Source: Verrucomicrobiales bacterium
Lineage (GTDB): Bacteria > Verrucomicrobiota > Verrucomicrobiia > Limisphaerales > CAIMTB01
Assembly (NCBI GenBank): GCA_016795425.1
Contig: JAEUHG010000024.1
Span: 62,001 to 126,000 of the forward strand
Reading direction: 5' to 3'
Length of the DNA stretch: 64,000 bases
Position numbers and translations under genes: made by a program
Shown: positions 1 through 64,000 of the stretch, piece by piece
Numbering within the stretch: position 1 is the stretch's first letter
Layout of the letters: each line of letters starts with the position of its first letter
Notes under the pieces: model-generated
Told to the model about the DNA's origin: nothing
Databases searched by the model: none
What the model saw: the letters and a program-made list of their open reading frames with translations, nothing else

Positions 1-1
1 T

Positions 2-442
2 TCCCTCGTGATGTATCTTCGAACCGCGGAGACCTCGATCCTCGTCACGGGCGATCTCGGTCCCAAAGGGCAGCAACGCCTGCACCAGCGTCATCCGGAT
101 TTGCGGTCGGAAGTGGTGATCACTGGACTCACAGACCGTGGGGAAGGTCCGGCGCCACGACTGCTGGAGTGCTGGGGAACCCGGATTCTGGTGATTGCCG
201 ACGCGCAGGATCCAGCGACTGCTCGCGCATCCAAGGCGCTCAAGGAGGAACTGCGCCGGGCGTCCGACCTGAGCGTGCTCTTCACCAGTGAGCACGGACC
301 GCTGGACTTGCGCTTTCACCGCGGGCGATGGGAGATCGTCGACGCGCGGGGTCGGACCGTGCTTCCTGGGCCCTTGGCGCCCGGGCCTCGCGCGGGGTCA
401 GCCGCGGACGAATCCGGGATCGTTGCCAGTGACGAGATATAA
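2..442 (+). CDS. ComEC/Rec2-like protein, C-terminal fragment (cut by window start)
   Basis: The reading frame is open from the first bases and ends at a TAA at 440-442, so only the last ~146 codons of a longer protein are present. The visible part begins [18 protein letters not shown], which matches the metallo-beta-lactamase-like C-terminal domain of ComEC/Rec2 DNA-uptake channels (usual pattern SLVLRL..G..ILLTGD), and continues with an alternating strand/helix pattern. The ATG/GTG near base 8 is internal, not a real start. The last ~25 residues are Gly/Pro/Ala-rich and overlap the 3' end of pyrB on the opposite strand by about 45 bp. The family call rests on one motif and the fold pattern; the membrane part that would confirm it lies outside the window. 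Confidence 0.6.
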
Positions 443-1336
443 GACCGCCATGCGGACCGCCAGTCCGTTGGTGACCTGTTCGAGAATGACCGATCGGTCG
501 CCATCGGCGGTGTCGGCATCGATCTCCACGCCGCGATTGATGGGGCCGGGATGCATGATCAGCACATCCGGCTTGAGCCCGCGCATGCGGGCGCGGTCGA
601 GACCGAACTGGGCGCGGTACTCGCCGATGCCGGGGAACATGCTTTGTCGCTGGCGCTCGTGCTGGATGCGCAGGAGGTTCACCACATCGGCATCGCGCAA
701 TGCCTCCTGGACATCCCAGGTCACCCGGCAACCGAGTTTCTCGAAGACCTTGGGAACCAGCGTGGGCGGCCCGCAAAGCGTGACCTCCGCGCCGAGTTTG
801 CGCAGCGCCCAGATGTTGGACCGGGCGACGCGACTGAAAAGGATGTCGCCCATGATGACCACCTTGAGACCGTCGAGCTTGCCGCGTTTCTCCCGGATGG
901 TGAAAACATCCAGCAGCGCCTGCGTGGGATGCTCGTGGGCGCCGTCACCCGCGTTCACCACGCTGGCTTGAAGAAATCGCGCCAGAAAATGGGGGGCGCC
1001 GGCAGCGCTGTGGCGGATGATGATGATGTCCGCGTTCATCGCCTCAAGATTGCGCGCGGTGTCCCGCAACGTTTCCCCCTTCTTCAACGACGAGGTATCG
1101 GCACTAAAATTGATGACGTCGGCCGTCAATCGCTGGGCCGCCAGCTCGAAACTGATCCGGGTGCGGGTGGAGGGTTCAACAAACAAGTTGATGACCGTCT
1201 TGCCGCGCAAGGCAGGGACCGTCTTGATGGCCCGGTTCCCGACCGCTTTAAAACCCCTGGCGGTGTCGAGCACCGTGAGTAGTTCTTCGGTGGACAACGA
1301 TTCAATATCCAGCAGATGGCGGCGGTTCCAGGTCAT
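398..1336 (-). CDS. pyrB: Aspartate carbamoyltransferase catalytic subunit
   Basis: PyrB makes carbamoyl-aspartate from carbamoyl phosphate and aspartate, the committed step of pyrimidine synthesis. The 312-aa length is normal. The carbamoyl-phosphate loop STRTR is at residues 56-60, HPTQ near residue 137 and the aspartate-binding HPGPINRG segment lies near residue 265. The ATG overlaps the stop codon of pyrR by four bases (ATGA, 1333-1336), so the two are translationally coupled. No pyrI regulatory subunit and no fused pyrC is present next to it, so control probably goes through PyrR. Confidence 0.97.
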
Positions 1337-1869
1337 GGCGGATTCAGGTAAACGCAGTCATCGCCGCCGTCCTCGGCCCACTGCACATCCACGCGTTGTC
1401 CCGGACGGGTGGGAAGCTTTCTGGCGACAAAATCGGCCTGCACCGGCAGGTGCCGGTGCCCGTGGCGATCCACCAGAACCGCCAGTTGAACGCGACCCGG
1501 CCGCCCGTAATCGTGCATGGCATCCAAGGCGGCGCGCACCGTTCGACCACTGAAAAGAACGTCGTCGGTCAGGATCACCGAGGCCCCGGTGAGGTCTCCC
1601 GGCAAATTCGTCGGATGAATGGCGGGAGCCGGACGCTGGTGCAGATCGTCCCGATGCAGAGAAACATCCAGCTGACCGGCCGGCACCGCATGTCCGAGCA
1701 ACCGACCAAGCTCGGTGGATAACCGGGTGGCCAAATGGACCCCACCGGTCTGGATGCCGAGCAGGACGAGGCGTTCCGCCGCGGCATTAGCTTCGGCAAT
1801 CTCATGCGCCATGCGGCTGATCGCCAGGCGCAGGGCCGAGGCCGTCATGAGAACTACGCGGGTGTCCAT
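1333..1869 (-). CDS. pyrR: PyrR bifunctional pyrimidine regulator / uracil phosphoribosyltransferase
   Basis: This 178-aa type I phosphoribosyltransferase carries the PRPP-binding signature [18 protein letters not shown] around residues 95-112 and an N-terminal R.A.E.......LLGIQTGG segment typical of PyrR. In Firmicutes PyrR binds a leader hairpin of pyr mRNA in response to UMP; many members also have weak uracil phosphoribosyltransferase activity. It is the upstream partner of pyrB with an ATGA overlap. I looked for a PyrR-type RNA-binding loop (UCCAGAGAGG-like) in the bases upstream of the ATG at 1869 and did not find one, so attenuation of this operon is not supported by the visible sequence. 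Confidence 0.93.
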
Positions 1870-1959
1870 CGCTGCCCGTCAATTCACCCGGGTTCGCTCC
1901 CCGACGCAATCGGAATCCCACCACCGCGGACTCATGTGGCCGTCCCGCCCGGAAACAAG

Positions 1960-1987
1960 ACAGGCCGAGGGTCAACTCTCGGCCTGT
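1960..1987 (-). terminator. Hairpin, probable terminator of the 70-aa gene
   Basis: A perfect 10-bp stem (ACAGGCCGAG / CTCGGCCTGT) closes an 8-nt loop. Read on the minus strand it lies 30 bp past the stop of the gene at 2018-2230 and is followed by CTTGTTTCC, a weak T-rich tail. It sits about 90 bp upstream of pyrR, so an attenuator role in the pyr leader is an alternative reading. Confidence 0.5.
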
Positions 1988-2017
1988 GCGTGGGTTGGGG
2001 TTATGACAACAGGCGCG

Positions 2018-2230
2018 TCAGGAGCCTGTGTTGAGTGTTTGATGGCGATGCCGCCTCCAGGCGGATCGGTGCTTCAGATTCCAATCGGTGAGGGCGAATT
2101 CGAAACCGACGTCCCGACCTGCCTTCTCCGACTCAAACCACTTATGCCTCAGGATCTCTTCCCGCTCGGCTTGAAACTCACGATACAAGGTCGTGTTCGA
2201 CAGCGAAACTCGAGGGTTGGGGCCACTCAT
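2018..2230 (-). CDS. Small conserved protein of unknown function, 70 aa
   Basis: I do not recognise a characterised homologue. The protein has the look of a real small gene rather than a shadow: a polar helix-forming segment REFQAEREEILRHKWFESEK is followed by AGRDVGFEFALTDW and a basic tail HRSAWRRHRHQ. The HKW.ESEKAGRDVGFE.AL.DW pattern is one I associate with small uncharacterised bacterial proteins found across phyla. It is monocistronic, with a hairpin terminator just downstream and a long AT-richer region upstream. No signal peptide, membrane segment or cysteine motif is present. Confidence 0.68.
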   Translation of the reverse strand: MSGPNPRVSLSNTTLYREFQAEREEILRHKWFESEKAGRDVGFEFALTDWNLKHRSAWRRHRHQTLNTGS

Positions 2231-2593
2231 ACCGTCTTCAGGATAATTATCGGCAACACTTGGGGTGTCGCGGATTTGCAGTCACGTAACATCGCCGTTG
2301 CATCAAGGTAAAGGGATTTTCTACGCATAATCCTGATCAACTTGCGTCGGTTCTTTGCCAAATCTTGCTATTCATTCGAACTGATAACGGTTTGCGATCC
2401 GGCCCTTGCCTCCGATGTTGGCCATCGCAACCCCCACCACCGCATCCCGATGCCCTCCCTGGCCTGTCGGCAGCATGGTGCGTGCCGCACCGGCAGCACC
2501 GGATCTACGACGTAGCATGAATTCGCCAACGGCTGATTGACGATCGTAATGGGGCGGACGTTGAATCGCGCGGTTTCACCACGCCATAAGCCC
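2231..2593. other. Intergenic region, divergent promoters
   Basis: This 363-bp stretch separates the 70-aa gene (minus) from the Dabb gene (plus). Its middle part (about 2290-2390) is clearly AT-richer than the flanks. A TAATTAT-like element lies about 15 bp before the minus-strand ATG at 2230. I see no tRNA, repeat or convincing sigma-70 pair for the plus strand. Confidence 0.4.
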
Positions 2594-3058
2594 ATGACCC
2601 GCATCCTTTTCCTCATTGTCGCCACGAGCCTCGTCCTCGCCTCCACCCTCCAGGTCGCCGCGGCCGAACCCGCCAAGAAGGGCCGCGGACGGCTCGTGCA
2701 CATGGTGGCGTTCAAGTTCAAAGACACCGCCACGGCGGCGGACATTCGCAAGGTGGAGGACGCCTTTGCCGCTCTGCCGGGAAAAATTCCCCAGATCGCT
2801 TCCTTCGAATCCGGAACCAACGTCAGCCCGGAGAAGCACGACAAAGGCTTCACTCACGGGTTCATTTTGACCTTCCGTTCGGCCAAGGATCGCGATGATT
2901 ACCTGGTACACCCCGACCACCAGGCGTTCGGTGGCATCGTTGGACCGCATCTCGCGGACGTGTTCGTCATCGATTTCTGGACCGACAAGGCCAACGCCAA
3001 AGGCGGGGCCAAATCGGAGTCGAAGAAGGAGAAGAAGGAGAAAACCACGAAACCCTGA
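2594..3058 (+). CDS. Secreted Dabb-family (stress-responsive A/B barrel) protein
   Basis: The ATG at 2594 gives a clean signal peptide (MTRILFLIVATSLVLA, cleavage near AAA-EP); the longer frame from 2537 only adds a non-hydrophobic stretch, so I prefer the internal start. Residues ~30-130 form one dimeric alpha/beta barrel domain with HMVAFKFK, GTNVSPE, THGFILTF and YLVHPDH.AF, the usual Dabb landmarks. The C-terminal ~20 residues are Lys/Glu-rich. Members of the family are small ferredoxin-like-fold proteins, mostly without a proven reaction; here the export signal suggests a periplasmic role. The gene is 16 bp upstream of the GH5-like gene and probably co-transcribed with it. Confidence 0.85.
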   Translation: MTRILFLIVATSLVLASTLQVAAAEPAKKGRGRLVHMVAFKFKDTATAADIRKVEDAFAALPGKIPQIASFESGTNVSPEKHDKGFTHGFILTFRSAKDRDDYLVHPDHQAFGGIVGPHLADVFVIDFWTDKANAKGGAKSESKKEKKEKTTKP

Positions 3059-3074
3059 AGACCAAGGCTGAACC

Positions 3075-4196
3075 ATGTTCTCCAGAATCCTCGGTTCTCT
3101 CGCCGTCGCGACCGCATTGCTCGGGCTCACCGCCGTGGCCGCCGAACTTCCGGGACGTTGGCCCGCTGACAAGGCCAATGCCTGGCTCGATCGCACCGGC
3201 TGGCTGGTCGGCTGCAATTACGCGCCCGCCTATGCCATCAATCAGCTGGAGATGTGGCAGCCTGACACCTTCGACCCGGCGGCCATCGACCGGGAGTTGG
3301 CACTGGCGGAAGGTCTCGGCTTCAACAGCCTGCGCGTCTTTCTCCATGACCTCGCCTGGCGCTCGGACCCGAAGGGATTTCTCCGCCGGGTGGATCAGTT
3401 CCTCGACATTGCGAAGCGCCACCGCATCGGCGTGGTGCTGGTCCTCTTTGATGCCGTCTGGGATCCGTTTCCGAAGGCGGGCCCCCAGCGCGCCCCTCGT
3501 CCCCACGTGCACAACTCCGGGTGGATTCAAAGCCCGGGTGCCGAGATCCTCGGCGACGCCGCCCGCCACGACGAACTGAAGCCCTACGTTCAGGCGGTGC
3601 TCAAGAAGTTCCGGCGCGACAAGCGCATTCAGGCTTGGGATTTGTTCAACGAACCCGACAATCCCAACACGTCCGCCTACGGTTCCGTCGAACTGAAGAA
3701 CAAGGCGGAGATGGCTCTGCGCTTGCTGGAAAAGACCTGGACCTGGGCGCGCGAAGTCCGTCCTTCACAACCGCTGACCTCCGGTGTCTGGGTCGGGCAG
3801 TGGGCCGATCCCGCCCAACTCAACGCGATGGAACGCTTCCAGCTCGAGAACTCGGACGTCATCAGTTTCCACAACTACAGCAAACTCGAGGACCTCCAAG
3901 CCTGCGTCCGCAACCTCCGTCGCTACGGCCGTCCCCTCCTTTGCACCGAGTACATGGCGCGGCCCGCCGGTAGCACCTTCGAACCGCACCTGGGCTGGAT
4001 GAAGTCCGAGAAGGTCGCCGCCCACAACTGGGGCTTCGTCGCCGGCAAGACCCAGACGCAGTATCCGTGGGACTCCTGGAAATCCACCTACACCGCCGAG
4101 CCTCCCGTGTGGTTCCACGAGATCTTCCGGGCGGATGGCTCGCCGTATCGTCCCGAGGAAGTGCGCTACATCCGTCAGGTGACCGGTCACCCCTGA
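3075..4196 (+). CDS. Secreted glycoside hydrolase, GH5/clan-A type (cellulase-like)
   Basis: The 373-aa protein starts with a signal peptide (residues 1-23, cleavage after AVAA) and then forms a TIM barrel. The acid/base Glu is E193 in WDLFNEPDN and the nucleophile is probably E292 in LLCTEYMARP, as in clan-A retaining glycosidases of the GH5-like group. WKSTYTAEPPVWFHEIFR near the end is typical of bacterial enzymes often labelled 1,4-beta-xylanase or cellulase. Substrate cannot be read from sequence. It runs convergent to the uxaA-like gene with only 17 bp between. Confidence 0.85.
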   Translation: MFSRILGSLAVATALLGLTAVAAELPGRWPADKANAWLDRTGWLVGCNYAPAYAINQLEMWQPDTFDPAAIDRELALAEGLGFNSLRVFLHDLAWRSDPKGFLRRVDQFLDIAKRHRIGVVLVLFDAVWDPFPKAGPQRAPRPHVHNSGWIQSPGAEILGDAARHDELKPYVQAVLKKFRRDKRIQAWDLFNEPDNPNTSAYGSVELKNKAEMALRLLEKTWTWAREVRPSQPLTSGVWVGQWADPAQLNAMERFQLENSDVISFHNYSKLEDLQACVRNLRRYGRPLLCTEYMARPAGSTFEPHLGWMKSEKVAAHNWGFVAGKTQTQYPWDSWKSTYTAEPPVWFHEIFRADGSPYRPEEVRYIRQVTGHP

Positions 4197-4213
4197 CTGT
4201 TGGCGACGTCGAA

Positions 4214-5761
4214 TCAAAGCACCGGCCCCAGGATCCATGGGGCGAATTCCTCGTCGCCCAGGCCTGCCATTTCGCTCTTGGTCCGTTCGCCGCTGGCCGT
4301 CGCCAGGATGGCCTCAAACAGGCGCGCTCCCACCTGCTCCACCGTCTCACCGCCATCGAGAATGGTGCCGGCGTTCAGGTCCATGTCGTCGCGCATCCAA
4401 TCGTACAACGGCGTGTTCGTGGACACCTTCAGACTGGGTGCCGGCTTGCATCCATAGACGCTGCCCCGCCCGGTGGTAAAGACGGCCACGTTGCATCCGC
4501 CGGCCACCAGGCCGGTCATGCTCACCGGGTCATAGCCGGGGGTGTCCATGAAGCAGAAGCCCGGGCCCCGAATCGTCTCCGCGTACCGATACACGGCGGC
4601 GAGCGGGGCCTGTCCCCCTTTGGCCACCGCACCCAGGCTCTTCTCGAAGATGGTGGTCAGCCCGCCTTCCTTGTTCCCGACCGACGGATTGTTGTCGATG
4701 GTGGCGCCATGCCGGCGGACATGATCCTCCCACCAGCGGATCAACTCGACGATCTGCTGGCCCACCTCGGGGCGCACGGCTCGGCGGGTGAGCAGATGTT
4801 CCGCGCCATAGATCTCGGGAGTTTCGGCAAGGACGGTGGTGGCGCCGTGCCGCACGAGAAGGTCCGACGCCACCCCCAGCGCCGGATTCGCCGTAATGCC
4901 GCTCGCGCCGTCGGATCCACCGCAATTGAGGGCCAGCACCAGCCGGCTCAATGGTTGCGGCGTCCGTCGCAAGGCGTTGGCGCTCGGTAGAAGCCGGCTT
5001 ACGGCCTGCACCGCGGCGTCGACGGTTCGCTGCACGCCGCCCTGAGTTTGGATGTTGAGCACCGCGGCCGGAATCTCTCCCGCCGTGGCATCGTCGAGAT
5101 GCTCGTTCTTCAGCAGGAAGGCGGTCTGGTTGACCTCGCATCCAAGTCCCACCAGCACGTAGCCCGTGATGTTGGGGTGGCGCGCAATCCCGGCCAACAC
5201 CCGCTGGAGAAGGCGCGTGGGTTCATCCGGCGACATCGCGCACCCGCTCTTATGAGTGAACGCCATCACGCCATCGACTTCCGGGAATTCCCGGCGCACG
5301 GCGGGACTGCGAAAGTGGTCGGCCACATAGCGCGACACCGAGGCGGAACAATTAACGCTCGAGATGACGGCCAGGTAATTGCGGGTGCCCGCCCGACCAC
5401 CCGGCCTGGCATAGCCGTTGAAAGTGCGTTCGTGTCCGGGCGCGAGAGGTGGCAAGGGGCGGGCGTCCACGCCGAATTCGTGCGCCCGCGCCGACGGGCC
5501 GAGGACGAGGTTGTGGCTATGAACGTGCGACCCGGCCGCAATGTCGCCCCGCGCGACACCGATCGGCTGACCATAGCGCCGCACTTCGTGGCCATCGGGT
5601 ATTCGTTCCAGAGCCACCTTGTGCAGCGCGGGGATCTTCTCGCGCAGAATCACTTCACCTGCCGCATCCACTCCATCCAGAGTCTGTCCCGGCAACAGCA
5701 CCCGCCGCGCCACGGCGACATTGTCCGCAGGGCTCAGTCGGATGGCAGCCGGGCCGGGCAT
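4214..5761 (-). CDS. UxaA-family altronate/galactarate dehydratase
   Basis: The 515-aa protein has the two-part layout of UxaA: an N-terminal SAF domain (about residues 1-95, ending H.HSHNL) and a C-terminal dehydratase domain beginning GYARPGGRAGTRNYLAV. Conserved Cys residues in SVNCSASV, HKSGCAMSP, VGLGCEVNQ and LNCGGSDGASG are likely metal ligands. The family removes water from D-altronate or D-galactarate to give 2-keto-3-deoxy acids in hexuronate breakdown. It is the last gene of a minus-strand run with lptE (36 bp upstream); its link to those envelope genes is probably only positional. Altronate versus galactarate cannot be decided. Confidence 0.9.
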   Translation of the reverse strand: MPGPAAIRLSPADNVAVARRVLLPGQTLDGVDAAGEVILREKIPALHKVALERIPDGHEVRRYGQPIGVARGDIAAGSHVHSHNLVLGPSARAHEFGVDARPLPPLAPGHERTFNGYARPGGRAGTRNYLAVISSVNCSASVSRYVADHFRSPAVRREFPEVDGVMAFTHKSGCAMSPDEPTRLLQRVLAGIARHPNITGYVLVGLGCEVNQTAFLLKNEHLDDATAGEIPAAVLNIQTQGGVQRTVDAAVQAVSRLLPSANALRRTPQPLSRLVLALNCGGSDGASGITANPALGVASDLLVRHGATTVLAETPEIYGAEHLLTRRAVRPEVGQQIVELIRWWEDHVRRHGATIDNNPSVGNKEGGLTTIFEKSLGAVAKGGQAPLAAVYRYAETIRGPGFCFMDTPGYDPVSMTGLVAGGCNVAVFTTGRGSVYGCKPAPSLKVSTNTPLYDWMRDDMDLNAGTILDGGETVEQVGARLFEAILATASGERTKSEMAGLGDEEFAPWILGPVL

Positions 5762-5797
5762 GGTCGGAGGGAGAGTACACCGGCCCCGAGGTCGATC

Positions 5798-6343
5798 TCA
5801 CCAACTCCCATCGACCAGAACCGAGGTGATGTTACGGGCGAGATTCGCCGCGAGGAGGGGCATGGCTTGGCGTTCCGCGCTCGGCAGATCGGAGAGAACC
5901 CGCATGGTGGTATGCCCACCCAACTCCCGTTCGAGAAGCTTCTTGCCAGTCCCCCGTTCCGTCGCCGTGACCTGGGCGACAATCTCCAGCCGATAGTCGC
6001 GCACGTGGCGCGTGTCCTGGAACTGAAAACTCTGCTCGGACCGTGTGATACTGCGCACCACGCCGGTGAGGATGACATCGGCATCGTCGCGGCGGGCCAG
6101 CTTGTAGGTGCCCTCCTGCTGCAATTGTTCGCGCAGGGCGGTACTGATGGATTCGGTGACGCGGGGCTCGTAGGTCGCGTTTTCGAACGGCATGACCGCG
6201 ATGGACCGGCTGCCCGGTTCCAGGCCGCTGGTGGTACCCAGTCGATAGGCGCATCCGCAGAGCGAGCCCACCATCAGAACCAGAGCGGCGAGCGCACCCA
6301 CGCCACGACGAAACCCGGGGAAACTCGAACGGTTCCGTATCAT
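5798..6343 (-). CDS. lptE: LptE-family LPS-assembly lipoprotein
   Basis: The 181-aa product has a signal peptide and lipobox (VGSLCGC, Cys at about residue 31), then the LptE/RlpB pattern: YRLGTT, SIAVMPFENATYEPRVTESISTALRE and repeated beta strands with LTGVV and YRLEIVAQV. LptE plugs the LptD barrel in the outer membrane and passes lipopolysaccharide to the surface. Its ATG overlaps the stop of the BamD-like gene by four bases (6340-6343), so the pair is coupled. It supports a Gram-negative envelope. Confidence 0.85.
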   Translation of the reverse strand: MIRNRSSFPGFRRGVGALAALVLMVGSLCGCAYRLGTTSGLEPGSRSIAVMPFENATYEPRVTESISTALREQLQQEGTYKLARRDDADVILTGVVRSITRSEQSFQFQDTRHVRDYRLEIVAQVTATERGTGKKLLERELGGHTTMRVLSDLPSAERQAMPLLAANLARNITSVLVDGSW

Positions 6344-7431
6344 TTCGCGGCCGGGGTCGAAGGCGGAGTGGGGGAGGCGGGAACCGCGTTGGTGCCTGCG
6401 GGAGCGGGCACCGGTGTTGCCGGCACCGAGCCACCCGACGACTTGGCCCGGCGTGCGTTAATCTCTGAAATGCGCCGACGCGCCTCCTGGACCCTGGGAG
6501 CGTCGGGCTCATTGACGAGACGAGTGTAGAGGTCGACGACTTCCGCGTAATACACCACCGCGCCGTCGAGGCGGCGCTTCTTCTCATAGTATCGGGCGAT
6601 GCGGTAGCTGCCGTCGGCCCGCACCCGATAGAGATCGGTAATGTGTTGTTTGGCCTCGGGAACGCGGGGTTCCTCGGGGAACAACGCGATGAAATCGGTG
6701 AAGGAATTGATCGCCCGCACGGCGGCGCTCTGGTCGTACTCGGCTTCTTCGGCTTCCTGCAAGTGGGCCATGCCGGCGCGGTAGAGGGCTTCCGCGGCCA
6801 CCTTGGCTTGGTCGTGATAGCGATCGGCAGCCCTTTCGTAAGCGCGCACCGCCAGCATCCATTCGCGCTGTTTCTCGCGGGCCGTGCCGATGTTCATCTG
6901 GGCCTCAGGTGCAACGGTGCTGTAGGGGCCGCTGCGAATCAGCTTCTCGTACATGTCGACCGTCTTATCCCGGTCGGGGCCAGCGGGGATGACGCCCCAA
7001 AGGTAGAACCACTTGCCGTTGAGGTAGAGCGTCGCGATATCGAACTGCCTTTTGAGGATCTCCTCGTAATTGTCGATCTTCGGAAATCGTTCGATCAAGG
7101 TCTGATAGGCCTTGAACGCGCGTTCCGCCCGGCCCCGCTCCTCGTATGCCCGCCCGAGCAAGTACTGGGCCCGCGGCGCGTAGTCCGAAAGGGGCCAAAC
7201 GGCCACGACCCGTTTGGCGGCCTTGATCGCGGTATTGAACTTCTTGCCGTCGAAGGCCTCCTGGGCCACTTCCAGCTGGTCTTTGGCCCGGTTGCGGCGC
7301 CATTTGCCGCCGCCTTCGGATTCATAGGTCCATCCTTCCCCGGGCCGGTAGATGAGGGGCGCCGGGGCGCGCTGCGGCGTTAGCCAAAACGCCAGCAGCA
7401 GCAGCAGGACCCCAAGCGAACGAAAGCGCAT
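6340..7431 (-). CDS. BamD-like tetratricopeptide outer-membrane assembly protein
   Basis: I chose the ATG at 7431; the longer frame starts at a TTG three codons earlier. A signal peptide (FRSLGVLLLLLAFWL) is followed by about five TPR-type repeats between residues ~60 and ~310 (for example YAPRAQYLLGRAYEERGRAE and EAQMNIGTAREKQREW), then a low-complexity Pro/Ala/Thr tail. There is no lipobox Cys, unlike Escherichia coli BamD. Such TPR proteins act in outer-membrane beta-barrel insertion or cell division (YbgF type). The 4-bp overlap with lptE supports an envelope-biogenesis role. Confidence 0.8.
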   Translation of the reverse strand: MRFRSLGVLLLLLAFWLTPQRAPAPLIYRPGEGWTYESEGGGKWRRNRAKDQLEVAQEAFDGKKFNTAIKAAKRVVAVWPLSDYAPRAQYLLGRAYEERGRAERAFKAYQTLIERFPKIDNYEEILKRQFDIATLYLNGKWFYLWGVIPAGPDRDKTVDMYEKLIRSGPYSTVAPEAQMNIGTAREKQREWMLAVRAYERAADRYHDQAKVAAEALYRAGMAHLQEAEEAEYDQSAAVRAINSFTDFIALFPEEPRVPEAKQHITDLYRVRADGSYRIARYYEKKRRLDGAVVYYAEVVDLYTRLVNEPDAPRVQEARRRISEINARRAKSSGGSVPATPVPAPAGTNAVPASPTPPSTPAAK

Positions 7432-7503
7432 GGGCCGCAAGCTAGGAAACGGCGCGTGGCCACGTCAAGGAACCGCGGGCCTGCCTTACCCCTTAAAACC
7501 AGG

Positions 7504-7983
7504 CTACGGGGCCACCGGAAGCCGCTCGTCGGGGACCGCTCCCGACATCAAAACCCCTTGTTCCTTGTAGGGCTTCAGCAGGAAATGGGTGGCCGTCGAA
7601 ATCACCCCTTGAATGGTCGACAGCTTCTCGGAAACAAATTGCGCCACTTCCCGGAGGTTGTTGCCCACCACCACCACCAGCAGGTCGTAACCCCCGGACA
7701 TGAGATAGCAGGACTCGACCTCGTTGTATTTCGAGATGCGATCGGCCAGACGGTCGAACCCTCCCCCCCGCTCCGGCGTGATGCGAACCTCGATCACCGC
7801 GCGAACCAGGTCGCCACCCACCTTCTCGTCATTCAATACGGTGCGGTAGCCGAGGATCACCCGGTCCTGTTCGTAGGCCTTGATGCGGGCCACAACCTCG
7901 GATTCCGGGACGCCGAGCAGAGCTGCCATTTGCGCCGGCTTCATGGCGGCGTTGTCGCGGAGCAACTTCAGGAGCGGGTCCAT
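7504..7983 (-). CDS. Lrp/AsnC-family transcriptional regulator
   Basis: The start at 7983 is preferred because the ORF extension upstream is Arg/Pro-rich and unlike the family. The protein (159 aa) has an N-terminal helix-turn-helix (LLKLLRDNAAMKPAQMAALLGVPESEVVARI) and a C-terminal RAM ligand domain (VIEVRITPERGGGFDRLAD..., YDLLVVVVGNNLREV). Lrp-type proteins are feast/famine regulators that bind amino acids or related effectors. It is divergent from gmhB with 128 bp between and lies 72 bp upstream of the BamD-like gene on the same strand. Its target is not evident. Confidence 0.85.
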   Translation of the reverse strand: MDPLLKLLRDNAAMKPAQMAALLGVPESEVVARIKAYEQDRVILGYRTVLNDEKVGGDLVRAVIEVRITPERGGGFDRLADRISKYNEVESCYLMSGGYDLLVVVVGNNLREVAQFVSEKLSTIQGVISTATHFLLKPYKEQGVLMSGAVPDERLPVAP

Positions 7984-8111
7984 GGCGGTGCTTGTAAGCG
8001 CCCCCGCCCTCGCGGGGAAGGATTTTCGGGCCGAACTCCCTCGCCGCCGCCCCGGTCCGAGCGTTCTTGCGCCCCGCCCGCACCTCGGGGGAGGCTCCGC
8101 CACGCTCGTTC

Positions 8112-8696
8112 ATGACCACCCCGGGAGTCACACTTACGCACCACGGCGTTGCCGTGTTCCTCGATCGCGACGGCACCCTCAACATCGAACGGAATTACCT
8201 CAGCAACCCGGATCAACTGGTCCTCTACCCATCGGTTCCCTCCGCCTTGAGCCGACTCCAATCCGCCGGCTGCCAATTGTTCGTCGTCACCAACCAATCC
8301 GGGATCGGCCGCGGCTATTACACCGAAGAGGATATGCATCGCGTCAACCGTCGGCTGCTCGACCTTCTTGAGCCGCATGGCGTTCATTTCACCCAGATCT
8401 ACTTCGCTCCCGAATCGCCCGAGGCCCCCAGTCGCGGCCGGAAACCTTCCCCGCAGTTCCTTTTCGACGCCCGCGATGAGTTTGGTGTCGATCTGCGCCG
8501 CAGTTACATGGTCGGAGACAAGATCGCCGACCTGGAGTGCGGCTGGAATGCCGGCGTGCGGACCAGCATTCTGGTACGGACGGGTTATGGCGCCGAAACG
8601 GAACGACGCGATCCTGAGACCGTTCGACGCGCCGTGGTGGTCGAGGACATCGGTGCCGCAGCCGAATTCATTCTCGGCCGTCCGCCATCGCCGTGA
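8112..8696 (+). CDS. gmhB: D-glycero-D-manno-heptose-1,7-bisphosphate 7-phosphatase (HAD, GmhB type)
   Basis: The 194-aa enzyme from the ATG at 8112 has the GmhB pattern: FLDRDGTLN (HAD motif I, near residue 17), VVTNQSGIGRGY (motif II), a CxH-less insertion PSRGRKPSPQFL, and MVGDKIADLECGWNAG (motif IV). GmhB supplies ADP-heptose for lipopolysaccharide core. The usual four-ligand zinc loop of GmhB is not obvious here, so a histidinol-phosphatase-like relative is possible. The longer frame to 8067 overlaps the divergent promoter region and was rejected. Confidence 0.9.
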   Translation: MTTPGVTLTHHGVAVFLDRDGTLNIERNYLSNPDQLVLYPSVPSALSRLQSAGCQLFVVTNQSGIGRGYYTEEDMHRVNRRLLDLLEPHGVHFTQIYFAPESPEAPSRGRKPSPQFLFDARDEFGVDLRRSYMVGDKIADLECGWNAGVRTSILVRTGYGAETERRDPETVRRAVVVEDIGAAAEFILGRPPSP

Positions 8697-8765
8697 TCCG
8701 GACACGACTCCGGTGAGGCCGACCCGACACTTGAAGCGGTCGCAATCCGTTCCATCCTTTCCGTT

Positions 8766-9323
8766 ATGAAACGATCGTTGTTGGGCGACGCCTTCTCCGC
8801 CTGGGTCGGACTTCTCGCTCTCATCACCTGCCTTGGCCCCGGTGTCCGTGCCAGTGATGACATGGAGAAGCTCCAACGCGAGGTGCCTCAGGCCATCCAG
8901 GCCTTCGAGAAAGACGACTCGACCTTGAAGGAACTCTTCGCCAATTCCGCGGGCTACGCGATTTTTCCCCGCGTCAGCAAAGGAGGCCTGGTGTTTGGCG
9001 GTGCGCACGGCGTCGGATTGGTCTATGAGAAAGGGGCGCTCATCGGTCGCGCCGAACTTTCCCAAGCCACCTTTGGGGCTCAGATCGGGGGACAGGCCTT
9101 CCGAGAGGTGATCTTCTTCGAAACGCCCGCCGCTCTCGACCGCTTCAAGGAAAGCAAATTCGAGATGAGCGCTCAGGTGGGCGCCGTCGCCGCCGCTGAA
9201 GGCGCGGGCAAGAACGCCAAATACCACGAGAGCGTTCTCGTCTTCACCAAAGTGCTCTCCGGCCTGATGGCCGAGGCCAGTATCGGTGGACAAAAGTTCA
9301 AGTTCACTCCTGTAAAACCCTGA
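8766..9323 (+). CDS. Secreted SYLF-domain (Ysc84-like) lipid-binding protein
   Basis: A signal peptide (residues 1-29, ending GVRAS) precedes a single SYLF domain. Landmarks are LFANSAGYAIFPRVSKGGLVFGGAHGVG split over residues ~60-85, an aromatic-acidic middle FGAQIGGQAFREVIFF, and the C-terminal strand AEASIGGQKFKF. SYLF domains bind phosphoinositides in eukaryotes; bacterial secreted members have no assigned role. The gene stands alone 69 bp after gmhB. Confidence 0.9.
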   Translation: MKRSLLGDAFSAWVGLLALITCLGPGVRASDDMEKLQREVPQAIQAFEKDDSTLKELFANSAGYAIFPRVSKGGLVFGGAHGVGLVYEKGALIGRAELSQATFGAQIGGQAFREVIFFETPAALDRFKESKFEMSAQVGAVAAAEGAGKNAKYHESVLVFTKVLSGLMAEASIGGQKFKFTPVKP

Positions 9324-9485
9324 CCGACACCGGCGACACGGCGGCTCTCCCCGCAGCGGTCGTCGTTCGCTCGCTTCGCCGTCGACATCGTCCAGATCCC
9401 GATTCCTCCCCAGGGCGCGGAACTGCGGCGCGGCTGGAGTGCGATTTCCCCTGTGCCTCGGCCGGTTCGGTTCCTAGGATTCCGT

Positions 9486-12400
9486 ATGCGTTGGTCGTTC
9501 CTTCTTCGCCCGGGCATCGTCGTTTGCCTGCTGGTCTTCACTCTGGGCACCGCTCCTTCCACCGGCCTCGCCGCCGAGGCGCGGCTGCTTCGATTCCCGG
9601 CGATCCACGGCGACTCGCTGGTGTTCGGCTATGCCGGTGATCTCTACCAAGTGGCCGCCACGGGAGGGGTGGCGCGACGGTTGACCTCCGATCCCCAGAG
9701 CTACGAGATGTTCCCGCGGTACTCCCCCGACGGCCGGCACCTCGCTTTCACGGCTCAATACGACGGCAATACCGAGGTCTACGTCATGCCCGCGCAGGGT
9801 GGCATTCCTCGTCGTCTCACCTACACCGCGACCCTCGAACGCGACGACGTTTCGGACCGGATGGGGCCGAACAACATCGTCATGACGTGGCGCGACAACG
9901 AGACCGTGGTCTACCGCTCGCGGCGCATCGAGTGGAACGACTTCAAGGGCCAGCTCTATCTCGCCCGCCTCGATGGCGGCCTCCCCGAGCCACTCCCGTT
10001 GCCCCGAGCCGGCTGGTGCAGTTTCTCGCCCGACGGCCGTCAAGTCGCCTACAACCGCATCTTCCGCGAGTTCCGCACTTGGAAACGATACCGCGGCGGT
10101 CAGGCCGACGAGATTTGGTTGTATGATTTTGCCAGCCGGGCCACCTCCCAGCTCACCACCAACCTCGCCCAGGACATTTACCCGATGTGGAAGGGTGACC
10201 GGGTCTACTTTGTTTCTGAGCGGGACGAAAATGGGCAGGCCAATCTGTTCGTTCTCGACCTCAAAACTCACGAAACTCGGCAACTGACCCAGTTCAAGGA
10301 ATTCGCCGTCAAGTTCCCCTCCCTCGGCGACCAGGATATCGTCTTCGAGAATGGCGGCTTTATTCATCGCCTCAACCTCGCCACCGAACAAACCACGCGC
10401 ATCCCCATCGAGATCCGGGAAGACTTCGCCTCCGGACGCGAGACTCGCCGGGACCTTGGCAAAAACATCTCATCCTTCCATCTCGCTCCGGACGGAGCCC
10501 GCGCCCTGCTCGGTGCGCGGGGCGAACTGTTTACCGTCCCAGCCAAACACGGTCCCACGCGAAATCTCACCCGTACTCCGGGTGTCCACGAACGCGCCGG
10601 GGTTTGGTCTCCCGATGGCCTCTGGATTGCCTACCTCAGCGATCAATCGGGCGAGGATGAAGTCTGGATCCGACCCCAGGACGGCACCGGCGAACCCCGC
10701 CAACTCACCACCCAGGGCGACACTTACAAATACGACCTCGCCTGGTCTCCCGACTCCAGGTTGATCGCCTGGACCGACAAGAAGAACCGCCTGCAGTTCG
10801 TCAACATCGACACCAAGGCGGTCGTCCTCGTCGCGCAATCGGAGGCGTGGGAGATCCAGGACTTCCGTTGGTCGCCCGATAGCCGTTGGATCGTCTTTCA
10901 TCAACCGGAGGTCCGGCGCTTTCCCAATCTCTACCTCTACGGTCTCGACGCCGCCCGGTCGATCCGGGTCACCGACGGATGGTTCGACGTCGGCGAACCC
11001 ACCTTCAGCAGCGATGGTAAATACCTCTTTTTCGTTTCCGAACGGTCCTTCAATCCGACCTACGGCGCCTCGGAATGGAATCATGTCTACACCGACATGC
11101 AGCGCCTCTACGCCATCACTCTCGCCAAGGAGACCCCGTCGCCGATCGCACCCAAATCCGACGAGGTGAAGACCGGTGGCAACGAGAAGCCGAAGGACAC
11201 GCCGCCGGATGTGAAATCCACGGATCGCCCGGTCAAGACGGTCAACGATCTGCTCCAGGATCCCGAGTTCCGACGGACCGTCGCGGCCCTTGCTCAGGCC
11301 GGCGCTTCCAACACCACGGCCACGCCTCCAATCCCGGCAGGCACCAACGCCACCCCACGCGTGGTGGTGAAGGTGGATGCCGAGGGCATCCAGGAACGTA
11401 TCACCGTGCTCCCGCCCGGCCCGTCCACCTACGGCAACCTCACGTCGGTGGGCGACAAGCTCTACTTCCAAAGAAAGGGCAAACTCATCCTGTTTGAGTT
11501 CGACAAGGAGAAGGAAACGGAACTGGGAGAAGTCGGCGGATACCGCGTTTCCGCCGACCAGAAGAAGATGCTGGTCCAGATCGACGGCGGGTTCGCGATG
11601 CTCGATCTGCCGACGGCGAAACTCGAAACCAAGGACAAGACCCTGTCGCTGGGCGATGTTCAGGTGACCATCGATCGCCGCGCCGAATGGAACCAAATCT
11701 ATGCCGAGTGCTGGCGGCAGATGCGCGACTTCTTCTATGCACCGAACATGCATGGGGTCGACTGGGCGGCCATGCGACGCCGCTATGAGCCGCTGCTCGA
11801 ACACGTCCAACACCGGGCCGACCTCAGTTACATCATCGGGGAACTGATCGGGGAATTGAACGCCGGCCACGCCTATGTGGGTGGCGGCGATTATCCCAAG
11901 GCGGAGCGCGTCCCCATGGGATTGCTCGGGGCTCGTTTCTCCAAGGATGCCAGCGGTTACTTCCGCATCGACCGCATCCTGCGCGGCCAGAATTGGGAAC
12001 CCAAGTACCGCAGCCCCCTCACCGACATCGGCGTCAACGTCAAGACGGGCGAATTCATTCTATCCATCAACGGCCGCACCGTTCGCGATCTGCCCGACCT
12101 GCATCAGGCTCTGGTCGGCACGGCAGGAAAGCAGGTGCGGCTCCGCGTCAACAGCGCGCCACGGGAGGAGGGGGCTCGCGACGAAGTGGTGATCCCCACC
12201 GACAATGAACAGGACCTCTATTACCTCGAGTGGGTGCTCGGCAACATCGAGAAGGTCGACCAGGCCACCGGCGGCCGAGTCGGTTATGTGCATATCCCCG
12301 ACATGGGAGTTCATGGCCTCAACGAGTTCGCCAAGTTCTACTACCCGCAAATCCACAAGCAGGCACTGATCGTCGATTGCCGCGGCAATGGAGGTGGCAA

Positions 12401-12881
12401 TGTGTCGCCGCAGATCATCGAACGCCTTCGCCGTGAGCCGGTGTTCTGGACCGTCGCCCGCAATGGCTCCGTCAACTTCGATCCCGCCGGCCAGGTTCTC
12501 GGCCCGAAGGTCCTTCTCCTCGATCCCTTCAGCGCGAGTGACGGCGATATCGTCGCCTATCGCTTCCGCACCCATAAGCTCGGACCCATCATCGGCAAAC
12601 GTTCCTGGGGCGGCGTGGTCGGCATTCGCGGCTCCCTGCCCTTGCTCGACGGCGGTTACTTGAACCGACCCGAGTTCAGCCGGTTTGATCTCGAAGCGCG
12701 CGAATGGGTCATTGAAGGCGTCGGAGTCGAACCCGACATCGACGTTGATAACGACCCGGCTCACGAATTCGACGGCATCGACGATCAGCTCAACCGGGCC
12801 ATCGAGGAGATCCAAAAGGAGTTGGAACGAAGGCCCATCCGAGTTCCCGCCCTGCCTCCCTATCCCGATAAGAGCCGATGA
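9486..12881 (+). CDS. Secreted tricorn-type S41 protease
   Basis: The ATG at 9486 gives a signal peptide (residues 1-29) and a 1131-aa protein. Order of parts: a six/seven-bladed WD40-like propeller (residues ~30-570, repeated YSPDGRHLAF, SPDGLWIAYLS), a low-complexity Lys/Pro/Thr linker with a second short propeller, a tricorn core domain with the His in NAGHAYVGGG, a PDZ-like domain (FILSINGRTVRDLPDL), and the S41 peptidase fold. The catalytic pair S1018-D1019 in SASDGD matches S965-D966 of archaeal tricorn. Tricorn enzymes cut peptides to short products; export here suggests periplasmic peptide breakdown. Confidence 0.93.
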   Translation: MRWSFLLRPGIVVCLLVFTLGTAPSTGLAAEARLLRFPAIHGDSLVFGYAGDLYQVAATGGVARRLTSDPQSYEMFPRYSPDGRHLAFTAQYDGNTEVYVMPAQGGIPRRLTYTATLERDDVSDRMGPNNIVMTWRDNETVVYRSRRIEWNDFKGQLYLARLDGGLPEPLPLPRAGWCSFSPDGRQVAYNRIFREFRTWKRYRGGQADEIWLYDFASRATSQLTTNLAQDIYPMWKGDRVYFVSERDENGQANLFVLDLKTHETRQLTQFKEFAVKFPSLGDQDIVFENGGFIHRLNLATEQTTRIPIEIREDFASGRETRRDLGKNISSFHLAPDGARALLGARGELFTVPAKHGPTRNLTRTPGVHERAGVWSPDGLWIAYLSDQSGEDEVWIRPQDGTGEPRQLTTQGDTYKYDLAWSPDSRLIAWTDKKNRLQFVNIDTKAVVLVAQSEAWEIQDFRWSPDSRWIVFHQPEVRRFPNLYLYGLDAARSIRVTDGWFDVGEPTFSSDGKYLFFVSERSFNPTYGASEWNHVYTDMQRLYAITLAKETPSPIAPKSDEVKTGGNEKPKDTPPDVKSTDRPVKTVNDLLQDPEFRRTVAALAQAGASNTTATPPIPAGTNATPRVVVKVDAEGIQERITVLPPGPSTYGNLTSVGDKLYFQRKGKLILFEFDKEKETELGEVGGYRVSADQKKMLVQIDGGFAMLDLPTAKLETKDKTLSLGDVQVTIDRRAEWNQIYAECWRQMRDFFYAPNMHGVDWAAMRRRYEPLLEHVQHRADLSYIIGELIGELNAGHAYVGGGDYPKAERVPMGLLGARFSKDASGYFRIDRILRGQNWEPKYRSPLTDIGVNVKTGEFILSINGRTVRDLPDLHQALVGTAGKQVRLRVNSAPREEGARDEVVIPTDNEQDLYYLEWVLGNIEKVDQATGGRVGYVHIPDMGVHGLNEFAKFYYPQIHKQALIVDCRGNGGGNVSPQIIERLRREPVFWTVARNGSVNFDPAGQVLGPKVLLLDPFSASDGDIVAYRFRTHKLGPIIGKRSWGGVVGIRGSLPLLDGGYLNRPEFSRFDLEAREWVIEGVGVEPDIDVDNDPAHEFDGIDDQLNRAIEEIQKELERRPIRVPALPPYPDKSR

Positions 12882-13024
12882 CCGCGCCGTCGCGTGTAAG
12901 CCGCGACGGCTCCGCGCGACCCATCGCCATGAGACTAGATTCCATTGCGGAGTGGCATTCGGAGGCACGCACGGATCGGAGCGCAGTTGATTGGTCGCCA
13001 TTGCCCACTACTCTGTCGACCACC

Positions 13025-13714
13025 ATGCGCCGCTGGTTTCCTCTCATTGCCGCCCTGATCGCCGCCGTCCAAGCCGCCGCGGCCACCTCCAAACCCATGA
13101 TTGATTCCCCATCCAAGACCGTCGCCACCGAGGAACGCATCACCTTCGGAGGCGGATGCTTCTGGTGCCTTGAAGCCGTGTTTCAAAGGCTGGTTGGCGT
13201 CACCAAAGTCGTGTCCGGTTATGCCGGCGGCAAAGTCGCGAATCCTACCTACGAATCGGTGTGCACGGGCGACACCGGTCACGCCGAGGTCGTGCAACTC
13301 ACCTTCGACCCGACGAAAGTCTCGTATGAGAAACTGCTAAAGGTCTTTTGGGCCGCCCATGACCCGACCTCCGTGCTCGAGGAGGACGCCTTTAAGCACG
13401 GGAAACTCTACCCCAAGGGGACCGCCTACCAGGGCGCGGACGTGGGCAGCCAGTACCGCTCCATCATCTTGTTCGAAACGCCCGCCCAAAAGGCCGCCGC
13501 CGAGACGTCCAAAGCCGAGGCACAGAAGGAGTTCAAGAAGCCGATCGCCACGGAGATCGTGCCGCTCCAGAAGTTCTACGCCGCCGAGGATTACCACCAG
13601 AACTACTACAATCAGAACAAGTCCCGGAATTCCTACTGCGGCTATGTCATCACGCCGAAACTCGAGAAGCTGCTGAAGAAAGGGCTGATCGCCGAGGAAC
13701 CGTTCCTCAAGTGA
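13025..13714 (+). CDS. msrA: Peptide-methionine (S)-S-oxide reductase
   Basis: MsrA repairs oxidised methionine. The catalytic Cys is C45 in GGCFWC; GYAGG, HAEVVQ and SQYRSIIL are also present. From the ATG at 13025 the protein begins with a short hydrophobic signal-like segment (WFPLIAALIAAVQAAAA), so it is likely exported. The frame could extend to 12878, overlapping the tricorn gene by four bases, but that adds ~49 residues with no family match. Possible resolving cysteines occur near the C-terminus (NSYCGYV). No msrB is fused or adjacent. Confidence 0.97.
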   Translation: MRRWFPLIAALIAAVQAAAATSKPMIDSPSKTVATEERITFGGGCFWCLEAVFQRLVGVTKVVSGYAGGKVANPTYESVCTGDTGHAEVVQLTFDPTKVSYEKLLKVFWAAHDPTSVLEEDAFKHGKLYPKGTAYQGADVGSQYRSIILFETPAQKAAAETSKAEAQKEFKKPIATEIVPLQKFYAAEDYHQNYYNQNKSRNSYCGYVITPKLEKLLKKGLIAEEPFLK

Positions 13715-13834
13715 TACGAGGCAGCGAACCCGCCCTGTGATGCACCACGATCGGCATTGGCCTCGTCGTCGTGGACGGCGTGTGCCACGGTCGGACGGCA
13801 GGCGCTGATCCGCGGCCTTCGCGCCTTCCAGGCC

Positions 13835-14965
13835 ATGGCTCTGTTGGAACTCGACCGTCTCTCAAAATCCTTCGTCACTCGCCGAGGCCCCGCGGTCGTC
13901 GCCCTCGCTGACGTCTCTCTCACGGTCCGACCGGGTGAAATCCTGGTTCTGCTCGGCCCCTCCGGTTCCGGCAAAACCACCACCCTCCGCCTCATCGCCG
14001 GACTCGAATCTCCCAGCTCCGGTGAGGTCCGCATGGATGGCCGCTCCATGACCCAGGTTCCGCCCGACCAACGGGGCGTCGCCATGGTGTTCCAGGATCA
14101 ACCGTTGTTCTCCCACCTCAGCACCCGGGAGAACCTCGCCTTGCCCCTGCGATTGCAGAAGAAATCGGCGAACGAAATCGCCGTAGCCGTCTCCCAAATC
14201 GCCGAGGTCCTCCGCCTCGAATCCCTCCTCGATTGCCCGTCCTCCTCGCTCTCCGGCGGTGAACACCGGCGCGTGGCTCTGGGTATGGCGATGTTGAAGC
14301 AACCGCGGGTTCTGCTTCTCGACGAACCCTGGGTTCATCTCGACCCTCGACTGCGGTCGGATCTTCGCCACGAACTTCGACTGTTGCAGCGACGCCGCGG
14401 TTTCACCGTTCTCCTGGTGACGCATGATCGCGAAGAAGCCATGGCACTGGGAGATCGCCTCGCCGTGCTCCACCGCGGCTCCCTGCTACAAGTCGGTACC
14501 CCCCTCGATGTTTATCAACAGCCCGGCCACGCCGTCGTTGCCGATGGGATGGGCCGATACCCGGTCAACTGGCTGCGCGGCCGGTGGCGCCACGACGGTG
14601 CCAGTGTCCATTTCGTCGCCGACGATCTTCCGTCCTGGGCTCTGCCCGCGCCTGCCCATGCTTCCCCCGAAGCCCTCCACCCGGATCGCCGAGTCCTGCT
14701 CGGGCTGCGTCCAGAATCTCTCCGACCCATTCCTTACCTTGGTTCCCCGGAATTCGCCCTCCGAGGCACCGTCGAGGCGGTGGAAAATCTCGGCGTCGAG
14801 TCGCTGCTTCGTTGTCGGTCGGAGACCGTGTTGTGGACGGCACGGGTCGAATCGGGGCGTGAGACCACGGTGGGACAGAACGTGACCCTTGGTTTCGATC
14901 CTGCGGAAGTGCTCTGGTTCGATGCCGCCACCTCCCAGCGACTCTCCCATTCGAGTGTTCGCTGA
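13835..14965 (+). CDS. ABC transporter ATPase, MalK/UgpC type, orphan
   Basis: The 376-aa protein has Walker A GPSGSGKTT (41-49), Q-loop FQDQP (87-91), signature LSGGE (139-143), Walker B VLLLDEP (159-165), the H-loop His197 and a C-terminal TOBE/OB region (residues ~240-370) as in sugar-import ATPases. The signature ends in Glu rather than Gln. No permease or binding-protein gene lies beside it, so it may serve several distant importers, as MsiK-type ATPases do. The start at 13835 was chosen because upstream codons are unlike the family. Confidence 0.92.
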   Translation: MALLELDRLSKSFVTRRGPAVVALADVSLTVRPGEILVLLGPSGSGKTTTLRLIAGLESPSSGEVRMDGRSMTQVPPDQRGVAMVFQDQPLFSHLSTRENLALPLRLQKKSANEIAVAVSQIAEVLRLESLLDCPSSSLSGGEHRRVALGMAMLKQPRVLLLDEPWVHLDPRLRSDLRHELRLLQRRRGFTVLLVTHDREEAMALGDRLAVLHRGSLLQVGTPLDVYQQPGHAVVADGMGRYPVNWLRGRWRHDGASVHFVADDLPSWALPAPAHASPEALHPDRRVLLGLRPESLRPIPYLGSPEFALRGTVEAVENLGVESLLRCRSETVLWTARVESGRETTVGQNVTLGFDPAEVLWFDAATSQRLSHSSVR

Positions 14966-15126
14966 TGGCACCGCAGGAGGGTGGAGCGTTGGCAGGACGG
15001 TGGCGACTTCCGCGCTGTGCCCGGCGGCCGGAGGCGGCGCACTTTCGCGGCCATGGAAAGAACCAACAACTGCCCCCGTTCAATTCGGAGTTCTGAACCG
15101 CGACGCCTTTTGATTGGGTTGGGCCA

Positions 15127-17091
15127 ATGAGTACCGGATCCGTCGATGAGCGCCTTCGTCCCTTGCGGGACGACATCTATGCCGTGCAGACCCGGGCATC
15201 CGGTCCGGAAGGACGCCTTCCACTGACCGCGGAGATGCTGCTTGACCGGCCGAGTGGCGACTTATTCGGGCTCACCCAGGACGCCGGCATGGGCTGGGAT
15301 CCACGCGAGCTCGGTCGCAAGGAATACCTCATTCTCAGCACCCTGGGCGGTCTTCGCGCCGAAGACGGCAAGCCGATCGCGCTGGGTTTCCACACCGGAC
15401 ATTGGGAAATCGGACTTCAGGTGCGCGCTGCCGCCGAGGAACTGCGGCGGTCCAATGTCATTCCGTTCGCGGCGTATTGTTCCGATCCCTGCGACGGCAG
15501 AACCCAAGGCACCGTGGGCATGTTCGACAGTCTCCCGTACCGCAACGACGCCGCGCAGGTGTTCCGTCGACTGGTTCGCTCCTTGCCCACGCGGGCCGGG
15601 GTCATCGGGGTTGCCACCTGTGACAAAGGGCTGCCGGCCATGATGATGGCTTTGGCCGCCATGCGAGAACTTCCCTGTGTGCTGGTTCCCGGAGGGGTCA
15701 CGCTCCCACCCGAATCCGGCGAGGATGCCGGTGCCATCCAGACCATCGGCGCCCGCTTCTCCCATGGCACCCTGTCTCTGGAGGAAGCGTCCGATCTGGG
15801 ATGCCGCGCCTGCGCCACTCCCGGGGGCGGCTGTCAGTTCCTCGGAACCGCGGCCACGTCGCAGGTGGTGGCGGAAGCTCTCGGACTGGCCCCCACCCAC
15901 AGCGCCCTCGCACCCTCGGGCCAGCCGGTTTGGTACGAGATCGCGCAGCGTGCCGCCCGCCAGGTCGTTCACCTCGAAGCCCGCGGCTGGCGCGGTCGCG
16001 ACCTCCTCACCGAGGCGAGTATTCGCAACGCCATGGCGGTCCACGCCGCGTTTGGCGGTTCCACCAATCTCTTGCTGCACATTCCCGCCATCGCCCATGC
16101 CGCCGGCCTTCCCCGCCCCAATGTCGACGACTGGATTCGAGTGAACCGCCGCGTCCCTCGCATGGTCAGCGTCCTGCCCAACGGCCCCGTGCCTCACCCC
16201 ACGGTCCGCGTGTTTCTCGCGGGCGGGGTTCCGGAAGTGCTCCTGCACCTGCGCCGCATGGGCTTGGTCGAAACCGATGTTCTCACCGTGGAAGGCGACA
16301 CCCTGGATGTCGTTCTCGACGCCTGGGAGCGCAGTGAGCGACGGCGCCGATTCCGGGAACTCCTTCATCAACTCGACGGCATCGATCCCGACGACGTGAT
16401 TCTTCCGCCTGACAAGGCCCGCGCGGCAGGTCTCGCCAGCACGGTCCTCTTTCCCCGGGGCAACCTCGCGCCCGAAGGCTCGGTGATCAAAGCCACCGCC
16501 ATCGATCGTTCTGTCCTCGATTCAGACGGCGCCTTTCGCAAGGAAGGTCCGGCCCGCGTGTTCACTTCCGAGCGCGCCGCCATCGCGGCCATCAAGCAGG
16601 GACGGATCCAACTCGGAGATATTCTGGTCCTCGCGGGTTGCGGCCCCATGGGCACGGGTATGGAGGAAACCTATCAACTCACCAGCGCCCTCAAGCATCT
16701 TGCCTTCGGCAAACACGTCGCGCTCATCACCGATGCCCGCTTCTCCGGGGTCAGCACTGGCGCTTGTATCGGCCACGTCGGACCCGAAGCCCTCGCCGGC
16801 GGACCGTTGGGAAAACTGCGCGACGACGATCGCATTCGCATTCACCTCGACTTGTCGCGCCTCGAAGGGCGGGTGGATTTCGTGGGGGAAGCCGGGAAGG
16901 ACGGACCTCGCCCGCTGACGGTCGAGGAGGGAGCAGCGGTCCTGGCCTCCCGTCCCCGCCGACCCGATTTGGCCCCGCATCCGATGCTGCCGTCCGACAC
17001 CCGACTCTGGGCGGCGCTTCAGGCCGCCAGTGGAGGAACCTGGGGCGGCTGTGTCTTCGACGTGGATGCCATTCTGGCGCGGCTGGGTTAG
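15127..17091 (+). CDS. yjhG: D-xylonate dehydratase family protein (YjhG/YagF type)
   Basis: The 654-aa protein is collinear with E. coli YjhG over its whole length: [20 protein letters not shown] at the start, [66 protein letters not shown] and a GGTWGGC end. The Cys residues in the second to fourth motifs are the likely Fe-S ligands of this IlvD/Edd superfamily. YjhG/YagF dehydrate D-xylonate to 2-keto-3-deoxy-xylonate. The gene has its own upstream gap (161 bp) in which I see no clear promoter. No aldolase for the product is adjacent. Confidence 0.95.
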
Positions 17092-17151
17092 ACCCGACGG
17101 CGAGGTCATCTGAGGTTGTCTCCGCCGACACCCGTTTGGCAGGGTTCGCCC

Positions 17152-17934
17152 ATGGCGTTCGCGTTCACCTTTCTGGGGTCCGGCACATCCGTCGGAGTCC
17201 CGGTGATCGCTGGCGAATACCCGCCGGAGTTTCTCGCCAATCCCCGAAATCATCGTTCGCGATCCTCGATCTATGTGGTGTCGGATCAGGTAAAAATTGT
17301 CGTCGATACCGGTCCTGATTTTCGTCAGCAGATGTTGCGGGAGCAGATCCGATGGTTGGATGCCGTCATTCTCACCCACCCCCACGCGGATCACATCATG
17401 GGGATGGATGATCTGCGGCGGTTCTGCGATGTGCGCCGCGGCCCCATACCCATTTACGCCACCTCTTCGACCTTCGAAGCGGTGCGTCGGGTTTTCTCCT
17501 ACGCTTTCAACGGTCCGGTTCCCAAGGGCTACTTCGCCCCAGAACCGCATCCCATCGAGGGCCCCTTCGACCTCGGCGATGTCCGGATCACCCCACTCAC
17601 CCTGCCCCACGGCCGGATCTCCACCACCGGACTGCTTTTCGAACATCAGGGCCGCAAGCGTCTCGCCTATTTGAGCGATTGCAGCGGCATTCCCGAAGAA
17701 GCCTTGGCTCTCGTTCGCGGAGTCGAGGTGGCTGTCCTGGACGCCCTCCGCCGGGCACCGCATCCGACCCACATGTGCCTGGACGAAGCCCTTACGGCGG
17801 CGCGCAGAATTGGGGCGGACCGCACGTTCTTCACCCACCTCACGCACGATTACGACCATGACCGTGACGACGCCGAGATGCCGGCGGGTGTGCGCCTGGC
17901 GTATGACGGCTTGAAGGTGGATTTCGACACCTGA
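17152..17934 (+). CDS. PhnP-like metallo-beta-lactamase-fold hydrolase
   Basis: From the ATG at 17152 the protein (260 aa) opens [15 protein letters not shown], the hallmark of the PhnP branch, and has the metal motif [15 protein letters not shown] (residues ~72-86), LPHGRIS and the downstream [10 protein letters not shown] and [10 protein letters not shown] ligand positions. PhnP itself is a cyclic phosphodiesterase of phosphonate use, but no phosphonate genes are present, so a general phosphodiesterase role is as likely. It is 60 bp past yjhG on the same strand. Confidence 0.9.
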
Positions 17935-17984
17935 ACCGCCCTCCAGCTTTGACTCAGCCGCTGGGCGAGGCAGGATTTACCCCG

Positions 17985-19757
17985 ATGATTTCCTTTTGGC
18001 TGCGACAGTGCCTGCGATCGTCCCTGTGGCGGTGCGCTTTCCTTCCCGCTCGCGTTCCGTCGTGCGGTGCCTGCACCACCCGCCAACCCCTCGAATTGCT
18101 GGGCATCGTCGGTTTGTGCCTCGGTTTGATCGCCGTCCCGCTCCACGCCGAGGAGGCTCGCGGACGCGACGTGGTGGTTCTCTACAATTCGAGCTCCGAC
18201 GCTTCCCAGTCGGTCGCGGAACACTATGCAGAGATGCGCGACGTCCCGTCGAAGCAGGTGATCGGACTTCCTATGCCCCTGGGCGAAGTGATTTCGAGGT
18301 CGAACTTCATCGCCAAGATCGAGACGCCGTTCGTCGAAGCCCTTCACAAGGCGGGTTTGATGCAGACCCGCGAGGAGATTCGTCCCGCCACCGACGCTCT
18401 GCCGGGCCGCGTCCTTCAGGTCGTCACCCGCGCCAAGGTCCGGTATCTCGCGGTCTGTTACGGCGTGCCGCTCCGGGTCGCCGAGGATGCCACACGCCGC
18501 GAACCCGAATCTTCGGTCCTGCCCGAAGCCTTGCGTCGCAACGAGGCGGCCGTGGATGCCGAACTGACGGTGCTCCCGCTGCTGCTGGCCGGCCATGCCC
18601 GCACCGGTCCCGCAGCCAACGTCTTCTGGGGCGCCACCAACACGGCCTCCTTGAACCCGGAAAATGGCGTGTTCGTGGTCGGTCGTCTGGATGGCCCCAC
18701 GCCCGAGCTGGCGCGCAAGCTCGTCGACCGTGCCGTGGAGGCGGAACAAAAGGGGCTGCTGGGGCGCGCCTACTTCGACATACGCGGGGTCACGGACCCC
18801 GCCTATGTCAACGGCGACACCTGGATCTCGAATGCTTGGCTGGTGGCGACCCGGTACGGTTACGACACCTCTCTCGACCAGAAGCCGGAGACCCTGCCGA
18901 CGGGATTTCCGTTGAGCCACGTCGCCCTCTATGCGGGTTGGTACGACGCCCACGTGAGCGGCCCCTTCGCCCTGCCACAGGTCGAATTCATGCCCGGCGC
19001 CATCGCCTACCATCTGCATTCGTTCAGCGCTGCATCCCTTCATTCCACCAATCAAAACTGGGTCGGCCCCCTGGTGGCCCGAGGCGTTACCGCCACGATG
19101 GGCATGGTGGCGGAGCCCTATCTCGATGGTACGCCCGAGATCGGTCTCTGCTTTGCCCGACTCCTCTTCTCGGGCTTCACCTGGGGCGAAGCCGCCCTGG
19201 TGTCCCAACGCCTTCTGTCCTGGCAACTCACTGTCATCGGCGATCCTCTGTACCGGCCCTTCGCCACCAACGCCATCGATCGGCTCAAGGACCTCGCCGC
19301 CCGGGGTGACGGTCGGGTCGACTGGTCATTGGTCACGCTCTACAATCGAAAACGGGAAGTGACTCGCGACGTACGATCGGTGATTGCCGAATTGGAAAAG
19401 GAACCACGCCTGCGATTCTCGCCCGTCCTGCTCGAGAAACTGGGGGACTTCTGGCGCGAGGCCAATGAACCCGCCAAAGCGGCGGAGTCTTACCACAAGG
19501 CGTGCGCCTGGAAGGTCAGTCCGCAACAACGAAAACGACTGCTCTGGAATGGCGGCGAAATGGCTCAGGCTGCGGGCGATCCCAGCCGCGCCTACGATTT
19601 CTATGCGACCCTGGCCGACATCCACGATCCTCTCCCCGATCCTCGCACGCTTTTCGAACGCCTCATCTCGCTCTCCCAGGCGCTCTCCAAAGAGGCGGAG
19701 GTCGGTCGCTGGACCAAGGCGCTCGAGGATTTCGACCAGAAGGCCGCCAAGAAATAG
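17985..19757 (+). CDS. TIGR03790-family protein with signal segment
   Basis: The ATG at 17985 is preferred over a TTG at 17949. A hydrophobic segment (LLGIVGLCLGLIAVPLHA) marks an export signal or anchor preceded by a Cys/Arg-rich tract. The rest has TIGR03790 features: VVVLYNSSSDASQSVAEHY, a VRYLAVCYGVPLR core, YAGWYDAHVSGPFALP and a TMGMVAEPYL segment; the last ~150 residues are helical, TPR-like. The family is frequent in Verrucomicrobiota and Planctomycetota and has no known activity. Its Cys-containing core resembles caspase-like folds, but I cannot name a catalytic dyad. Confidence 0.84.
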   Translation: MISFWLRQCLRSSLWRCAFLPARVPSCGACTTRQPLELLGIVGLCLGLIAVPLHAEEARGRDVVVLYNSSSDASQSVAEHYAEMRDVPSKQVIGLPMPLGEVISRSNFIAKIETPFVEALHKAGLMQTREEIRPATDALPGRVLQVVTRAKVRYLAVCYGVPLRVAEDATRREPESSVLPEALRRNEAAVDAELTVLPLLLAGHARTGPAANVFWGATNTASLNPENGVFVVGRLDGPTPELARKLVDRAVEAEQKGLLGRAYFDIRGVTDPAYVNGDTWISNAWLVATRYGYDTSLDQKPETLPTGFPLSHVALYAGWYDAHVSGPFALPQVEFMPGAIAYHLHSFSAASLHSTNQNWVGPLVARGVTATMGMVAEPYLDGTPEIGLCFARLLFSGFTWGEAALVSQRLLSWQLTVIGDPLYRPFATNAIDRLKDLAARGDGRVDWSLVTLYNRKREVTRDVRSVIAELEKEPRLRFSPVLLEKLGDFWREANEPAKAAESYHKACAWKVSPQQRKRLLWNGGEMAQAAGDPSRAYDFYATLADIHDPLPDPRTLFERLISLSQALSKEAEVGRWTKALEDFDQKAAKK

Positions 19758-19914
19758 ACCTTCGGCTCCGATCCATTGGCCGGGGCCCCCCGCTTGTCCC
19801 GTGTCGGCTTGGACTTCCGGTTGGTCTTCGTCCGTCCGTGGAATTCCATGCGCGATGCATTCTCTGGATTCGATGCATGGAGATCGCTAATCTTCTCCCC
19901 ATCCCTCACGGCTT

Positions 19915-21030
19915 ATGTCCATGAACTCGGCGTCCTCCGCTCGCGTGCCCCTGAATTGCCCGACCCACCGGCGCGGGTTCCTCTCCACCCTCACCATGGG
20001 CGCCAGCCTCGCCGCACTTGCCGGACGCGCCCGCGAGTACGGCGGGGACCAGCCGATGCGTTATCCGGATCCGGATATCCTGGTGCTCGACCCTAGTTTC
20101 GGTGCCTACAAACTCGGCAATACCCCAATCCAACGTCTTCATCACGACCCGGAAATGCTCTGGGCCGAAGGAACCGCTTGGAACGGCGTCGGGAGGTACC
20201 TGGTCTGGAGCGATATTCCCAACGACCGCCAACGTCGTTGGATCGAGGAGGACGGCCACGTCAGCACGTTTCGAAAACCGGCCGGCAACAGCAACGGCAA
20301 CACCTTCGACTTCGAGGGTCGCCAGCTCTCCTGCGAACACGGCAACCGCCGAGTCGTCCGCTACGAAACCAAGGGTGGACTCACCGTCCTGGCGGATCGT
20401 TGGAACGGAAAACCTCTCAACGCCCCCAATGATGTGGTGGTGCACCCAGACGGCGGCATCTGGTTCACCGATCCTGGTTACGGCAGCATGATGAACTACG
20501 AAGGCAACAAGGGACCCCTGGAGATCAAGGAAGCCGTCTATCGCATCGATCCCAAAACCACCAAAATCGACGTCGTCACCGACGAAATCGACAAACCCAA
20601 CGGGCTCTGCTTTTCCCCCGACTATAAGCGACTCTACGTCGCCGATACCGGAAAGCCTCGCGACATCAAATCCTGGGACATCGTCGATGACCGAAAGCTG
20701 TCCAACCGCCGGCAGTTCGCCGACATGGCCATGCCCAAGCAACAGGTCGAGACGCGCGACGGCGTGCGCATCGTCGGCGGCAATGGCGGTTCGGACGGGA
20801 TTCGAGCCGATGTGGACGGCAACATCTGGGCTGCCGCCGGTTGGGTCGGAGATGGCTACGATGGCGTGCACATCTTCAATCCCGCCGGCAAGCGCATCGG
20901 AATGATTCTCCTGCCCGAGATCTGCGCCAACCTCTGCTTCGGCGGGGCCAAGCGGAATCGCCTTTTCATGGCCGCCAGCCAATCCATCTACGCGGTCTAC
21001 GTCGAAACCCAGGGCGCCCACATCACCTGA
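19915..21030 (+). CDS. SMP-30/gluconolactonase-like protein, Tat-exported
   Basis: The N-terminus carries a twin-arginine signal (HRRGFLSTLTMGASLAALAG, residues 18-37), so the folded protein is exported by Tat. The propeller has the SMP-30 motifs WAEGTAWNG, SDIPNDR, NAPNDVVVHPDGGIWFTDPGYG, KPNGLCFSPDYKRLYVADTG and GGSDGIRADVDGNIW. SMP-30 enzymes open sugar lactones (gluconolactone, xylonolactone) with one bound Ca or Zn. It overlaps the 3' end of the CotH gene on the other strand by 8 bp. Confidence 0.9.
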   Translation: MSMNSASSARVPLNCPTHRRGFLSTLTMGASLAALAGRAREYGGDQPMRYPDPDILVLDPSFGAYKLGNTPIQRLHHDPEMLWAEGTAWNGVGRYLVWSDIPNDRQRRWIEEDGHVSTFRKPAGNSNGNTFDFEGRQLSCEHGNRRVVRYETKGGLTVLADRWNGKPLNAPNDVVVHPDGGIWFTDPGYGSMMNYEGNKGPLEIKEAVYRIDPKTTKIDVVTDEIDKPNGLCFSPDYKRLYVADTGKPRDIKSWDIVDDRKLSNRRQFADMAMPKQQVETRDGVRIVGGNGGSDGIRADVDGNIWAAAGWVGDGYDGVHIFNPAGKRIGMILLPEICANLCFGGAKRNRLFMAASQSIYAVYVETQGAHIT

Positions 21031-22594
21031 CCGGATCTCTCGACTCCGGCTTCGGTCCAGGTCGGAGTGTCGGTTCGCCTGGACGAATCGTCCGCGGCGT
21101 GGTGCCCGTCCGCTGACCAGCCAACTCCGCCGTCACATTGGAGATCCGCCGTTCGATCCATTCTGACAGCGGCACTTCCTCCCGGGGCCACGGACCACTC
21201 TTTCGCGGGAGTTCCGGAGTGGCCTCCAACGCCTCGGAGGCCTCTCCCAGCGCGATTCGTTCAAATGCCGTGCGCGCCTCGGGTGACTCCGCGGCGACGG
21301 TCTCCCGCACCACCTCCGCCAGTTGGGACGCTCGTGCCTTCAAACGCCCCGACGCACACACGTCGGTCACCCACTTCCCGAGCAGGTCGCGATACTGTTT
21401 CGCCCAAGCCGGCCGTTCCAAAACCCGTTCCAAAAGCCGATTGGGCGTACCGCCCGGACGAAGCACGCTGAGCTCCGCCTGATTCGCGCGCGTCCCCGCC
21501 ATTGGATGCCCGCCAAAGGCTTCATTCAGATCCCAGGGAATAAATACTCCCGGACGTCCCCCAGCCGGCTGAAAGAGGTAATAGTTGTGTCCATTGCCCA
21601 CGAACGAGTCGTAGTTCGCCAGCAGCGCCGTCACGGCCACGAATTTCAGGAACGAAGGAAGATCCAGGCGCGACGGCAGTTCGCGCTCAAAGGTCGCGTC
21701 GTCGGCACGCTCGACCAACCGCGCCAAGTCGATGAAGCGTCGCGTGTCCTCGGTCGTTGCCGATCCCTTGGGATCATACCGGTTCGTGTAAGCCGCCCAG
21801 TCGTCGCCCAGATACTCGAGACCCTGCAACCGTTCCGGCTTCACCAGCAACCCGCGTGAGTCTTCGAAATGTGCCTTGAGAAAATCGCGATCGACCGCTT
21901 CCACCACCGTGTACAACCCCAGGATCCGGTTGGTGAACTCTCCAGAGATCGTCAACTGCACACGCGCAAAGGCGGTCCTCGGGGCGGCCAAACCCACGGT
22001 CCGATACACCTCGTATGCCAAGGCTTCTCGAAACTGCGTGGCATCATTGACGTTGTTGTTCAACCACAGTTCTTTCGCACCGTGCAACGTCCGGCCTTTG
22101 TGGCCGCGATGGATATCGAGTTTGAACGGCCGCTTCAGTCCGCCCCGCGACGCGTTGAACGAGGAGTTGCCCTTGTACCGGATCGCAACGTCCTCCAGCC
22201 TTATTCCGTCCCATTCCACCATGCCGCGACTCCACGGATAGTCGCGCTCCACCGGCATGGGCATCGGCCCTCGACCCTGCCCCAATCCCAACGGACCTCC
22301 CGGCGGTCGCTCGTTTCCAGTTGGTCTCCAACCGGATCCCGGTCCGCCTTCGGGCCCCGGTCGTCTGCCGGGTCCGAGTCCAATTCCCGGTCCACCTTCC
22401 GGTCCAGGCCGACGTTTCGCCTCGGTGGGTTCCAGGGCCGTCCAGGCATCCCGCTCGAACGTCAACCGGACCTTAATCACTCGGCCAATCCCGAAAAGGT
22501 CCTTCCCTGTGGTTTGGAAGACGGGTGCCTCTGCGCCGATGGCGGCACCGTGCAAAAGGAGGACGTTCAGTCCCAGGCTCAAGAGACCGTTCAT
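21023..22594 (-). CDS. CotH-kinase family protein with Gly/Pro-rich insert
   Basis: I prefer the ATG at 22594, which gives a signal peptide (MNGLLSLGLNVLLLHGAAIG); the frame is open to 22687. CotH features are YKGNSSF, RPFKLDIH, LWLNNNVND, the RILGLYTVVEAVD strand and the metal motif IPWDLNEAFGG. CotH of Bacillus is an atypical protein kinase of spore-coat proteins; secreted bacterial relatives are common in this phylum. Between residues ~45 and ~115 sits an insert of repeated RRPGPEGGPG-like units absent from typical members. Confidence 0.88.
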   Translation of the reverse strand: MNGLLSLGLNVLLLHGAAIGAEAPVFQTTGKDLFGIGRVIKVRLTFERDAWTALEPTEAKRRPGPEGGPGIGLGPGRRPGPEGGPGSGWRPTGNERPPGGPLGLGQGRGPMPMPVERDYPWSRGMVEWDGIRLEDVAIRYKGNSSFNASRGGLKRPFKLDIHRGHKGRTLHGAKELWLNNNVNDATQFREALAYEVYRTVGLAAPRTAFARVQLTISGEFTNRILGLYTVVEAVDRDFLKAHFEDSRGLLVKPERLQGLEYLGDDWAAYTNRYDPKGSATTEDTRRFIDLARLVERADDATFERELPSRLDLPSFLKFVAVTALLANYDSFVGNGHNYYLFQPAGGRPGVFIPWDLNEAFGGHPMAGTRANQAELSVLRPGGTPNRLLERVLERPAWAKQYRDLLGKWVTDVCASGRLKARASQLAEVVRETVAAESPEARTAFERIALGEASEALEATPELPRKSGPWPREEVPLSEWIERRISNVTAELAGQRTGTTPRTIRPGEPTLRPGPKPESRDPVR

Positions 22595-23017
22595 GCTTAG
22601 GAGCGTTTTCCAGAATTTGGACACGTATTGAAACCATGACCCGCATGGTTGGTTCGGTGCCGTCAAACGGAGAAATCGGAAAGTCACACCTTACTTTCCG
22701 CGATCGTGTTGGATCGATCGGAGTTCAGGTTCCCGCACTCCCGATATCACCAGGACCAGTCCAGCCCCGTTTGACGATGCCAGCAACGCCGAACTCGGCC
22801 TTCGCGGTCTTCGTGTCGAATCCACCGAACTCGCCCGGCTGAAAGTTCGTCGGCCGTCGGATTGTATTCCCTGCACTGAACCGCGTCCAAGGCGCGTCGT
22901 CGGTGCGGATCCCGGACCCCTCAAACAGTTCCGGGCATTCCGCCGAACTCCGCGACCTCCCAGTCGGGAGTTCGATTCACATCAACCCGCAGTCGAACGA
23001 ATTCCAAGGAGTCAACC
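22595..23017. other. Intergenic region before the three-gene unit
   Basis: This 423-bp stretch is divergent between the CotH gene and the 694-aa gene. It holds a strong hairpin at 22944-22974 and a clear Shine-Dalgarno AAGGAG at 23006-23011, six bases before the ATG at 23018. Several GAACTC words recur in its second half. I see no coding potential I would defend. Confidence 0.5.
22944..22974 (+). promoter_or_regulatory. 5' leader hairpin of the three-gene unit
   Basis: CGAACTCC pairs with GGAGTTCG and CGAC with GTCG, giving a 12-bp stem with one bulged G and a 6-nt loop (CTCCCA). It lies 31 nt upstream of the Shine-Dalgarno of the 694-aa gene. There is no U-run after it, so it is not a simple terminator; an mRNA-stability or protein-binding element is more likely. 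Confidence 0.5.
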
Positions 23018-25102
23018 ATGAGCAGTTCATCCAAGGCGGCATCAAAGAAGCCCCATCTTGCCGAGCAAAAGGCGTTTCCCAAGGAACGCGGCGCATTCAA
23101 GGCGCTCCTGCTCACCAATCCCAATTACTTCGGCAACCTGAACAATGCCGCGTTCGAACCCGTTCTGCCGATTCAGCAGAGCACCTTCTACGAGGAGCTT
23201 GGCTGCCTCGGCTACCATCCGCAGCAGGAACGTCTCGAAGCCGTCGTCTATGTTTACCAACCGACGGGTTACGGCTCGGGAATCTGTGGCCAGGGCACGC
23301 CCGAATATGTGCGTTTCTACCTGTCCTATGACAACGGGGCCACCTGGCAGGATCAAGGGATCGCCGGGTTCCAGGCATACGATATTCCGCAAGGCACCCA
23401 GGGTCCCAAGCGTCTCGAGTACGCGGTGTCGCTGGCCGTCAATCCGCTGCGAAAATTCTGCCTGTCGGACCCCTTGATCAAGGCCCGAGCGATCCTCTCG
23501 TGGAACAACCCGCCGCCTCCGAATCAACCCCACTGGATCCCGATCTGGGGCAATGTGCGCGAGGTGAACATCCTGGTGGAACCGTTCCGTCTCATTCCGG
23601 TTCTCGACATCCTCGACCTCGCCAAAGTGGAACTGTCGCCTTCGTTGAAGAGCGCCCTCGATCTCTCGACACCGGTTCCCACCAAACTGAACAACCTGGG
23701 AGCCGTCGAACTGGCCGCCCTCTACAAGGGCAAGGACATCCCGGTGCATCGCTTTGCATTCAAGGAGATCTCGGGATTCCTGCAAGGCACCACGAGCCTC
23801 AATGCCGAGGCTCTCACCGCCGTGCTGCCCGGCATTCAAATCAAACCCGACATCCTCGATATCCTCTTCCCGCAAACAGATGGGAACACCAGCTTCGAGG
23901 AACTCACTTGCATCGGCCTGGACCCGAATCAACCCGATACCCTGGTCGGCGTCATTCATGTGAAAAAGCCGTCCGGTTACTCGGGAAATCCCTGCAGCCA
24001 GGGCAGCACCGAGTACGTCACGTTCTGGGGTGATTTCAACGGCAACGGCACCTTCGAAACCTGCCTCGGCACGGCTTCGGTCCAGGTCTATGACGTCACG
24101 AAAATTCCCGATGACGGTGTCCACTATGCCGTGCGCCTTCCAGTGGATCTGAATCCCTACCGGAAGCCGTGCACTGAAGGTCCGCGACTGGTTCGCATCC
24201 GCGCGATCCTCTCCTGGAATCAGCCGGTCGCCTGCGCGGATTCCAACAAGGTTCCCACTTGGGGAAACCGAGAGGAAACGGTCATTCACATCGCCAGCGG
24301 CACGTCGTCACCCACGGGAAAAATCGCCATCCTCGGCGGCATTCCGGTCGGAAAGATCGATAACTTCAGCGGTCTCACCACACCCACGGCGGTGTTTGCG
24401 ACAAACAATTTCCCGCCGGATTCGTTGGGTCGCCCGTGTCCGTTTGCCGGTCGTGTCACCGTTCAGGGAGCGCCGATCCTGGGTCATACCTACGTGGTGG
24501 AGGTCAGCACCAACGGGGTGAGCTGGGAAAAGGTCCTCACCGATTTGTGGGTGACCGACCAGAACGGCAATCTCAGTCTGCACCAGGCGAATCCAGCGAC
24601 GCAGCGGTTCAGCTACCTGCCGTTCCAACAGAACGTCAACAGCGTGCTGGCCCAATGGGACTCATCCGGCGACGCGTTGAGCTTCGTCCGCCTCTCGGTC
24701 TTCGACGCCGCCAGCAATCTTGTGGGCGTCGATGTCCACCGCATTCAACTCGATAACACCTGGCCGCAGGCGACCATCGATATCACCAGCGGCGCCGGCA
24801 ATTGCGGCAAGTTCTCCGCCGGCGTCACCATCTCCGGTACCTTTGTCGCCACCGATACCTACCTGGGAAGCTACAGCCTCGGCGTGGAACCCGCCGTCAA
24901 CCCTCCCGGCGTCGGCGTGCCGACCCCGTCCTCAGGCCTGTCCAACACCGCTCCCGCGCCCGGCAACGCTTGGAGCCTCAACACCACCGGCATGAAGCCG
25001 TGCGGATACGTGGTCCGAGTCGTCGCCACCGACCGTGCCATCGTCAACAGCCAATCCGTCGGACACCAATCCGCTTCGAGCGTCGGACTCTGCCTGGAGT
25101 AA
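23018..25102 (+). CDS. 694-aa protein of unknown function with an internal duplication
   Basis: I do not recognise a characterised family. There is no signal peptide. A ~132-residue module occurs twice, at residues 57-188 and 292-426: both copies show F.EEL.C.G, a GY.G..C.QG..EYV.F pattern, a VYD/AYD strand, R.FC/R.PC and RAILSWN followed by P.WGN. Between them is a Leu-rich helical linker (residues ~190-290). The C-terminal part (430-694) has two further beta-rich segments with paired Cys (CPFAGRV, GNCGKFS, KPCGYVV, GLCLE). The Cys spacing suggests disulfide- or metal-stabilised beta-sandwiches. A strong Shine-Dalgarno precedes the ATG. Two small genes follow at once, implying a common product. 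Confidence 0.85.
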   Translation: MSSSSKAASKKPHLAEQKAFPKERGAFKALLLTNPNYFGNLNNAAFEPVLPIQQSTFYEELGCLGYHPQQERLEAVVYVYQPTGYGSGICGQGTPEYVRFYLSYDNGATWQDQGIAGFQAYDIPQGTQGPKRLEYAVSLAVNPLRKFCLSDPLIKARAILSWNNPPPPNQPHWIPIWGNVREVNILVEPFRLIPVLDILDLAKVELSPSLKSALDLSTPVPTKLNNLGAVELAALYKGKDIPVHRFAFKEISGFLQGTTSLNAEALTAVLPGIQIKPDILDILFPQTDGNTSFEELTCIGLDPNQPDTLVGVIHVKKPSGYSGNPCSQGSTEYVTFWGDFNGNGTFETCLGTASVQVYDVTKIPDDGVHYAVRLPVDLNPYRKPCTEGPRLVRIRAILSWNQPVACADSNKVPTWGNREETVIHIASGTSSPTGKIAILGGIPVGKIDNFSGLTTPTAVFATNNFPPDSLGRPCPFAGRVTVQGAPILGHTYVVEVSTNGVSWEKVLTDLWVTDQNGNLSLHQANPATQRFSYLPFQQNVNSVLAQWDSSGDALSFVRLSVFDAASNLVGVDVHRIQLDNTWPQATIDITSGAGNCGKFSAGVTISGTFVATDTYLGSYSLGVEPAVNPPGVGVPTPSSGLSNTAPAPGNAWSLNTTGMKPCGYVVRVVATDRAIVNSQSVGHQSASSVGLCLE

Positions 25103-25131
25103 CCCAGGGTCCCGACGCCGCCCTCGCAACC

Positions 25132-25497
25132 ATGAGTACTCCCATGGACTCCACCGAAGCCCATCTCTGGTTGCGAGGGATCCTGGCCGTCCTGGCGTGC
25201 TGGCGGGTGACCCACCTGCTGGCCCGCGAGGACGGCCCTTGGAATCTGCTCGCCGCGATGCGTCGTCGACTGGGCAACGGCGTGCTCGGTCAACTCATGG
25301 ATTGCTTCTACTGCCTCAGTCTCTGGGTCGCCGCACCGCTGGCATGGTGGGTCTTTGCCATTGGTCCCGACCTGTTTCTCGGCTGGCTGGCCCTGTCCGG
25401 CGGGGCTTGCCTGCTGCATCGACTGACCCCTGAGCCGGTCATCATTCATTCGCTTCCCAATCCCGAACCTCCGCCTCCAACCCAGGAAGGAACCTGA
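25132..25497 (+). CDS. DUF1360-family membrane protein
   Basis: The 121-aa protein matches the DUF1360 pattern: CWRVTHLLAREDGPWNLL, LGQLMDCFYCLSLWVAAPLA with a conserved C..C-S pair, then a hydrophobic end (PLAWWVFAIGPDLFLGWLAL). Two or three membrane segments are predicted by eye (residues ~10-26, 50-90). The family is known from Bacillus and phage genomes without a proven function. The ATG is 29 bp after the stop of the 694-aa gene and the stop is 4 bp before the next start. Confidence 0.88.
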   Translation: MSTPMDSTEAHLWLRGILAVLACWRVTHLLAREDGPWNLLAAMRRRLGNGVLGQLMDCFYCLSLWVAAPLAWWVFAIGPDLFLGWLALSGGACLLHRLTPEPVIIHSLPNPEPPPPTQEGT

Positions 25498-25501
25498 TCC
25501 C

Positions 25502-25822
25502 ATGGCTTGCTGCGGCCAATTGCGCTCCGCCTTTCGAATCGAATCCGCGCGTGTCGCCACGCCGTCGACGCCCGGGCGAACGCCTCCCTCTCCCAACCCG
25601 CCTTCTTCGTCAGGGACGATGACCCGACCGAGCTTCAACGCCGGTCCCTCCAGTCCCGGGGTGATCCTGCATTACACGCAGGAAACCCCCGTGCTGGTGC
25701 GCGGACCGGTGTCGGGTCGTGAGTACCGGTTCTCCCGTACCGATCCCGATCACGCCGTCGACATCCGTGATTCCGACGCGTTGATCCGAACCGGGTTGTT
25801 CACTCCGACGCGGCGCGGTTGA
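25502..25822 (+). CDS. Small protein of unknown function starting MACCGQ
   Basis: The 106-aa product starts MACCGQLRSAFR, followed by a Pro/Ser/Thr-rich disordered stretch (residues ~20-55) and a compact basic-acidic end: ILHYTQETPVLVRGPVSGRE, YRFSRTDPDHAVDIRDSDAL, LIRTGLF. The VRGP.SGR.Y.FS......VD.RD...L..TG.F pattern is one I associate with a recurrent small protein family of unknown role. It is the third gene of the tight unit with the 694-aa and DUF1360 genes, 4 bp after the latter. The N-terminal Cys pair could be a modification or metal site. Confidence 0.78.
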   Translation: MACCGQLRSAFRIESARVATPSTPGRTPPSPNPPSSSGTMTRPSFNAGPSSPGVILHYTQETPVLVRGPVSGREYRFSRTDPDHAVDIRDSDALIRTGLFTPTRRG

Positions 25823-25891
25823 AAGGGTGGAGGCTCCATCTTCGACCTCGATCGAGGGAGTGGTGCCGGCTCATGCTGGGCCGTGCCTCCC

Positions 25892-27400
25892 ATGCGAGCC
25901 TCGCCGATTGCCGCTCTCATCCTGACAACCCTGCTCGTGCCGGTTCTGGGCGGTGTCGCCGAACCGTTCTGGCCGCAATTTCGCGGACCAAACGGGCAGG
26001 GGGTATCTCGTGAGGGCCGTCCCCCTGTCGTCTTCGGTGCCACCACCAACGCACTGTGGCGCACGCCGGTCGAACCGGGACTATCGTCACCCGTCATCGT
26101 CGGCGACCGCCTGTTCCTGACCACGTTCCAAACCGGTACGCTGTCCGTGGTGTCCTTCGATCGTCGGGACGGGCGCCGGCAATGGCAATGGACGGTACCC
26201 GCCGGTCCTATTGGGGACGTTCACACCGCCAGCAGCCCCGCCGCGCCGTCGCCGGCGGCTTCGGCCGATAAGGTCTTCGCGTATTTCGGATCCTGGGGAT
26301 TGGTGGCCCTCACCCATGAGGGTCGGGAGACCTGGCGCCGCTCGATGGACCCGCCCAAGAACCGGTACGGGGTTGCCACGTCGCCCGTCCTCCACGGCTC
26401 CAACGTGCTCCTGGTCCTCGACGCCGATGATTTGAAGTCCAGTGTGCTTGCCCTGAATGCGGAAGACGGCCAGGTCGTGTGGCAAACCGAACGCCCCGGA
26501 CAACGTGCCACCTGGTCCACGCCCGCGATCGTGTCTACGGTCAGGTCCGGCCGCAGCGCCGATGAGCTCATCGTGCTCAGCGCGCTCCGACTTTCCGCCT
26601 ACGATCCGTTGGATGGGCGTTTGCTCTGGGCCATCGACGGTTTTCCGCAGGAGACCGTTAGTGTCCCGGTCGTGGGCCGCGGACGGGTCTTTGCCAGCGC
26701 GGCGGCGTTGGGTGGACGCGGTAACGAGCAGTACGACGCCATGGGGTGGAAACAGCTGGTCGCCTTCGACCAGAACGCCGACGGCCTCATTCAATTCGAC
26801 GAAGTGCCGGAGAACTTCCGCATGGTGCTGCGTCCCGATCTGCCGAAGGACCATTCGGGATACGCGGTTCCGTTTCCATTTCGACGCGATTTCAAAAACC
26901 GCGACAGCGATCAGGACGGCGCCTTGAGCGAAGCGGAGTGGCAGAAGAGCGTGACCCAATGGGAAGCCTCCAGCCGACCGTTATTGATGGCAGTCACCCC
27001 CGGCGACCTGCCGGCCGGTCAGACCCATCGCACCGTTTGGAAATCCGCCCGCGGCCTGCCCGAGATGCCGTCGATTCTCCTTCACGAGGATCGTCTGTTC
27101 TTCGTGCGCGACGGTGGATTGCTCAGTTGCGTCGATCCTGACGACGGCCGATTGATCTACCAGGAGCGCATCGGTGCTGCCGGCCAGTACTGCGCCTCAC
27201 CCATCGCTGTGCCGGGTCGGGTGTACCTTTCATCCGTGGCCGGCGTCATCACCGTGGTGGATTCCACCGCCAACGAACTGCGGGTCCTGGCCCGCAACGA
27301 ACTCAATGAACCCATCCACGCCACCCCCGCCATCGCCGGGAATGCCCTCTACGTGCGCACCGCCTCGCACCTGTTCTCATTCGCCGGCGCCGCGCCCTGA
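25892..27400 (+). CDS. Secreted PQQ-type beta-propeller protein with EF-hands
   Basis: I chose the ATG at 25892; a GTG lies three codons earlier. A signal peptide (residues 1-23) leads into WPQFRGPNGQGVS, the standard opening of the outer-membrane PQQ-like propeller proteins frequent in Planctomycetota and Verrucomicrobiota. Repeats such as VLALNAEDGQVVWQTERPG and AYDPLDGRLLWAIDG form the blades. Two calcium-binding loops interrupt the propeller: DQNADGLIQFDE and DSDQDGALSEAE. No quinoprotein active-site Cys ring or Asp catalytic residue is evident, so it may be structural or sugar-binding. Confidence 0.88.
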   Translation: MRASPIAALILTTLLVPVLGGVAEPFWPQFRGPNGQGVSREGRPPVVFGATTNALWRTPVEPGLSSPVIVGDRLFLTTFQTGTLSVVSFDRRDGRRQWQWTVPAGPIGDVHTASSPAAPSPAASADKVFAYFGSWGLVALTHEGRETWRRSMDPPKNRYGVATSPVLHGSNVLLVLDADDLKSSVLALNAEDGQVVWQTERPGQRATWSTPAIVSTVRSGRSADELIVLSALRLSAYDPLDGRLLWAIDGFPQETVSVPVVGRGRVFASAAALGGRGNEQYDAMGWKQLVAFDQNADGLIQFDEVPENFRMVLRPDLPKDHSGYAVPFPFRRDFKNRDSDQDGALSEAEWQKSVTQWEASSRPLLMAVTPGDLPAGQTHRTVWKSARGLPEMPSILLHEDRLFFVRDGGLLSCVDPDDGRLIYQERIGAAGQYCASPIAVPGRVYLSSVAGVITVVDSTANELRVLARNELNEPIHATPAIAGNALYVRTASHLFSFAGAAP

Positions 27401-27435
27401 TCAGCGTGTCTCAAACCGGCACCGTGTGTGCCCTT

Positions 27436-27594
27436 TCACTCGGGATACGCGGTGCAGCCCCAGAACGGTTGCCCCGCGCATCTGCCCGACTGGGCCGGGC
27501 GCCACGCCATCGCCTGCCCGCACGGCGGGCAGGGCGGAGCGGGATCGGTCCGATCCGTCCGATTCCCCTCCTTGATCTTCCGTCGCTCCGTCAT
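27436..27594 (-). CDS. Small zinc-ribbon protein (topoisomerase C4-type), 52 aa
   Basis: The frame is open to 27669, where it would overlap the PH-domain gene by 29 bp, but the ATG at 27594 gives the compact product MTERRKIKEG. It has CPPCGQAM and CAGQPFWGC, i.e. the C4 ribbon seen at the ends of DNA topoisomerase I and in restriction-like proteins (C..C ... G.FWGC..YP.C). The protein stops at YPE, right where the next Cys would be expected, so the fourth ligand is unusual or taken from the GRC Cys. Downstream on the same strand as the polymerase gene. Confidence 0.58.
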   Translation of the reverse strand: MTERRKIKEGNRTDRTDPAPPCPPCGQAMAWRPAQSGRCAGQPFWGCTAYPE

Positions 27595-27640
27595 CCGGGC
27601 CGCCGCCAGTTGATCCGGGCTGGCACGGACCACGTTTTCT

Positions 27641-28102
27641 TCAAGCCCCCGCCTGATGGTCGTCGGCATCCACTGATCCGCCTAGTTCCGCGACACGCGC
27701 GCGCTTCCGGTCGCGACAGGTCTCCACTGCTTTGCGGAAACCATCCCGCAGTTCCTGGTCCGCGGGAATTCCTTCGAGCGTCAACTCGGGCGTCGTGGCA
27801 TCGCCGGTGGTGAGCACCAAAGTACCCCGCCCGAACATGCGCAGCAGAAAGGGCTGGAGGAAGGTGATGTCACGCACGCGGTAAAGCTCGAGTTCATCGG
27901 TGCGCTTGGAGAAGACCCCGCGCGTCAGGCGCAATCGTTCCGTGGTGATCTCAATGCGGTGATTGCGGCGTTGCACCCAACGTACCAGGGCCCACGGAAT
28001 CGGAATCACCAGAAGACATCCGAGGTTCAGCCAGAAATCAACCGCGGCCGACGGTGTGCCGGCCCACAGCACCTCTTCCGTTCGCTCGCTCATGCCCGCC
28101 AT
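27641..28102 (-). CDS. Membrane-anchored bacterial PH-domain (DUF304-like) protein
   Basis: The ATG at 28102 is preferred to a TTG at 28123. After a short polar start a hydrophobic segment (VDFWLNLGCLLVIPIPWALV, residues ~20-39) is followed by a bPH2-type domain: RNHRIEITTERLRLTRGVFSKRTDEL split over residues ~45-70, LELYRVRDITFLQPFLLR, GRGTLVLTTGDATTPE and a closing helix RDGFRKAVETCR. Such domains occur in small membrane proteins of unknown function. The gene is 57 bp past the fused polymerase gene, same strand, so co-transcription is possible. Confidence 0.82.
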   Translation of the reverse strand: MAGMSERTEEVLWAGTPSAAVDFWLNLGCLLVIPIPWALVRWVQRRNHRIEITTERLRLTRGVFSKRTDELELYRVRDITFLQPFLLRMFGRGTLVLTTGDATTPELTLEGIPADQELRDGFRKAVETCRDRKRARVAELGGSVDADDHQAGA

Positions 28103-28159
28103 CGTCTCCCTCCCAACCTCCAACGCGAGTCTGAAGTCGAAGCCGCCAGACCCCGAAAC

Positions 28160-31100
28160 CTACGGCCTCGCCACCGGCGCAACCCCCGTCGTCCGGGGTC
28201 GCCCAGCCCGCAACGCCCGCAGACTCCAACCCTTGCCGTTCTCAAACGGCTCCACTTTTGCCGTCACCTGAAGCACGGGATACCGCACCGTCGCCAACCC
28301 GTACGAGCGATAGGTGTCGGCAAACAAATCCGTCGACGCGATCTCCGTCCGATCGGCGATGGTCAGAAACTTCATCGGCTCACCCGTTATCTGGTGGTGG
28401 ATCCGCTGTTCGACCACCAGTCCGCACACCGTGATCTCCTGTCCCAAGTACTTCCCGGCATCGCGCAACGGACAGTAGCTCGACCAATGCACATCACCGA
28501 ATAACTCCAGAGGATGGCCGGACACGGTGAATCCCAGCAGGTCCCACTCCGCCTGAAGCCGCTCCTGGCGCGTCGGCTCCCGCAATTCCTTCACCGGCAA
28601 CCCCGTGAGCGACGGCGACGGCAGCAACCAGGCTTGGCCGGGCTCCAATCCCCGGGCCCGCACCGACTCCAAACGACGGGATTCCCAGAACAACTCCAGA
28701 CGACTGAGACCCAACACGTCGAGCGCCCCCACGCGCGTCATCACCTCGAGGTCCTCCGCCGATGGTTGCACGCGTCGCGCGAAATCCTCCAAGGAGGTGA
28801 AGGGCCCCTTGGCGCGTTCCACCAAGACCTGTGCCTGGGTCCGTTCGCCGACATGTTGGATCGCCGCGATGGGCACCCTGATGCCGTCAGGAGCCGACAC
28901 ATATCCCGGCCCGGGCTCCTGAATCGAAGGCGGAAGGATGCACAGCCCGAGTCGATGACACTCCAGGATGTACACGAGCGTGGAGTAGAATCCCTTGCCG
29001 TGAGTGAGGACTCCGGCCAGGAACTCGGCCGGATAATAGCGCTTCACCCAGGCGGCTTCATAGGCCTCGACGCCATACGCCGTCGAGTGGGCCTTGTTGA
29101 ACGCGTAGCCATTAAAGCTGGTCACCAAGTCCCAGACTTCGCGGGTCTTCTCGATCGGATGACCACGCGCGGCGGCCGCGGCGAAGAACTCGGGTTGAAT
29201 GGCCGCCACGAGCTCCTGCTTCTCCTTCACCAGACCGCGACGCAGCATGTCCGCGCGTCCCGCGGAAAGTCCGGCGTAGGCCTCGGCGATCTGGAGAATA
29301 TGCTCCTCGTAGACCACCAAACCGAACGTGCTGCGCAGACACGGCTCGAGACTTGGGTGCGGATACGACGGCGGTTCCATGCCTTGATACCGTCGCGTGA
29401 AGGCGAGTTTCTTGTTCTCGTTCGCCGCTCCCGGACGAATCACCGAGACGATCGCCACCAGCCCGTCGATCTCGCGAACGTTCGACATCCGGCTGAGGCC
29501 CAGCATGGCCGGGGATTCAATATGATGGACCGCGCGCGCGTTGCCGGAGGCTACCAGTTCCCAGACACCGGTATCCTTCCACGGGGCCAGACCGCCGAGA
29601 TCCACCCGGATCCCGTGATTCCGTTCGATCGACTTTTGCGCGTCGCGCAACACCGCGAGTCCGCCTTGCGCCAGGATGTCCATTTTTACCAGCCCCATCG
29701 ATTCCGTGACGTCCATGTCGTAGTGCGTGGTGCGCCAGCCCTTGTTCGACACGAACGTGGGTGTGAGTTCGTGCATCGGCTGACGACTCAGAACGACGCC
29801 GCATGGATGCATCTTGGGATTGCGCGGCCGACCCTCGAGCAGCGCCGCCAGTTCGAGCGCCGTGCGATACGGCTCCTCGTCGAGGGGCAGGTCGCGGGTC
29901 TCGATGCCGGCGGCGAGGGTGGCGCGAAGATCGCGTCCGCCGCTCCAGGGAAACCGATCGGTGAACCGCCGGATCTGCGCCTCGGCCAGGCCCAGCACCT
30001 TGCCGCAATCGCCGAATGCGCTCCTCGCCTGATAGGTCGAAAAACCCCCGACCACCGCGCAGTGCTGCTCGCCGAACCTGGCGAACAGCTGGTTCACCAC
30101 GTCGTCCTTCCGGTCATGTGGAAAATCGATGTCGATGTCCGGGAGCTTGTTCAGCGCCATCCGCTCCGGATTGAGAAACCGCTTGAAGTAGAGCTCGAAA
30201 CGAATCGGGCAGACATTGGAGATGCCCAGGCAATAGCAGACCAGCGAGTCCGCGGCCGACCCGCGCGTGATCCACTCGATCCCCGCCTCGCGACAATCCT
30301 GCAGCAGGCTCCACGTGTGCAGAAAGAGCGCCTCGTATCCGACATCGGCAATGATCTTCAGCTCCTCCTCGACCTGCCCCATCAACCCGGCTGCCCCCGA
30401 CCCGTAGCGCCGTCTCAACCCCTCGTGGACCAAGCGCCGCAAGAACGACGGCGCCGTCGAACCGTCCGTCGGCCGGTAGGCTGGAAACTGCGGCGGCCCG
30501 AACGGGAATTCGAAGGTACACGCCTCGGCAATCTCCCGTGTTCTTCGCAACACAGCCGGAGATCGATGGCACCACTCCGGCAAGTCGCACGGACGCCGAA
30601 AGGACAGGTCCTCGTCGCGCTTCTCCGGATGCCCCTGCTGCACCAGCGTCCGCGTCCGGACGCTCTGCAGAATGTTGAAGAGGCGACGTTCCGCGCTCGT
30701 CGCGAAATGCACCCGCGGAATCAGCACCCCCCGCGGATGATCCATGAGTTCCGGACGCGTGACCGCCCGATAGAATCGGTCGCCAAAAATGGTGGCCCAT
30801 CCGTCGTGATTGCCGACGGCGATCAGGTCGCCCGAGAACTCCCGGATCAGCGCCCGCGAAAACGATTGCCGATGTCGCGCCGCCACCGTCGCCTCGTCAT
30901 CCAACCCTGAATCGCCATCGCCGATCTCCCACCCCTCGCAGGCCTCGCCACCCGCCCGACCCGGGTTCCCACTCCCACCCACCGCAGTCGGCCGCGACAG
31001 CAACCGACAGAGATTGGCGTATCCGACCCGATTCCTGACGAACAGAAACAGCGGACCGTCCACGGTGCTCAGTTCGGCGCCGAAGATCGGCCGGACCCCG

Positions 31101-32518
31101 ATCGCGCGGGCAGCCAGGGCGAATTCACCCGCTCCGTGCAAATTGCCGCGGTCGGTCATCGCGACGGCGGGCATTTCCTCCGCTTTTGCCAGTTCGACGA
31201 TGCGCCGCGGCGACAATGTCGAATCGAGAAAGGTGTAGTGCGAATGGCAAGCCAGCGGAACGTAGGTCTCGCGCCTCGAGCGACCGACTCCCACCTGGAA
31301 CGGCGGCCGCGCCGGTTTCTTTGCGGAAGGCGCCTGGGTGGCATCGACGGGTCCGTCCCGTAGCACAAAGTCATGACCGCGCAGCAGAATCTCGTCCCCG
31401 AACCGATGCCGCAACGCATCCACCACCGACGCCAGCCGTTCCTTGCGCTGGCGGCTGGCCCCCTGCCCCGGCAAGTCCAGTTCGATCGAGAACCGGTCGT
31501 CGTACAGGTTCGAAAGTCTGAGTCCGACCAGCCGGAGGCTCACCCGACGTTGCCAGGCACGCTTCAGCAGCGATCCCAACCGCCCGTAGACATCCACCGA
31601 AAGGTTGCTGGGTTCGTGCAGGCTCTCGCTCGCCTGGGACTGGTCGTGGTCATTGTACTTCACCGTGACCGCGAGAGTGCGCACGGCCCTTCGATCCTCG
31701 CGGACCTTGGCAAACAATTCGTCCGCCATTTGGCGCAACACCGCCTGGGCATAGGTTTCATCGGTCAGATCCGCGGGGAAGGTCTGTTGAGCGGAATAGG
31801 TCTTCTGCGGCGTCCGCTCCGGCACCACCGGCCGGTCGTCGATCCCACGTGAAAACAACAGGAGCTGTCGGGCCTGCCCGCCCGCCACCATCTCCAACAG
31901 CTCCGCCGGCATCGTCGCCACCTGCCGAATCTCGGCCAGACCCGCCGTCATCAGGCGCTCGGCCAGTTTGGGCCCCACGCCAGGCAACCAACGGGTGGGC
32001 AAGGGATGAAGAAACGACACTTCCTCACCCGGAGGAATCACTCGGAAGCCCGCGGGTTTGTTTGCCTTGCTGGCAATCTGGCTGACCAGCTTGTTGGTGG
32101 CCACTCCCTCGCTGACGGTGATCTTCAATGACTGACGGATCGCCCGCTGCACGACCGCCGCGATGTCCGCCGCCGGGCGGTCGCGGTTGGGGGTCAGGTC
32201 GTAGTAACCTTCATCGAGGCCCTGTACCTCCACCAATGGCGTGTGATCCTCCGCATAGGCGAACATCAAGCGACTGAACTGCTCGTAACGCTCGAAATTC
32301 CCAGAGACCACAATGAGGCCCGGACACAGCTTCCGCGCCTGCATCGTCGGCATCGCCGCCCGGATACCGTAACGGCGCGCCTCGTAACTGGCACTGGCCA
32401 CCACGCCGCGACGTTCGCCCCCGACCACGATGGGTTTGCCCCGCAACCGCGAATCCGCCGCCTGCTCCACCGCGGCGAAGAAGGCATCGCCATCCAGATG
32501 AACGATGGCTCGAGACAT
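28160..32518 (-). CDS. Fused error-prone polymerase: Y-family DinB module + C-family DnaE2/ImuC module
   Basis: One uninterrupted 1452-codon frame encodes two DNA polymerases. Residues 1-385 are a full Y-family enzyme: HLDGDAFFAAVE with D9, steric gate F14, SYEARRYGIRAAMP, D102/E103 in GLDEGYYDL, SEGVATNKL, the HhH LPGVGPKLAERL and a little-finger domain. Residues 386-418 are a Pro/Ala/Lys linker. Residues ~419-1452 are a C-family polymerase of DnaE2 type: PHP domain CHSHYTFLD and TDRGN (R457 replaces the usual His), RGSAADSLVCYCLGI, catalytic PDIDIDF (D794, D796), D947 in GLVKMDIL, ADMLRRGLVK, GYAFNKAHSTAYG and an OB fold near 1360-1400. The tau-binding C-terminus of replicative DnaE is absent, as in DnaE2. 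Follows lexA by 148 bp with no LexA box of its own seen. Both active sites look intact. Confidence 0.95.
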   Translation of the reverse strand: MSRAIVHLDGDAFFAAVEQAADSRLRGKPIVVGGERRGVVASASYEARRYGIRAAMPTMQARKLCPGLIVVSGNFERYEQFSRLMFAYAEDHTPLVEVQGLDEGYYDLTPNRDRPAADIAAVVQRAIRQSLKITVSEGVATNKLVSQIASKANKPAGFRVIPPGEEVSFLHPLPTRWLPGVGPKLAERLMTAGLAEIRQVATMPAELLEMVAGGQARQLLLFSRGIDDRPVVPERTPQKTYSAQQTFPADLTDETYAQAVLRQMADELFAKVREDRRAVRTLAVTVKYNDHDQSQASESLHEPSNLSVDVYGRLGSLLKRAWQRRVSLRLVGLRLSNLYDDRFSIELDLPGQGASRQRKERLASVVDALRHRFGDEILLRGHDFVLRDGPVDATQAPSAKKPARPPFQVGVGRSRRETYVPLACHSHYTFLDSTLSPRRIVELAKAEEMPAVAMTDRGNLHGAGEFALAARAIGVRPIFGAELSTVDGPLFLFVRNRVGYANLCRLLSRPTAVGGSGNPGRAGGEACEGWEIGDGDSGLDDEATVAARHRQSFSRALIREFSGDLIAVGNHDGWATIFGDRFYRAVTRPELMDHPRGVLIPRVHFATSAERRLFNILQSVRTRTLVQQGHPEKRDEDLSFRRPCDLPEWCHRSPAVLRRTREIAEACTFEFPFGPPQFPAYRPTDGSTAPSFLRRLVHEGLRRRYGSGAAGLMGQVEEELKIIADVGYEALFLHTWSLLQDCREAGIEWITRGSAADSLVCYCLGISNVCPIRFELYFKRFLNPERMALNKLPDIDIDFPHDRKDDVVNQLFARFGEQHCAVVGGFSTYQARSAFGDCGKVLGLAEAQIRRFTDRFPWSGGRDLRATLAAGIETRDLPLDEEPYRTALELAALLEGRPRNPKMHPCGVVLSRQPMHELTPTFVSNKGWRTTHYDMDVTESMGLVKMDILAQGGLAVLRDAQKSIERNHGIRVDLGGLAPWKDTGVWELVASGNARAVHHIESPAMLGLSRMSNVREIDGLVAIVSVIRPGAANENKKLAFTRRYQGMEPPSYPHPSLEPCLRSTFGLVVYEEHILQIAEAYAGLSAGRADMLRRGLVKEKQELVAAIQPEFFAAAAARGHPIEKTREVWDLVTSFNGYAFNKAHSTAYGVEAYEAAWVKRYYPAEFLAGVLTHGKGFYSTLVYILECHRLGLCILPPSIQEPGPGYVSAPDGIRVPIAAIQHVGERTQAQVLVERAKGPFTSLEDFARRVQPSAEDLEVMTRVGALDVLGLSRLELFWESRRLESVRARGLEPGQAWLLPSPSLTGLPVKELREPTRQERLQAEWDLLGFTVSGHPLELFGDVHWSSYCPLRDAGKYLGQEITVCGLVVEQRIHHQITGEPMKFLTIADRTEIASTDLFADTYRSYGLATVRYPVLQVTAKVEPFENGKGWSLRALRAGRPRTTGVAPVARP

Positions 32519-32666
32519 GGGATGGGAAGAGTGGTTAGGGAGGCGGGATGGGGAGGAAAGGAAGACGAGGAACGCAAAGTGCGTGTCGACACGCTGACAA
32601 CCTGGCTCTCATGGGCTTTCGTCCCACCTCTTCCCACTTCCCCACGCACCCCTCCCCACCTCGCCC

Positions 32667-33302
32667 TCACCCGGCGCGCTTCCGAATCAGCGCCACCATG
32701 ACGCCTTGGATCACCAGTTCCGCGGCGGGGATCAGATCCGGGTACTTCGGATTTTCGGCGCGCAGAAACGGTCGGCCTCGTTGATTCAGAAATGTCTTCA
32801 ACGTGCTCTGGCCGTCGATCAAGGCCGCCACCACGTCGCCCGGCCGCGGCTCCTTCCCGTGCTCGATGATCACCACGTCCCCCGACACGATATGTTTCCC
32901 GATCATTGAATCGCCCGCGATCCGCAGGGCGAACGTCCGACTGGTGGGCCGTATCCCGAGCGTCTCGATATCAACACTGACACAGCCCTCGGTCTCCTGC
33001 TCTCGATCCGCTGGCAAACCCGCCGGGATACTGCCCACCAACGGAATGTGCGCCATCCTCACCGGCCGACCCCGCACGGCGGATCGCAGCGTGATCGACC
33101 GATTCTTGCCGGCTTCGGTAGCCAGGAATCCGCGTTGGCGCAGGGCTTCGATGTGTTTGGAGACGGCGTTGACGCTGGCCACGCCGAGCGCCGCGCCGAT
33201 CTCGCGATAGGACGGCGGCGGCTGACCTGCGGCCCGGCGGGATTCCAGCAGCTGCAGGATCTCCCGCTGGCGCGGGGTGAGGTTGGGTTCTAGGGTGAAC
33301 AT
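32667..33302 (-). CDS. lexA: LexA SOS repressor
   Basis: From the ATG at 33302 the protein is 211 aa. The N-terminal winged helix-turn-helix is LTPRQREILQLL ... PPPSYREIGAALGVASVNAVSKHIEALRQRG, the self-cleavage site is A94-G95 in GSIPAGLP, the catalytic Ser is S132 in GDSM and the Lys is K169 in STLKTF. A GTG at 33323 could add seven residues; I prefer the ATG because the operator palindrome and a possible promoter then sit in the right order. It represses the downstream fused polymerase gene by inference, and itself through the box over its start. Confidence 0.97.
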   Translation of the reverse strand: MFTLEPNLTPRQREILQLLESRRAAGQPPPSYREIGAALGVASVNAVSKHIEALRQRGFLATEAGKNRSITLRSAVRGRPVRMAHIPLVGSIPAGLPADREQETEGCVSVDIETLGIRPTSRTFALRIAGDSMIGKHIVSGDVVIIEHGKEPRPGDVVAALIDGQSTLKTFLNQRGRPFLRAENPKYPDLIPAAELVIQGVMVALIRKRAG

Positions 33303-33312
33303 ATGTTCACCC
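33293..33312 (-). promoter_or_regulatory. LexA operator (SOS box) over the lexA start codon
   Basis: A perfect 20-bp palindrome, with core GAAC-ATAT-GTTC, spans 33293-33312. This is the Gram-positive-type SOS-box core (GAAC-N4-GTTC). The lexA ATG (33300-33302) lies inside it. I found no second copy in the 148-bp gap before the fused polymerase gene, which suggests a single control point for lexA and the polymerase. Confidence 0.85.
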
Positions 33313-33316
33313 GCCC

Positions 33317-33345
33317 ACTCCACACCCGGAACCCGGCCCGGTCAA
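33317..33345 (-). promoter_or_regulatory. Possible lexA promoter (-35 TTGACC, -10 TGGAGT)
   Basis: On the minus strand TTGACC (33340-33345) is separated by exactly 17 bp from TGGAGT (33317-33322). The -35 is good, the -10 matches only half of TATAAT. Transcription would start near 33310, inside the SOS box, giving an almost leaderless mRNA for the ATG at 33302. Confidence 0.35.
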
Positions 33346-33517
33346 AGAAAAACTGCCGACTCGATTCCACCACGACCATCGCTGGTCGCGATAAACTCCC
33401 CCAGCACCCGGGGGTGGGTGCATGCCTCGACCGGATGGTCGTCCCGCGCCCGGCGCATGGCGCATGGCGCAACGTCTTGGAATGCGTTGTCTCCGCCGCC
33501 TTTCGCGGCGCGTCAAC

Positions 33518-34759
<1,242 letters not shown>

Positions 34760-35023
34760 GTTGGAACGCGTCGAATCGAAAGTCGGGCGGCAGTGAAGGG
34801 CATGGCGTCCCGCCGCGAAAGCGAAAAGCGCGGTGGTCACCCCCCGTTCGCGGCAAAACCCGAAGATCCGCAAAGGCGGGGCGATCAGAGTCCATCTTCA
34901 CTCTCTTTCTCCCTCTCTCGGCCTCGGTATCGGGATCGAATCCTCCTTCCCGCCGTCCCCGCCCGGAAAATACCTCTTGTGTCGAAGGCGTAGGCTGGTA
35001 GGTTGCGCGTCCATTTTTCGGTT

Positions 35024-35278
35024 ATGAAGGCCGACATTCATCCGCGCTACGAGCCCGTCGATATCCGCTGTGCCTGTGGAAACGTGATTAAAACCCGTTC
35101 CACCAGGAAGGGACCCATCATCATTGGTATCTGCAACGCCTGCCACCCGTTCTACACGGGCACGCAGAAGTTCGTGGACACCGCCGGGCGTGTGGACAAG
35201 TTCCAGCAACGCATGGCGAAGACGCAGGCTGCGCAGGCCGCCGCTGCTGCCGCTGCCGCCAGCAAGAAGAAGAAGTAG
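35024..35278 (+). CDS. rpmE: 50S ribosomal protein L31
   Basis: The ATG at 35024 gives [20 protein letters not shown], the standard L31 start; the longer frame from 35003 is rejected. Four Cys (CACGN and [12 protein letters not shown]) form the zinc site of the C+ type of L31, the non-stress form. The tail is an Ala/Lys-rich run ([13 protein letters not shown]) longer than usual. It is divergent from argG; a weak TTGTGT-16-TAGGTT pair at 34977-35004 may be its promoter. Confidence 0.97.
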
Positions 35279-35293
35279 GCCCATCGATCTCCT

Positions 35294-35335
35294 CCGCCCG
35301 CCGGGCCTATCGGGCCTCGCGGGCGGATTTCTTTT
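35294..35335 (+). terminator. Rho-independent terminator after rpmE
   Basis: CCGCCCGC (35294-35301) pairs with GCGGGCGG (35319-35326), extended inward by GGGCC against GGCCT with one mismatch, and the hairpin is followed by ATTTCTTTT. It ends only three bases before the prfA start codon, so it may work as an attenuator rather than a full stop. Confidence 0.7.
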
Positions 35336-35338
35336 CCC

Positions 35339-36421
<1,083 letters not shown>

Positions 36422-36508
36422 CTCCAGCGCGTCCAGGAATTGCGCGTCCGGCCCCGAGCCCCCGCAACTCCCCAAGGTCGACTCCATTCTCAACCCATTC
36501 TTGCCACC

Positions 36509-37081
36509 ATGTCTTCTCCCAAGGCTCTCATCTTCGATTGCGATGGCACCCTCGCCGACACCATGCCGCTGCATTGGCAGGCCTGGCAGGTCATTCAGAA
36601 GCGGCACAACTTCACCTTCCCGGAAGACCGCTTCTATTCCCTCGGCGGCGTGCCCTCGCGCGACATCCTCGCCATGCTCAAGGCCGAGCAAAAACTCGAG
36701 TTGAATCCCATCGCCGTGGCGCTGGAAAAGGAGGAAACCTACCTTGAGCAGCTCACCGAAGTGGAACCGATCCATTCGGTCGTCGAAATCGCCCGGCAAC
36801 ACCACGGCGTGGTTCCCATGGCCGTCGCCTCAGGCGGGACCCAACGCATCATCGATCTCGTCCTGCGACACCTGAAGATCCGCAGTCTCTTCAACGCCGT
36901 CGTCACCAGCGAGGATGTGCAGCGCCAAAAGCCGGCCCCCGACATTTTTCTCGAAGCCGCGCGGCGCCTCGGTGTGGAACCCCAGTTCTGTCGCGCCTAC
37001 GAGGACACCGACCTGGGTATGCGCGCCATCCTCGCGGCCGGCATGGAAGCAGTGGATGTCCGTACCTTCTCCCGGCATTAA
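36509..37081 (+). CDS. HAD-superfamily phosphatase, beta-phosphoglucomutase/YqaB type
   Basis: From the ATG at 36509 the protein (190 aa) has HAD motif I FDCDGTLADTMPLHWQAW, motif II AVASGGTQR, motif III Lys in RQKPAPDIFLEAARRLG and motif IV YEDTDLGMRA. The DTMPLHWQAW cap start is typical of the fructose-1-phosphate/6-phosphogluconate phosphatase branch (YqaB) and of beta-phosphoglucomutases. The missing pair of key residues that would settle which cannot be judged by eye. It ends 13 bp from the convergent membrane-protein gene. Confidence 0.92.
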   Translation: MSSPKALIFDCDGTLADTMPLHWQAWQVIQKRHNFTFPEDRFYSLGGVPSRDILAMLKAEQKLELNPIAVALEKEETYLEQLTEVEPIHSVVEIARQHHGVVPMAVASGGTQRIIDLVLRHLKIRSLFNAVVTSEDVQRQKPAPDIFLEAARRLGVEPQFCRAYEDTDLGMRAILAAGMEAVDVRTFSRH

Positions 37082-37094
37082 CCGCACCGTGCTC

Positions 37095-39584
37095 TCAGCC
37101 TTCGTCGCGTCTCCCTCGGGATGCGGACGCCGTGCCGCCGCCCAGCTTCGAGTCGGGTGAGGGCTCGAAGACCCCACCCACGCGCTGTCGATATCGAAGG
37201 CTCAATCGAACCGATCCGGGCGGCGCGAGATTCTTGGCGAGGTACACCTGCGGGTGGGACTTCAACACCTGGCCATAGTCACCAAACCGCGCCAGATCGG
37301 GCGTGATGGTCTGGGCCTCCATCCCGCTGGAGATCACCTGGCTGGCGTAACCGTTCGGCAGCGCCACCACCCACTCCATCACTCCGGCTGTCTGCTGCAC
37401 CTCAGGCAGGGCCAGGTCGAGTGTCCCCATGAAGCCGAGGTGCTGCGAAGGATAGGCCAAACGCAGCGACACGCGCTGGGGTCCCTGTCGCGGATCCCGC
37501 ACCTTCAACTCGATGCGACACCAGCCCTCCTCCACCGCCGGCGCCGGAGTCTCTGTTCCATTCATCGAAAGTGAGATCAGCCGGGCTTCGGCAGGCAACC
37601 GGACTCGAAAGGCGTCGTTCCGTGCCGCCGGGAACTCATACTCGGCAAAATGGGTGCAACTCCCGTCGGAGTTGAGGACGGTCAAATGATCCGCCCGCGG
37701 CAGTCCGATGCCGTAGACACCCAGTGAAGTGTCACCCCGCGCGGGCGAGCCCGAGGCATCGGGTCCCCCGAGTCTGGAACCGTTGAGCATCAACGTTGGC
37801 TCTCCCGCGACGCCCACTTCGGTCGTCTCGCGCTCGCCTTCGCGAACCCGACCCCAGACCACGCCGCCCACCGCGACGACGTCTTCGGCCGGGGTTTCCA
37901 CCCGTAACGTGCCCGGAACCCCAGGAACCAGCGGGACGGTTGCCCACCATCGACCATCGCGAGATTCGACTGGCACGCGATACTCGAGCGTGAGCCTGCC
38001 CGGTCCCGGCGTTTGCGCCCAAACCCCCAGTCCATTGGTCCCAGCGACCAGCACTGCCGATGCGGAATCCTGTCCTTCAAACTTCCAACTCTGCCAGTGA
38101 ACCGGTGACGCGAAGAGTCGCTCCGGGCTGGCAGCCGGCGCCGGCACCATCAATTCAAGTACGGCAACCACGATCAGACGATCCCCGTCGGTTCGCACCG
38201 TGTATTGGGCGGGACGCGGAAAGGCCAACGGACTGCGGGTTGGCGAAGCATCGGTCAGAAGACTCGATGCCATCTCACCTGGAAGAATGACCTGCACTCC
38301 GGTGGCGGCTTTGGCCCGCGGAACCGGACCGAGTGTGAACCCGAGTAGGATCGCCGCCGCGACGGAGGCCTTCAACGGCCGCAGCCCACGGTTCTGCAGC
38401 TGAATCAGCACGGCCAGCGTCACCACTCCCAAACACAGCAACACCATGCCCCTGTTCCACCCCGCAAAGGCGGCCAGGGTCGGAAACACCTGAAAGAGAA
38501 GCAGCACCACCGGCCCACCCACCAATCCGGCCACCGGACCCAAAAGCCATCGGGAATAGTTCACCAGCAGGACGCCTGGCACCAAACCCGAAGTCACCAG
38601 AGCCACCGGGAACGAAAAGCGGGAACTCAGATAGAGCACCAATGGAAAATACAACGCATAGCCGGCCGCCAACGTCACCACCTGCAGCGAGGTCATCCGC
38701 TGACGACCCAGGATCACCGCCATCACCGTTCCCAAAAACAGCAGTCCCAGGATGGGTCCCATCTCCAGAAGCTGTGACAACGAGTCAAAAAGGCTCCGGC
38801 TCTCCACAATCCGGGCCGTGAAGCCGTCTGCCACCAGGAAGCCGTTTCTCTCCCAAACCACTTCGTCGCTCCCCGACTCGATCCGCCCATCGCCGCTCTC
38901 AAATTGTGCGGAAGTCAGATCCTGGCGTCGAAAGGTGACCCGCACCGGGCCACCCGGCACTCCTTGCGGCGCCAAAAGGCGGTAGTGCAGGCCTCGCAGG
39001 GCGGATGCTTGATAATCCACCTCCACGGTCGCGCCTTCGCCAGGTCCAAGCCGGCCACTCCAGAACCAGCCGTGTTTTCCCTGCTCCTGCTGACCCTCCG
39101 GCTGCGCGATCAGGCGCAGTCCGGACACGAACGAGCCCGAGTCCTCTCCTCCCTGCATCGCCGGGTGCGGGATGCGCATCAGGACGAACAACGGCTCTTC
39201 AAATCGATTGGTCACCACATACCGCGCTCGCACGGTTCCCGACATGTCGCTCAACGTCCGCAACCCACGATGGTCGCGGCGTCCACGCATCTGAAACTCG
39301 ATCTCGGACCGCAAAGGTTCCGCCGCAATCACCACCGAGACGTCGTCGGATTGCCGGCGCGTGACGAGTTGAGGGGATTCCTGGACTAGAAAGACACGCG
39401 ACGCAACGGTGGATTCCCCGACGAACTGGGGACGTTGCTGGAGCAACGTATGCAATCCGAGGAAGCCCATCGCCATGAGGAGCCAGCAGAGAACGGCGGC
39501 AACCACAGCGGGGACACTCTGTTGGACGGAATTTTCGTAGCTCTTCGGGTCCGCGCTGGAATGAGGTGTGACGAGGGGAATCAT
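37095..39584 (-). CDS. Large membrane protein of unknown function, 829 aa
   Basis: I do not recognise the family firmly. Layout: cytoplasmic start, membrane segment at residues ~27-48 (VAAVLCWLLMAMGFLGLHTL), a ~200-residue beta-rich exported domain (FEEPLFVLMRIPHP, RYVVTNRF), then six or more membrane helices between ~275 and ~430, a short loop, and a second ~380-residue beta-rich exported domain to the C-terminus. One membrane helix followed by a soluble domain and a helix block recalls CreD-type inner-membrane proteins, a weak likeness. The gene stands alone, divergent from rho. Confidence 0.8.
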   Translation of the reverse strand: MIPLVTPHSSADPKSYENSVQQSVPAVVAAVLCWLLMAMGFLGLHTLLQQRPQFVGESTVASRVFLVQESPQLVTRRQSDDVSVVIAAEPLRSEIEFQMRGRRDHRGLRTLSDMSGTVRARYVVTNRFEEPLFVLMRIPHPAMQGGEDSGSFVSGLRLIAQPEGQQEQGKHGWFWSGRLGPGEGATVEVDYQASALRGLHYRLLAPQGVPGGPVRVTFRRQDLTSAQFESGDGRIESGSDEVVWERNGFLVADGFTARIVESRSLFDSLSQLLEMGPILGLLFLGTVMAVILGRQRMTSLQVVTLAAGYALYFPLVLYLSSRFSFPVALVTSGLVPGVLLVNYSRWLLGPVAGLVGGPVVLLLFQVFPTLAAFAGWNRGMVLLCLGVVTLAVLIQLQNRGLRPLKASVAAAILLGFTLGPVPRAKAATGVQVILPGEMASSLLTDASPTRSPLAFPRPAQYTVRTDGDRLIVVAVLELMVPAPAASPERLFASPVHWQSWKFEGQDSASAVLVAGTNGLGVWAQTPGPGRLTLEYRVPVESRDGRWWATVPLVPGVPGTLRVETPAEDVVAVGGVVWGRVREGERETTEVGVAGEPTLMLNGSRLGGPDASGSPARGDTSLGVYGIGLPRADHLTVLNSDGSCTHFAEYEFPAARNDAFRVRLPAEARLISLSMNGTETPAPAVEEGWCRIELKVRDPRQGPQRVSLRLAYPSQHLGFMGTLDLALPEVQQTAGVMEWVVALPNGYASQVISSGMEAQTITPDLARFGDYGQVLKSHPQVYLAKNLAPPGSVRLSLRYRQRVGGVFEPSPDSKLGGGTASASRGRRDEG

Positions 39585-39930
39585 AAATCACCGGTGTCGG
39601 GTTGAACGCGGGATTGGCCGGGCGTTTTGACTACTATGTATAGCATACTACTTGGCCAAGCAACATTTTTGTCGGTTAAACGGTGGCGACTTTCTGCCGA
39701 TGTTTATCATGGCGTTCCGCTCCGCCGATGGCTTCCAATCGTGCTCCAAAAGAAATTTCACCTTGCGGTCCCGCCTGCATTGGTCTTTCTTGGCCGCGAA
39801 GGCTCCCCGTCGTAGCCCTGCGTTGGTTTGAACAAGTTTCCCCGCGTATCGTTCCAAAGGGTGGCTTGGCGTCCCGTCCAGCGCTGCGTCTGACTGTTCG
39901 TTGAAGCCTGGAGCCAAATCTCTCATTCCC
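39585..39930. other. Intergenic region upstream of rho
   Basis: This 346-bp stretch is divergent between the membrane-protein gene and rho. Its first part (39626-39720) is distinctly AT-rich and holds a TTTTGACTACTATGTATAGC element that may be a promoter for rho, leaving a leader of more than 200 nt. A 62-codon frame at 39627-39815 has no convincing protein character. Long leaders before rho often serve Rho autoregulation elsewhere. Confidence 0.45.
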
Positions 39931-41736
39931 ATGCCCAGACCCAAGAAGGTCGCACCCACCCCGGATGCCACCGACACGTCCGCCTCGCGGACTCGCGCTC
40001 CTCGCGGCCGCAAAAAGGCCGCGAGCGCCCCACCCCCTGCCCACGTTGAAGATTCTCCTGCCGCCGGCCCTGAATTGGCCCTCGCGGATCGACCCGTCGT
40101 TCGCGGTCGTCCGGAACTGCCGCCGACCGGCGATGACGAAAGATCCGTGGCGGACCGAAGCCCTTCTTCCCGCAGAGACACCGGCGGGGGTCGATCCGAC
40201 GACATGCCTCGTCATCCGGATGACGATTTCAACGAGGCGGTCCGTGTCTCTTCGCCGCTGCCGCGGCAGACGATTCCTGTCGAGCACCTGCCGGTGGACG
40301 AGGAGGCGACGCCTGAAGCGGCCGGCACACCAGCGACCCCCGTGACCGCGCCCGGTCCGGGCGCTGCGCCGGTTCCTGTTCGGCCCGCCGCAGGCCCTGG
40401 CGGCGGCGCGCGCGACGGCCAGGCTCCGTCCGGTCCCGCCCGACCTCCGCAACCTGAGCTGCCACGCGGTGAAACGATCAACATCGCCAAACTCCATGCG
40501 ATGTCGATCGCTGAGCTGAACGGCAAGGCCAAGGAACTGGGTGTCGAAAACTTCGGCACCATGAAGAAGCACGAACTGGTGTTCGCCATTCTGCAGAAGA
40601 ATGCCGAACGCCGGGGTGTCCTCTTTGCCGAAGGCGTGCTCGAGGTGATGCCCGAAGGGTACGGTTTCCTGCGCTCACCGAGCTTCAGCTACCTGGCCTG
40701 CCCGGAGGATGTCTACGTTTCCCCCTCCCAAATCCGCCGCTTCGATCTGCAAACCGGCGATCATATCGCCGGTCAGATCCGTCCCCCCAAGGACAAGGAG
40801 CGTTATTTCGCCCTGCTGAAGGTGGAGTCCGTGGGCCATGAGGACCCCGATAAGGCGAAAGAGAAGACGCATTTCGAGAATCTCACCCCGCTGTTCCCGA
40901 CCAAGCGGATCCTCCTGGAAACAGCCGCTGAGGAATTGAACACCCGCGTGGTGGACCTGGTATGTCCGATCGGCAAGGGAACGCGCGGTCTCATCGTTGC
41001 ACCTCCCAGGACGGGCAAAACCGTGCTGATGCAGAAGCTCGCGAATGCCGTCCTGAAAAACAATCCGGAGGTCTACCTGATCATCCTCCTGATCGACGAG
41101 CGCCCGGAGGAGGTCACCGACATGGAACGTTCGTGCAAGGGCGCCGAGGTGGTGAGTTCCACCTTCGACGAACCACCCGAGCGCCACGTACAGGTCGCCG
41201 AGATGGTGATCGAGAAGGCCAAGCGCATGGTGGAACATAAGAAGGACGTGATGATCCTTCTCGATTCCATCACCCGCCTTGCCCGTGCCTATAACACCGT
41301 GCAGCCGCATTCCGGGAAGATTCTGTCGGGCGGCGTGGATGCCAATGCACTGCACAAGCCCAAACGCTTCTTCGGCGCCGCCCGGAATATTGAGGAAGGC
41401 GGGTCCCTCACCATCATGGCAACCGCCCTGATCGACACCGGCAGTCGGATGGACGAAGTGATTTTCGAGGAGTTCAAGGGCACCGGCAACATGGAGGTCC
41501 ACCTCGATCGCGCCCTCGTCGATCGCCGCATCTTCCCCTCCATCAACATCGAGCGCTCCGGCACGCGCAAGGAAGAGCTGCTCTATCATCCCGAGGAATA
41601 TCAACGCATCGCCGTCCTGCGCCGGGCCTTGGTGGGCGTCCCCCCGGTCGAATCGATGGAACTGCTCCTGGGCAAACTCCGCAAAACCCAGAGTAACATC
41701 ATGTTCCTGCTCAGCATGGGCCTCTCGCCCACCTGA
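39931..41736 (+). CDS. rho: Transcription termination factor Rho with long disordered N-terminus
   Basis: From the ATG at 39931 the protein is 601 aa. Residues ~1-175 are low-complexity (Pro, Ala, Arg, Asp, Thr-rich). Then follow the Rho N-terminal helix bundle ([20 protein letters not shown]), the RNA-binding cold-shock-like domain ([32 protein letters not shown]), the Walker [11 protein letters not shown], the Walker [17 protein letters not shown] and the R-loop/Q-loop [15 protein letters not shown]. coli Rho lacks the extension (419 aa); Rho of Bacteroidota and Actinobacteria has comparable ones. It is followed by nfeD with its own gap. Confidence 0.98.
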
Positions 41737-41820
41737 CCCTATCCTCGCTTTCGCTCAAGGCCGCTGGCCTGCCGCCCTCCGTCCCTTGCGGAGCGACGGA
41801 CCCGACTCCATGCTGCATCC

Positions 41821-43260
41821 ATGAAACTGCGGGTCATGGGGTGGTTTCTACTCTCCCTCCTCGCCATTCGGTTCTCCGGCGTCGCACCAACGCCGGCGTC
41901 CGCGGCCACGCCGGATGATGCCGCCCTCGTTGCGGCGCCCCAGCGCGTCTACGTCGTGCCCATCCGGGACGACATCATGCCGCCCATGACCTATGTCATC
42001 CGACGCGGCGTGAAAGAGGCCATGGAAGCCAAGGCGGACCTCCTCGTGCTCGACATGGACACCAACGGTGGGCGCGTGGATGTGACCGAGGAGATCATCG
42101 GAATACTCTCGAAGTTCAACGGGCCCACAGTGACCTTCGTGAACCGGAAGGCCTTCTCGGCCGGCGCGTTCATCGCGGTATCGACGGAGAAAATCTACAT
42201 GGCCGAGGAGGCCGTGATCGGCGCCGCGGCACCCATGATCATGGTTCCCGGAGGCGGCCCCGCGGAGCTCCCCGCCTCCGTCGAAGCCAAGATGACATCC
42301 GGGATCAAGGCGTTGATCCGGGCGAAGGCAGAAAGGCACGGGCACAACGTCGAAGTGATCGAAGCGATGATCGATCGCAACAAGGAGCTCATCCTCGACG
42401 GCACCGTCATCAATCCCAAGGGCCAGATCCTGACACTCACCAGCTCGGAGGCCTCCAAAGCCTACGGGAATCCACCCAAACCCCTGCTCTCCGCGGGTAC
42501 CGTGGTTTCTCTCGACGCCCTGCTCATCGAACTGGGCTACGCGGGTGCCACTCGCTTCGAAGTTCGCCCGACCGGGGTGGAGCAGTTGGCGTTTTGGCTG
42601 AACGCCATCAGTCCGGTCCTTCTCGCCCTCGGCCTGCTCGGTGTCTATATGGAGTTCAAGACGCCAGGCTTTGGCGTGCCGGGCATCATTGCCATTGTTG
42701 CCTTGTCCCTCTATTTCCTCGGCGGCTACGTGGCGGGCCTCTCGGGCATCGAATGGATTGCGGTGTTCGCGCTGGGTGTCGTCCTGATCGCGCTCGAGCT
42801 GTTCCTTTTTCCAGGCACCTTGGCCCTTGGGCTGGCAGGTTCCGGGCTGGTTCTGCTGTCGCTGATCATGGCGGCAGCCGACCTCTATCCCGGTATGCCC
42901 GCGGTCCCCACCCTGCCGCAGCTCCAACTTCCGCTGCGCAATCTCGTGCTCGCCGCGGGCCTCACGGCCTTGGGGGTCTGGGTCCTGGGTATGATCCTTC
43001 CCCGCACCCCGGCCTACCACCAGCTCGTGTCCCAGACCGCCAGCGGAACGGTGACCGACAGGCAGCGCGATAAGTCACAGTCTTCACAGGTCGGGCTCGA
43101 AGGCGTTGCGGTGTCGGTCTTGCGCCCGGGTGGGAAGGCGCAATTCGGCGATCAGATTCTGGACGTCATTACCCAAGGCCCAATGCTCACTCCCGGCACC
43201 CGCGTGCGCATCGTCGGACATAGTGCCCGCGAAGCCGTCGTCGAACCCGTCGGGCCCTAG
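41821..43260 (+). CDS. nfeD: NfeD/STOPP-type membrane serine protease
   Basis: The 479-aa protein has a signal peptide (residues 1-29), a ClpP-like protease domain with YVVPIRDDIMPPM, LLVLDMDTNGGRVD and the catalytic Ser in NRKAFSAGAFIA, four membrane helices (about residues 255-400) including the FKTPGFGVPGIIAI motif, and a C-terminal OB-fold NfeD domain (VGLEGVAVSVLRPGGKAQFG). Long NfeD proteins cleave stomatin/flotillin partners near Pro-rich ends in archaea; no stomatin gene is adjacent here. It is 84 bp past rho. Confidence 0.92.
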   Translation: MKLRVMGWFLLSLLAIRFSGVAPTPASAATPDDAALVAAPQRVYVVPIRDDIMPPMTYVIRRGVKEAMEAKADLLVLDMDTNGGRVDVTEEIIGILSKFNGPTVTFVNRKAFSAGAFIAVSTEKIYMAEEAVIGAAAPMIMVPGGGPAELPASVEAKMTSGIKALIRAKAERHGHNVEVIEAMIDRNKELILDGTVINPKGQILTLTSSEASKAYGNPPKPLLSAGTVVSLDALLIELGYAGATRFEVRPTGVEQLAFWLNAISPVLLALGLLGVYMEFKTPGFGVPGIIAIVALSLYFLGGYVAGLSGIEWIAVFALGVVLIALELFLFPGTLALGLAGSGLVLLSLIMAAADLYPGMPAVPTLPQLQLPLRNLVLAAGLTALGVWVLGMILPRTPAYHQLVSQTASGTVTDRQRDKSQSSQVGLEGVAVSVLRPGGKAQFGDQILDVITQGPMLTPGTRVRIVGHSAREAVVEPVGP

Positions 43261-43286
43261 TTCATGCCAACGGGCGTGTCCCGCGT

Positions 43287-45320
43287 TCAGCGCGAAACCG
43301 TCCGATAGAAGCGCGCGCCTGCCCCTGATGAAGGCACCAGGCTCCGGTACTCGCCGGCGACACCCGTCGCCTCGATGGTCGCTTGATTCTCAGTACTCCA
43401 CGGGCCTGTCGCTGACGCCGCTCCCTCCAGCTTGATCCCCGCCACATCCCCGGCCTGGAGCGTCCATCGAATCTCCCAACCACCCCCCGACCTCGGTTGA
43501 ATCGACTTCATACGGACTTCGGCCGGCAGAGGACCGCCCTCTTGGGCCGTCACCTCAAACCCAGGTCCCCAGGGATAAACCCGGTCGTCGATGCGACCTC
43601 GGACCTGGAGCAGGTAAGAGCCTTGCTGAGCGGGGCGAAAAGCGAACGTGGTGCCGGTCGGAACTTCGCTCACCACTTCTCCTTCCAGTTGATCGGCGTT
43701 GGTAATGACGATGTCGTCGATGCGCCAGCCGAGATTGCCCTCGACCTGCGGGTAATAAGATCCGCCCTCGTAGTCATAGACCAGACGCAGACCGATGGTG
43801 GCCCCCGCCAGGGAGCTCAAGGGCACGCGCTGCTCCGTGAACCGTGACTCGCCGGGCGGTCCCTTGCCTCGTTGGCTCCACAGGTCCCTCCAGGACAGCC
43901 CGCTGTCGATGGAATACTGAACGCGAGCCACCTGATTGGTGGTCGCCACTCCGAGCCGGCTCCAGAAGCGCAGTTCGCTCGTCGCCCCCAGACGGAGCGG
44001 ACGCCGCAGGGTGAGGTACTGATCCTGCGGGGGATCGGGTTGCGCCAAGTGAAACGACGCGCTGCCACTCTGCTTGAAGGCGGTATCCGTCACCGAATAA
44101 CCGGAAGAAACGTTCGCTTCAAAGGGCCCCAGTCCCGCCTCGGCCCCTTCGGGCGCTGCCCAGGCGACTCTGCGCACGACCCGCCAGTCATGACGGTTGG
44201 CCGCCAGAAGGGGTCGAATACTGTAGGCCGTGTCGCGTCCCAAAGCCGCCGTCGACGGTCCTTGGATTTCGGGGGGGGAATACTGCGGTTTGTAATCCGT
44301 CTTCGCGTTCTCGTCCTCGGAAACGAGGACTTTGCGCTCCGAACTGACGCCACCCACTTCGAAAATGACCGTCCAATGACCGTTGCCAGGCACCGGAACG
44401 GAAAAGCCGCCGGACCTTGATGAGACCGCGTAACTCGGCGCTTCTGTGACCCAAACCTTCACTCCGCCCATGCCTTCGCCCAGATCGTAGAATCCATTGG
44501 TATTGAGATCATAGAACGCGACGCCCGTGATAAAGGGTCCGAGGTTCTGTCTGGTTCCGAAATCCTGGGTGACCAACTGGGGACCAACGGAACCCTTGGA
44601 TCCCAGTCGCACGCCCACTCCTACTTCGCGGAAGAGCGGATTATGAATGGTGTTCCGATGTCCCGGTGGATTCTGCAGCCCTCCCGGACCCAGGCCCCAG
44701 TCGACGTTCAATCCGGCGTGGCCGTACCAGACACTCTCAGCGTAGGAGAAGACATTCTCTCCCAAAGCGCGCCACGTGTACCCCGCCTCCGTCATGCGAC
44801 GACCCGCATCGCTTCCATCCGTTCCGTCGTGGCCCTGGAACTCGTTCTGATACATGTCCTCCGAGTGCCGTCGGGCGGAGTCCGTGAGAAAAGGGTGGAT
44901 GGAAACAGGAGGCGCCGGTGCGATGGCCGCGAACTGTCGCTTCACCAATTCCAGATCCACTTTGAAGTACCCATAGGCACTGAGAACCTCTGGATCCGTC
45001 GTCGTGACCAAACGGATGCCTTCCTCGGTCGGATTGGCTCGCGCCCGATTGATGTACTCCACGTACAGCTGCTCTTCGTCGCTGGGTTCGCCAATCGAGT
45101 ATTGGCCCGCCGGCTCCCCTCCGAACCCTTGAAGCCGAGGCAACGGCGAGACTTCGGCTCGATGGGTGACCACCGTGGGCGGCGCCGGTGGCGGGATCCG
45201 TATCGGAGACCTGGGGTCGAGGTCGGCGTCCGCACCCAGCGCCATGGGGAAAGGTCCCCCTCCGGCAAGGAGCCACATAGTCAGCGCAGGGATTCCCTTG
45301 CGGAGTCGATTCGGAATCAT
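43287..45320 (-). CDS. Secreted CAP-domain (SCP/PR1-like) protein with C-terminal beta domains
   Basis: I chose the ATG at 45320 over a TTG at 45332. A signal peptide is followed by a linker and a CAP domain at residues ~75-215: YVEYINRARANPTEEGIRL, SARRHSEDMYQNEFQGHDG, GENVFSYAES and NPPGHRNTIHNPLFREVGVGV. The His/Glu pocket typical of CAP domains is present. After it come SdrD/Cna B-like (FYDLNTNGFYDLGEGMGGVKV) and jelly-roll-like beta segments, ending with a WTLQAGDVAGIKLEGA repeat typical of Verrucomicrobia surface proteins. Role unknown, probably surface. Confidence 0.9.
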   Translation of the reverse strand: MIPNRLRKGIPALTMWLLAGGGPFPMALGADADLDPRSPIRIPPPAPPTVVTHRAEVSPLPRLQGFGGEPAGQYSIGEPSDEEQLYVEYINRARANPTEEGIRLVTTTDPEVLSAYGYFKVDLELVKRQFAAIAPAPPVSIHPFLTDSARRHSEDMYQNEFQGHDGTDGSDAGRRMTEAGYTWRALGENVFSYAESVWYGHAGLNVDWGLGPGGLQNPPGHRNTIHNPLFREVGVGVRLGSKGSVGPQLVTQDFGTRQNLGPFITGVAFYDLNTNGFYDLGEGMGGVKVWVTEAPSYAVSSRSGGFSVPVPGNGHWTVIFEVGGVSSERKVLVSEDENAKTDYKPQYSPPEIQGPSTAALGRDTAYSIRPLLAANRHDWRVVRRVAWAAPEGAEAGLGPFEANVSSGYSVTDTAFKQSGSASFHLAQPDPPQDQYLTLRRPLRLGATSELRFWSRLGVATTNQVARVQYSIDSGLSWRDLWSQRGKGPPGESRFTEQRVPLSSLAGATIGLRLVYDYEGGSYYPQVEGNLGWRIDDIVITNADQLEGEVVSEVPTGTTFAFRPAQQGSYLLQVRGRIDDRVYPWGPGFEVTAQEGGPLPAEVRMKSIQPRSGGGWEIRWTLQAGDVAGIKLEGAASATGPWSTENQATIEATGVAGEYRSLVPSSGAGARFYRTVSR

Positions 45321-45464
45321 GACGGTCCGCAATCTACCGATGAGGCCGAGAATGACCAGACACCGAAATCGGCTACGGCAATTCTCCTAATCAACGCCGC
45401 TGAATCCCGGCGGGGGCTGAGTCCTTGTTTGGCCCGTGATGATCCACGCCCGGGGTCAACCTGC

Positions 45465-46523
45465 TCAAGGCTTCTTGAGAAACTCGACCTTGGCCTCCTC
45501 GAACAACTTCTTTTGGTACTCGGGTAACTGCACCTGAGTCGCCTCCAACTCCAGTCGAGACTTGATCGCATCGCGAACTTCTTCGAAGGGAGTGAGTTCC
45601 CCCGGCAACCGTTCCAGAACCTGCACCAGGTGAAGTGCATAGGGGGTGGTGATGACACCGCTGATCTGATTGGTGGGCAGCTTCGAAATCGCGGTCTCCA
45701 GTTCGGGCACCATGCGATTGACCGGAAACACGTATTCGCCACCCCGATCCCGACCTACCGGATCATCCGAAAACTCCCGCGCCAGGGCCGTGAGGTCGTC
45801 GCCCTTCTTCAATCGGCCCTCCAACTTCTCGGCCAGGAGCCGTTTCTCTTCGCGCTCGCTCTCGCTGAGAACCCCACCCGATGGCGCTCGCGTCGACAGG
45901 ACGATCTGCTTCAGGCGAACGCGTTCAGGTCGGCGAAATTCCTTGGGATTCTGGTCGTAGAACGAACGCACCTTCTCATCGGTGATGCCGAGAACCGGCC
46001 GCAGGTCCCGATCCAAAACCTCTTCGCAAACCGCTCGTTCCTCGAGTTGCTTCTGAAAGGTCTCCGGCGACATGCCCGCGGCCCGGACCTGCGCTTCGAA
46101 GCGGGCCTCTGATTTGGCCTCGGCCTTTTGCTTCTCTATCAGCTTGGCCACCTTCGCGGCGGCGTTCTTGCGATCCTCATCGGTTGCCTTGGACAGCAGC
46201 AACTGGGTCAACACGAGCTTCTCGACCAACTGCCGCTCAACCGTGGTCCTTTGTTGTTCGGCCACATTCCGTCCCTGTGCTGCCAAGGTGGCGCGCAGAT
46301 TGACGAACGCTTCGTCCAGGTGTTCCTGGGTGACTTCGACGCCTTTGCCCCTGGCCAGCACGGTGGCGGCATTCGCCGGCACCACCAAGGCCAGCGCCAG
46401 CGCTGCCGCAGCGGTCAGGCTCGACAGCGCCTTCCACAGCGGCGGGTGGCTGCTGCCCCTGCCGCTGCCGCTGCCGCGCAACACCGTCTTCGAACGGTCC
46501 AGTGGAATCGGAGGAGGGTTCAC
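45465..46523 (-). CDS. Secreted PpiC/SurA-type peptidyl-prolyl isomerase
   Basis: A GTG start at 46523 overlaps the serA stop by four bases (GTGA), implying coupled translation. The 352-aa protein has a membrane/signal segment (WKALSSLTAAAALALALVV, residues ~30-48), a helical chaperone-like N-terminal domain (VTQEHLDEAFVNLRATLAAQ), and a parvulin domain at ~205-310 (RLKQIVLSTRAPSG, DPVGRDRGGEYVFPVNRMVPE, VITTPYALHLVQVLE). Such proteins help fold outer-membrane proteins in the periplasm. The link with serA is not obvious from function. Confidence 0.92.
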   Translation of the reverse strand: MNPPPIPLDRSKTVLRGSGSGRGSSHPPLWKALSSLTAAAALALALVVPANAATVLARGKGVEVTQEHLDEAFVNLRATLAAQGRNVAEQQRTTVERQLVEKLVLTQLLLSKATDEDRKNAAAKVAKLIEKQKAEAKSEARFEAQVRAAGMSPETFQKQLEERAVCEEVLDRDLRPVLGITDEKVRSFYDQNPKEFRRPERVRLKQIVLSTRAPSGGVLSESEREEKRLLAEKLEGRLKKGDDLTALAREFSDDPVGRDRGGEYVFPVNRMVPELETAISKLPTNQISGVITTPYALHLVQVLERLPGELTPFEEVRDAIKSRLELEATQVQLPEYQKKLFEEAKVEFLKKP

Positions 46524-48112
46524 AGGCGCACCACCCGTACGTTCGAGATGTCAGGATCGCGCCGCAGTTCCTCGAGTGCCTCCTCAGGCGGAACGCTATC
46601 CAGGTTTAGGGACGTCAGTGCATGTCCCCCGGCATGATCGCGGCTCAGTGTCATGCTGGCGATGTTGACCTTGTGCCGTCCAAGCAGGGTGCCCAGATGA
46701 CCGACAATGCCGGGACGATCCCGATTTCGCAGCAACAATAGAATTCCGCTGATGGGAATCTCGGTCGGGGTGCTGAACAGGCGGACAATACGCGGATTAT
46801 CCGGAGATCCGAAAAAGGTCCCACCGGCCGAGGTCTTTTCGGAGCCCGAGTACACGGCGACGTGCAACCACTCGTTGAAGGTCACCGGTTCATCGGAGCG
46901 CTTCTCCTCGACCACCAGTCCGCGATTCGCCGCCACCGACCGGACATTGACATAGTTCAACTCCGGTCCGGAGCTGGGCTCCAGCAATCCGCGCAGAATG
47001 GCGCGCGTCACCGGATCCGTGGCTGGCAGTTCCCGGGCCTTGCCGCCGTAGGTGATATACACGCGGTCCAACTGTTTCGGCGAAAGCTGACCAAGAAGAC
47101 GACCGAGTTTCTCGCCCAGCAGCAGGTAAGGACGCAGATGGGCATAGGTCTTGGCATCCAAGGCCGGCAGGTTCACGGCGTTGCGAACCTCGCCCTGCAG
47201 CAGAAAGTCGGTGATCGCCTCGGCCACCTCGATGCCGACGTTCTCCTGCGCTTCGTCGGTGCTCGCCCCAAGATGCGGGGTCATGATGACCTGCGGGAAC
47301 TGGCGCAGCGGAAAGTCAGCCGGAGGCGGTTCGGTCTCGAACACATCGAGGGCCGCCGCTCCCACCTGTCCGGATTTCAGGGCCTCCACCAGATCGCCTT
47401 CCACGATGATGCCGCCGCGGGCGCAGTTCAGCAGGCGGACGCCGCGCTTCATCTGGGCGATGGTTGTCGAGTTAATCATGCCGCGAGTCTCCTCCGTCAT
47501 CGGCATGTGGACGGTGATGAAGTCAGCGCCGGCATAGAGGGTTTCCAGCGGCACCAATTCAACATCCAAAGCCTGGGCTCGCGCGTGACTGAGGTAAGGA
47601 TCGAAGGCCAGCACCCGCATGCCAAACGCGCGGCCCCGACGGGCCACCTCGCTGCCGATGCGGCCCATGCCCAAAACACCAAGGGTTTTTCCATGGACCT
47701 CAATGCCGGAGAACGCCTTGCGATTCCATTCCCCGGCCTTCATGGAGGCATGCGCCTGCGGGATCTTACGCGCCAGCGACAGCAGCATGGAAAAGGTGAG
47801 CTCGGCGGTTGAAATGGTGTTGCCCGCCGGGGTGTTCATCACCACCACGCCGCGATCGGTCGCCGCAGACACATCGACGTTGTCGACCCCTACCCCGGCG
47901 CGCCCGACCACACGCAATCCCGGCGCCGCGTCCATTACGGCTTTGGTGATTTTGGTTTCGGATCGAACCACCAGCGCCACCGCGTCACGGACCCGAGGCA
48001 GGAGTTCACTCTCCGGGAGCTTCTTCCCGATCACATCCACCTCGAACTCCTTTCGCTGCTGGAGCAGCGCGATGCCTTTTGGCGATACCGGATCGCACAC
48101 CACAATCTTCAT
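46520..48112 (-). CDS. serA: D-3-phosphoglycerate dehydrogenase
   Basis: SerA oxidises 3-phosphoglycerate in serine synthesis. The ATG at 48112 gives MKIVVCDPVSPKGIALL. The NAD site GMGRIGSEVARRGRAFGM, the catalytic CARGGIIVEGDLVEALKSG region and the HLGASTDEAQENVG His motif are present. After residue ~320 come an intervening ASB-like domain and a C-terminal ACT domain (ILLLLRNRDRPGIVGHLGTLLG), giving the 530-aa long form used for serine feedback. It is the upstream member of a coupled pair with the PpiC gene. Confidence 0.97.
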   Translation of the reverse strand: MKIVVCDPVSPKGIALLQQRKEFEVDVIGKKLPESELLPRVRDAVALVVRSETKITKAVMDAAPGLRVVGRAGVGVDNVDVSAATDRGVVVMNTPAGNTISTAELTFSMLLSLARKIPQAHASMKAGEWNRKAFSGIEVHGKTLGVLGMGRIGSEVARRGRAFGMRVLAFDPYLSHARAQALDVELVPLETLYAGADFITVHMPMTEETRGMINSTTIAQMKRGVRLLNCARGGIIVEGDLVEALKSGQVGAAALDVFETEPPPADFPLRQFPQVIMTPHLGASTDEAQENVGIEVAEAITDFLLQGEVRNAVNLPALDAKTYAHLRPYLLLGEKLGRLLGQLSPKQLDRVYITYGGKARELPATDPVTRAILRGLLEPSSGPELNYVNVRSVAANRGLVVEEKRSDEPVTFNEWLHVAVYSGSEKTSAGGTFFGSPDNPRIVRLFSTPTEIPISGILLLLRNRDRPGIVGHLGTLLGRHKVNIASMTLSRDHAGGHALTSLNLDSVPPEEALEELRRDPDISNVRVVRL

Positions 48113-48174
48113 AAAATAGGCGGGGACTCTAGGGGGGGGGCCGACCCGGGTCAAACGGCGATGCCGAAGGATCA

Positions 48175-48202
48175 AGAAGGCAGGGCTTGCGCCCTGCCTT
48201 CT
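48175..48202 (-). terminator. 12-bp perfect hairpin between serA and the upstream gene
   Basis: AGAAGGCAGGGC pairs fully with GCCCTGCCTTCT around a 4-nt loop. On the minus strand it lies 26 bp past the stop of the gene at 48229-48723. The tail (TGATCC) has no real T-run, so it may slow rather than end transcription before serA. Confidence 0.55.
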
Positions 48203-48228
48203 CCTGGGAGGAATGACCGCGATTTGTC

Positions 48229-48723
48229 CTAAGGCTTGCCTCCCTTCTCGGATTCGTCCTCCTTGGCATGGGACGGCATGTCCGCGTCTTCAGGAGCGTC
48301 ACTTCCGGCCTTGATACCAACCCGGATCAACAGCGCTTCCTCCGCCCCCATGGGATTCTTCTTCAATGTCCCCCCGATACGCTCCCCAGTCTTCAGATCG
48401 TCGAAGACCGCCACCTTGCCCGACTTCTCGAGTCGGGTGGTATCGGTGACGTGAATGGTCCGGCGGGTCTGCTTCCCCACCAGTGTCAGGGTGCGGGCCT
48501 GGGCGTCGACGGACCCGATGACCCCGCGGAACGGGTAGGTGTCGCGCTTCTTCGGTTTTCCGTCGGGCGCCGTCGGCGCGGTGACGGCGGACGGCTTGAC
48601 GGTGGTGGGAGTAACGGCCGATTCCGGCCCCGATTCGACGGCCGCCCCACTCTGAAGGGCGGTGGTCGCGATGGCGGCGGCGAGAACGAATGCCAGCCGC
48701 AGTCGTGCGGATTGTCTGATCAT
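48229..48723 (-). CDS. Secreted OB-like (DUF5666-type) protein
   Basis: The ATG at 48723 is fixed by an excellent Shine-Dalgarno AAGGAGG at 48730-48736, six bases upstream; the longer frame to 48777 runs through it. The 164-aa protein has a signal peptide (residues 1-28), a Thr/Pro/Val-rich linker, and one small beta domain at ~55-135: YPFRGVIGSVDAQARTLTL, RRTIHVTDTTRLEKSG and AVFDDLKTGERIGGTL. This pattern matches DUF5666-type OB folds that sit in the periplasm. The tail is acidic and disordered. Confidence 0.78.
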   Translation of the reverse strand: MIRQSARLRLAFVLAAAIATTALQSGAAVESGPESAVTPTTVKPSAVTAPTAPDGKPKKRDTYPFRGVIGSVDAQARTLTLVGKQTRRTIHVTDTTRLEKSGKVAVFDDLKTGERIGGTLKKNPMGAEEALLIRVGIKAGSDAPEDADMPSHAKEDESEKGGKP

Positions 48724-48780
48724 GATGAACCTCCTTGACGCGGACGAAGTGTCCGCGTTCGAGAAACTCCGTAACAAAGC

Positions 48781-48832
48781 AGATAGAATGAGTCAAAGAA
48801 CAACTCACTCCAACTCACTCATTATTCTATCT
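48781..48832. repeat. Hairpin with tandem decamer CAACTCACTC in a promoter region
   Basis: AGATAGAATGAGT (48781-48793) pairs with ACTCAT-TAT-TCTATCT (48817-48832) with a 3-nt bulge. The loop holds two exact adjacent copies of CAACTCACTC (48801-48810, 48811-48820). ACTCA thus occurs three times directly and once inverted, and again at about 48863. The stretch is AT-rich for this genome and lies 58-109 bp upstream of the gene at 48229-48723. Confidence 0.7.
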
Positions 48833-48888
48833 CTTCCAAGTGTCTGGAACTTAGTCGAAGTGACTCACACCGGATGATCAGCGACGGC

Positions 48889-48901
48889 GGGGACTGTCCC
48901 C
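48889..48901. repeat. GGGGAC-T-GTCCCC palindrome
   Basis: A perfect 6-bp inverted repeat around one base, followed by AAGTGGTACCCTTTTTTG about 20 bp on. Short palindromes of this kind near CCCTTTTTT occur as scattered extragenic repeats in some related genomes. With one copy visible in the window, repeat status is unproven. It may also serve as the terminator of the convergent-side transcript. Confidence 0.35.
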
Positions 48902-48945
48902 GATCTGCCGGACGGCCATCAGAAGTGGTACCCTTTTTTGACAGC

Positions 48946-50247
48946 TCAGAAGCCAAGAAGTCGGCCGACGCCATTGAGCGCGGCTTCCACGGATCGCATG
49001 AACGGATTGCTCCTGGAGCGTTGATCCGCCGCTACTGAGACTTGACGAATGAAGCTGTAATTCCCGCTGAAGCGATAGTCGAACAGCGACGTGCGACCTC
49101 GAAAGAAGGGCCAAAAGGTTTCCGTTCGGACAGCGGAGAATTCCGCACGCGCATCCGAACCCACCACCAGCGATTCCTCGACCACCACCGGCTGAGTCAG
49201 CGGGCAAAGATCAATGCCGCCATGGCCGGTCACGTACAACGTCCCGGTACCGCAAAACAGAATGTGTCGCCAGCGCCCGGCAATCCATGCGTGGACATGT
49301 CCCATACGCCAAAGGCTGCGGATTCGAAGGGATCCCGCCATGGCCACAACAGCGCCGGGACGAAGAGTCAGTCCGGGATGATTGGTGAGTTCCAAGGCCA
49401 GAAGATAGGCATGCGGATCGATCGCCGATGTCAGGGTGACCGACGCGGTTGGCGAGGCGGTTGGATCGTGATCGGCCGCAGCCTCGCGCAGCTCCGTCAT
49501 TTCCCGAAGTCCGGCGGCGTAGCTGATCAGCGGCGACCGCCAATCGAGAAGGAATCGGGTACGCTTGGCCAAGCCTGGCGTATACTGCTGAACCCAATCC
49601 ATCCGCGCCAGCAATGGCTCACCGGCTCGTATTCTGGCCTCCACCATCTTTCCCTGCCCCACGACCTTCAGTTGGCCAGCCGTGTTATCGGGTATCAGTC
49701 GAAGAGGCCTCGCGCTTTGCGCCCACGGGGCGACGGCGAAATACCAGAACGCCTTCCAAAGGAGCGGACCGAAGAGAAAGCAGCCGATGGCGATGGCAAT
49801 CAGCCACCACACCCGCAAGATCGCCGCTTGGAATCGACCATAGGTGTCGTCCAGGCGGCTTTCCACCTCCGCGAGCCGGAGCCGGCCCGCCTCGTAGACC
49901 TCCTTGGCCCGGTCGCGCGCACTTCGAGCCGCATCGATCGCCGCATCGGCCGCCTGCATCCTCGAGCGCCAAGCCAGGTAATCCGAGGGATGCAGCACCG
50001 GGTTGGGTCGATCGGCCTCCAATTGCAGGCGCAACCGTTCCACCTCGAGAGACCGAACCCGGTAGGTTCTCCAATTCCGGAAGGCTGCCTCCACTTCAAT
50101 GCGCAACTCGGCGGCCCGATCGTGAAAGCCCTTCTGTTCCACCGTCCAGGACCAGAGCAAGGTGGCTCCTCCAATGAGGAGCGTGATGGCCAAGACCCCG
50201 AAGAGCCGCGTCCCAAGCCATCGGAGTGCGTCCAGGACGAGCTTCAC
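48946..50247 (-). CDS. Membrane protein with coiled coil and AIM24-like C-terminal domain
   Basis: The 433-aa protein starts at a GTG. Membrane helix 1 (residues ~13-34, LFGVLAITLLIGGATLLWSW) is followed by a long charged helix (~40-135, AAELRIEVEAAFRNWRTYRV, EAGRLRLAEVESRLDD) likely forming a coiled coil, then helix 2 (~142-165, VWWLIAIAIGCFLFGPLLW). The exported or cytosolic end (~175-433) is beta-rich with LYVTGHGGIDLCPL and RTSLFDYRFSG, which recalls AIM24/TIGR00266 domains. The family call is tentative. It precedes ptsI-side genes by 38 bp from the nucleotidyltransferase. Confidence 0.72.
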   Translation of the reverse strand: MKLVLDALRWLGTRLFGVLAITLLIGGATLLWSWTVEQKGFHDRAAELRIEVEAAFRNWRTYRVRSLEVERLRLQLEADRPNPVLHPSDYLAWRSRMQAADAAIDAARSARDRAKEVYEAGRLRLAEVESRLDDTYGRFQAAILRVWWLIAIAIGCFLFGPLLWKAFWYFAVAPWAQSARPLRLIPDNTAGQLKVVGQGKMVEARIRAGEPLLARMDWVQQYTPGLAKRTRFLLDWRSPLISYAAGLREMTELREAAADHDPTASPTASVTLTSAIDPHAYLLALELTNHPGLTLRPGAVVAMAGSLRIRSLWRMGHVHAWIAGRWRHILFCGTGTLYVTGHGGIDLCPLTQPVVVEESLVVGSDARAEFSAVRTETFWPFFRGRTSLFDYRFSGNYSFIRQVSVAADQRSRSNPFMRSVEAALNGVGRLLGF

Positions 50248-50285
50248 AGGAGCTCTGGAGGGGGCTGGGAATCAGGAAAGGAAGC

Positions 50286-51077
<792 letters not shown>

Positions 51078-51082
51078 TCACC

Positions 51083-52852
51083 TTAAGTGAAGAGCGTGGG
51101 AGCCAGCCGATGGGCCATCTCCTCGGCCCGCTGCAGCACGGGTGCGCCCGTCGCCTGGGCCAAGGCCCAGGTGGCGAATTCCCGTGCCTCGTCCAATCGG
51201 CAGCGGCGGATGAGATGTTTGATGCGGGGTACCGATGGAGGTGCGGCACTGAGTTCGTCGACCCCCAGCCCCAGCAACAACAGCACCATGACGGGGTCTC
51301 CCGCCATCTCGCCGCACACCCCGACCCAGCGACCCCGGGTATGGGCGGCATCGACGGTCAGGCGGATCAGCCGGAGGACCGCCGGGTGAGTGGGCTCATA
51401 GAGGTGCGCAATGCGATCGTTGAGACGATCGATAGCCAGCGTGTACTGAATCAGGTCGTTGGTCCCTATGCTGAAAAAGTCCGCGTGCTCAGCCAATTGC
51501 TCGGCCACCATGACCGCGGAAGGGATCTCGATCATGGCCCCCACTTCCATCTTCTCGTCGAACGGCAAGCCCTCGCGCCGCAACGCCTCCTTGCATTCGG
51601 ACAGCAGCGCATTTGCCGCCACCAACTCATCGACCCCGGAAATCATCGGGTACATCAGCTTGACGCTGCCGAAGGCGCTGGCGCGCAGAATGGCTCGGAG
51701 CTGCGTGCGAAAGAGATCCTGTTGATGCAGGCAGAAACGAATGGCGCGCCAACCGAGGAACGGATTGACCTCCTTTGGCATGGGCAGGTGCGGGATGAAC
51801 TTGTCGCCCCCAATATCCAGCGTCCGGATGATCACCGCGTTCGGCTTCACCGCCTCAGCCACCGTCCGGTAGGCGGTGAGCTGCGATTCCTCATCCGGCA
51901 ATGAAGGTCCACGCAGAAAGAGGTACTCCGTGCGAAAAAGACCCACGCCCTCCGCACCCGCTTCCGCCACCGCTCCCGCATCTTCCGCCAGTTCAAGGTT
52001 GGCCGACAACAGCACCCGCGTGCCGTCGAGGGTCACTGCCGGCTGGTCGTGAATCTCGCGCAGCTGCTCCTCGAACTGCACCCGTCGCCGTGCCAGTTGC
52101 CCGTACTCGAAAAGCGTCTGATCGGTCGGATGAACGTAGACCGAGCCCGTGTGCCCATCGAGCAGGAGGGGCTGTCCGTTCGTCACCTGAGAACTGATCT
52201 CATGCAGCCCCACCACCGCGGGTATCCCCAGGGATCGCGCGAGAATGGCGGTATGCGAGGTCTGTGAACCAACATCTGTGGCGAAACCCAGAACCATCGA
52301 CCGATCCAGTTGGGCGGTCGTCGAGGGTGTCAGATCGTGACTGATGATGATGGCTGGTTCCGACAACACCAGCGGTCCGCTGCGGAGACTGTCCAGGCGC
52401 AGATGGTTCAGAACTCTCTGCGTCACGTCGCGAATATCGGCGGCGCGCTCACGAAAATAGGGATCATTCAGGGAAGCCAGCAGCTTGATGTACTCCCGCG
52501 CCACGTCGCCATACGCGGCGTCCGCATTCACTTTCTCTTCCCGAATCCGACGCGAGGTCCCATTCAAAAGCTCGGAATCCTCGAGGATCAGCAGGTGAAC
52601 CTCGAAAATGCTCGCGTCCTTTTCGCCGATGGCCGCCGAGAGTTTGGAACGGAGTTCCTCGACGTCCTGCCGGGTTCGGAGCAACGCCTGCTCCAGCCGG
52701 TCAATCTCCTGAGGCACCTCCTCGTCGGTCAATTGACGCCGCTCGACCGCTGGCGCGTCGTCGCGCAAGACAAGGGCTTTACCGCGGCAGACCCCCGGAG
52801 AGGCGGCGATGCCACGCAACACAACCTCCCCCTTGCGGTTCTGGGACGGCAC
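51083..52852 (-). CDS. ptsI: Phosphoenolpyruvate-protein phosphotransferase (PTS enzyme I)
   Basis: EI passes phosphate from PEP to HPr. The 589-aa protein starts at a GTG. The phospho-His is H200 in TDVGSQTSHTAILARSLGIP; the PEP-binding GGDKFIPHLPMP and RAIRFCLHQQ motifs and the FFSIGTNDLIQYTLAIDR signature follow. HPr lies 3.7 kb away on the other strand; no enzyme II is in the window. EI and HPr without permeases fit regulatory (PTS-Ntr-like) phosphorylation. Confidence 0.96.
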   Translation of the reverse strand: MPSQNRKGEVVLRGIAASPGVCRGKALVLRDDAPAVERRQLTDEEVPQEIDRLEQALLRTRQDVEELRSKLSAAIGEKDASIFEVHLLILEDSELLNGTSRRIREEKVNADAAYGDVAREYIKLLASLNDPYFRERAADIRDVTQRVLNHLRLDSLRSGPLVLSEPAIIISHDLTPSTTAQLDRSMVLGFATDVGSQTSHTAILARSLGIPAVVGLHEISSQVTNGQPLLLDGHTGSVYVHPTDQTLFEYGQLARRRVQFEEQLREIHDQPAVTLDGTRVLLSANLELAEDAGAVAEAGAEGVGLFRTEYLFLRGPSLPDEESQLTAYRTVAEAVKPNAVIIRTLDIGGDKFIPHLPMPKEVNPFLGWRAIRFCLHQQDLFRTQLRAILRASAFGSVKLMYPMISGVDELVAANALLSECKEALRREGLPFDEKMEVGAMIEIPSAVMVAEQLAEHADFFSIGTNDLIQYTLAIDRLNDRIAHLYEPTHPAVLRLIRLTVDAAHTRGRWVGVCGEMAGDPVMVLLLLGLGVDELSAAPPSVPRIKHLIRRCRLDEAREFATWALAQATGAPVLQRAEEMAHRLAPTLFT

Positions 52853-52906
52853 AGGGATTCCTTAGCGGGGACTGCCGCACTAGGAAAGCCATTCCTTGTC
52901 CGAGTC

Positions 52907-53239
52907 TCACCCTCCAACCAGCCCCGGGCTCTTGGGCTTGGGTATGATTTCGAAGAATTGATGGAGCCTCGTCAGTTCGATGACCTGCATGGCGCTGGCT
53001 GATGGCTCCAACAGCCGGAGATTGCCATGGTGCAAACGCAACGACTTCTGGATCGCAATCAGTGCCCCCAATCCGCTGCTGTCCACAAAGGATGTCTGCG
53101 AGAGATCAATGTCCACCCCCTTGCATTCCTCCGTCAGGGAATGCCGCACCTCCTCCCGCAGCTGCGACGCGTTGCCGGCCACCAGCTCCTTAAGGTCGGT
53201 CACCTTAAGTCGGCGGTCGTCGGTCACCGTGAATTTCAT
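52907..53239 (-). CDS. STAS-domain anti-sigma-factor antagonist
   Basis: From the ATG at 53239 the 110-aa protein is a single STAS domain. The phosphorylation motif DSSGLGAL is at residues 53-60 and the ligand strand VDIDLSQTSF precedes it, as in SpoIIAA/RsbV. Such proteins switch an anti-sigma kinase according to phosphorylation. No anti-sigma kinase or phosphatase is adjacent; it lies 54 bp upstream of ptsI on the same strand. Confidence 0.93.
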   Translation of the reverse strand: MKFTVTDDRRLKVTDLKELVAGNASQLREEVRHSLTEECKGVDIDLSQTSFVDSSGLGALIAIQKSLRLHHGNLRLLEPSASAMQVIELTRLHQFFEIIPKPKSPGLVGG

Positions 53240-53319
53240 GGGTCGCGCGGAGGGCCTAGTATTTCTACAACCCGTTGGCAAAGCGAGCCTTTAGATGGAT
53301 GAATCCTCGGCCCAAACGG

Positions 53320-53889
53320 TCAATCATCCTCGGCATCAGTATCCTCGAAACGCCGTTCAATGTTGCGCGGGTGATCATCCAGGTTGCGGGACAGATAAAC
53401 GTGACGCACCGCCTGCCCAAAGCCCTGACGCTTGAAAAAGGCCACCGCATGCCGGTTCTGTTCATCGGTGTCCACCAGCATGATCCGAGCCTCGCGTGCC
53501 ACGAACAGTTCCGTCAGTCGCCGCAAGAGCCGCGTCGCCACCCGGCCCCGATGAAATTCAGGTCGAACTCCCAACCAAAGAAGCCACCCATAACGCCAGG
53601 CATTCCGGGGCTTTTCCATGACCCGTCCCAAAGCAAACCCGACCACGCGGCCCTCCGCCTCCGCCACCAGGCAGGTCTCTCCTTCGCTGTGAAACAACGC
53701 CAGCAACTCGTGCTCATCCCATCCCCGGTACAGCGTCGGCCATTCCTCCGCGGTAAAGAGTTGCTGACCCAATTCAAAGACCGCCGACAAATCGGCCAAC
53801 GTCATGTTCCGGATTTCCACTGGGACGGGCTTTGCCCGCCGCCCCCGCCGCCGCCGGGCCGGCAATACTACTTCCTGCGGTTCGCTCAC
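53320..53889 (-). CDS. GNAT-family N-acetyltransferase
   Basis: The 189-aa product starts at a GTG with an Arg-rich tail (RRRRGRRAKP) before the GNAT fold. IRNMTLADLSAVFELGQQLF is helix 1, GWDEHELLALF helix 2, CLVAEAEGRVVGFALGRV the acetyl-CoA strand and LGVRPEFHRGRVATRLLRRL motif A (Q/R-x-x-G-x-A). The FFKRQGFG motif B ends the domain. The substrate is not evident. RimI-like modification of proteins is one possibility. Confidence 0.9.
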   Translation of the reverse strand: MSEPQEVVLPARRRRGRRAKPVPVEIRNMTLADLSAVFELGQQLFTAEEWPTLYRGWDEHELLALFHSEGETCLVAEAEGRVVGFALGRVMEKPRNAWRYGWLLWLGVRPEFHRGRVATRLLRRLTELFVAREARIMLVDTDEQNRHAVAFFKRQGFGQAVRHVYLSRNLDDHPRNIERRFEDTDAEDD

Positions 53890-53962
53890 GGATCCAGCCT
53901 GCCGCGAGCCTTGCGAGAGCGAAACTGGATTCTGACATCGCCACCGCCCCGGCCATCCGTGA

Positions 53963-54679
53963 TCACCACGGGATCTCCTGACGGTTCCGAAAGAACTTCC
54001 CGGTCAGTTCCGCCGGCGCCTCCGTAGCCAGCCAGACCGCGGTATCCGCCCCTTGCTCCGCCGAATTCGGCGCACTCTCACCCCCCATCTCCGTCCGACA
54101 CCATCCAGGACAAATAACGTTAACGCTTATCCCTTGGGGCTTGAGTTCCCCCGCCAGAAGCATCGTTAACGCGTTCAATGCCGTCTTGGAAATCTGATAC
54201 GCCGGAGCCCACACCGACGACATCATGTCGGCCAATTGCCCTCCCCCGCTGGAGATATTGATGACCCGACCCCGCCCGCTTTCCCGAAGCAACGGAAGCA
54301 AGGAACGCGTCACCTTGAGCACTCCAATGACGTTGGTCTCCATCGTCGACCTCAGGACATCCGGAGGCGTCAGGGAGGGTGGTTGCTGCCGATCCATCAA
54401 GACGCCCGCATTGTTCACGAGCACGTCCAGGCGCCCGCACCGAGACTGAATGGCCGCCGCCGCCGCCAGCGCGGACTCCGATCGCGTGACCTCCAATTGC
54501 ACCGCGTCGACCATTCGCCCATCGACGGCCAGCTCCTGGGCAACCGCCGCAGCCTTGCGAAGATCTCGCGCGGCCATCCATACGTGGAATCCACGGACAG
54601 CGAGCTGTCGGGCAATCTCCAGTCCAATTCCACGGTTGGCTCCGGTCACCAGGGCGATGCGACGTTGCAATGGCTCCAT
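53963..54679 (-). CDS. Short-chain dehydrogenase/reductase
   Basis: From the ATG at 54679 the 238-aa protein has the NAD(P) motif TGANRGIGLEIA near residue 12, NNAGV near 86, the catalytic Ser in ISSGGGQL and YQISKTALN with Tyr and Lys. This is a classical SDR. The C-terminal PGWCRTEMGG is typical of carbonyl or 3-oxoacyl-type reductases of plant/animal CBR1 style. Substrate unknown. Confidence 0.93.
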   Translation of the reverse strand: MEPLQRRIALVTGANRGIGLEIARQLAVRGFHVWMAARDLRKAAAVAQELAVDGRMVDAVQLEVTRSESALAAAAAIQSRCGRLDVLVNNAGVLMDRQQPPSLTPPDVLRSTMETNVIGVLKVTRSLLPLLRESGRGRVINISSGGGQLADMMSSVWAPAYQISKTALNALTMLLAGELKPQGISVNVICPGWCRTEMGGESAPNSAEQGADTAVWLATEAPAELTGKFFRNRQEIPW

Positions 54680-54923
54680 GTCGTAGAGGTCACACAGTGG
54701 CCAAGCCGCGCCCCGCGTCAATCGGGACCTTAACAGCCACCGCTTCGTGATGATTTTGCAGTCGGATTGACACTTTCTTGCGCGGACGGAACGCGCTCTT
54801 CCTCGCCTGGCGCCGGGGATTCTTCCGCCTTTTCTTCAGCCCGAGGCCCCTTTGTGCCTCGATCGCCAGGCGTCTTTCCGACGGTCGGCCGCCTGGCAGG
54901 CGCCGTGCTAGTGATTTCTCAGC

Positions 54924-56498
54924 ATGCGCACAGTACTGGTGATGGCATGGAAAGCAAAAACCACGGCACCATTCCGGCGATATCCTTGGTTGGTCCTCCT
55001 TCTTGGCATCGCCAGCATGCTCCACTTTCCGGCCCAAGGGGGGCCGCCCCGGCCCCCGCGCTTTCTCCACGATCGCGTCATCGTGGCTCCCAAGGAGGGC
55101 ATCGATCCCGCCGCCTTCGAGCAATGGATGCGCTCTGCCAATCTTACCACGACCCAGCGTCACGACTGGCTCGGTGGACTTCGGGTTCTGACCATTGGCG
55201 ACGGACGTTCCGTGGATGACACCCTCGCCCGCGCCCAGGCGAGTGGCTTGGTGGAATGGGTGGAACCGGACTACATTCTCACCGCATTTCAACGCCCCAA
55301 TGATGCTGAGTTCATTGCCGGCTCCCTTTGGAACTTGGAAAATGTGGGTGCCGCTTCCGGTGTCCCCGACGCGGATATCGACGCCACGGAAGCCTGGGAC
55401 CGGATCACCGACGCCTCGTCCATCATCGTCGCCGTGGTCGATAGCGGGATCCTCACGACCCACGAGGACCTGGCCGCGAATCTGTGGACCAATCCCTCTG
55501 AAACCGCTGGCAACGGCGTGGATGATGATGGCAATGGGATCATTGATGACCTTCACGGGATCAATGCCATCACCGGGAGCGGCGATCCGACCGATGATGT
55601 CGGGCACGGCACCCACGTCGCAGGCATCCTTGGCGCGGTCGGAAATAATGGCCGCGGCATCACCGGCATCGCCTGGAAAGTCCAGATCATGGCTCTGAAA
55701 TTCCTCAACGCGGAGGGCGAGGGCAGCACCTCGACGGCGATTCAATGCATGGACTACGCGCGCAGCCACGGCGCCAGGATCATCAATGCGAGCTGGGGAG
55801 GTGGCAGCCGCTCCCGCTCCCTCGAACTCGCCATCCAGCGCGCGCGCGCCGCCGGCATCGTCTTCGTCGTTGCCGCCGGCAACGAGGGTTCCAACAACGA
55901 TGCCACTCCCTCCTATCCCGCCTCCTATACCACCGACAATATGGTCGTGGTCGCCGCGACGACACGGGCCGATGCCCTGGCTTCGTACTCGAACTTTGGC
56001 GCCTCGACGGTGGACCTTGCCGCCCCCGGCTCCGACATCCGTTCGGCCTGGTTCACCTCCTCTCGAGGATATGCTGACGCTTCGGGAACCTCCATGGCGG
56101 CTCCCCATGTCGCCGGGGCGCTGGCACTCCTGGCCGCCCGCTATCCCGGTGCCACTTATCTCCAACTCATTGACGCGATTCTCCAATCCGCCGATCCCCT
56201 TGCATCTCTCACGGGCAGAGTCGTGAGCGGCGGTCGATTGAACGTCGACCGAGCGCTGGCAACCCTGGGGAGCTTCTTCACCACACCCGTCTCTCTGGTC
56301 CTGCAACGCGGGGTCACCGCCGATGCCTTCACTCTCCAGATCACAGGAAGCGCGTCCACCCTCTATACCATCGAAGGAACTTCCGACTTCGATAACTGGA
56401 CCGCTATCACCACGGTGGCCACAGATGCCTCCGGCACAGGCAGCGTTTCGCTAACGTCGGCTTCTGCCGCCACACAATTTTTTCGCGTTCGCCAATGA
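54924..56498 (+). CDS. Secreted S8 (subtilisin-like) protease
   Basis: The 524-aa protein has a signal peptide (residues ~18-38), a propeptide-like I9 region (LHDRVIVAPKEGIDPAAFEQ), and a catalytic domain with the triad D in VAVVDSGI, H in GHGTHVAGI and S in GTSMAAPH. A calcium-type loop DDDGNGIIDD sits between D and H. The C-terminal ~80 residues form a beta-sandwich (VSLVLQRGVTADAFTLQITG) of the pro-domain or attachment type. A TTGACA box lies at 54768-54773. Confidence 0.95.
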   Translation: MRTVLVMAWKAKTTAPFRRYPWLVLLLGIASMLHFPAQGGPPRPPRFLHDRVIVAPKEGIDPAAFEQWMRSANLTTTQRHDWLGGLRVLTIGDGRSVDDTLARAQASGLVEWVEPDYILTAFQRPNDAEFIAGSLWNLENVGAASGVPDADIDATEAWDRITDASSIIVAVVDSGILTTHEDLAANLWTNPSETAGNGVDDDGNGIIDDLHGINAITGSGDPTDDVGHGTHVAGILGAVGNNGRGITGIAWKVQIMALKFLNAEGEGSTSTAIQCMDYARSHGARIINASWGGGSRSRSLELAIQRARAAGIVFVVAAGNEGSNNDATPSYPASYTTDNMVVVAATTRADALASYSNFGASTVDLAAPGSDIRSAWFTSSRGYADASGTSMAAPHVAGALALLAARYPGATYLQLIDAILQSADPLASLTGRVVSGGRLNVDRALATLGSFFTTPVSLVLQRGVTADAFTLQITGSASTLYTIEGTSDFDNWTAITTVATDASGTGSVSLTSASAATQFFRVRQ

Positions 56499-56525
56499 AC
56501 ACCCTTCGCCGACCGCCTGTCGAAG

Positions 56526-56789
56526 GTGCCGGTGAAACGCGCAAGAGTTGTTGTCCCATGGAAGCACGGACTGCATTTGCGTCCGGCTTCGGAACTCGTG
56601 CGGTTGGCAGGAAAATTCCGCGCCGCCATTCGACTCACCTACAATGAAAAGATGGCCGACGCCCGGAGCATTCTGAGCGTTCTGCTTCTCTGCGCCGCCA
56701 CTGGCGCGGTTCTCGAAATTGAGGCCGCGGGTGACGACGAAGAGGGAGCCATCCGGGCTGTCGAAGGCATCTTTCGGCCGGATTCCTGA
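56526..56789 (+). CDS. ptsH: HPr-family phosphocarrier protein
   Basis: The 87-aa HPr begins at a GTG. The active-site His is H17 in HGLHLRPASELV, and the regulatory Ser is S48 in ADARSIL, equivalent to Ser46. The rest (VLLLCAATGAVLEIEAAGDD) is the normal HPr fold. Together with ptsI on the opposite strand it gives a two-part phosphorelay without permeases. It lies 27 bp after the S8 protease, which has no functional relation I can name. Confidence 0.93.
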   Translation: MPVKRARVVVPWKHGLHLRPASELVRLAGKFRAAIRLTYNEKMADARSILSVLLLCAATGAVLEIEAAGDDEEGAIRAVEGIFRPDS

Positions 56790-56906
56790 TGCCACGAAGG
56801 AAAGGTGTGAGGCGTTCTGGAAACTCAGGAACCCTCCACCTGCCAACGCAACGATGCCAGGGTTGCGGCGTGACCAACGCCAAGAGTCGAGGTATGAAGC
56901 GTCGGC

Positions 56907-57566
56907 ATGCAGGTGAAAGTCATTTACTACCTGGAGATCGTCTCCTCCTGGTGTTACTGGGCGGAACCCACTTGGGCGGAACTCAAGCGTCGCTATGCCG
57001 GGGTCGCCGACTTCGAATGGCGTATCGCCCTGATGGATGGCGGAGGTTTCCCCACCTCCCGCGCGCAGGAGGACTGGTTTTATCGGCGCAGCGGCACCAT
57101 CGTTCGGTCGCCGTTCATGTTGAACGGCGACTGGCTGGAACCCGGCTGGGGCGAATACCTCGCCCCAAACGCCCTGGCCGAAGCCGCCAAGGATTTCGGC
57201 ATCCTCGATGACCGCGTCCGCCTGGCCCTGACCGAAGCCGCCGTTCGTCAGGGACTCAAAGTCGGCCGATGGGAGGTTTCGGCGCCGATCGCCGCCACCG
57301 CCGCCGGGATCGATGCTGCGGCCCTGCTCGCCAAGGCGCAGTCTGCCGACATTGAAAAGCGCCTGCGCGCGTCCACCGCCGAATTCCACGGCCTCAAGGT
57401 CACTCAGCGACCGACCTTTCTGATCGAGGACGAGATCGGGGACCGCGCTGTCTTTTCCGGCCTCGTGCAATTGGAGCCGCTGCTGCTCACCCTGGAAGCC
57501 ATGCGCAAGGATTGTGCCGCGTACGCCTCCTGGAAGGCACACTTCGGTGATCCGCCGTCCGCTTGA
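56907..57566 (+). CDS. DsbA/FrnE-like thioredoxin-fold protein with a single active-site Cys
   Basis: The 219-aa protein starts YYLEIVSSWCYWAEPTWAEL, a DsbA/FrnE-type N-terminus in which the normal CPxC has only one Cys (CYWA). A helical insertion (residues ~85-150) and a C-terminal VTQRPTFLIEDEIGD with cis-Pro loop complete the fold. 2-hydroxychromene-2-carboxylate isomerases and glutathione-dependent relatives also lose the second Cys, so a transferase or isomerase role is as likely as redox. It ends one base into the next ATG (TGATG). Confidence 0.84.
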   Translation: MQVKVIYYLEIVSSWCYWAEPTWAELKRRYAGVADFEWRIALMDGGGFPTSRAQEDWFYRRSGTIVRSPFMLNGDWLEPGWGEYLAPNALAEAAKDFGILDDRVRLALTEAAVRQGLKVGRWEVSAPIAATAAGIDAAALLAKAQSADIEKRLRASTAEFHGLKVTQRPTFLIEDEIGDRAVFSGLVQLEPLLLTLEAMRKDCAAYASWKAHFGDPPSA

Positions 57567-59008
57567 TGACGTCGCCCGGTGACACCGAGGACCGGTTCCT
57601 CCCTACCGATTGCCCACATTGCGATGGCGGCATTGAGTATCCGGAAAGCCTGGGGGGCCAACCCATCGCGTGCCCGCATTGCGGAGCGACACTCGATCTG
57701 CCTTTGTCGACGGCCTCCGGAACCGCCGGCACGCCGGGACTCAACGCGTCGCTGCTCGCCAGTCGCTTTGAAGGTCGCGTCTGCCCGGCGCCCGTGACCT
57801 TGCGGTATCGTCTGGCGCTCTTCCTCGTGACGTTGGCCATGATGTTGGTGCCGCTGGCCTATCTCGGCCTGGCATCCCTGGTCCTCGGGGCTCTGACGTG
57901 GATGGGCTGGCGAACCGTCGCCCTTCTCCTGGGAGACGGACTCGGCCCTGGCGCGGCCATCCTCCTGACCACGGGCGCGGCGCTAATCTTGTGCCTCGGC
58001 AGCATGGTCTTGTTTTTCCTGTTGAAACCCTGGTTCGCCCCCGCCCGCTCCCGATCCGCACCCATCACTATCCATCGCCAGGAAGAGCCGCTGCTCTTCA
58101 CCTTCATCGACATGATCAGCGACACGGTCGGAGCGCCTCGCCCCTCGCAGGTCGACGTCGATTGCCGTCCCAATGCCTCCGCTGGTTATCGCCGTGGATT
58201 CGGCGGGTTCTTTGTCTCGGATTTCCGCCTGACGCTTGGCCTACCCTTGGTGTCCCGTTTGAATGCCCGCCAACTCGCCGGCGTGCTGGCGCATGAGTTG
58301 GGACACTTCCGTCAAAGAGTCGGGTTCCGCGCCAGCTACCTCATTCGGGCGATGAACCATGGTCTCGCCCGCGTCACTCACGAGCGTGATGAATGGGATC
58401 TCGCGCTCGAGCGCTGGGCCAGCGGCGCGAATGACGGCCGGATCCATCTCCTGGGCCGGGCCGTCCGTCTGGGGGTGGGTCTCTCGCGCGCCATACTCGG
58501 CCTTGGCATGTTCGCTGGTAACGCGGTCAGCTGCGGTCTGCTCCGTCAGATGGAATTGGACGCCGACCGCTGCCAGATCGAACTCGGCGGAAGCGATGCC
58601 TTTCGACAGACGTTGCACCTGGTTCGCGGCCTGCGCGCGGTGGCCCGCGACTGCTATCGCGACTTGCGCGAACAGTGGAACCGGGACCATCGCCTGCCCG
58701 ATGATTTCCCATCCTTCCTGGTCACCGCGGCCGAGGCCGCCGACCGCCGCGCTCTCGAACGCTTGGACCCGTTCGACCTCTCCAATCCCGATTCCCGCCA
58801 CGAGACAGCGTCCAACCTCGACCTCGCCGACCCCTGGGATGCTCATCCCTCCGACCGCCGTCGTCTCACTCAGGCGGAGGAGATGGCCGCGCCCGGTTTG
58901 TTCACGTTCGAAGGGGATGCCCGGTCTCTCCTCGTCGATTTCCCTGCGCTCTGCCGTGAGGCGACGCGGCTCCACTACCAGCGCGATCTTGGGCTTCAAC
59001 CAAGGTGA
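57566..59008 (+). CDS. M48-family membrane metalloprotease with N-terminal zinc ribbon
   Basis: The ATG at 57566 overlaps the previous stop by one base (TGATG). Residues 1-45 hold a CPHC...CPHC ribbon (C16, C19, C36, C39). Two membrane helices lie at ~82-105 and ~136-155. The HELGH motif is at residues 243-247, with E in QMELDADR about 75 residues on as the third ligand. HtpX-like proteases of this kind act on membrane proteins. The ribbon is an unusual addition, perhaps a substrate or partner domain. Confidence 0.92.
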
Positions 59009-59076
59009 TCCCCTCTTCCCGCTTGTGCCGCTTCCGCGTTCGCCGCACCGTGCGTCATCGTCATCGGACCACGACC

Positions 59077-59853
59077 ATGAATGCAGGCGAAGCCCCACGC
59101 CACGACCGGTTCGCGCCCGGATTCACGCTCATCGAATTGCTCGTTGTGATTGCCATCATCGCCATTCTGGCGTCGATGCTCCTGCCCGCCCTGGCCCGAG
59201 CCAAGGCCACCGCTCACCGCGCCGCCTGCAGCAGCAATTGCCGCCAGCTCGGCCTGGCCAATGCCCTCTACATGGATGATTTCAAGGACACGTTTCCCAC
59301 GCATGAATTGGGTCCGGTGTTTTCGTACAACGGCTGGGCCGGCAAGCGCGGAACCGAGTACCAGGCCGACACGCGCCTGATCAACAATTACGTCGCCATC
59401 GCGGGCAAGGTCCGCACCAACGACAACGAAGGGATCTTCCGCGTGTTCCGTTGTCCCACCGACAAAGGCGCGACACCCGGTCGATGGTCCGGCACGCGCA
59501 AGCCTACACTGTTCGATACTTTCGGTTGTTCCTATTTCTACAACGCCGGCGGAAACGCCAACGGCGAGCGTGGTCTGCACGCGAAGAAGGAAGGACAGAT
59601 CCGTTCCCCCAGCCTCACAGTGCTCGCCAACTGTTTCCCGTTTTCCTGCTGGGGTTGGCGGGACGAGGCGGCCGGCTCCGCCACCACTCCGTTTCAATAC
59701 AGCTTCTGGCACCATCGCTCGGCTCTCGGCTGGGGCAACGTCGCGTTTGTCGACGGGCACGTTGCCTATCTGCAAGCCACCTCCAATCGGCCCGATCACC
59801 AGAACGGCGCCAACTACACGTTCCTCTTCGACGGTCCGAAAGAGGCTCGCTGA
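59077..59853 (+). CDS. Prepilin-type secreted protein, H-X9-DG class
   Basis: From the ATG at 59077 the protein (258 aa) has a type IV prepilin leader: [19 protein letters not shown] with cleavage after Gly and a Phe at +1. The rest has Cys-containing loops ([16 protein letters not shown]) and the family end [17 protein letters not shown]. Large families of such pseudopilin-like proteins are typical of Planctomycetota and Verrucomicrobiota; their role is not settled. The frame could start at 59005 but overlaps the M48 stop without a family match. Confidence 0.9.
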
Positions 59854-60148
59854 TGTCCTCTGAGCCCTCATAATAAGCGGCTGGCACCACGGCGCACTGA
59901 GGCGCGAAGAGCCCTTGTCTACGCTTCCCGCCGCTGTGTTACTGTGCCTCGGTGGTCAAGACTCTTTGCTGTTGAACGTCCCATTACGCGAGCTCCGGAG
60001 CGTGGGCTGTCCCGGCAGGCATCTCTTTGCCAAGCTTCCACTCGACCTCGGTGCGGTCTCAGTCCGCGGGCCGGTGCGTCGCGATTTGTGCAACGTCGGC
60101 CACAGGATCTTTGACGAGTTTGAAGGTAGGGAGACAGAGTGAGCTGTT
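59854..60148. other. Intergenic region before the Ig-domain gene
   Basis: The 295-bp gap has a 75-codon frame (59915-60142, TTG start) with no protein character I would trust. No tRNA or clear terminator was seen; a GGTAGGGAGAC tract lies about 15 bp before the next ATG. Confidence 0.4.
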
Positions 60149-62185
60149 ATGATCGGGCCTAAGAAGTCCAGGGTCGGCAACCAGCGAGGGAGGCGAATCC
60201 TGGGAGTTATGATCGCCACGGCCTTCTTTTGGGAGATTGGTTCGCATGCCCAGTCGCCGGTGGTCTTGAGACAGCCGAGATCTTACGACGCCGTCCTCGG
60301 TGAAACCGTCAGCTTTGAGGTAGAGGCCACCGGTGATTCACCTCTCGTGTATCAGTGGTTTCGAGATGGTGTCCCGATAAAGGATGCGACCAACGCTGTC
60401 CTGCAGGTACGGGCGTTTCAGGAATTCCAATCTTCGAGCTTCGGCGCCTATCAGGTAGAAGTCCGAAACAATTTGGGAACTACGCTAAGTGCCGAAGCTT
60501 ACTTGCGGGGGTTTCGAACACCGTTTCAATTCAAATCTGCCGGCGACGGTGGGCGTCTATCTGGTGCATCCCTCAGCTATGTTGCCGTGACACCCAACAA
60601 CCTGCCTGCCGTTTATGTATGGTCACATAACGACACTATTTTGGACACCGCGCAGACGGAAGAACTCCGGATCCCCAACCTTCTGCCCTCTCAGGCAGGG
60701 ACGTACAAGGTTGTGGTCACCAATGTCATGGGAGTTCTTGGCGAGACATCCCGGAACCTCCGCATCAACACCAACTACTTTCTGTACTCGGCTCCTGAAA
60801 GCCAAATCGCCTACACCGGCGAATCGGTACGTTTCGACGTCAGCCTAGCAAGTGAATCGACGCCCGTCATGCTGTGGTACAAGGTTAAATTCCTCGCTTG
60901 GGCTACCGGCACCACCCTGGTTCTCACAAATCTCGCCGTGTCAGATAACGGCTATTATTCCGTTGCCATTCAGACTACCGGCTGGAAAGAGAGCTTCGGC
61001 CTTATCGTGCTTCCGAGAAATCCAAAAGCCCTGCCAGTAGACCTGACGGGTTGGAACCGTGACGTCGTGCTCGAGAACGCTCCCAAACCTTTCGCCCTCG
61101 GTTTTGATGGTGTCTATGAGTTGCACTGGTTCGAGGAAGGCCTATACGCCTCTCCTCGGGGCCTGCCCTCAGGCCGTTACATTTCCAGTAGGTGGCACGA
61201 GAACGCGATTTTTGAACTTCAACCATACAACGGTCCCAATGCCCTGTGGGTCGCCCACGGCCAGCAGGCCACCGCGACGTTAAGGGAGCCCGCATCCTAT
61301 CGCCGCCTCTATTTCCTGACGGCCAGCGGCTTTGGGACCCACGATGAAAAGGATCCTGGGGGCAATGCTTGGGTCAGTTTTCGTTTCACGGACGGCAGTA
61401 CCTTGGAGAACATTGTCATTCGAAGTCTCGATTGGAACAATGACCCTGAGAGGTTGCTCGCCTTCGGAGGCGTCCATCGCGTCAACCTAGCAGGGATGTA
61501 TGATAGTGGCCTCTTCGACCGAGCTGATAGTTACGGTTTCGGTTTCACGGAGTCCGTCGTCGATCTGGAAGAGCTGGGATTCGCACAAAAGGAATTGTCC
61601 GCTGTGACCCTCGGTTTTCCGCCGGGTTCGCCCAACCGCCAGGCATCGTCCCATGCGCTGTTCGCCTTGAGCGGGGAGCAAGTGGGTGCTGCGCGTGCCC
61701 CGGTGGTGGTTCAGGAGCCGAAGGACCTAAAGGTCTTCCCGGGACAGCGCGCCAGATTGGTCGCCGTCTCGATTGGCCTGGATCAGCAGTATCAGTGGCT
61801 TTTCGAAGGGGAACCGATAGTCGGACAGACGAATGCGACGCTGGAGTTTCCCCAGGTGGAGGCAGCCAACGTCGGAGGCTACTCACTGAGCGTCAGCAAC
61901 AGCGCCGGTCAGGTATTCACCCGAACCGCCAGGTTGTCGCTCTATCACGCGAATCTGGCCCTAAAGGTCGAAACTCGCCCGGACCCGTCACGTCCGATGG
62001 CGATCCTCTCGTTTGCTTCCCAGGAGGACCTCCGATACCTCCTGCAGAAGCGCAACGAGACATGGCAAGGGGGTTGGATGCCGGTGGGCGATTGGTTGCG
62101 CGGAACGGGGAGGTCGTTGCGGTTCGAGATTCCAATGACCCTGGACCCCCTGCCGGTGCTCTTGCGAGTGGCGGCGTTTCCGTAA
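60149..62185 (+). CDS. Secreted protein with Ig-like domains
   Basis: The 678-aa protein has a signal peptide (LGVMIATAFFWEIGSHAQ). Ig-like domains are visible at residues ~37-110 (VLRQPRSYDAVLGETVSFEV ... YQWFRDGVPI ... FGAYQVEVRNNLG), ~115-205 and ~525-600 (QEPKDLKVFPGQRARLVAVS ... YQWLFEGEPIVG ... GGYSLSVSNSAGQ). The middle ~200 residues form a different, beta-rich domain. Such proteins are surface or secreted in this phylum. Two 60-base lines I counted inside the gene are 52% GC against 63% in a neighbouring line, so it may be acquired. Confidence 0.85.
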   Translation: MIGPKKSRVGNQRGRRILGVMIATAFFWEIGSHAQSPVVLRQPRSYDAVLGETVSFEVEATGDSPLVYQWFRDGVPIKDATNAVLQVRAFQEFQSSSFGAYQVEVRNNLGTTLSAEAYLRGFRTPFQFKSAGDGGRLSGASLSYVAVTPNNLPAVYVWSHNDTILDTAQTEELRIPNLLPSQAGTYKVVVTNVMGVLGETSRNLRINTNYFLYSAPESQIAYTGESVRFDVSLASESTPVMLWYKVKFLAWATGTTLVLTNLAVSDNGYYSVAIQTTGWKESFGLIVLPRNPKALPVDLTGWNRDVVLENAPKPFALGFDGVYELHWFEEGLYASPRGLPSGRYISSRWHENAIFELQPYNGPNALWVAHGQQATATLREPASYRRLYFLTASGFGTHDEKDPGGNAWVSFRFTDGSTLENIVIRSLDWNNDPERLLAFGGVHRVNLAGMYDSGLFDRADSYGFGFTESVVDLEELGFAQKELSAVTLGFPPGSPNRQASSHALFALSGEQVGAARAPVVVQEPKDLKVFPGQRARLVAVSIGLDQQYQWLFEGEPIVGQTNATLEFPQVEAANVGGYSLSVSNSAGQVFTRTARLSLYHANLALKVETRPDPSRPMAILSFASQEDLRYLLQKRNETWQGGWMPVGDWLRGTGRSLRFEIPMTLDPLPVLLRVAAFP

Positions 62186-62338
62186 GAGGCGTATCGAAGG
62201 CCAACCGCGGTTCGGGGACCGAATGCGTGGGTCCTGCGTGAGACGAATACTGGTCCTGACTTCCATCATCGGGTCGGGTCCGCGGCTGGAACCCAACCGA
62301 CGCTTTCCACCTCGATTGCCGCGGGTAATCTCTTCGAC

Positions 62339-64000
62339 GTGCATCCCCCTCCACGGCCCAACTCCCGTGTTCCAACGTGGTTGGTGGTCTGTCTTTTGGC
62401 GCCGGTGCTGCATCTGAACGCCTCAGTGCTGTGGCAGATCGGGCGCTTCGACGAATCCTCTTCCGAGTTTCACCAGTGGATCCATCCGACAACCGGCGAA
62501 CGCCAGATCGACTACTCCGTTCCCGGTGCGGAACCCGTCTTTGTCGTCGGAACGAGTGACGCCGCTCGCGATTGGCAAGCCTATCAACCCGGTTCCGCCA
62601 ATGGCGGCACGGGCTTCCGGGAGCACCCCTGGACCATTCTCTTTCGCCTCGACGCTCCACCGCGCCGGCCTCTCCAGCTTCGGGTGGCCCTGCTCTCCTA
62701 CAGCGCCCGACTTCCCGCGCTGCGCTTGGACCTCAACGGACGCCAGGGGGTCTATTTCCAGGAGCCGCGTTTGGTTGGCTCCGCGGGTGACACCGCCGTC
62801 TTCTTTCAACCGCACTACGCCACCTCGATCATCACCGCCGTTCTCGACACCGAATGGTTTCTCGCCGGCACCAACCGCCTGGTCCTCTCGGCGATCGACG
62901 AAACCAAGGAACGCGAGGATGTGCGGCCTTCCGGGTTTCCGTGGCTGGGCAATTCCGGGCTTGTCTATGACGCCCTTACCCTTGAGGAGCTCTCCTCCGG
63001 AGAACTCCCACCCGCCCGCGTTCGAATCATGCCCAGCCCGTTCTATCGGCAACGGGAGGGTCAGTTACTTGAGGAAGTCGACGTCGTCGTCACTCCTGAA
63101 TCCCATCGACGTCCCGTCCGCGTGGAGTTCTCCATGGGACCCTTCTCGGCAGCGCACGAGTGGCCGGGGGATCCATCCATGGGCGAAGCGCGATTTCGGT
63201 TCGACGTTCCCGAATGGTCCGGGGCCAAGGGGTCGACGGTGCGACTGGTGTTCGCGGATACCCAGTGGTCGACCAACCTCACCATCGAAGCCGCTCGCCG
63301 CTGGCAGGTATGGATCGTACCGCACGAACACCTGGACGTGGGCTACACCGACGACCCCGCCAAGGTCGCGGAGCTTCAGAGCCGGGTGGTGGATGACGTG
63401 CTGCTGCTGGGTCAGCGGCATCCCGGATTCCGATTCACCATCGATGGCGCCTGGGTACTCGAGGAGTACTTGGCCGGTCGCGACCCTCGGTCCCGGGACC
63501 ACGCTCTCGCCGCCATTCGCCAAGGCACCTTGGGTCTGCCGGTCGTTCACGGAAGTCTGTTCACCGGATCTGCCTCCCTGGAAGGCCTGATTCGAAATCT
63601 CTATCCCAGCCGGGCGCTGGCTCAGGCGCACGGACTTCCCTTCGACACTGCGATCATTACCGACGTTCCCTCGTACTCCTGGTCCTGGGCCTCGGTGCTC
63701 GCCGCCGCGGGGGTGCGGTATTTCGTGGGTGCCAGCGACGCCTACCGCGGTCCGTTTCTCCTGCGCAACAACCTGCATCGACAGTCGCCCCACGCCTGGG
63801 AAGGTCCGGATGGGGGCCGCGTGATCACGTGGTACTCGCGACACTACCATCAATTCTCGAGTCTGTTCGGACTTCCTCCGAGCACCAACCTCGCTCGCGA
63901 GTCGCTGCCCCGTTTCCTTCAAGCCTACGATCACCCTGCGTACCGAGCCTCGGACGTCCTTCTCTACGGCACCCAGGTGGAGAACGTGGCATTGCAACCG
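62339..64000 (+). CDS. GH38-type alpha-mannosidase with N-terminal beta-sandwich (cut by window end)
   Basis: The frame runs open from a GTG at 62339 to the window end (554 codons seen). The start is uncertain: the frame is open further upstream, and GTG is chosen because it gives a hydrophobic signal (TWLVVCLLAPVLHL). Residues ~35-200 (IGRFDESSSEFHQW, RDWQAYQPG, HPWTILFRLDAP, LNGRQGVYF, LDTEWFLAGTNRLVL) resemble the beta-sandwich of family-4 polysaccharide lyases. Then HLDVGYTDDPAKV, TIDGAWVLEEY and DVPSYSWSW mark the GH38 N-terminal catalytic domain. The nucleophile Asp and the C-terminus are outside the window. Confidence 0.88.
   Translation, partial: MHPPPRPNSRVPTWLVVCLLAPVLHLNASVLWQIGRFDESSSEFHQWIHPTTGERQIDYSVPGAEPVFVVGTSDAARDWQAYQPGSANGGTGFREHPWTILFRLDAPPRRPLQLRVALLSYSARLPALRLDLNGRQGVYFQEPRLVGSAGDTAVFFQPHYATSIITAVLDTEWFLAGTNRLVLSAIDETKEREDVRPSGFPWLGNSGLVYDALTLEELSSGELPPARVRIMPSPFYRQREGQLLEEVDVVVTPESHRRPVRVEFSMGPFSAAHEWPGDPSMGEARFRFDVPEWSGAKGSTVRLVFADTQWSTNLTIEAARRWQVWIVPHEHLDVGYTDDPAKVAELQSRVVDDVLLLGQRHPGFRFTIDGAWVLEEYLAGRDPRSRDHALAAIRQGTLGLPVVHGSLFTGSASLEGLIRNLYPSRALAQAHGLPFDTAIITDVPSYSWSWASVLAAAGVRYFVGASDAYRGPFLLRNNLHRQSPHAWEGPDGGRVITWYSRHYHQFSSLFGLPPSTNLARESLPRFLQAYDHPAYRASDVLLYGTQVENVALQP

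What the first reader, a model, noticed from the sequence alone, without database searches (positions are those of the whole stretch)
28160..32518. One protein carries two complete DNA polymerases (Y-family DinB + C-family DnaE2)
A single 1452-codon frame encodes a full Pol IV-type polymerase (residues 1-385), a ~33-residue linker and a full DnaE2/ImuC-type polymerase (419-1452). Bacteria that use induced mutagenesis normally encode these as separate proteins (ImuB plus DnaE2, or DinB) that meet on the sliding clamp. Joining them fixes a 1:1 ratio and could let lesion insertion (Y) hand the primer end to extension (C) inside one chain. I do not know of a characterised protein with this architecture; that is a statement about my knowledge, not a database result.
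Basis: partly seen in the sequence, partly recalled or inferred. Interest (0 to 1): 0.93.

Follow-up and report, generated by a model that had tools for sequence, protein, structure and literature searches.

The report
Two DNA polymerases in one chain
Many Verrucomicrobiota bacteria carry, next to the DNA-damage repressor gene lexA, a single gene that joins two different DNA-copying enzymes, each with its catalytic residues intact, into one protein, which likely works as a damage-induced machine for copying past DNA lesions; in some other bacteria the same two kinds of enzyme are separate proteins.

Summary
In detail: 28160-32518 (-) is one uninterrupted 1452-codon frame with a Y-family (DinB-like) and a C-family (DnaE-like) polymerase. 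It is not an artefact: 72 of the 80 best genome loci fetched encode the same fusion in one frame, 66 of them with lexA just upstream. In 110 full-length fusions the catalytic acids of both modules are essentially invariant, while the PHP (proofreading) site is broken. The join is more than a linker: it holds a conserved tail (…FGDEILLRGHD…) that resembles the RecA oligomerisation motif, though only weakly by statistics, then a predicted disordered tether. The usual clamp-binding peptide of the Y module is absent in all 110. The C module is not ImuC/DnaE2A; it groups with the DnaE-type polymerase that Bacteroidetes encode beside an active PolY. So this looks like a one-chain version of the predicted DnaE2-PolY-RecA mutasome, likely under LexA control. 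Hand-over between the two sites is plausible but untested; several lineages have the two parts unlinked and mostly keep both, so fusion is not strictly required. Six paper searches and the passages read showed no mention of the fusion.

The parts
28160..32518 (-). Fused Y-family + C-family DNA polymerase gene, 1452 codons
31484..32518 (-). Y-family (DinB-like) module, residues 1-345; catalytic D9 (32492-32494), D102/E103 (32210-32215), steric-gate region F13/F14 (roles recalled from DinB)
   Evidence: conservation
31358..31447 (-). Conserved tail resembling the RecA N-terminal motif, residues 358-387 (contains RHRFGDEILLRGHD)
   Evidence: predicted helix 353-373, then helix 381-388
31265..31357 (-). 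Variable, predicted disordered tether, residues 388-418
   Evidence: 23% mean identity to the window protein; length 26-131 over residues 387-418 in 110 fusions; pLDDT<50 at 395-413
28163..31264 (-). C-family (DnaE2-like) module, residues 419-1452; catalytic D796, D798, D947
   Evidence: trees
28622..28636 (-). Q-A-W-L-L (1295-1299), aligned with the Q of E. coli DnaE QADMF: candidate clamp-binding peptide (inferred)
   Evidence: Q.WL+hydrophobic in 70 of 110
32667..33302 (-). lexA, upstream in the likely operon (ATG at 33302; the longest ORF starts at 33323)
   Evidence: TIGR00498 146.7 bits, cut-off 110.95
33294..33311 (.). Perfect dyad GGTGAACATATGTTCACC over the lexA start codon: likely LexA operator

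Best explanation
This gene encodes one protein made of a DinB-like and a DnaE2-like DNA polymerase, both with intact catalytic residues, and it likely acts as a LexA-controlled, RecA-regulated one-chain translesion machine in which the first polymerase would insert opposite a lesion and the second would extend. Steps: (1) shown by sequence: two polymerases in one frame, near-invariant catalytic acids in both, broken PHP site, lexA directly upstream in most relatives, a dyad enriched at the lexA start and not at the fusion start. (2) Inferred: lexA and the fusion are co-transcribed and induced when LexA is cleaved. (3) Inferred from a weak but well-placed resemblance: the tail between the modules docks on RecA, as proposed for PolY-RecA and DnaE2-PolY-RecA complexes. 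(4) Inferred: the chain holds the sliding clamp through the C module, because the usual clamp peptide of the Y module is gone. (5) Untested: insertion by Y and extension by C without release of the chain.
For: Catalytic acids kept: D9 in 109 of 110 (one gap), D102, E103, D796, D798, D947 in 110 of 110; in 72 genome loci no substitution at these six, only gaps (D9 in L083, L095, L096; D102/E103 in L083, L096). PHP site broken: of seven positions compared with the own DnaE1, H22, H56 and D222 are each replaced in 109 of 110, H24 in 48, H224 in 13, while D55 (109) and E81 (110) remain (in line); PMC12926913 reports altered PHP sites for DnaE2 (section 14). lexA within 800 nt upstream on the same strand in 66 of 72 fused genome loci; 4 of the 6 without have under 620 nt of contig there. 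Perfect 7/7-arm dyad at the lexA start in 30 of 67 loci (0.45 expected), at the fusion start in 0 of 69 (0.40 expected), inside lexA in 3 of 69 (0.80 expected). RecA-like tail: a profile of residues 361-384 has its best place in each of two RecAs exactly at the RecA N-terminal motif (own 34-57, E. coli 10-33; 79 and 17 of 2000 shuffles as good); hhalign lands on the same place (E 0.056 and 0.033; 0 of 60 shuffles as good each). G381-H382-D383 are in 110 of 110 fusions and in the 7 split Y proteins. Clamp peptide Q[LMF].[LMIF][FW] in the Y tail: 0 of 110 fusions, 0 of 64 scored genome fusions, 0 of 7 split Y proteins, 11 of 12 standalone verrucomicrobial PolYs. Trees: the fused C modules join Bacteroidetes/Desulfosarcina DnaE (SH-aLRT 100 and 99). 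Two of three Bacteroidetes plasmids encode PolY and DnaE in the same order with a 4-bp or 1-bp overlap (the third has a 299-nt gap), likely the arrangement that PMC12926913 calls DnaE2B-PolY-RecA (section 20).
Against: Fusion is dispensable: the Y gene stands after lexA without the C module in G480, G481, G472 and G479, which keep a C module elsewhere (that of G472 holds stops), and G055 is split too; G655 kept Y and shows no C module. The RecA resemblance is weak: hhalign probability is only 1.0-1.5%, both RecA scores with the profile are negative, and five unrelated frames of the window score higher. In the 72-locus set GHD is not invariant (G381 68, H382 72, D383 70). The clamp pattern misses some real variants: it also misses E. 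coli DinB (QLVLGL) and the own DinB (QLHLAL), so a weak peptide such as ELPL in the fusions is not excluded. The own genome also has an imuA-imuB-dnaE2-like cassette, whereas PMC12926913 reports DnaE2B in genomes without ImuA or ImuB. The exact dyad is absent at the own recA and imuA. With split relatives added the trees need 5 changes between fused and split in each module tree, so a single fusion event is possible but not shown. No expression, binding or enzyme data. The structure model has low confidence in the Y palm and holds no RecA or clamp.
Confidence: 0.55

Rival explanations
1. Co-supply without hand-over: the two polymerases are joined only to be made together in equal amounts, and each works on its own lesions.
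For: Unlinked versions with both parts kept in 5 of 6 such genomes; tether length varies from 26 to 131 residues over 387-418, so no fixed geometry is kept.
Against: The usual clamp peptide of the Y module is absent in every fusion scored, which suggests that it depends on its partner; long fused frames are kept in 84 of 320 genomes of the order (my count from the listing).
Confidence: 0.27
2. Polyprotein: the chain is cut in the tether in cells, giving ordinary separate PolY and DnaE2 subunits.
For: Variable, predicted disordered tether; split relatives exist.
Against: The tether is poorly conserved (23% identity), so a fixed sequence-specific cutting site is unlikely.
Confidence: 0.09
3. Scaffold: the Y half is an inactive, ImuB-like platform and only the C half polymerises.
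For: ImuB and the Streptomyces PolY partner of DnaE2 are inactive (PMC12926913 introduction passage and section 20).
Against: All three Y catalytic acids kept in 109-110 of 110; passes the Pol IV equivalog cut-off.
Confidence: 0.06
4. Artefact of assembly or a single-strain mutation.
For: None found.
Against: Same one-frame fusion in 72 of 80 genome loci, among them a record titled SCGC (single-cell by its title, L081), a 1.7-Mb contig (L100), and a one-contig genome outside that set (G468).
Confidence: 0.01

Closest known systems
Predicted DnaE2B-PolY-RecA mutasome of Bacteroidetes (PMC12926913; PMC6511836)
   Same: Active PolY plus a DnaE2-type polymerase in that gene order, RecA-NT-like tail after the Y module; C modules are sister groups
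   Different: There separate genes, in two of three plasmids overlapping by 1-4 bp, and PolY tails read QIDLF/QINLF; here one chain, peptide absent, and the genome also has an imuA-imuB-dnaE2-like cassette
ImuA-ImuB-DnaE2 (ImuC) mutasome
   Same: Y-family plus C-family protein, PHP site broken
   Different: ImuB is inactive and separate; the fusion C half fails the DnaE2 model cut-off; the same genome carries such a cassette at G000:C14
DinB / Pol IV
   Same: Y module passes NF002677 and keeps catalytic residues
   Different: Fused to a C-family polymerase; no standard clamp peptide after the little finger
Pol V (UmuD'2C-RecA)
   Same: Y polymerase thought to bind RecA through a RecA-NT motif (PMC12926913, section 22)
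   Different: No UmuD' part in the chain; a second polymerase instead

Membership tests
DinB / Pol IV (Y family) | Score over NF002677 cut-off (256) | tested here: met
   276.1 bits, residues 2-341
DinB / Pol IV (Y family) | Catalytic D9, D102, E103 and little-finger domain | tested here: met
   109, 110 and 110 of 110; IMS_C
DinB / Pol IV (Y family) | Clamp pentapeptide of QLxLF type after the little finger | tested here: not met
   0 of 110 fusions, 11 of 12 standalone relatives; the pattern also misses E. coli DinB and the own DinB
DnaE2A / ImuC | Score over NF004225 cut-off (939) | tested here: not met
   484.5; own DnaE2A 1219.9, Novosphingobium 1316.4
DnaE2A / ImuC | Works beside ImuA and an inactive ImuB | tested here: not met
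   Y half keeps its catalytic acids; the imuA-imuB-dnaE2-like cassette is elsewhere, G000:C14
DnaE2 in the wide sense | Broken PHP active site | tested here: met
   three of seven positions compared are lost in 109 of 110 each
DnaE2B-PolY-RecA system | C module groups with the Bacteroidetes DnaE encoded beside PolY | tested here: met
   SH-aLRT 100 and 99 in quick trees with few references and flagged long branches; that these references are DnaE2B is inferred
DnaE2B-PolY-RecA system | RecA-NT motif after the Y module | tested here: inconclusive
   right place in two RecAs, 79 and 17 of 2000 shuffles, hhalign E 0.03-0.06 but probability 1-1.5%
DnaE2B-PolY-RecA system | Genome lacks ImuA and ImuB | tested here: not met
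   G000:C14 cassette; its ImuA scores 49.8 bits, below the model cut-off of 150
DnaE2B-PolY-RecA system | Physical complex with RecA | not testable with these tools
   no complex modelling or binding assay
LexA/SOS regulon | LexA operator at the operon start | tested here: inconclusive
   dyad strongly enriched at the lexA start; no binding data, and no exact copy at the own recA or imuA

The most novel reading that the evidence does not exclude
A natural one-chain translesion enzyme in which a Y-family inserter and a C-family extender, two unrelated polymerase folds, share one RecA-switched, LexA-induced polypeptide and hand over the primer end without leaving the DNA.
Probability: 0.38. Interest if true: 0.88.

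Novelty: new variant of a known kind. Interest (0 to 1): 0.68.

Why it matters
Models of bacterial induced mutagenesis rest on separate polymerases that meet on the clamp, and it is hard to tell who inserts and who extends. A chain with a fixed 1:1 pair, a RecA-like tail between the modules and natural split versions in sister lineages makes the inserter-extender question directly testable. It also suggests that the predicted DnaE2-PolY-RecA complex is close enough in cells to have been fused. Where sources name these proteins they mostly call them DNA polymerase IV, DNA polymerase III alpha/PolC or error-prone DNA polymerase (names), so the architecture is easy to miss.

Tried and rejected
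Artefact: rejected. ImuC label: rejected. Inactive Y scaffold: unlikely by residues. Recalled verrucomicrobial LexA consensus TGTTC-N4-GAACA in the window: 15 matches with up to 2 mismatches, 21.1 expected, so uninformative there; exact copies stand before lexA in 13 of 67 loci, 0.015 expected. The window's own dyad elsewhere in its genome: exact GTGAAC-N4-GTTCAC at 3 places in 8.8 Mb, lexA and two others, not at recA or imuA. Viral contigs: 5 stretches matched a pattern, none a relative. Papers: six searches listed no paper on such a fusion; the library lacks most subscription papers and no supplements were read. The 2016 paper on the verrucomicrobial LexA motif is recalled, not held. A script pick for a further PHP position fell outside the PHP domain and was discarded; seven of nine positions were compared.

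Rows dropped: 8 duplicate loci, loci without lexA and loci with too little upstream DNA before the dyad counts. Of the 8 C-only loci, 7 run off the contig start; the eighth, L127, lies in a genome whose Y gene stands at the same contig number, coordinates and score as that of G479. Six long-branch PolY/ImuB rows were left out of the second Y tree and two DnaE2 rows out of the second C tree; the first trees held them. The window's Y and C pieces were first cut from a gapped copy and corrected before any tree. Eight of 72 genome fusions were not scored for the clamp peptide because no GH[DQ] was found in range.
Full report
OBSERVATION. The frame 28160-32518 on the minus strand is open for 1452 codons. 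Pfam places IMS and IMS_C in the first 340 residues and PHP, pol III alpha, fingers and HHH_6 in residues 423-1275. Solved relatives split the same way: a Pol IV chain matches 1-384 (7yll_A, E 7.4e-57) and a pol III alpha chain matches the C half (2hpi_A, best stretch 711-1423, E 1.1e-108).

SPREAD. A search with the Y half, limited by the tool to proteins of about 799-2541 aa, gave 1297 hits at E<=1e-3 among the 7990 candidates scored; only the best 120 were listed, all with Y-family and PHP domains, 111 by my count with all six. A scan of a collection with one genome per species found 202 relatives in 222 stretches and kept the best 80; 72 encode both halves in one frame and 8 the C half only, 7 of which run off the contig. 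By title 76 of the 80 are Verrucomicrobiota (genus-to-phylum placement recalled), two are only 'bacterium' and two, from one bin, say Klebsiella pneumoniae. In the window's order, 112 of 320 genomes match the Y half at E<=1e-95; 84 of the 320 have it in a frame of 1200 aa or more (my count from the listing; short frames include both contig ends and true splits). In an even sample of 387 genomes of the phylum, 350 match the Y half in some way, but among the listed rows only the own genome, G395 and G244 show it in a long frame; G351 is fused up to its contig end. In a class sample of 286 genomes, 55 match the C half at E<=1e-120, some at only 32-35% identity, which are other DnaEs. Other phyla were covered only; none of the 40 plasmid records listed is annotated as one gene over both halves, and a few have no annotation there.

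ANATOMY. In 110 full-length fusions, D9 is kept in 109 (one gap) and D102, E103, D796, D798 and D947 in all; in 72 genome loci the three Y acids show gaps in two or three rows and none of the six a substitution. The PHP site is broken: the equivalents of own-DnaE1 H22, H56 and D222 are each replaced in 109 of 110, while D55 and E81 remain (seven of nine positions compared). Between the modules lies a conserved tail; G381, H382 and D383 are in 110 of 110, and in 68, 72 and 70 of the 72 genome loci. A profile of residues 361-384, scanned over the own RecA and E. coli RecA, lands first on the N-terminal oligomerisation motif in both (own 34-57, E. coli 10-33), with 79 and 17 of 2000 shuffles as good; but the scores are negative, and five unrelated frames of the window score higher. 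hhalign with residues 340-392 lands on the same place (E 0.056 and 0.033, probability 1.0 and 1.5%), and 0 of 60 shuffles match it in each case. So the RecA-NT reading is well placed but statistically weak. PMC6511836 and PMC12926913 name such a motif RecA-NT in many PolYs and propose that it binds RecA (passages; sections 20 and 22). After it comes a tether, 23% identical on average to the window's, 26-131 residues over positions 387-418, with pLDDT under 50 at 395-413. The model's Y palm has low confidence too, so the model is not used for more.

CLAMP. A pattern Q[LMF].[LMIF][FW] is present after the little finger in 11 of 12 standalone verrucomicrobial PolYs and in 0 of 110 fusions, 0 of 64 scored genome fusions and 0 of 7 split Y proteins of the same clade. 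Bacteroidetes PolYs read QIDLF or QINLF in 3 of 3 by eye, which the pattern itself excludes; it also misses E. coli DinB QLVLGL and the own DinB QLHLAL, so it is not a full test. Of the 12 standalone PolYs, 7 come from genomes checked for a C module. At the site of E. coli DnaE QADMF the fusions have Q-x-W-L-hydrophobic in 70 of 110. I infer that clamp contact moved to the C half.

CONTEXT. lexA lies within 800 nt upstream on the same strand in 66 of 72 genome fusions, within 54 nt in 50 of them; four of the six exceptions have under 620 nt of contig there, and in L075 and L080 no lexA was recognised although sequence is present. A perfect dyad stands at the lexA start in 30 of 67 loci (0.45 expected) and at least 6 of 7 arm pairs in 51 (8.15 expected); at the fusion start 0 of 69 are perfect (0.40 expected) and 8 reach 6 of 7 (7.6 expected); inside lexA 3 of 69 and 14 of 69 (0.80 and 9.65 expected). 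In the window it is GGTGAACATATGTTCACC over the lexA ATG. The gap between lexA and the fusion is 148 nt here.

EVOLUTION. In the first trees fused Y modules and fused C modules each form one clade, with one split pair and one C-only row inside (SH-aLRT 98 and 100). The C clade joins Bacteroidetes and Desulfosarcina DnaE, the Y clade verrucomicrobial standalone PolYs and then Bacteroidetes PolY. Bacteroidetes dinB and dnaE overlap by 4 bp in L129 and 1 bp in L132 and are 299 nt apart in L131. With split relatives added, a tandem lexA-like/Y/C unit (L151) lies at the base of the Y tree but beside the fused L037 in the C tree, and other splits are nested inside the fusion clade; each tree needs 5 changes between the states. 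One fusion with later splits is the simplest story but is not proven. Of six genomes with the Y gene unlinked, five keep a C module elsewhere (that of G472 holds stops) and G655 shows none; of ten genomes with a standalone PolY of about 42-46% identity, none has a C-half match above 34% at E<=1e-90. So this kind of Y and this kind of C usually go together, fused or not.

OWN GENOME. It also has DnaE1 (C264), a standalone DinB (C261) and an imuA-imuB-dnaE2-like cassette (C14; ImuA 49.8 bits to NF033429, below its cut-off of 150; IMS and IMS_C in the ImuB; DnaE2 1219.9 bits). The fusion is thus an additional system.

LITERATURE. PMC12926913 (abstract, outline, sections 14, 20, 21, 22 read; passages searched) lists 11 mutasome types over 3070 genomes; the parts read, and the main-text search in which 'fused' occurs twice (DnaQ fused to DnaE1, a YqjX-like fusion) and 'fusion' not at all, name no PolY-DnaE2 fusion. 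PMC6511836, PMC3919608, PMC3765255 and PMC8565304 were searched for passages only. Supplements were not read.

VERDICT. A real, widespread fusion of two polymerase families with intact catalytic residues, beside lexA, found here almost only in records titled Verrucomicrobiota; a new variant of the predicted DnaE2-PolY-RecA mutasome. LexA induction, RecA docking, clamp transfer and hand-over are inferences.

Noticed in passing
G000:C14 (L138:3658-9105): The same genome carries an imuA-imuB-dnaE2-like cassette, so two DnaE2-type systems coexist.
   Followed up: yes
window 32581-32594: A perfect 14-bp palindrome GCGTGTCGACACGC lies in the rather long 148-nt gap between lexA and the fusion.
   Followed up: no
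window 27641-28123 (-): A 160-aa bacterial PH-domain protein (bPH_2) starts 36 nt after the fusion on the same strand; possibly in the same operon.
   Followed up: partly
G662 (C31, C41) and G541 (C8, C70): Two genomes carry two long-frame copies each.
   Followed up: no
L162 (G655): This genome has lexA-Y but no detectable C module, and its Y tail reads AQLALD, closer to a clamp peptide than in the fusions; one case only.
   Followed up: partly
L084, L102: Two loci of one genome bin titled Klebsiella pneumoniae hold this fusion at 57-58% identity to the window's; the title looks mislabelled.
   Followed up: no
L171 and L170: The only other two exact genome copies of the GTGAACNNNNGTTCAC dyad lie just upstream of a TetR-like ORF (by eye) and inside an ORF; meaning unknown.
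   Followed up: partly
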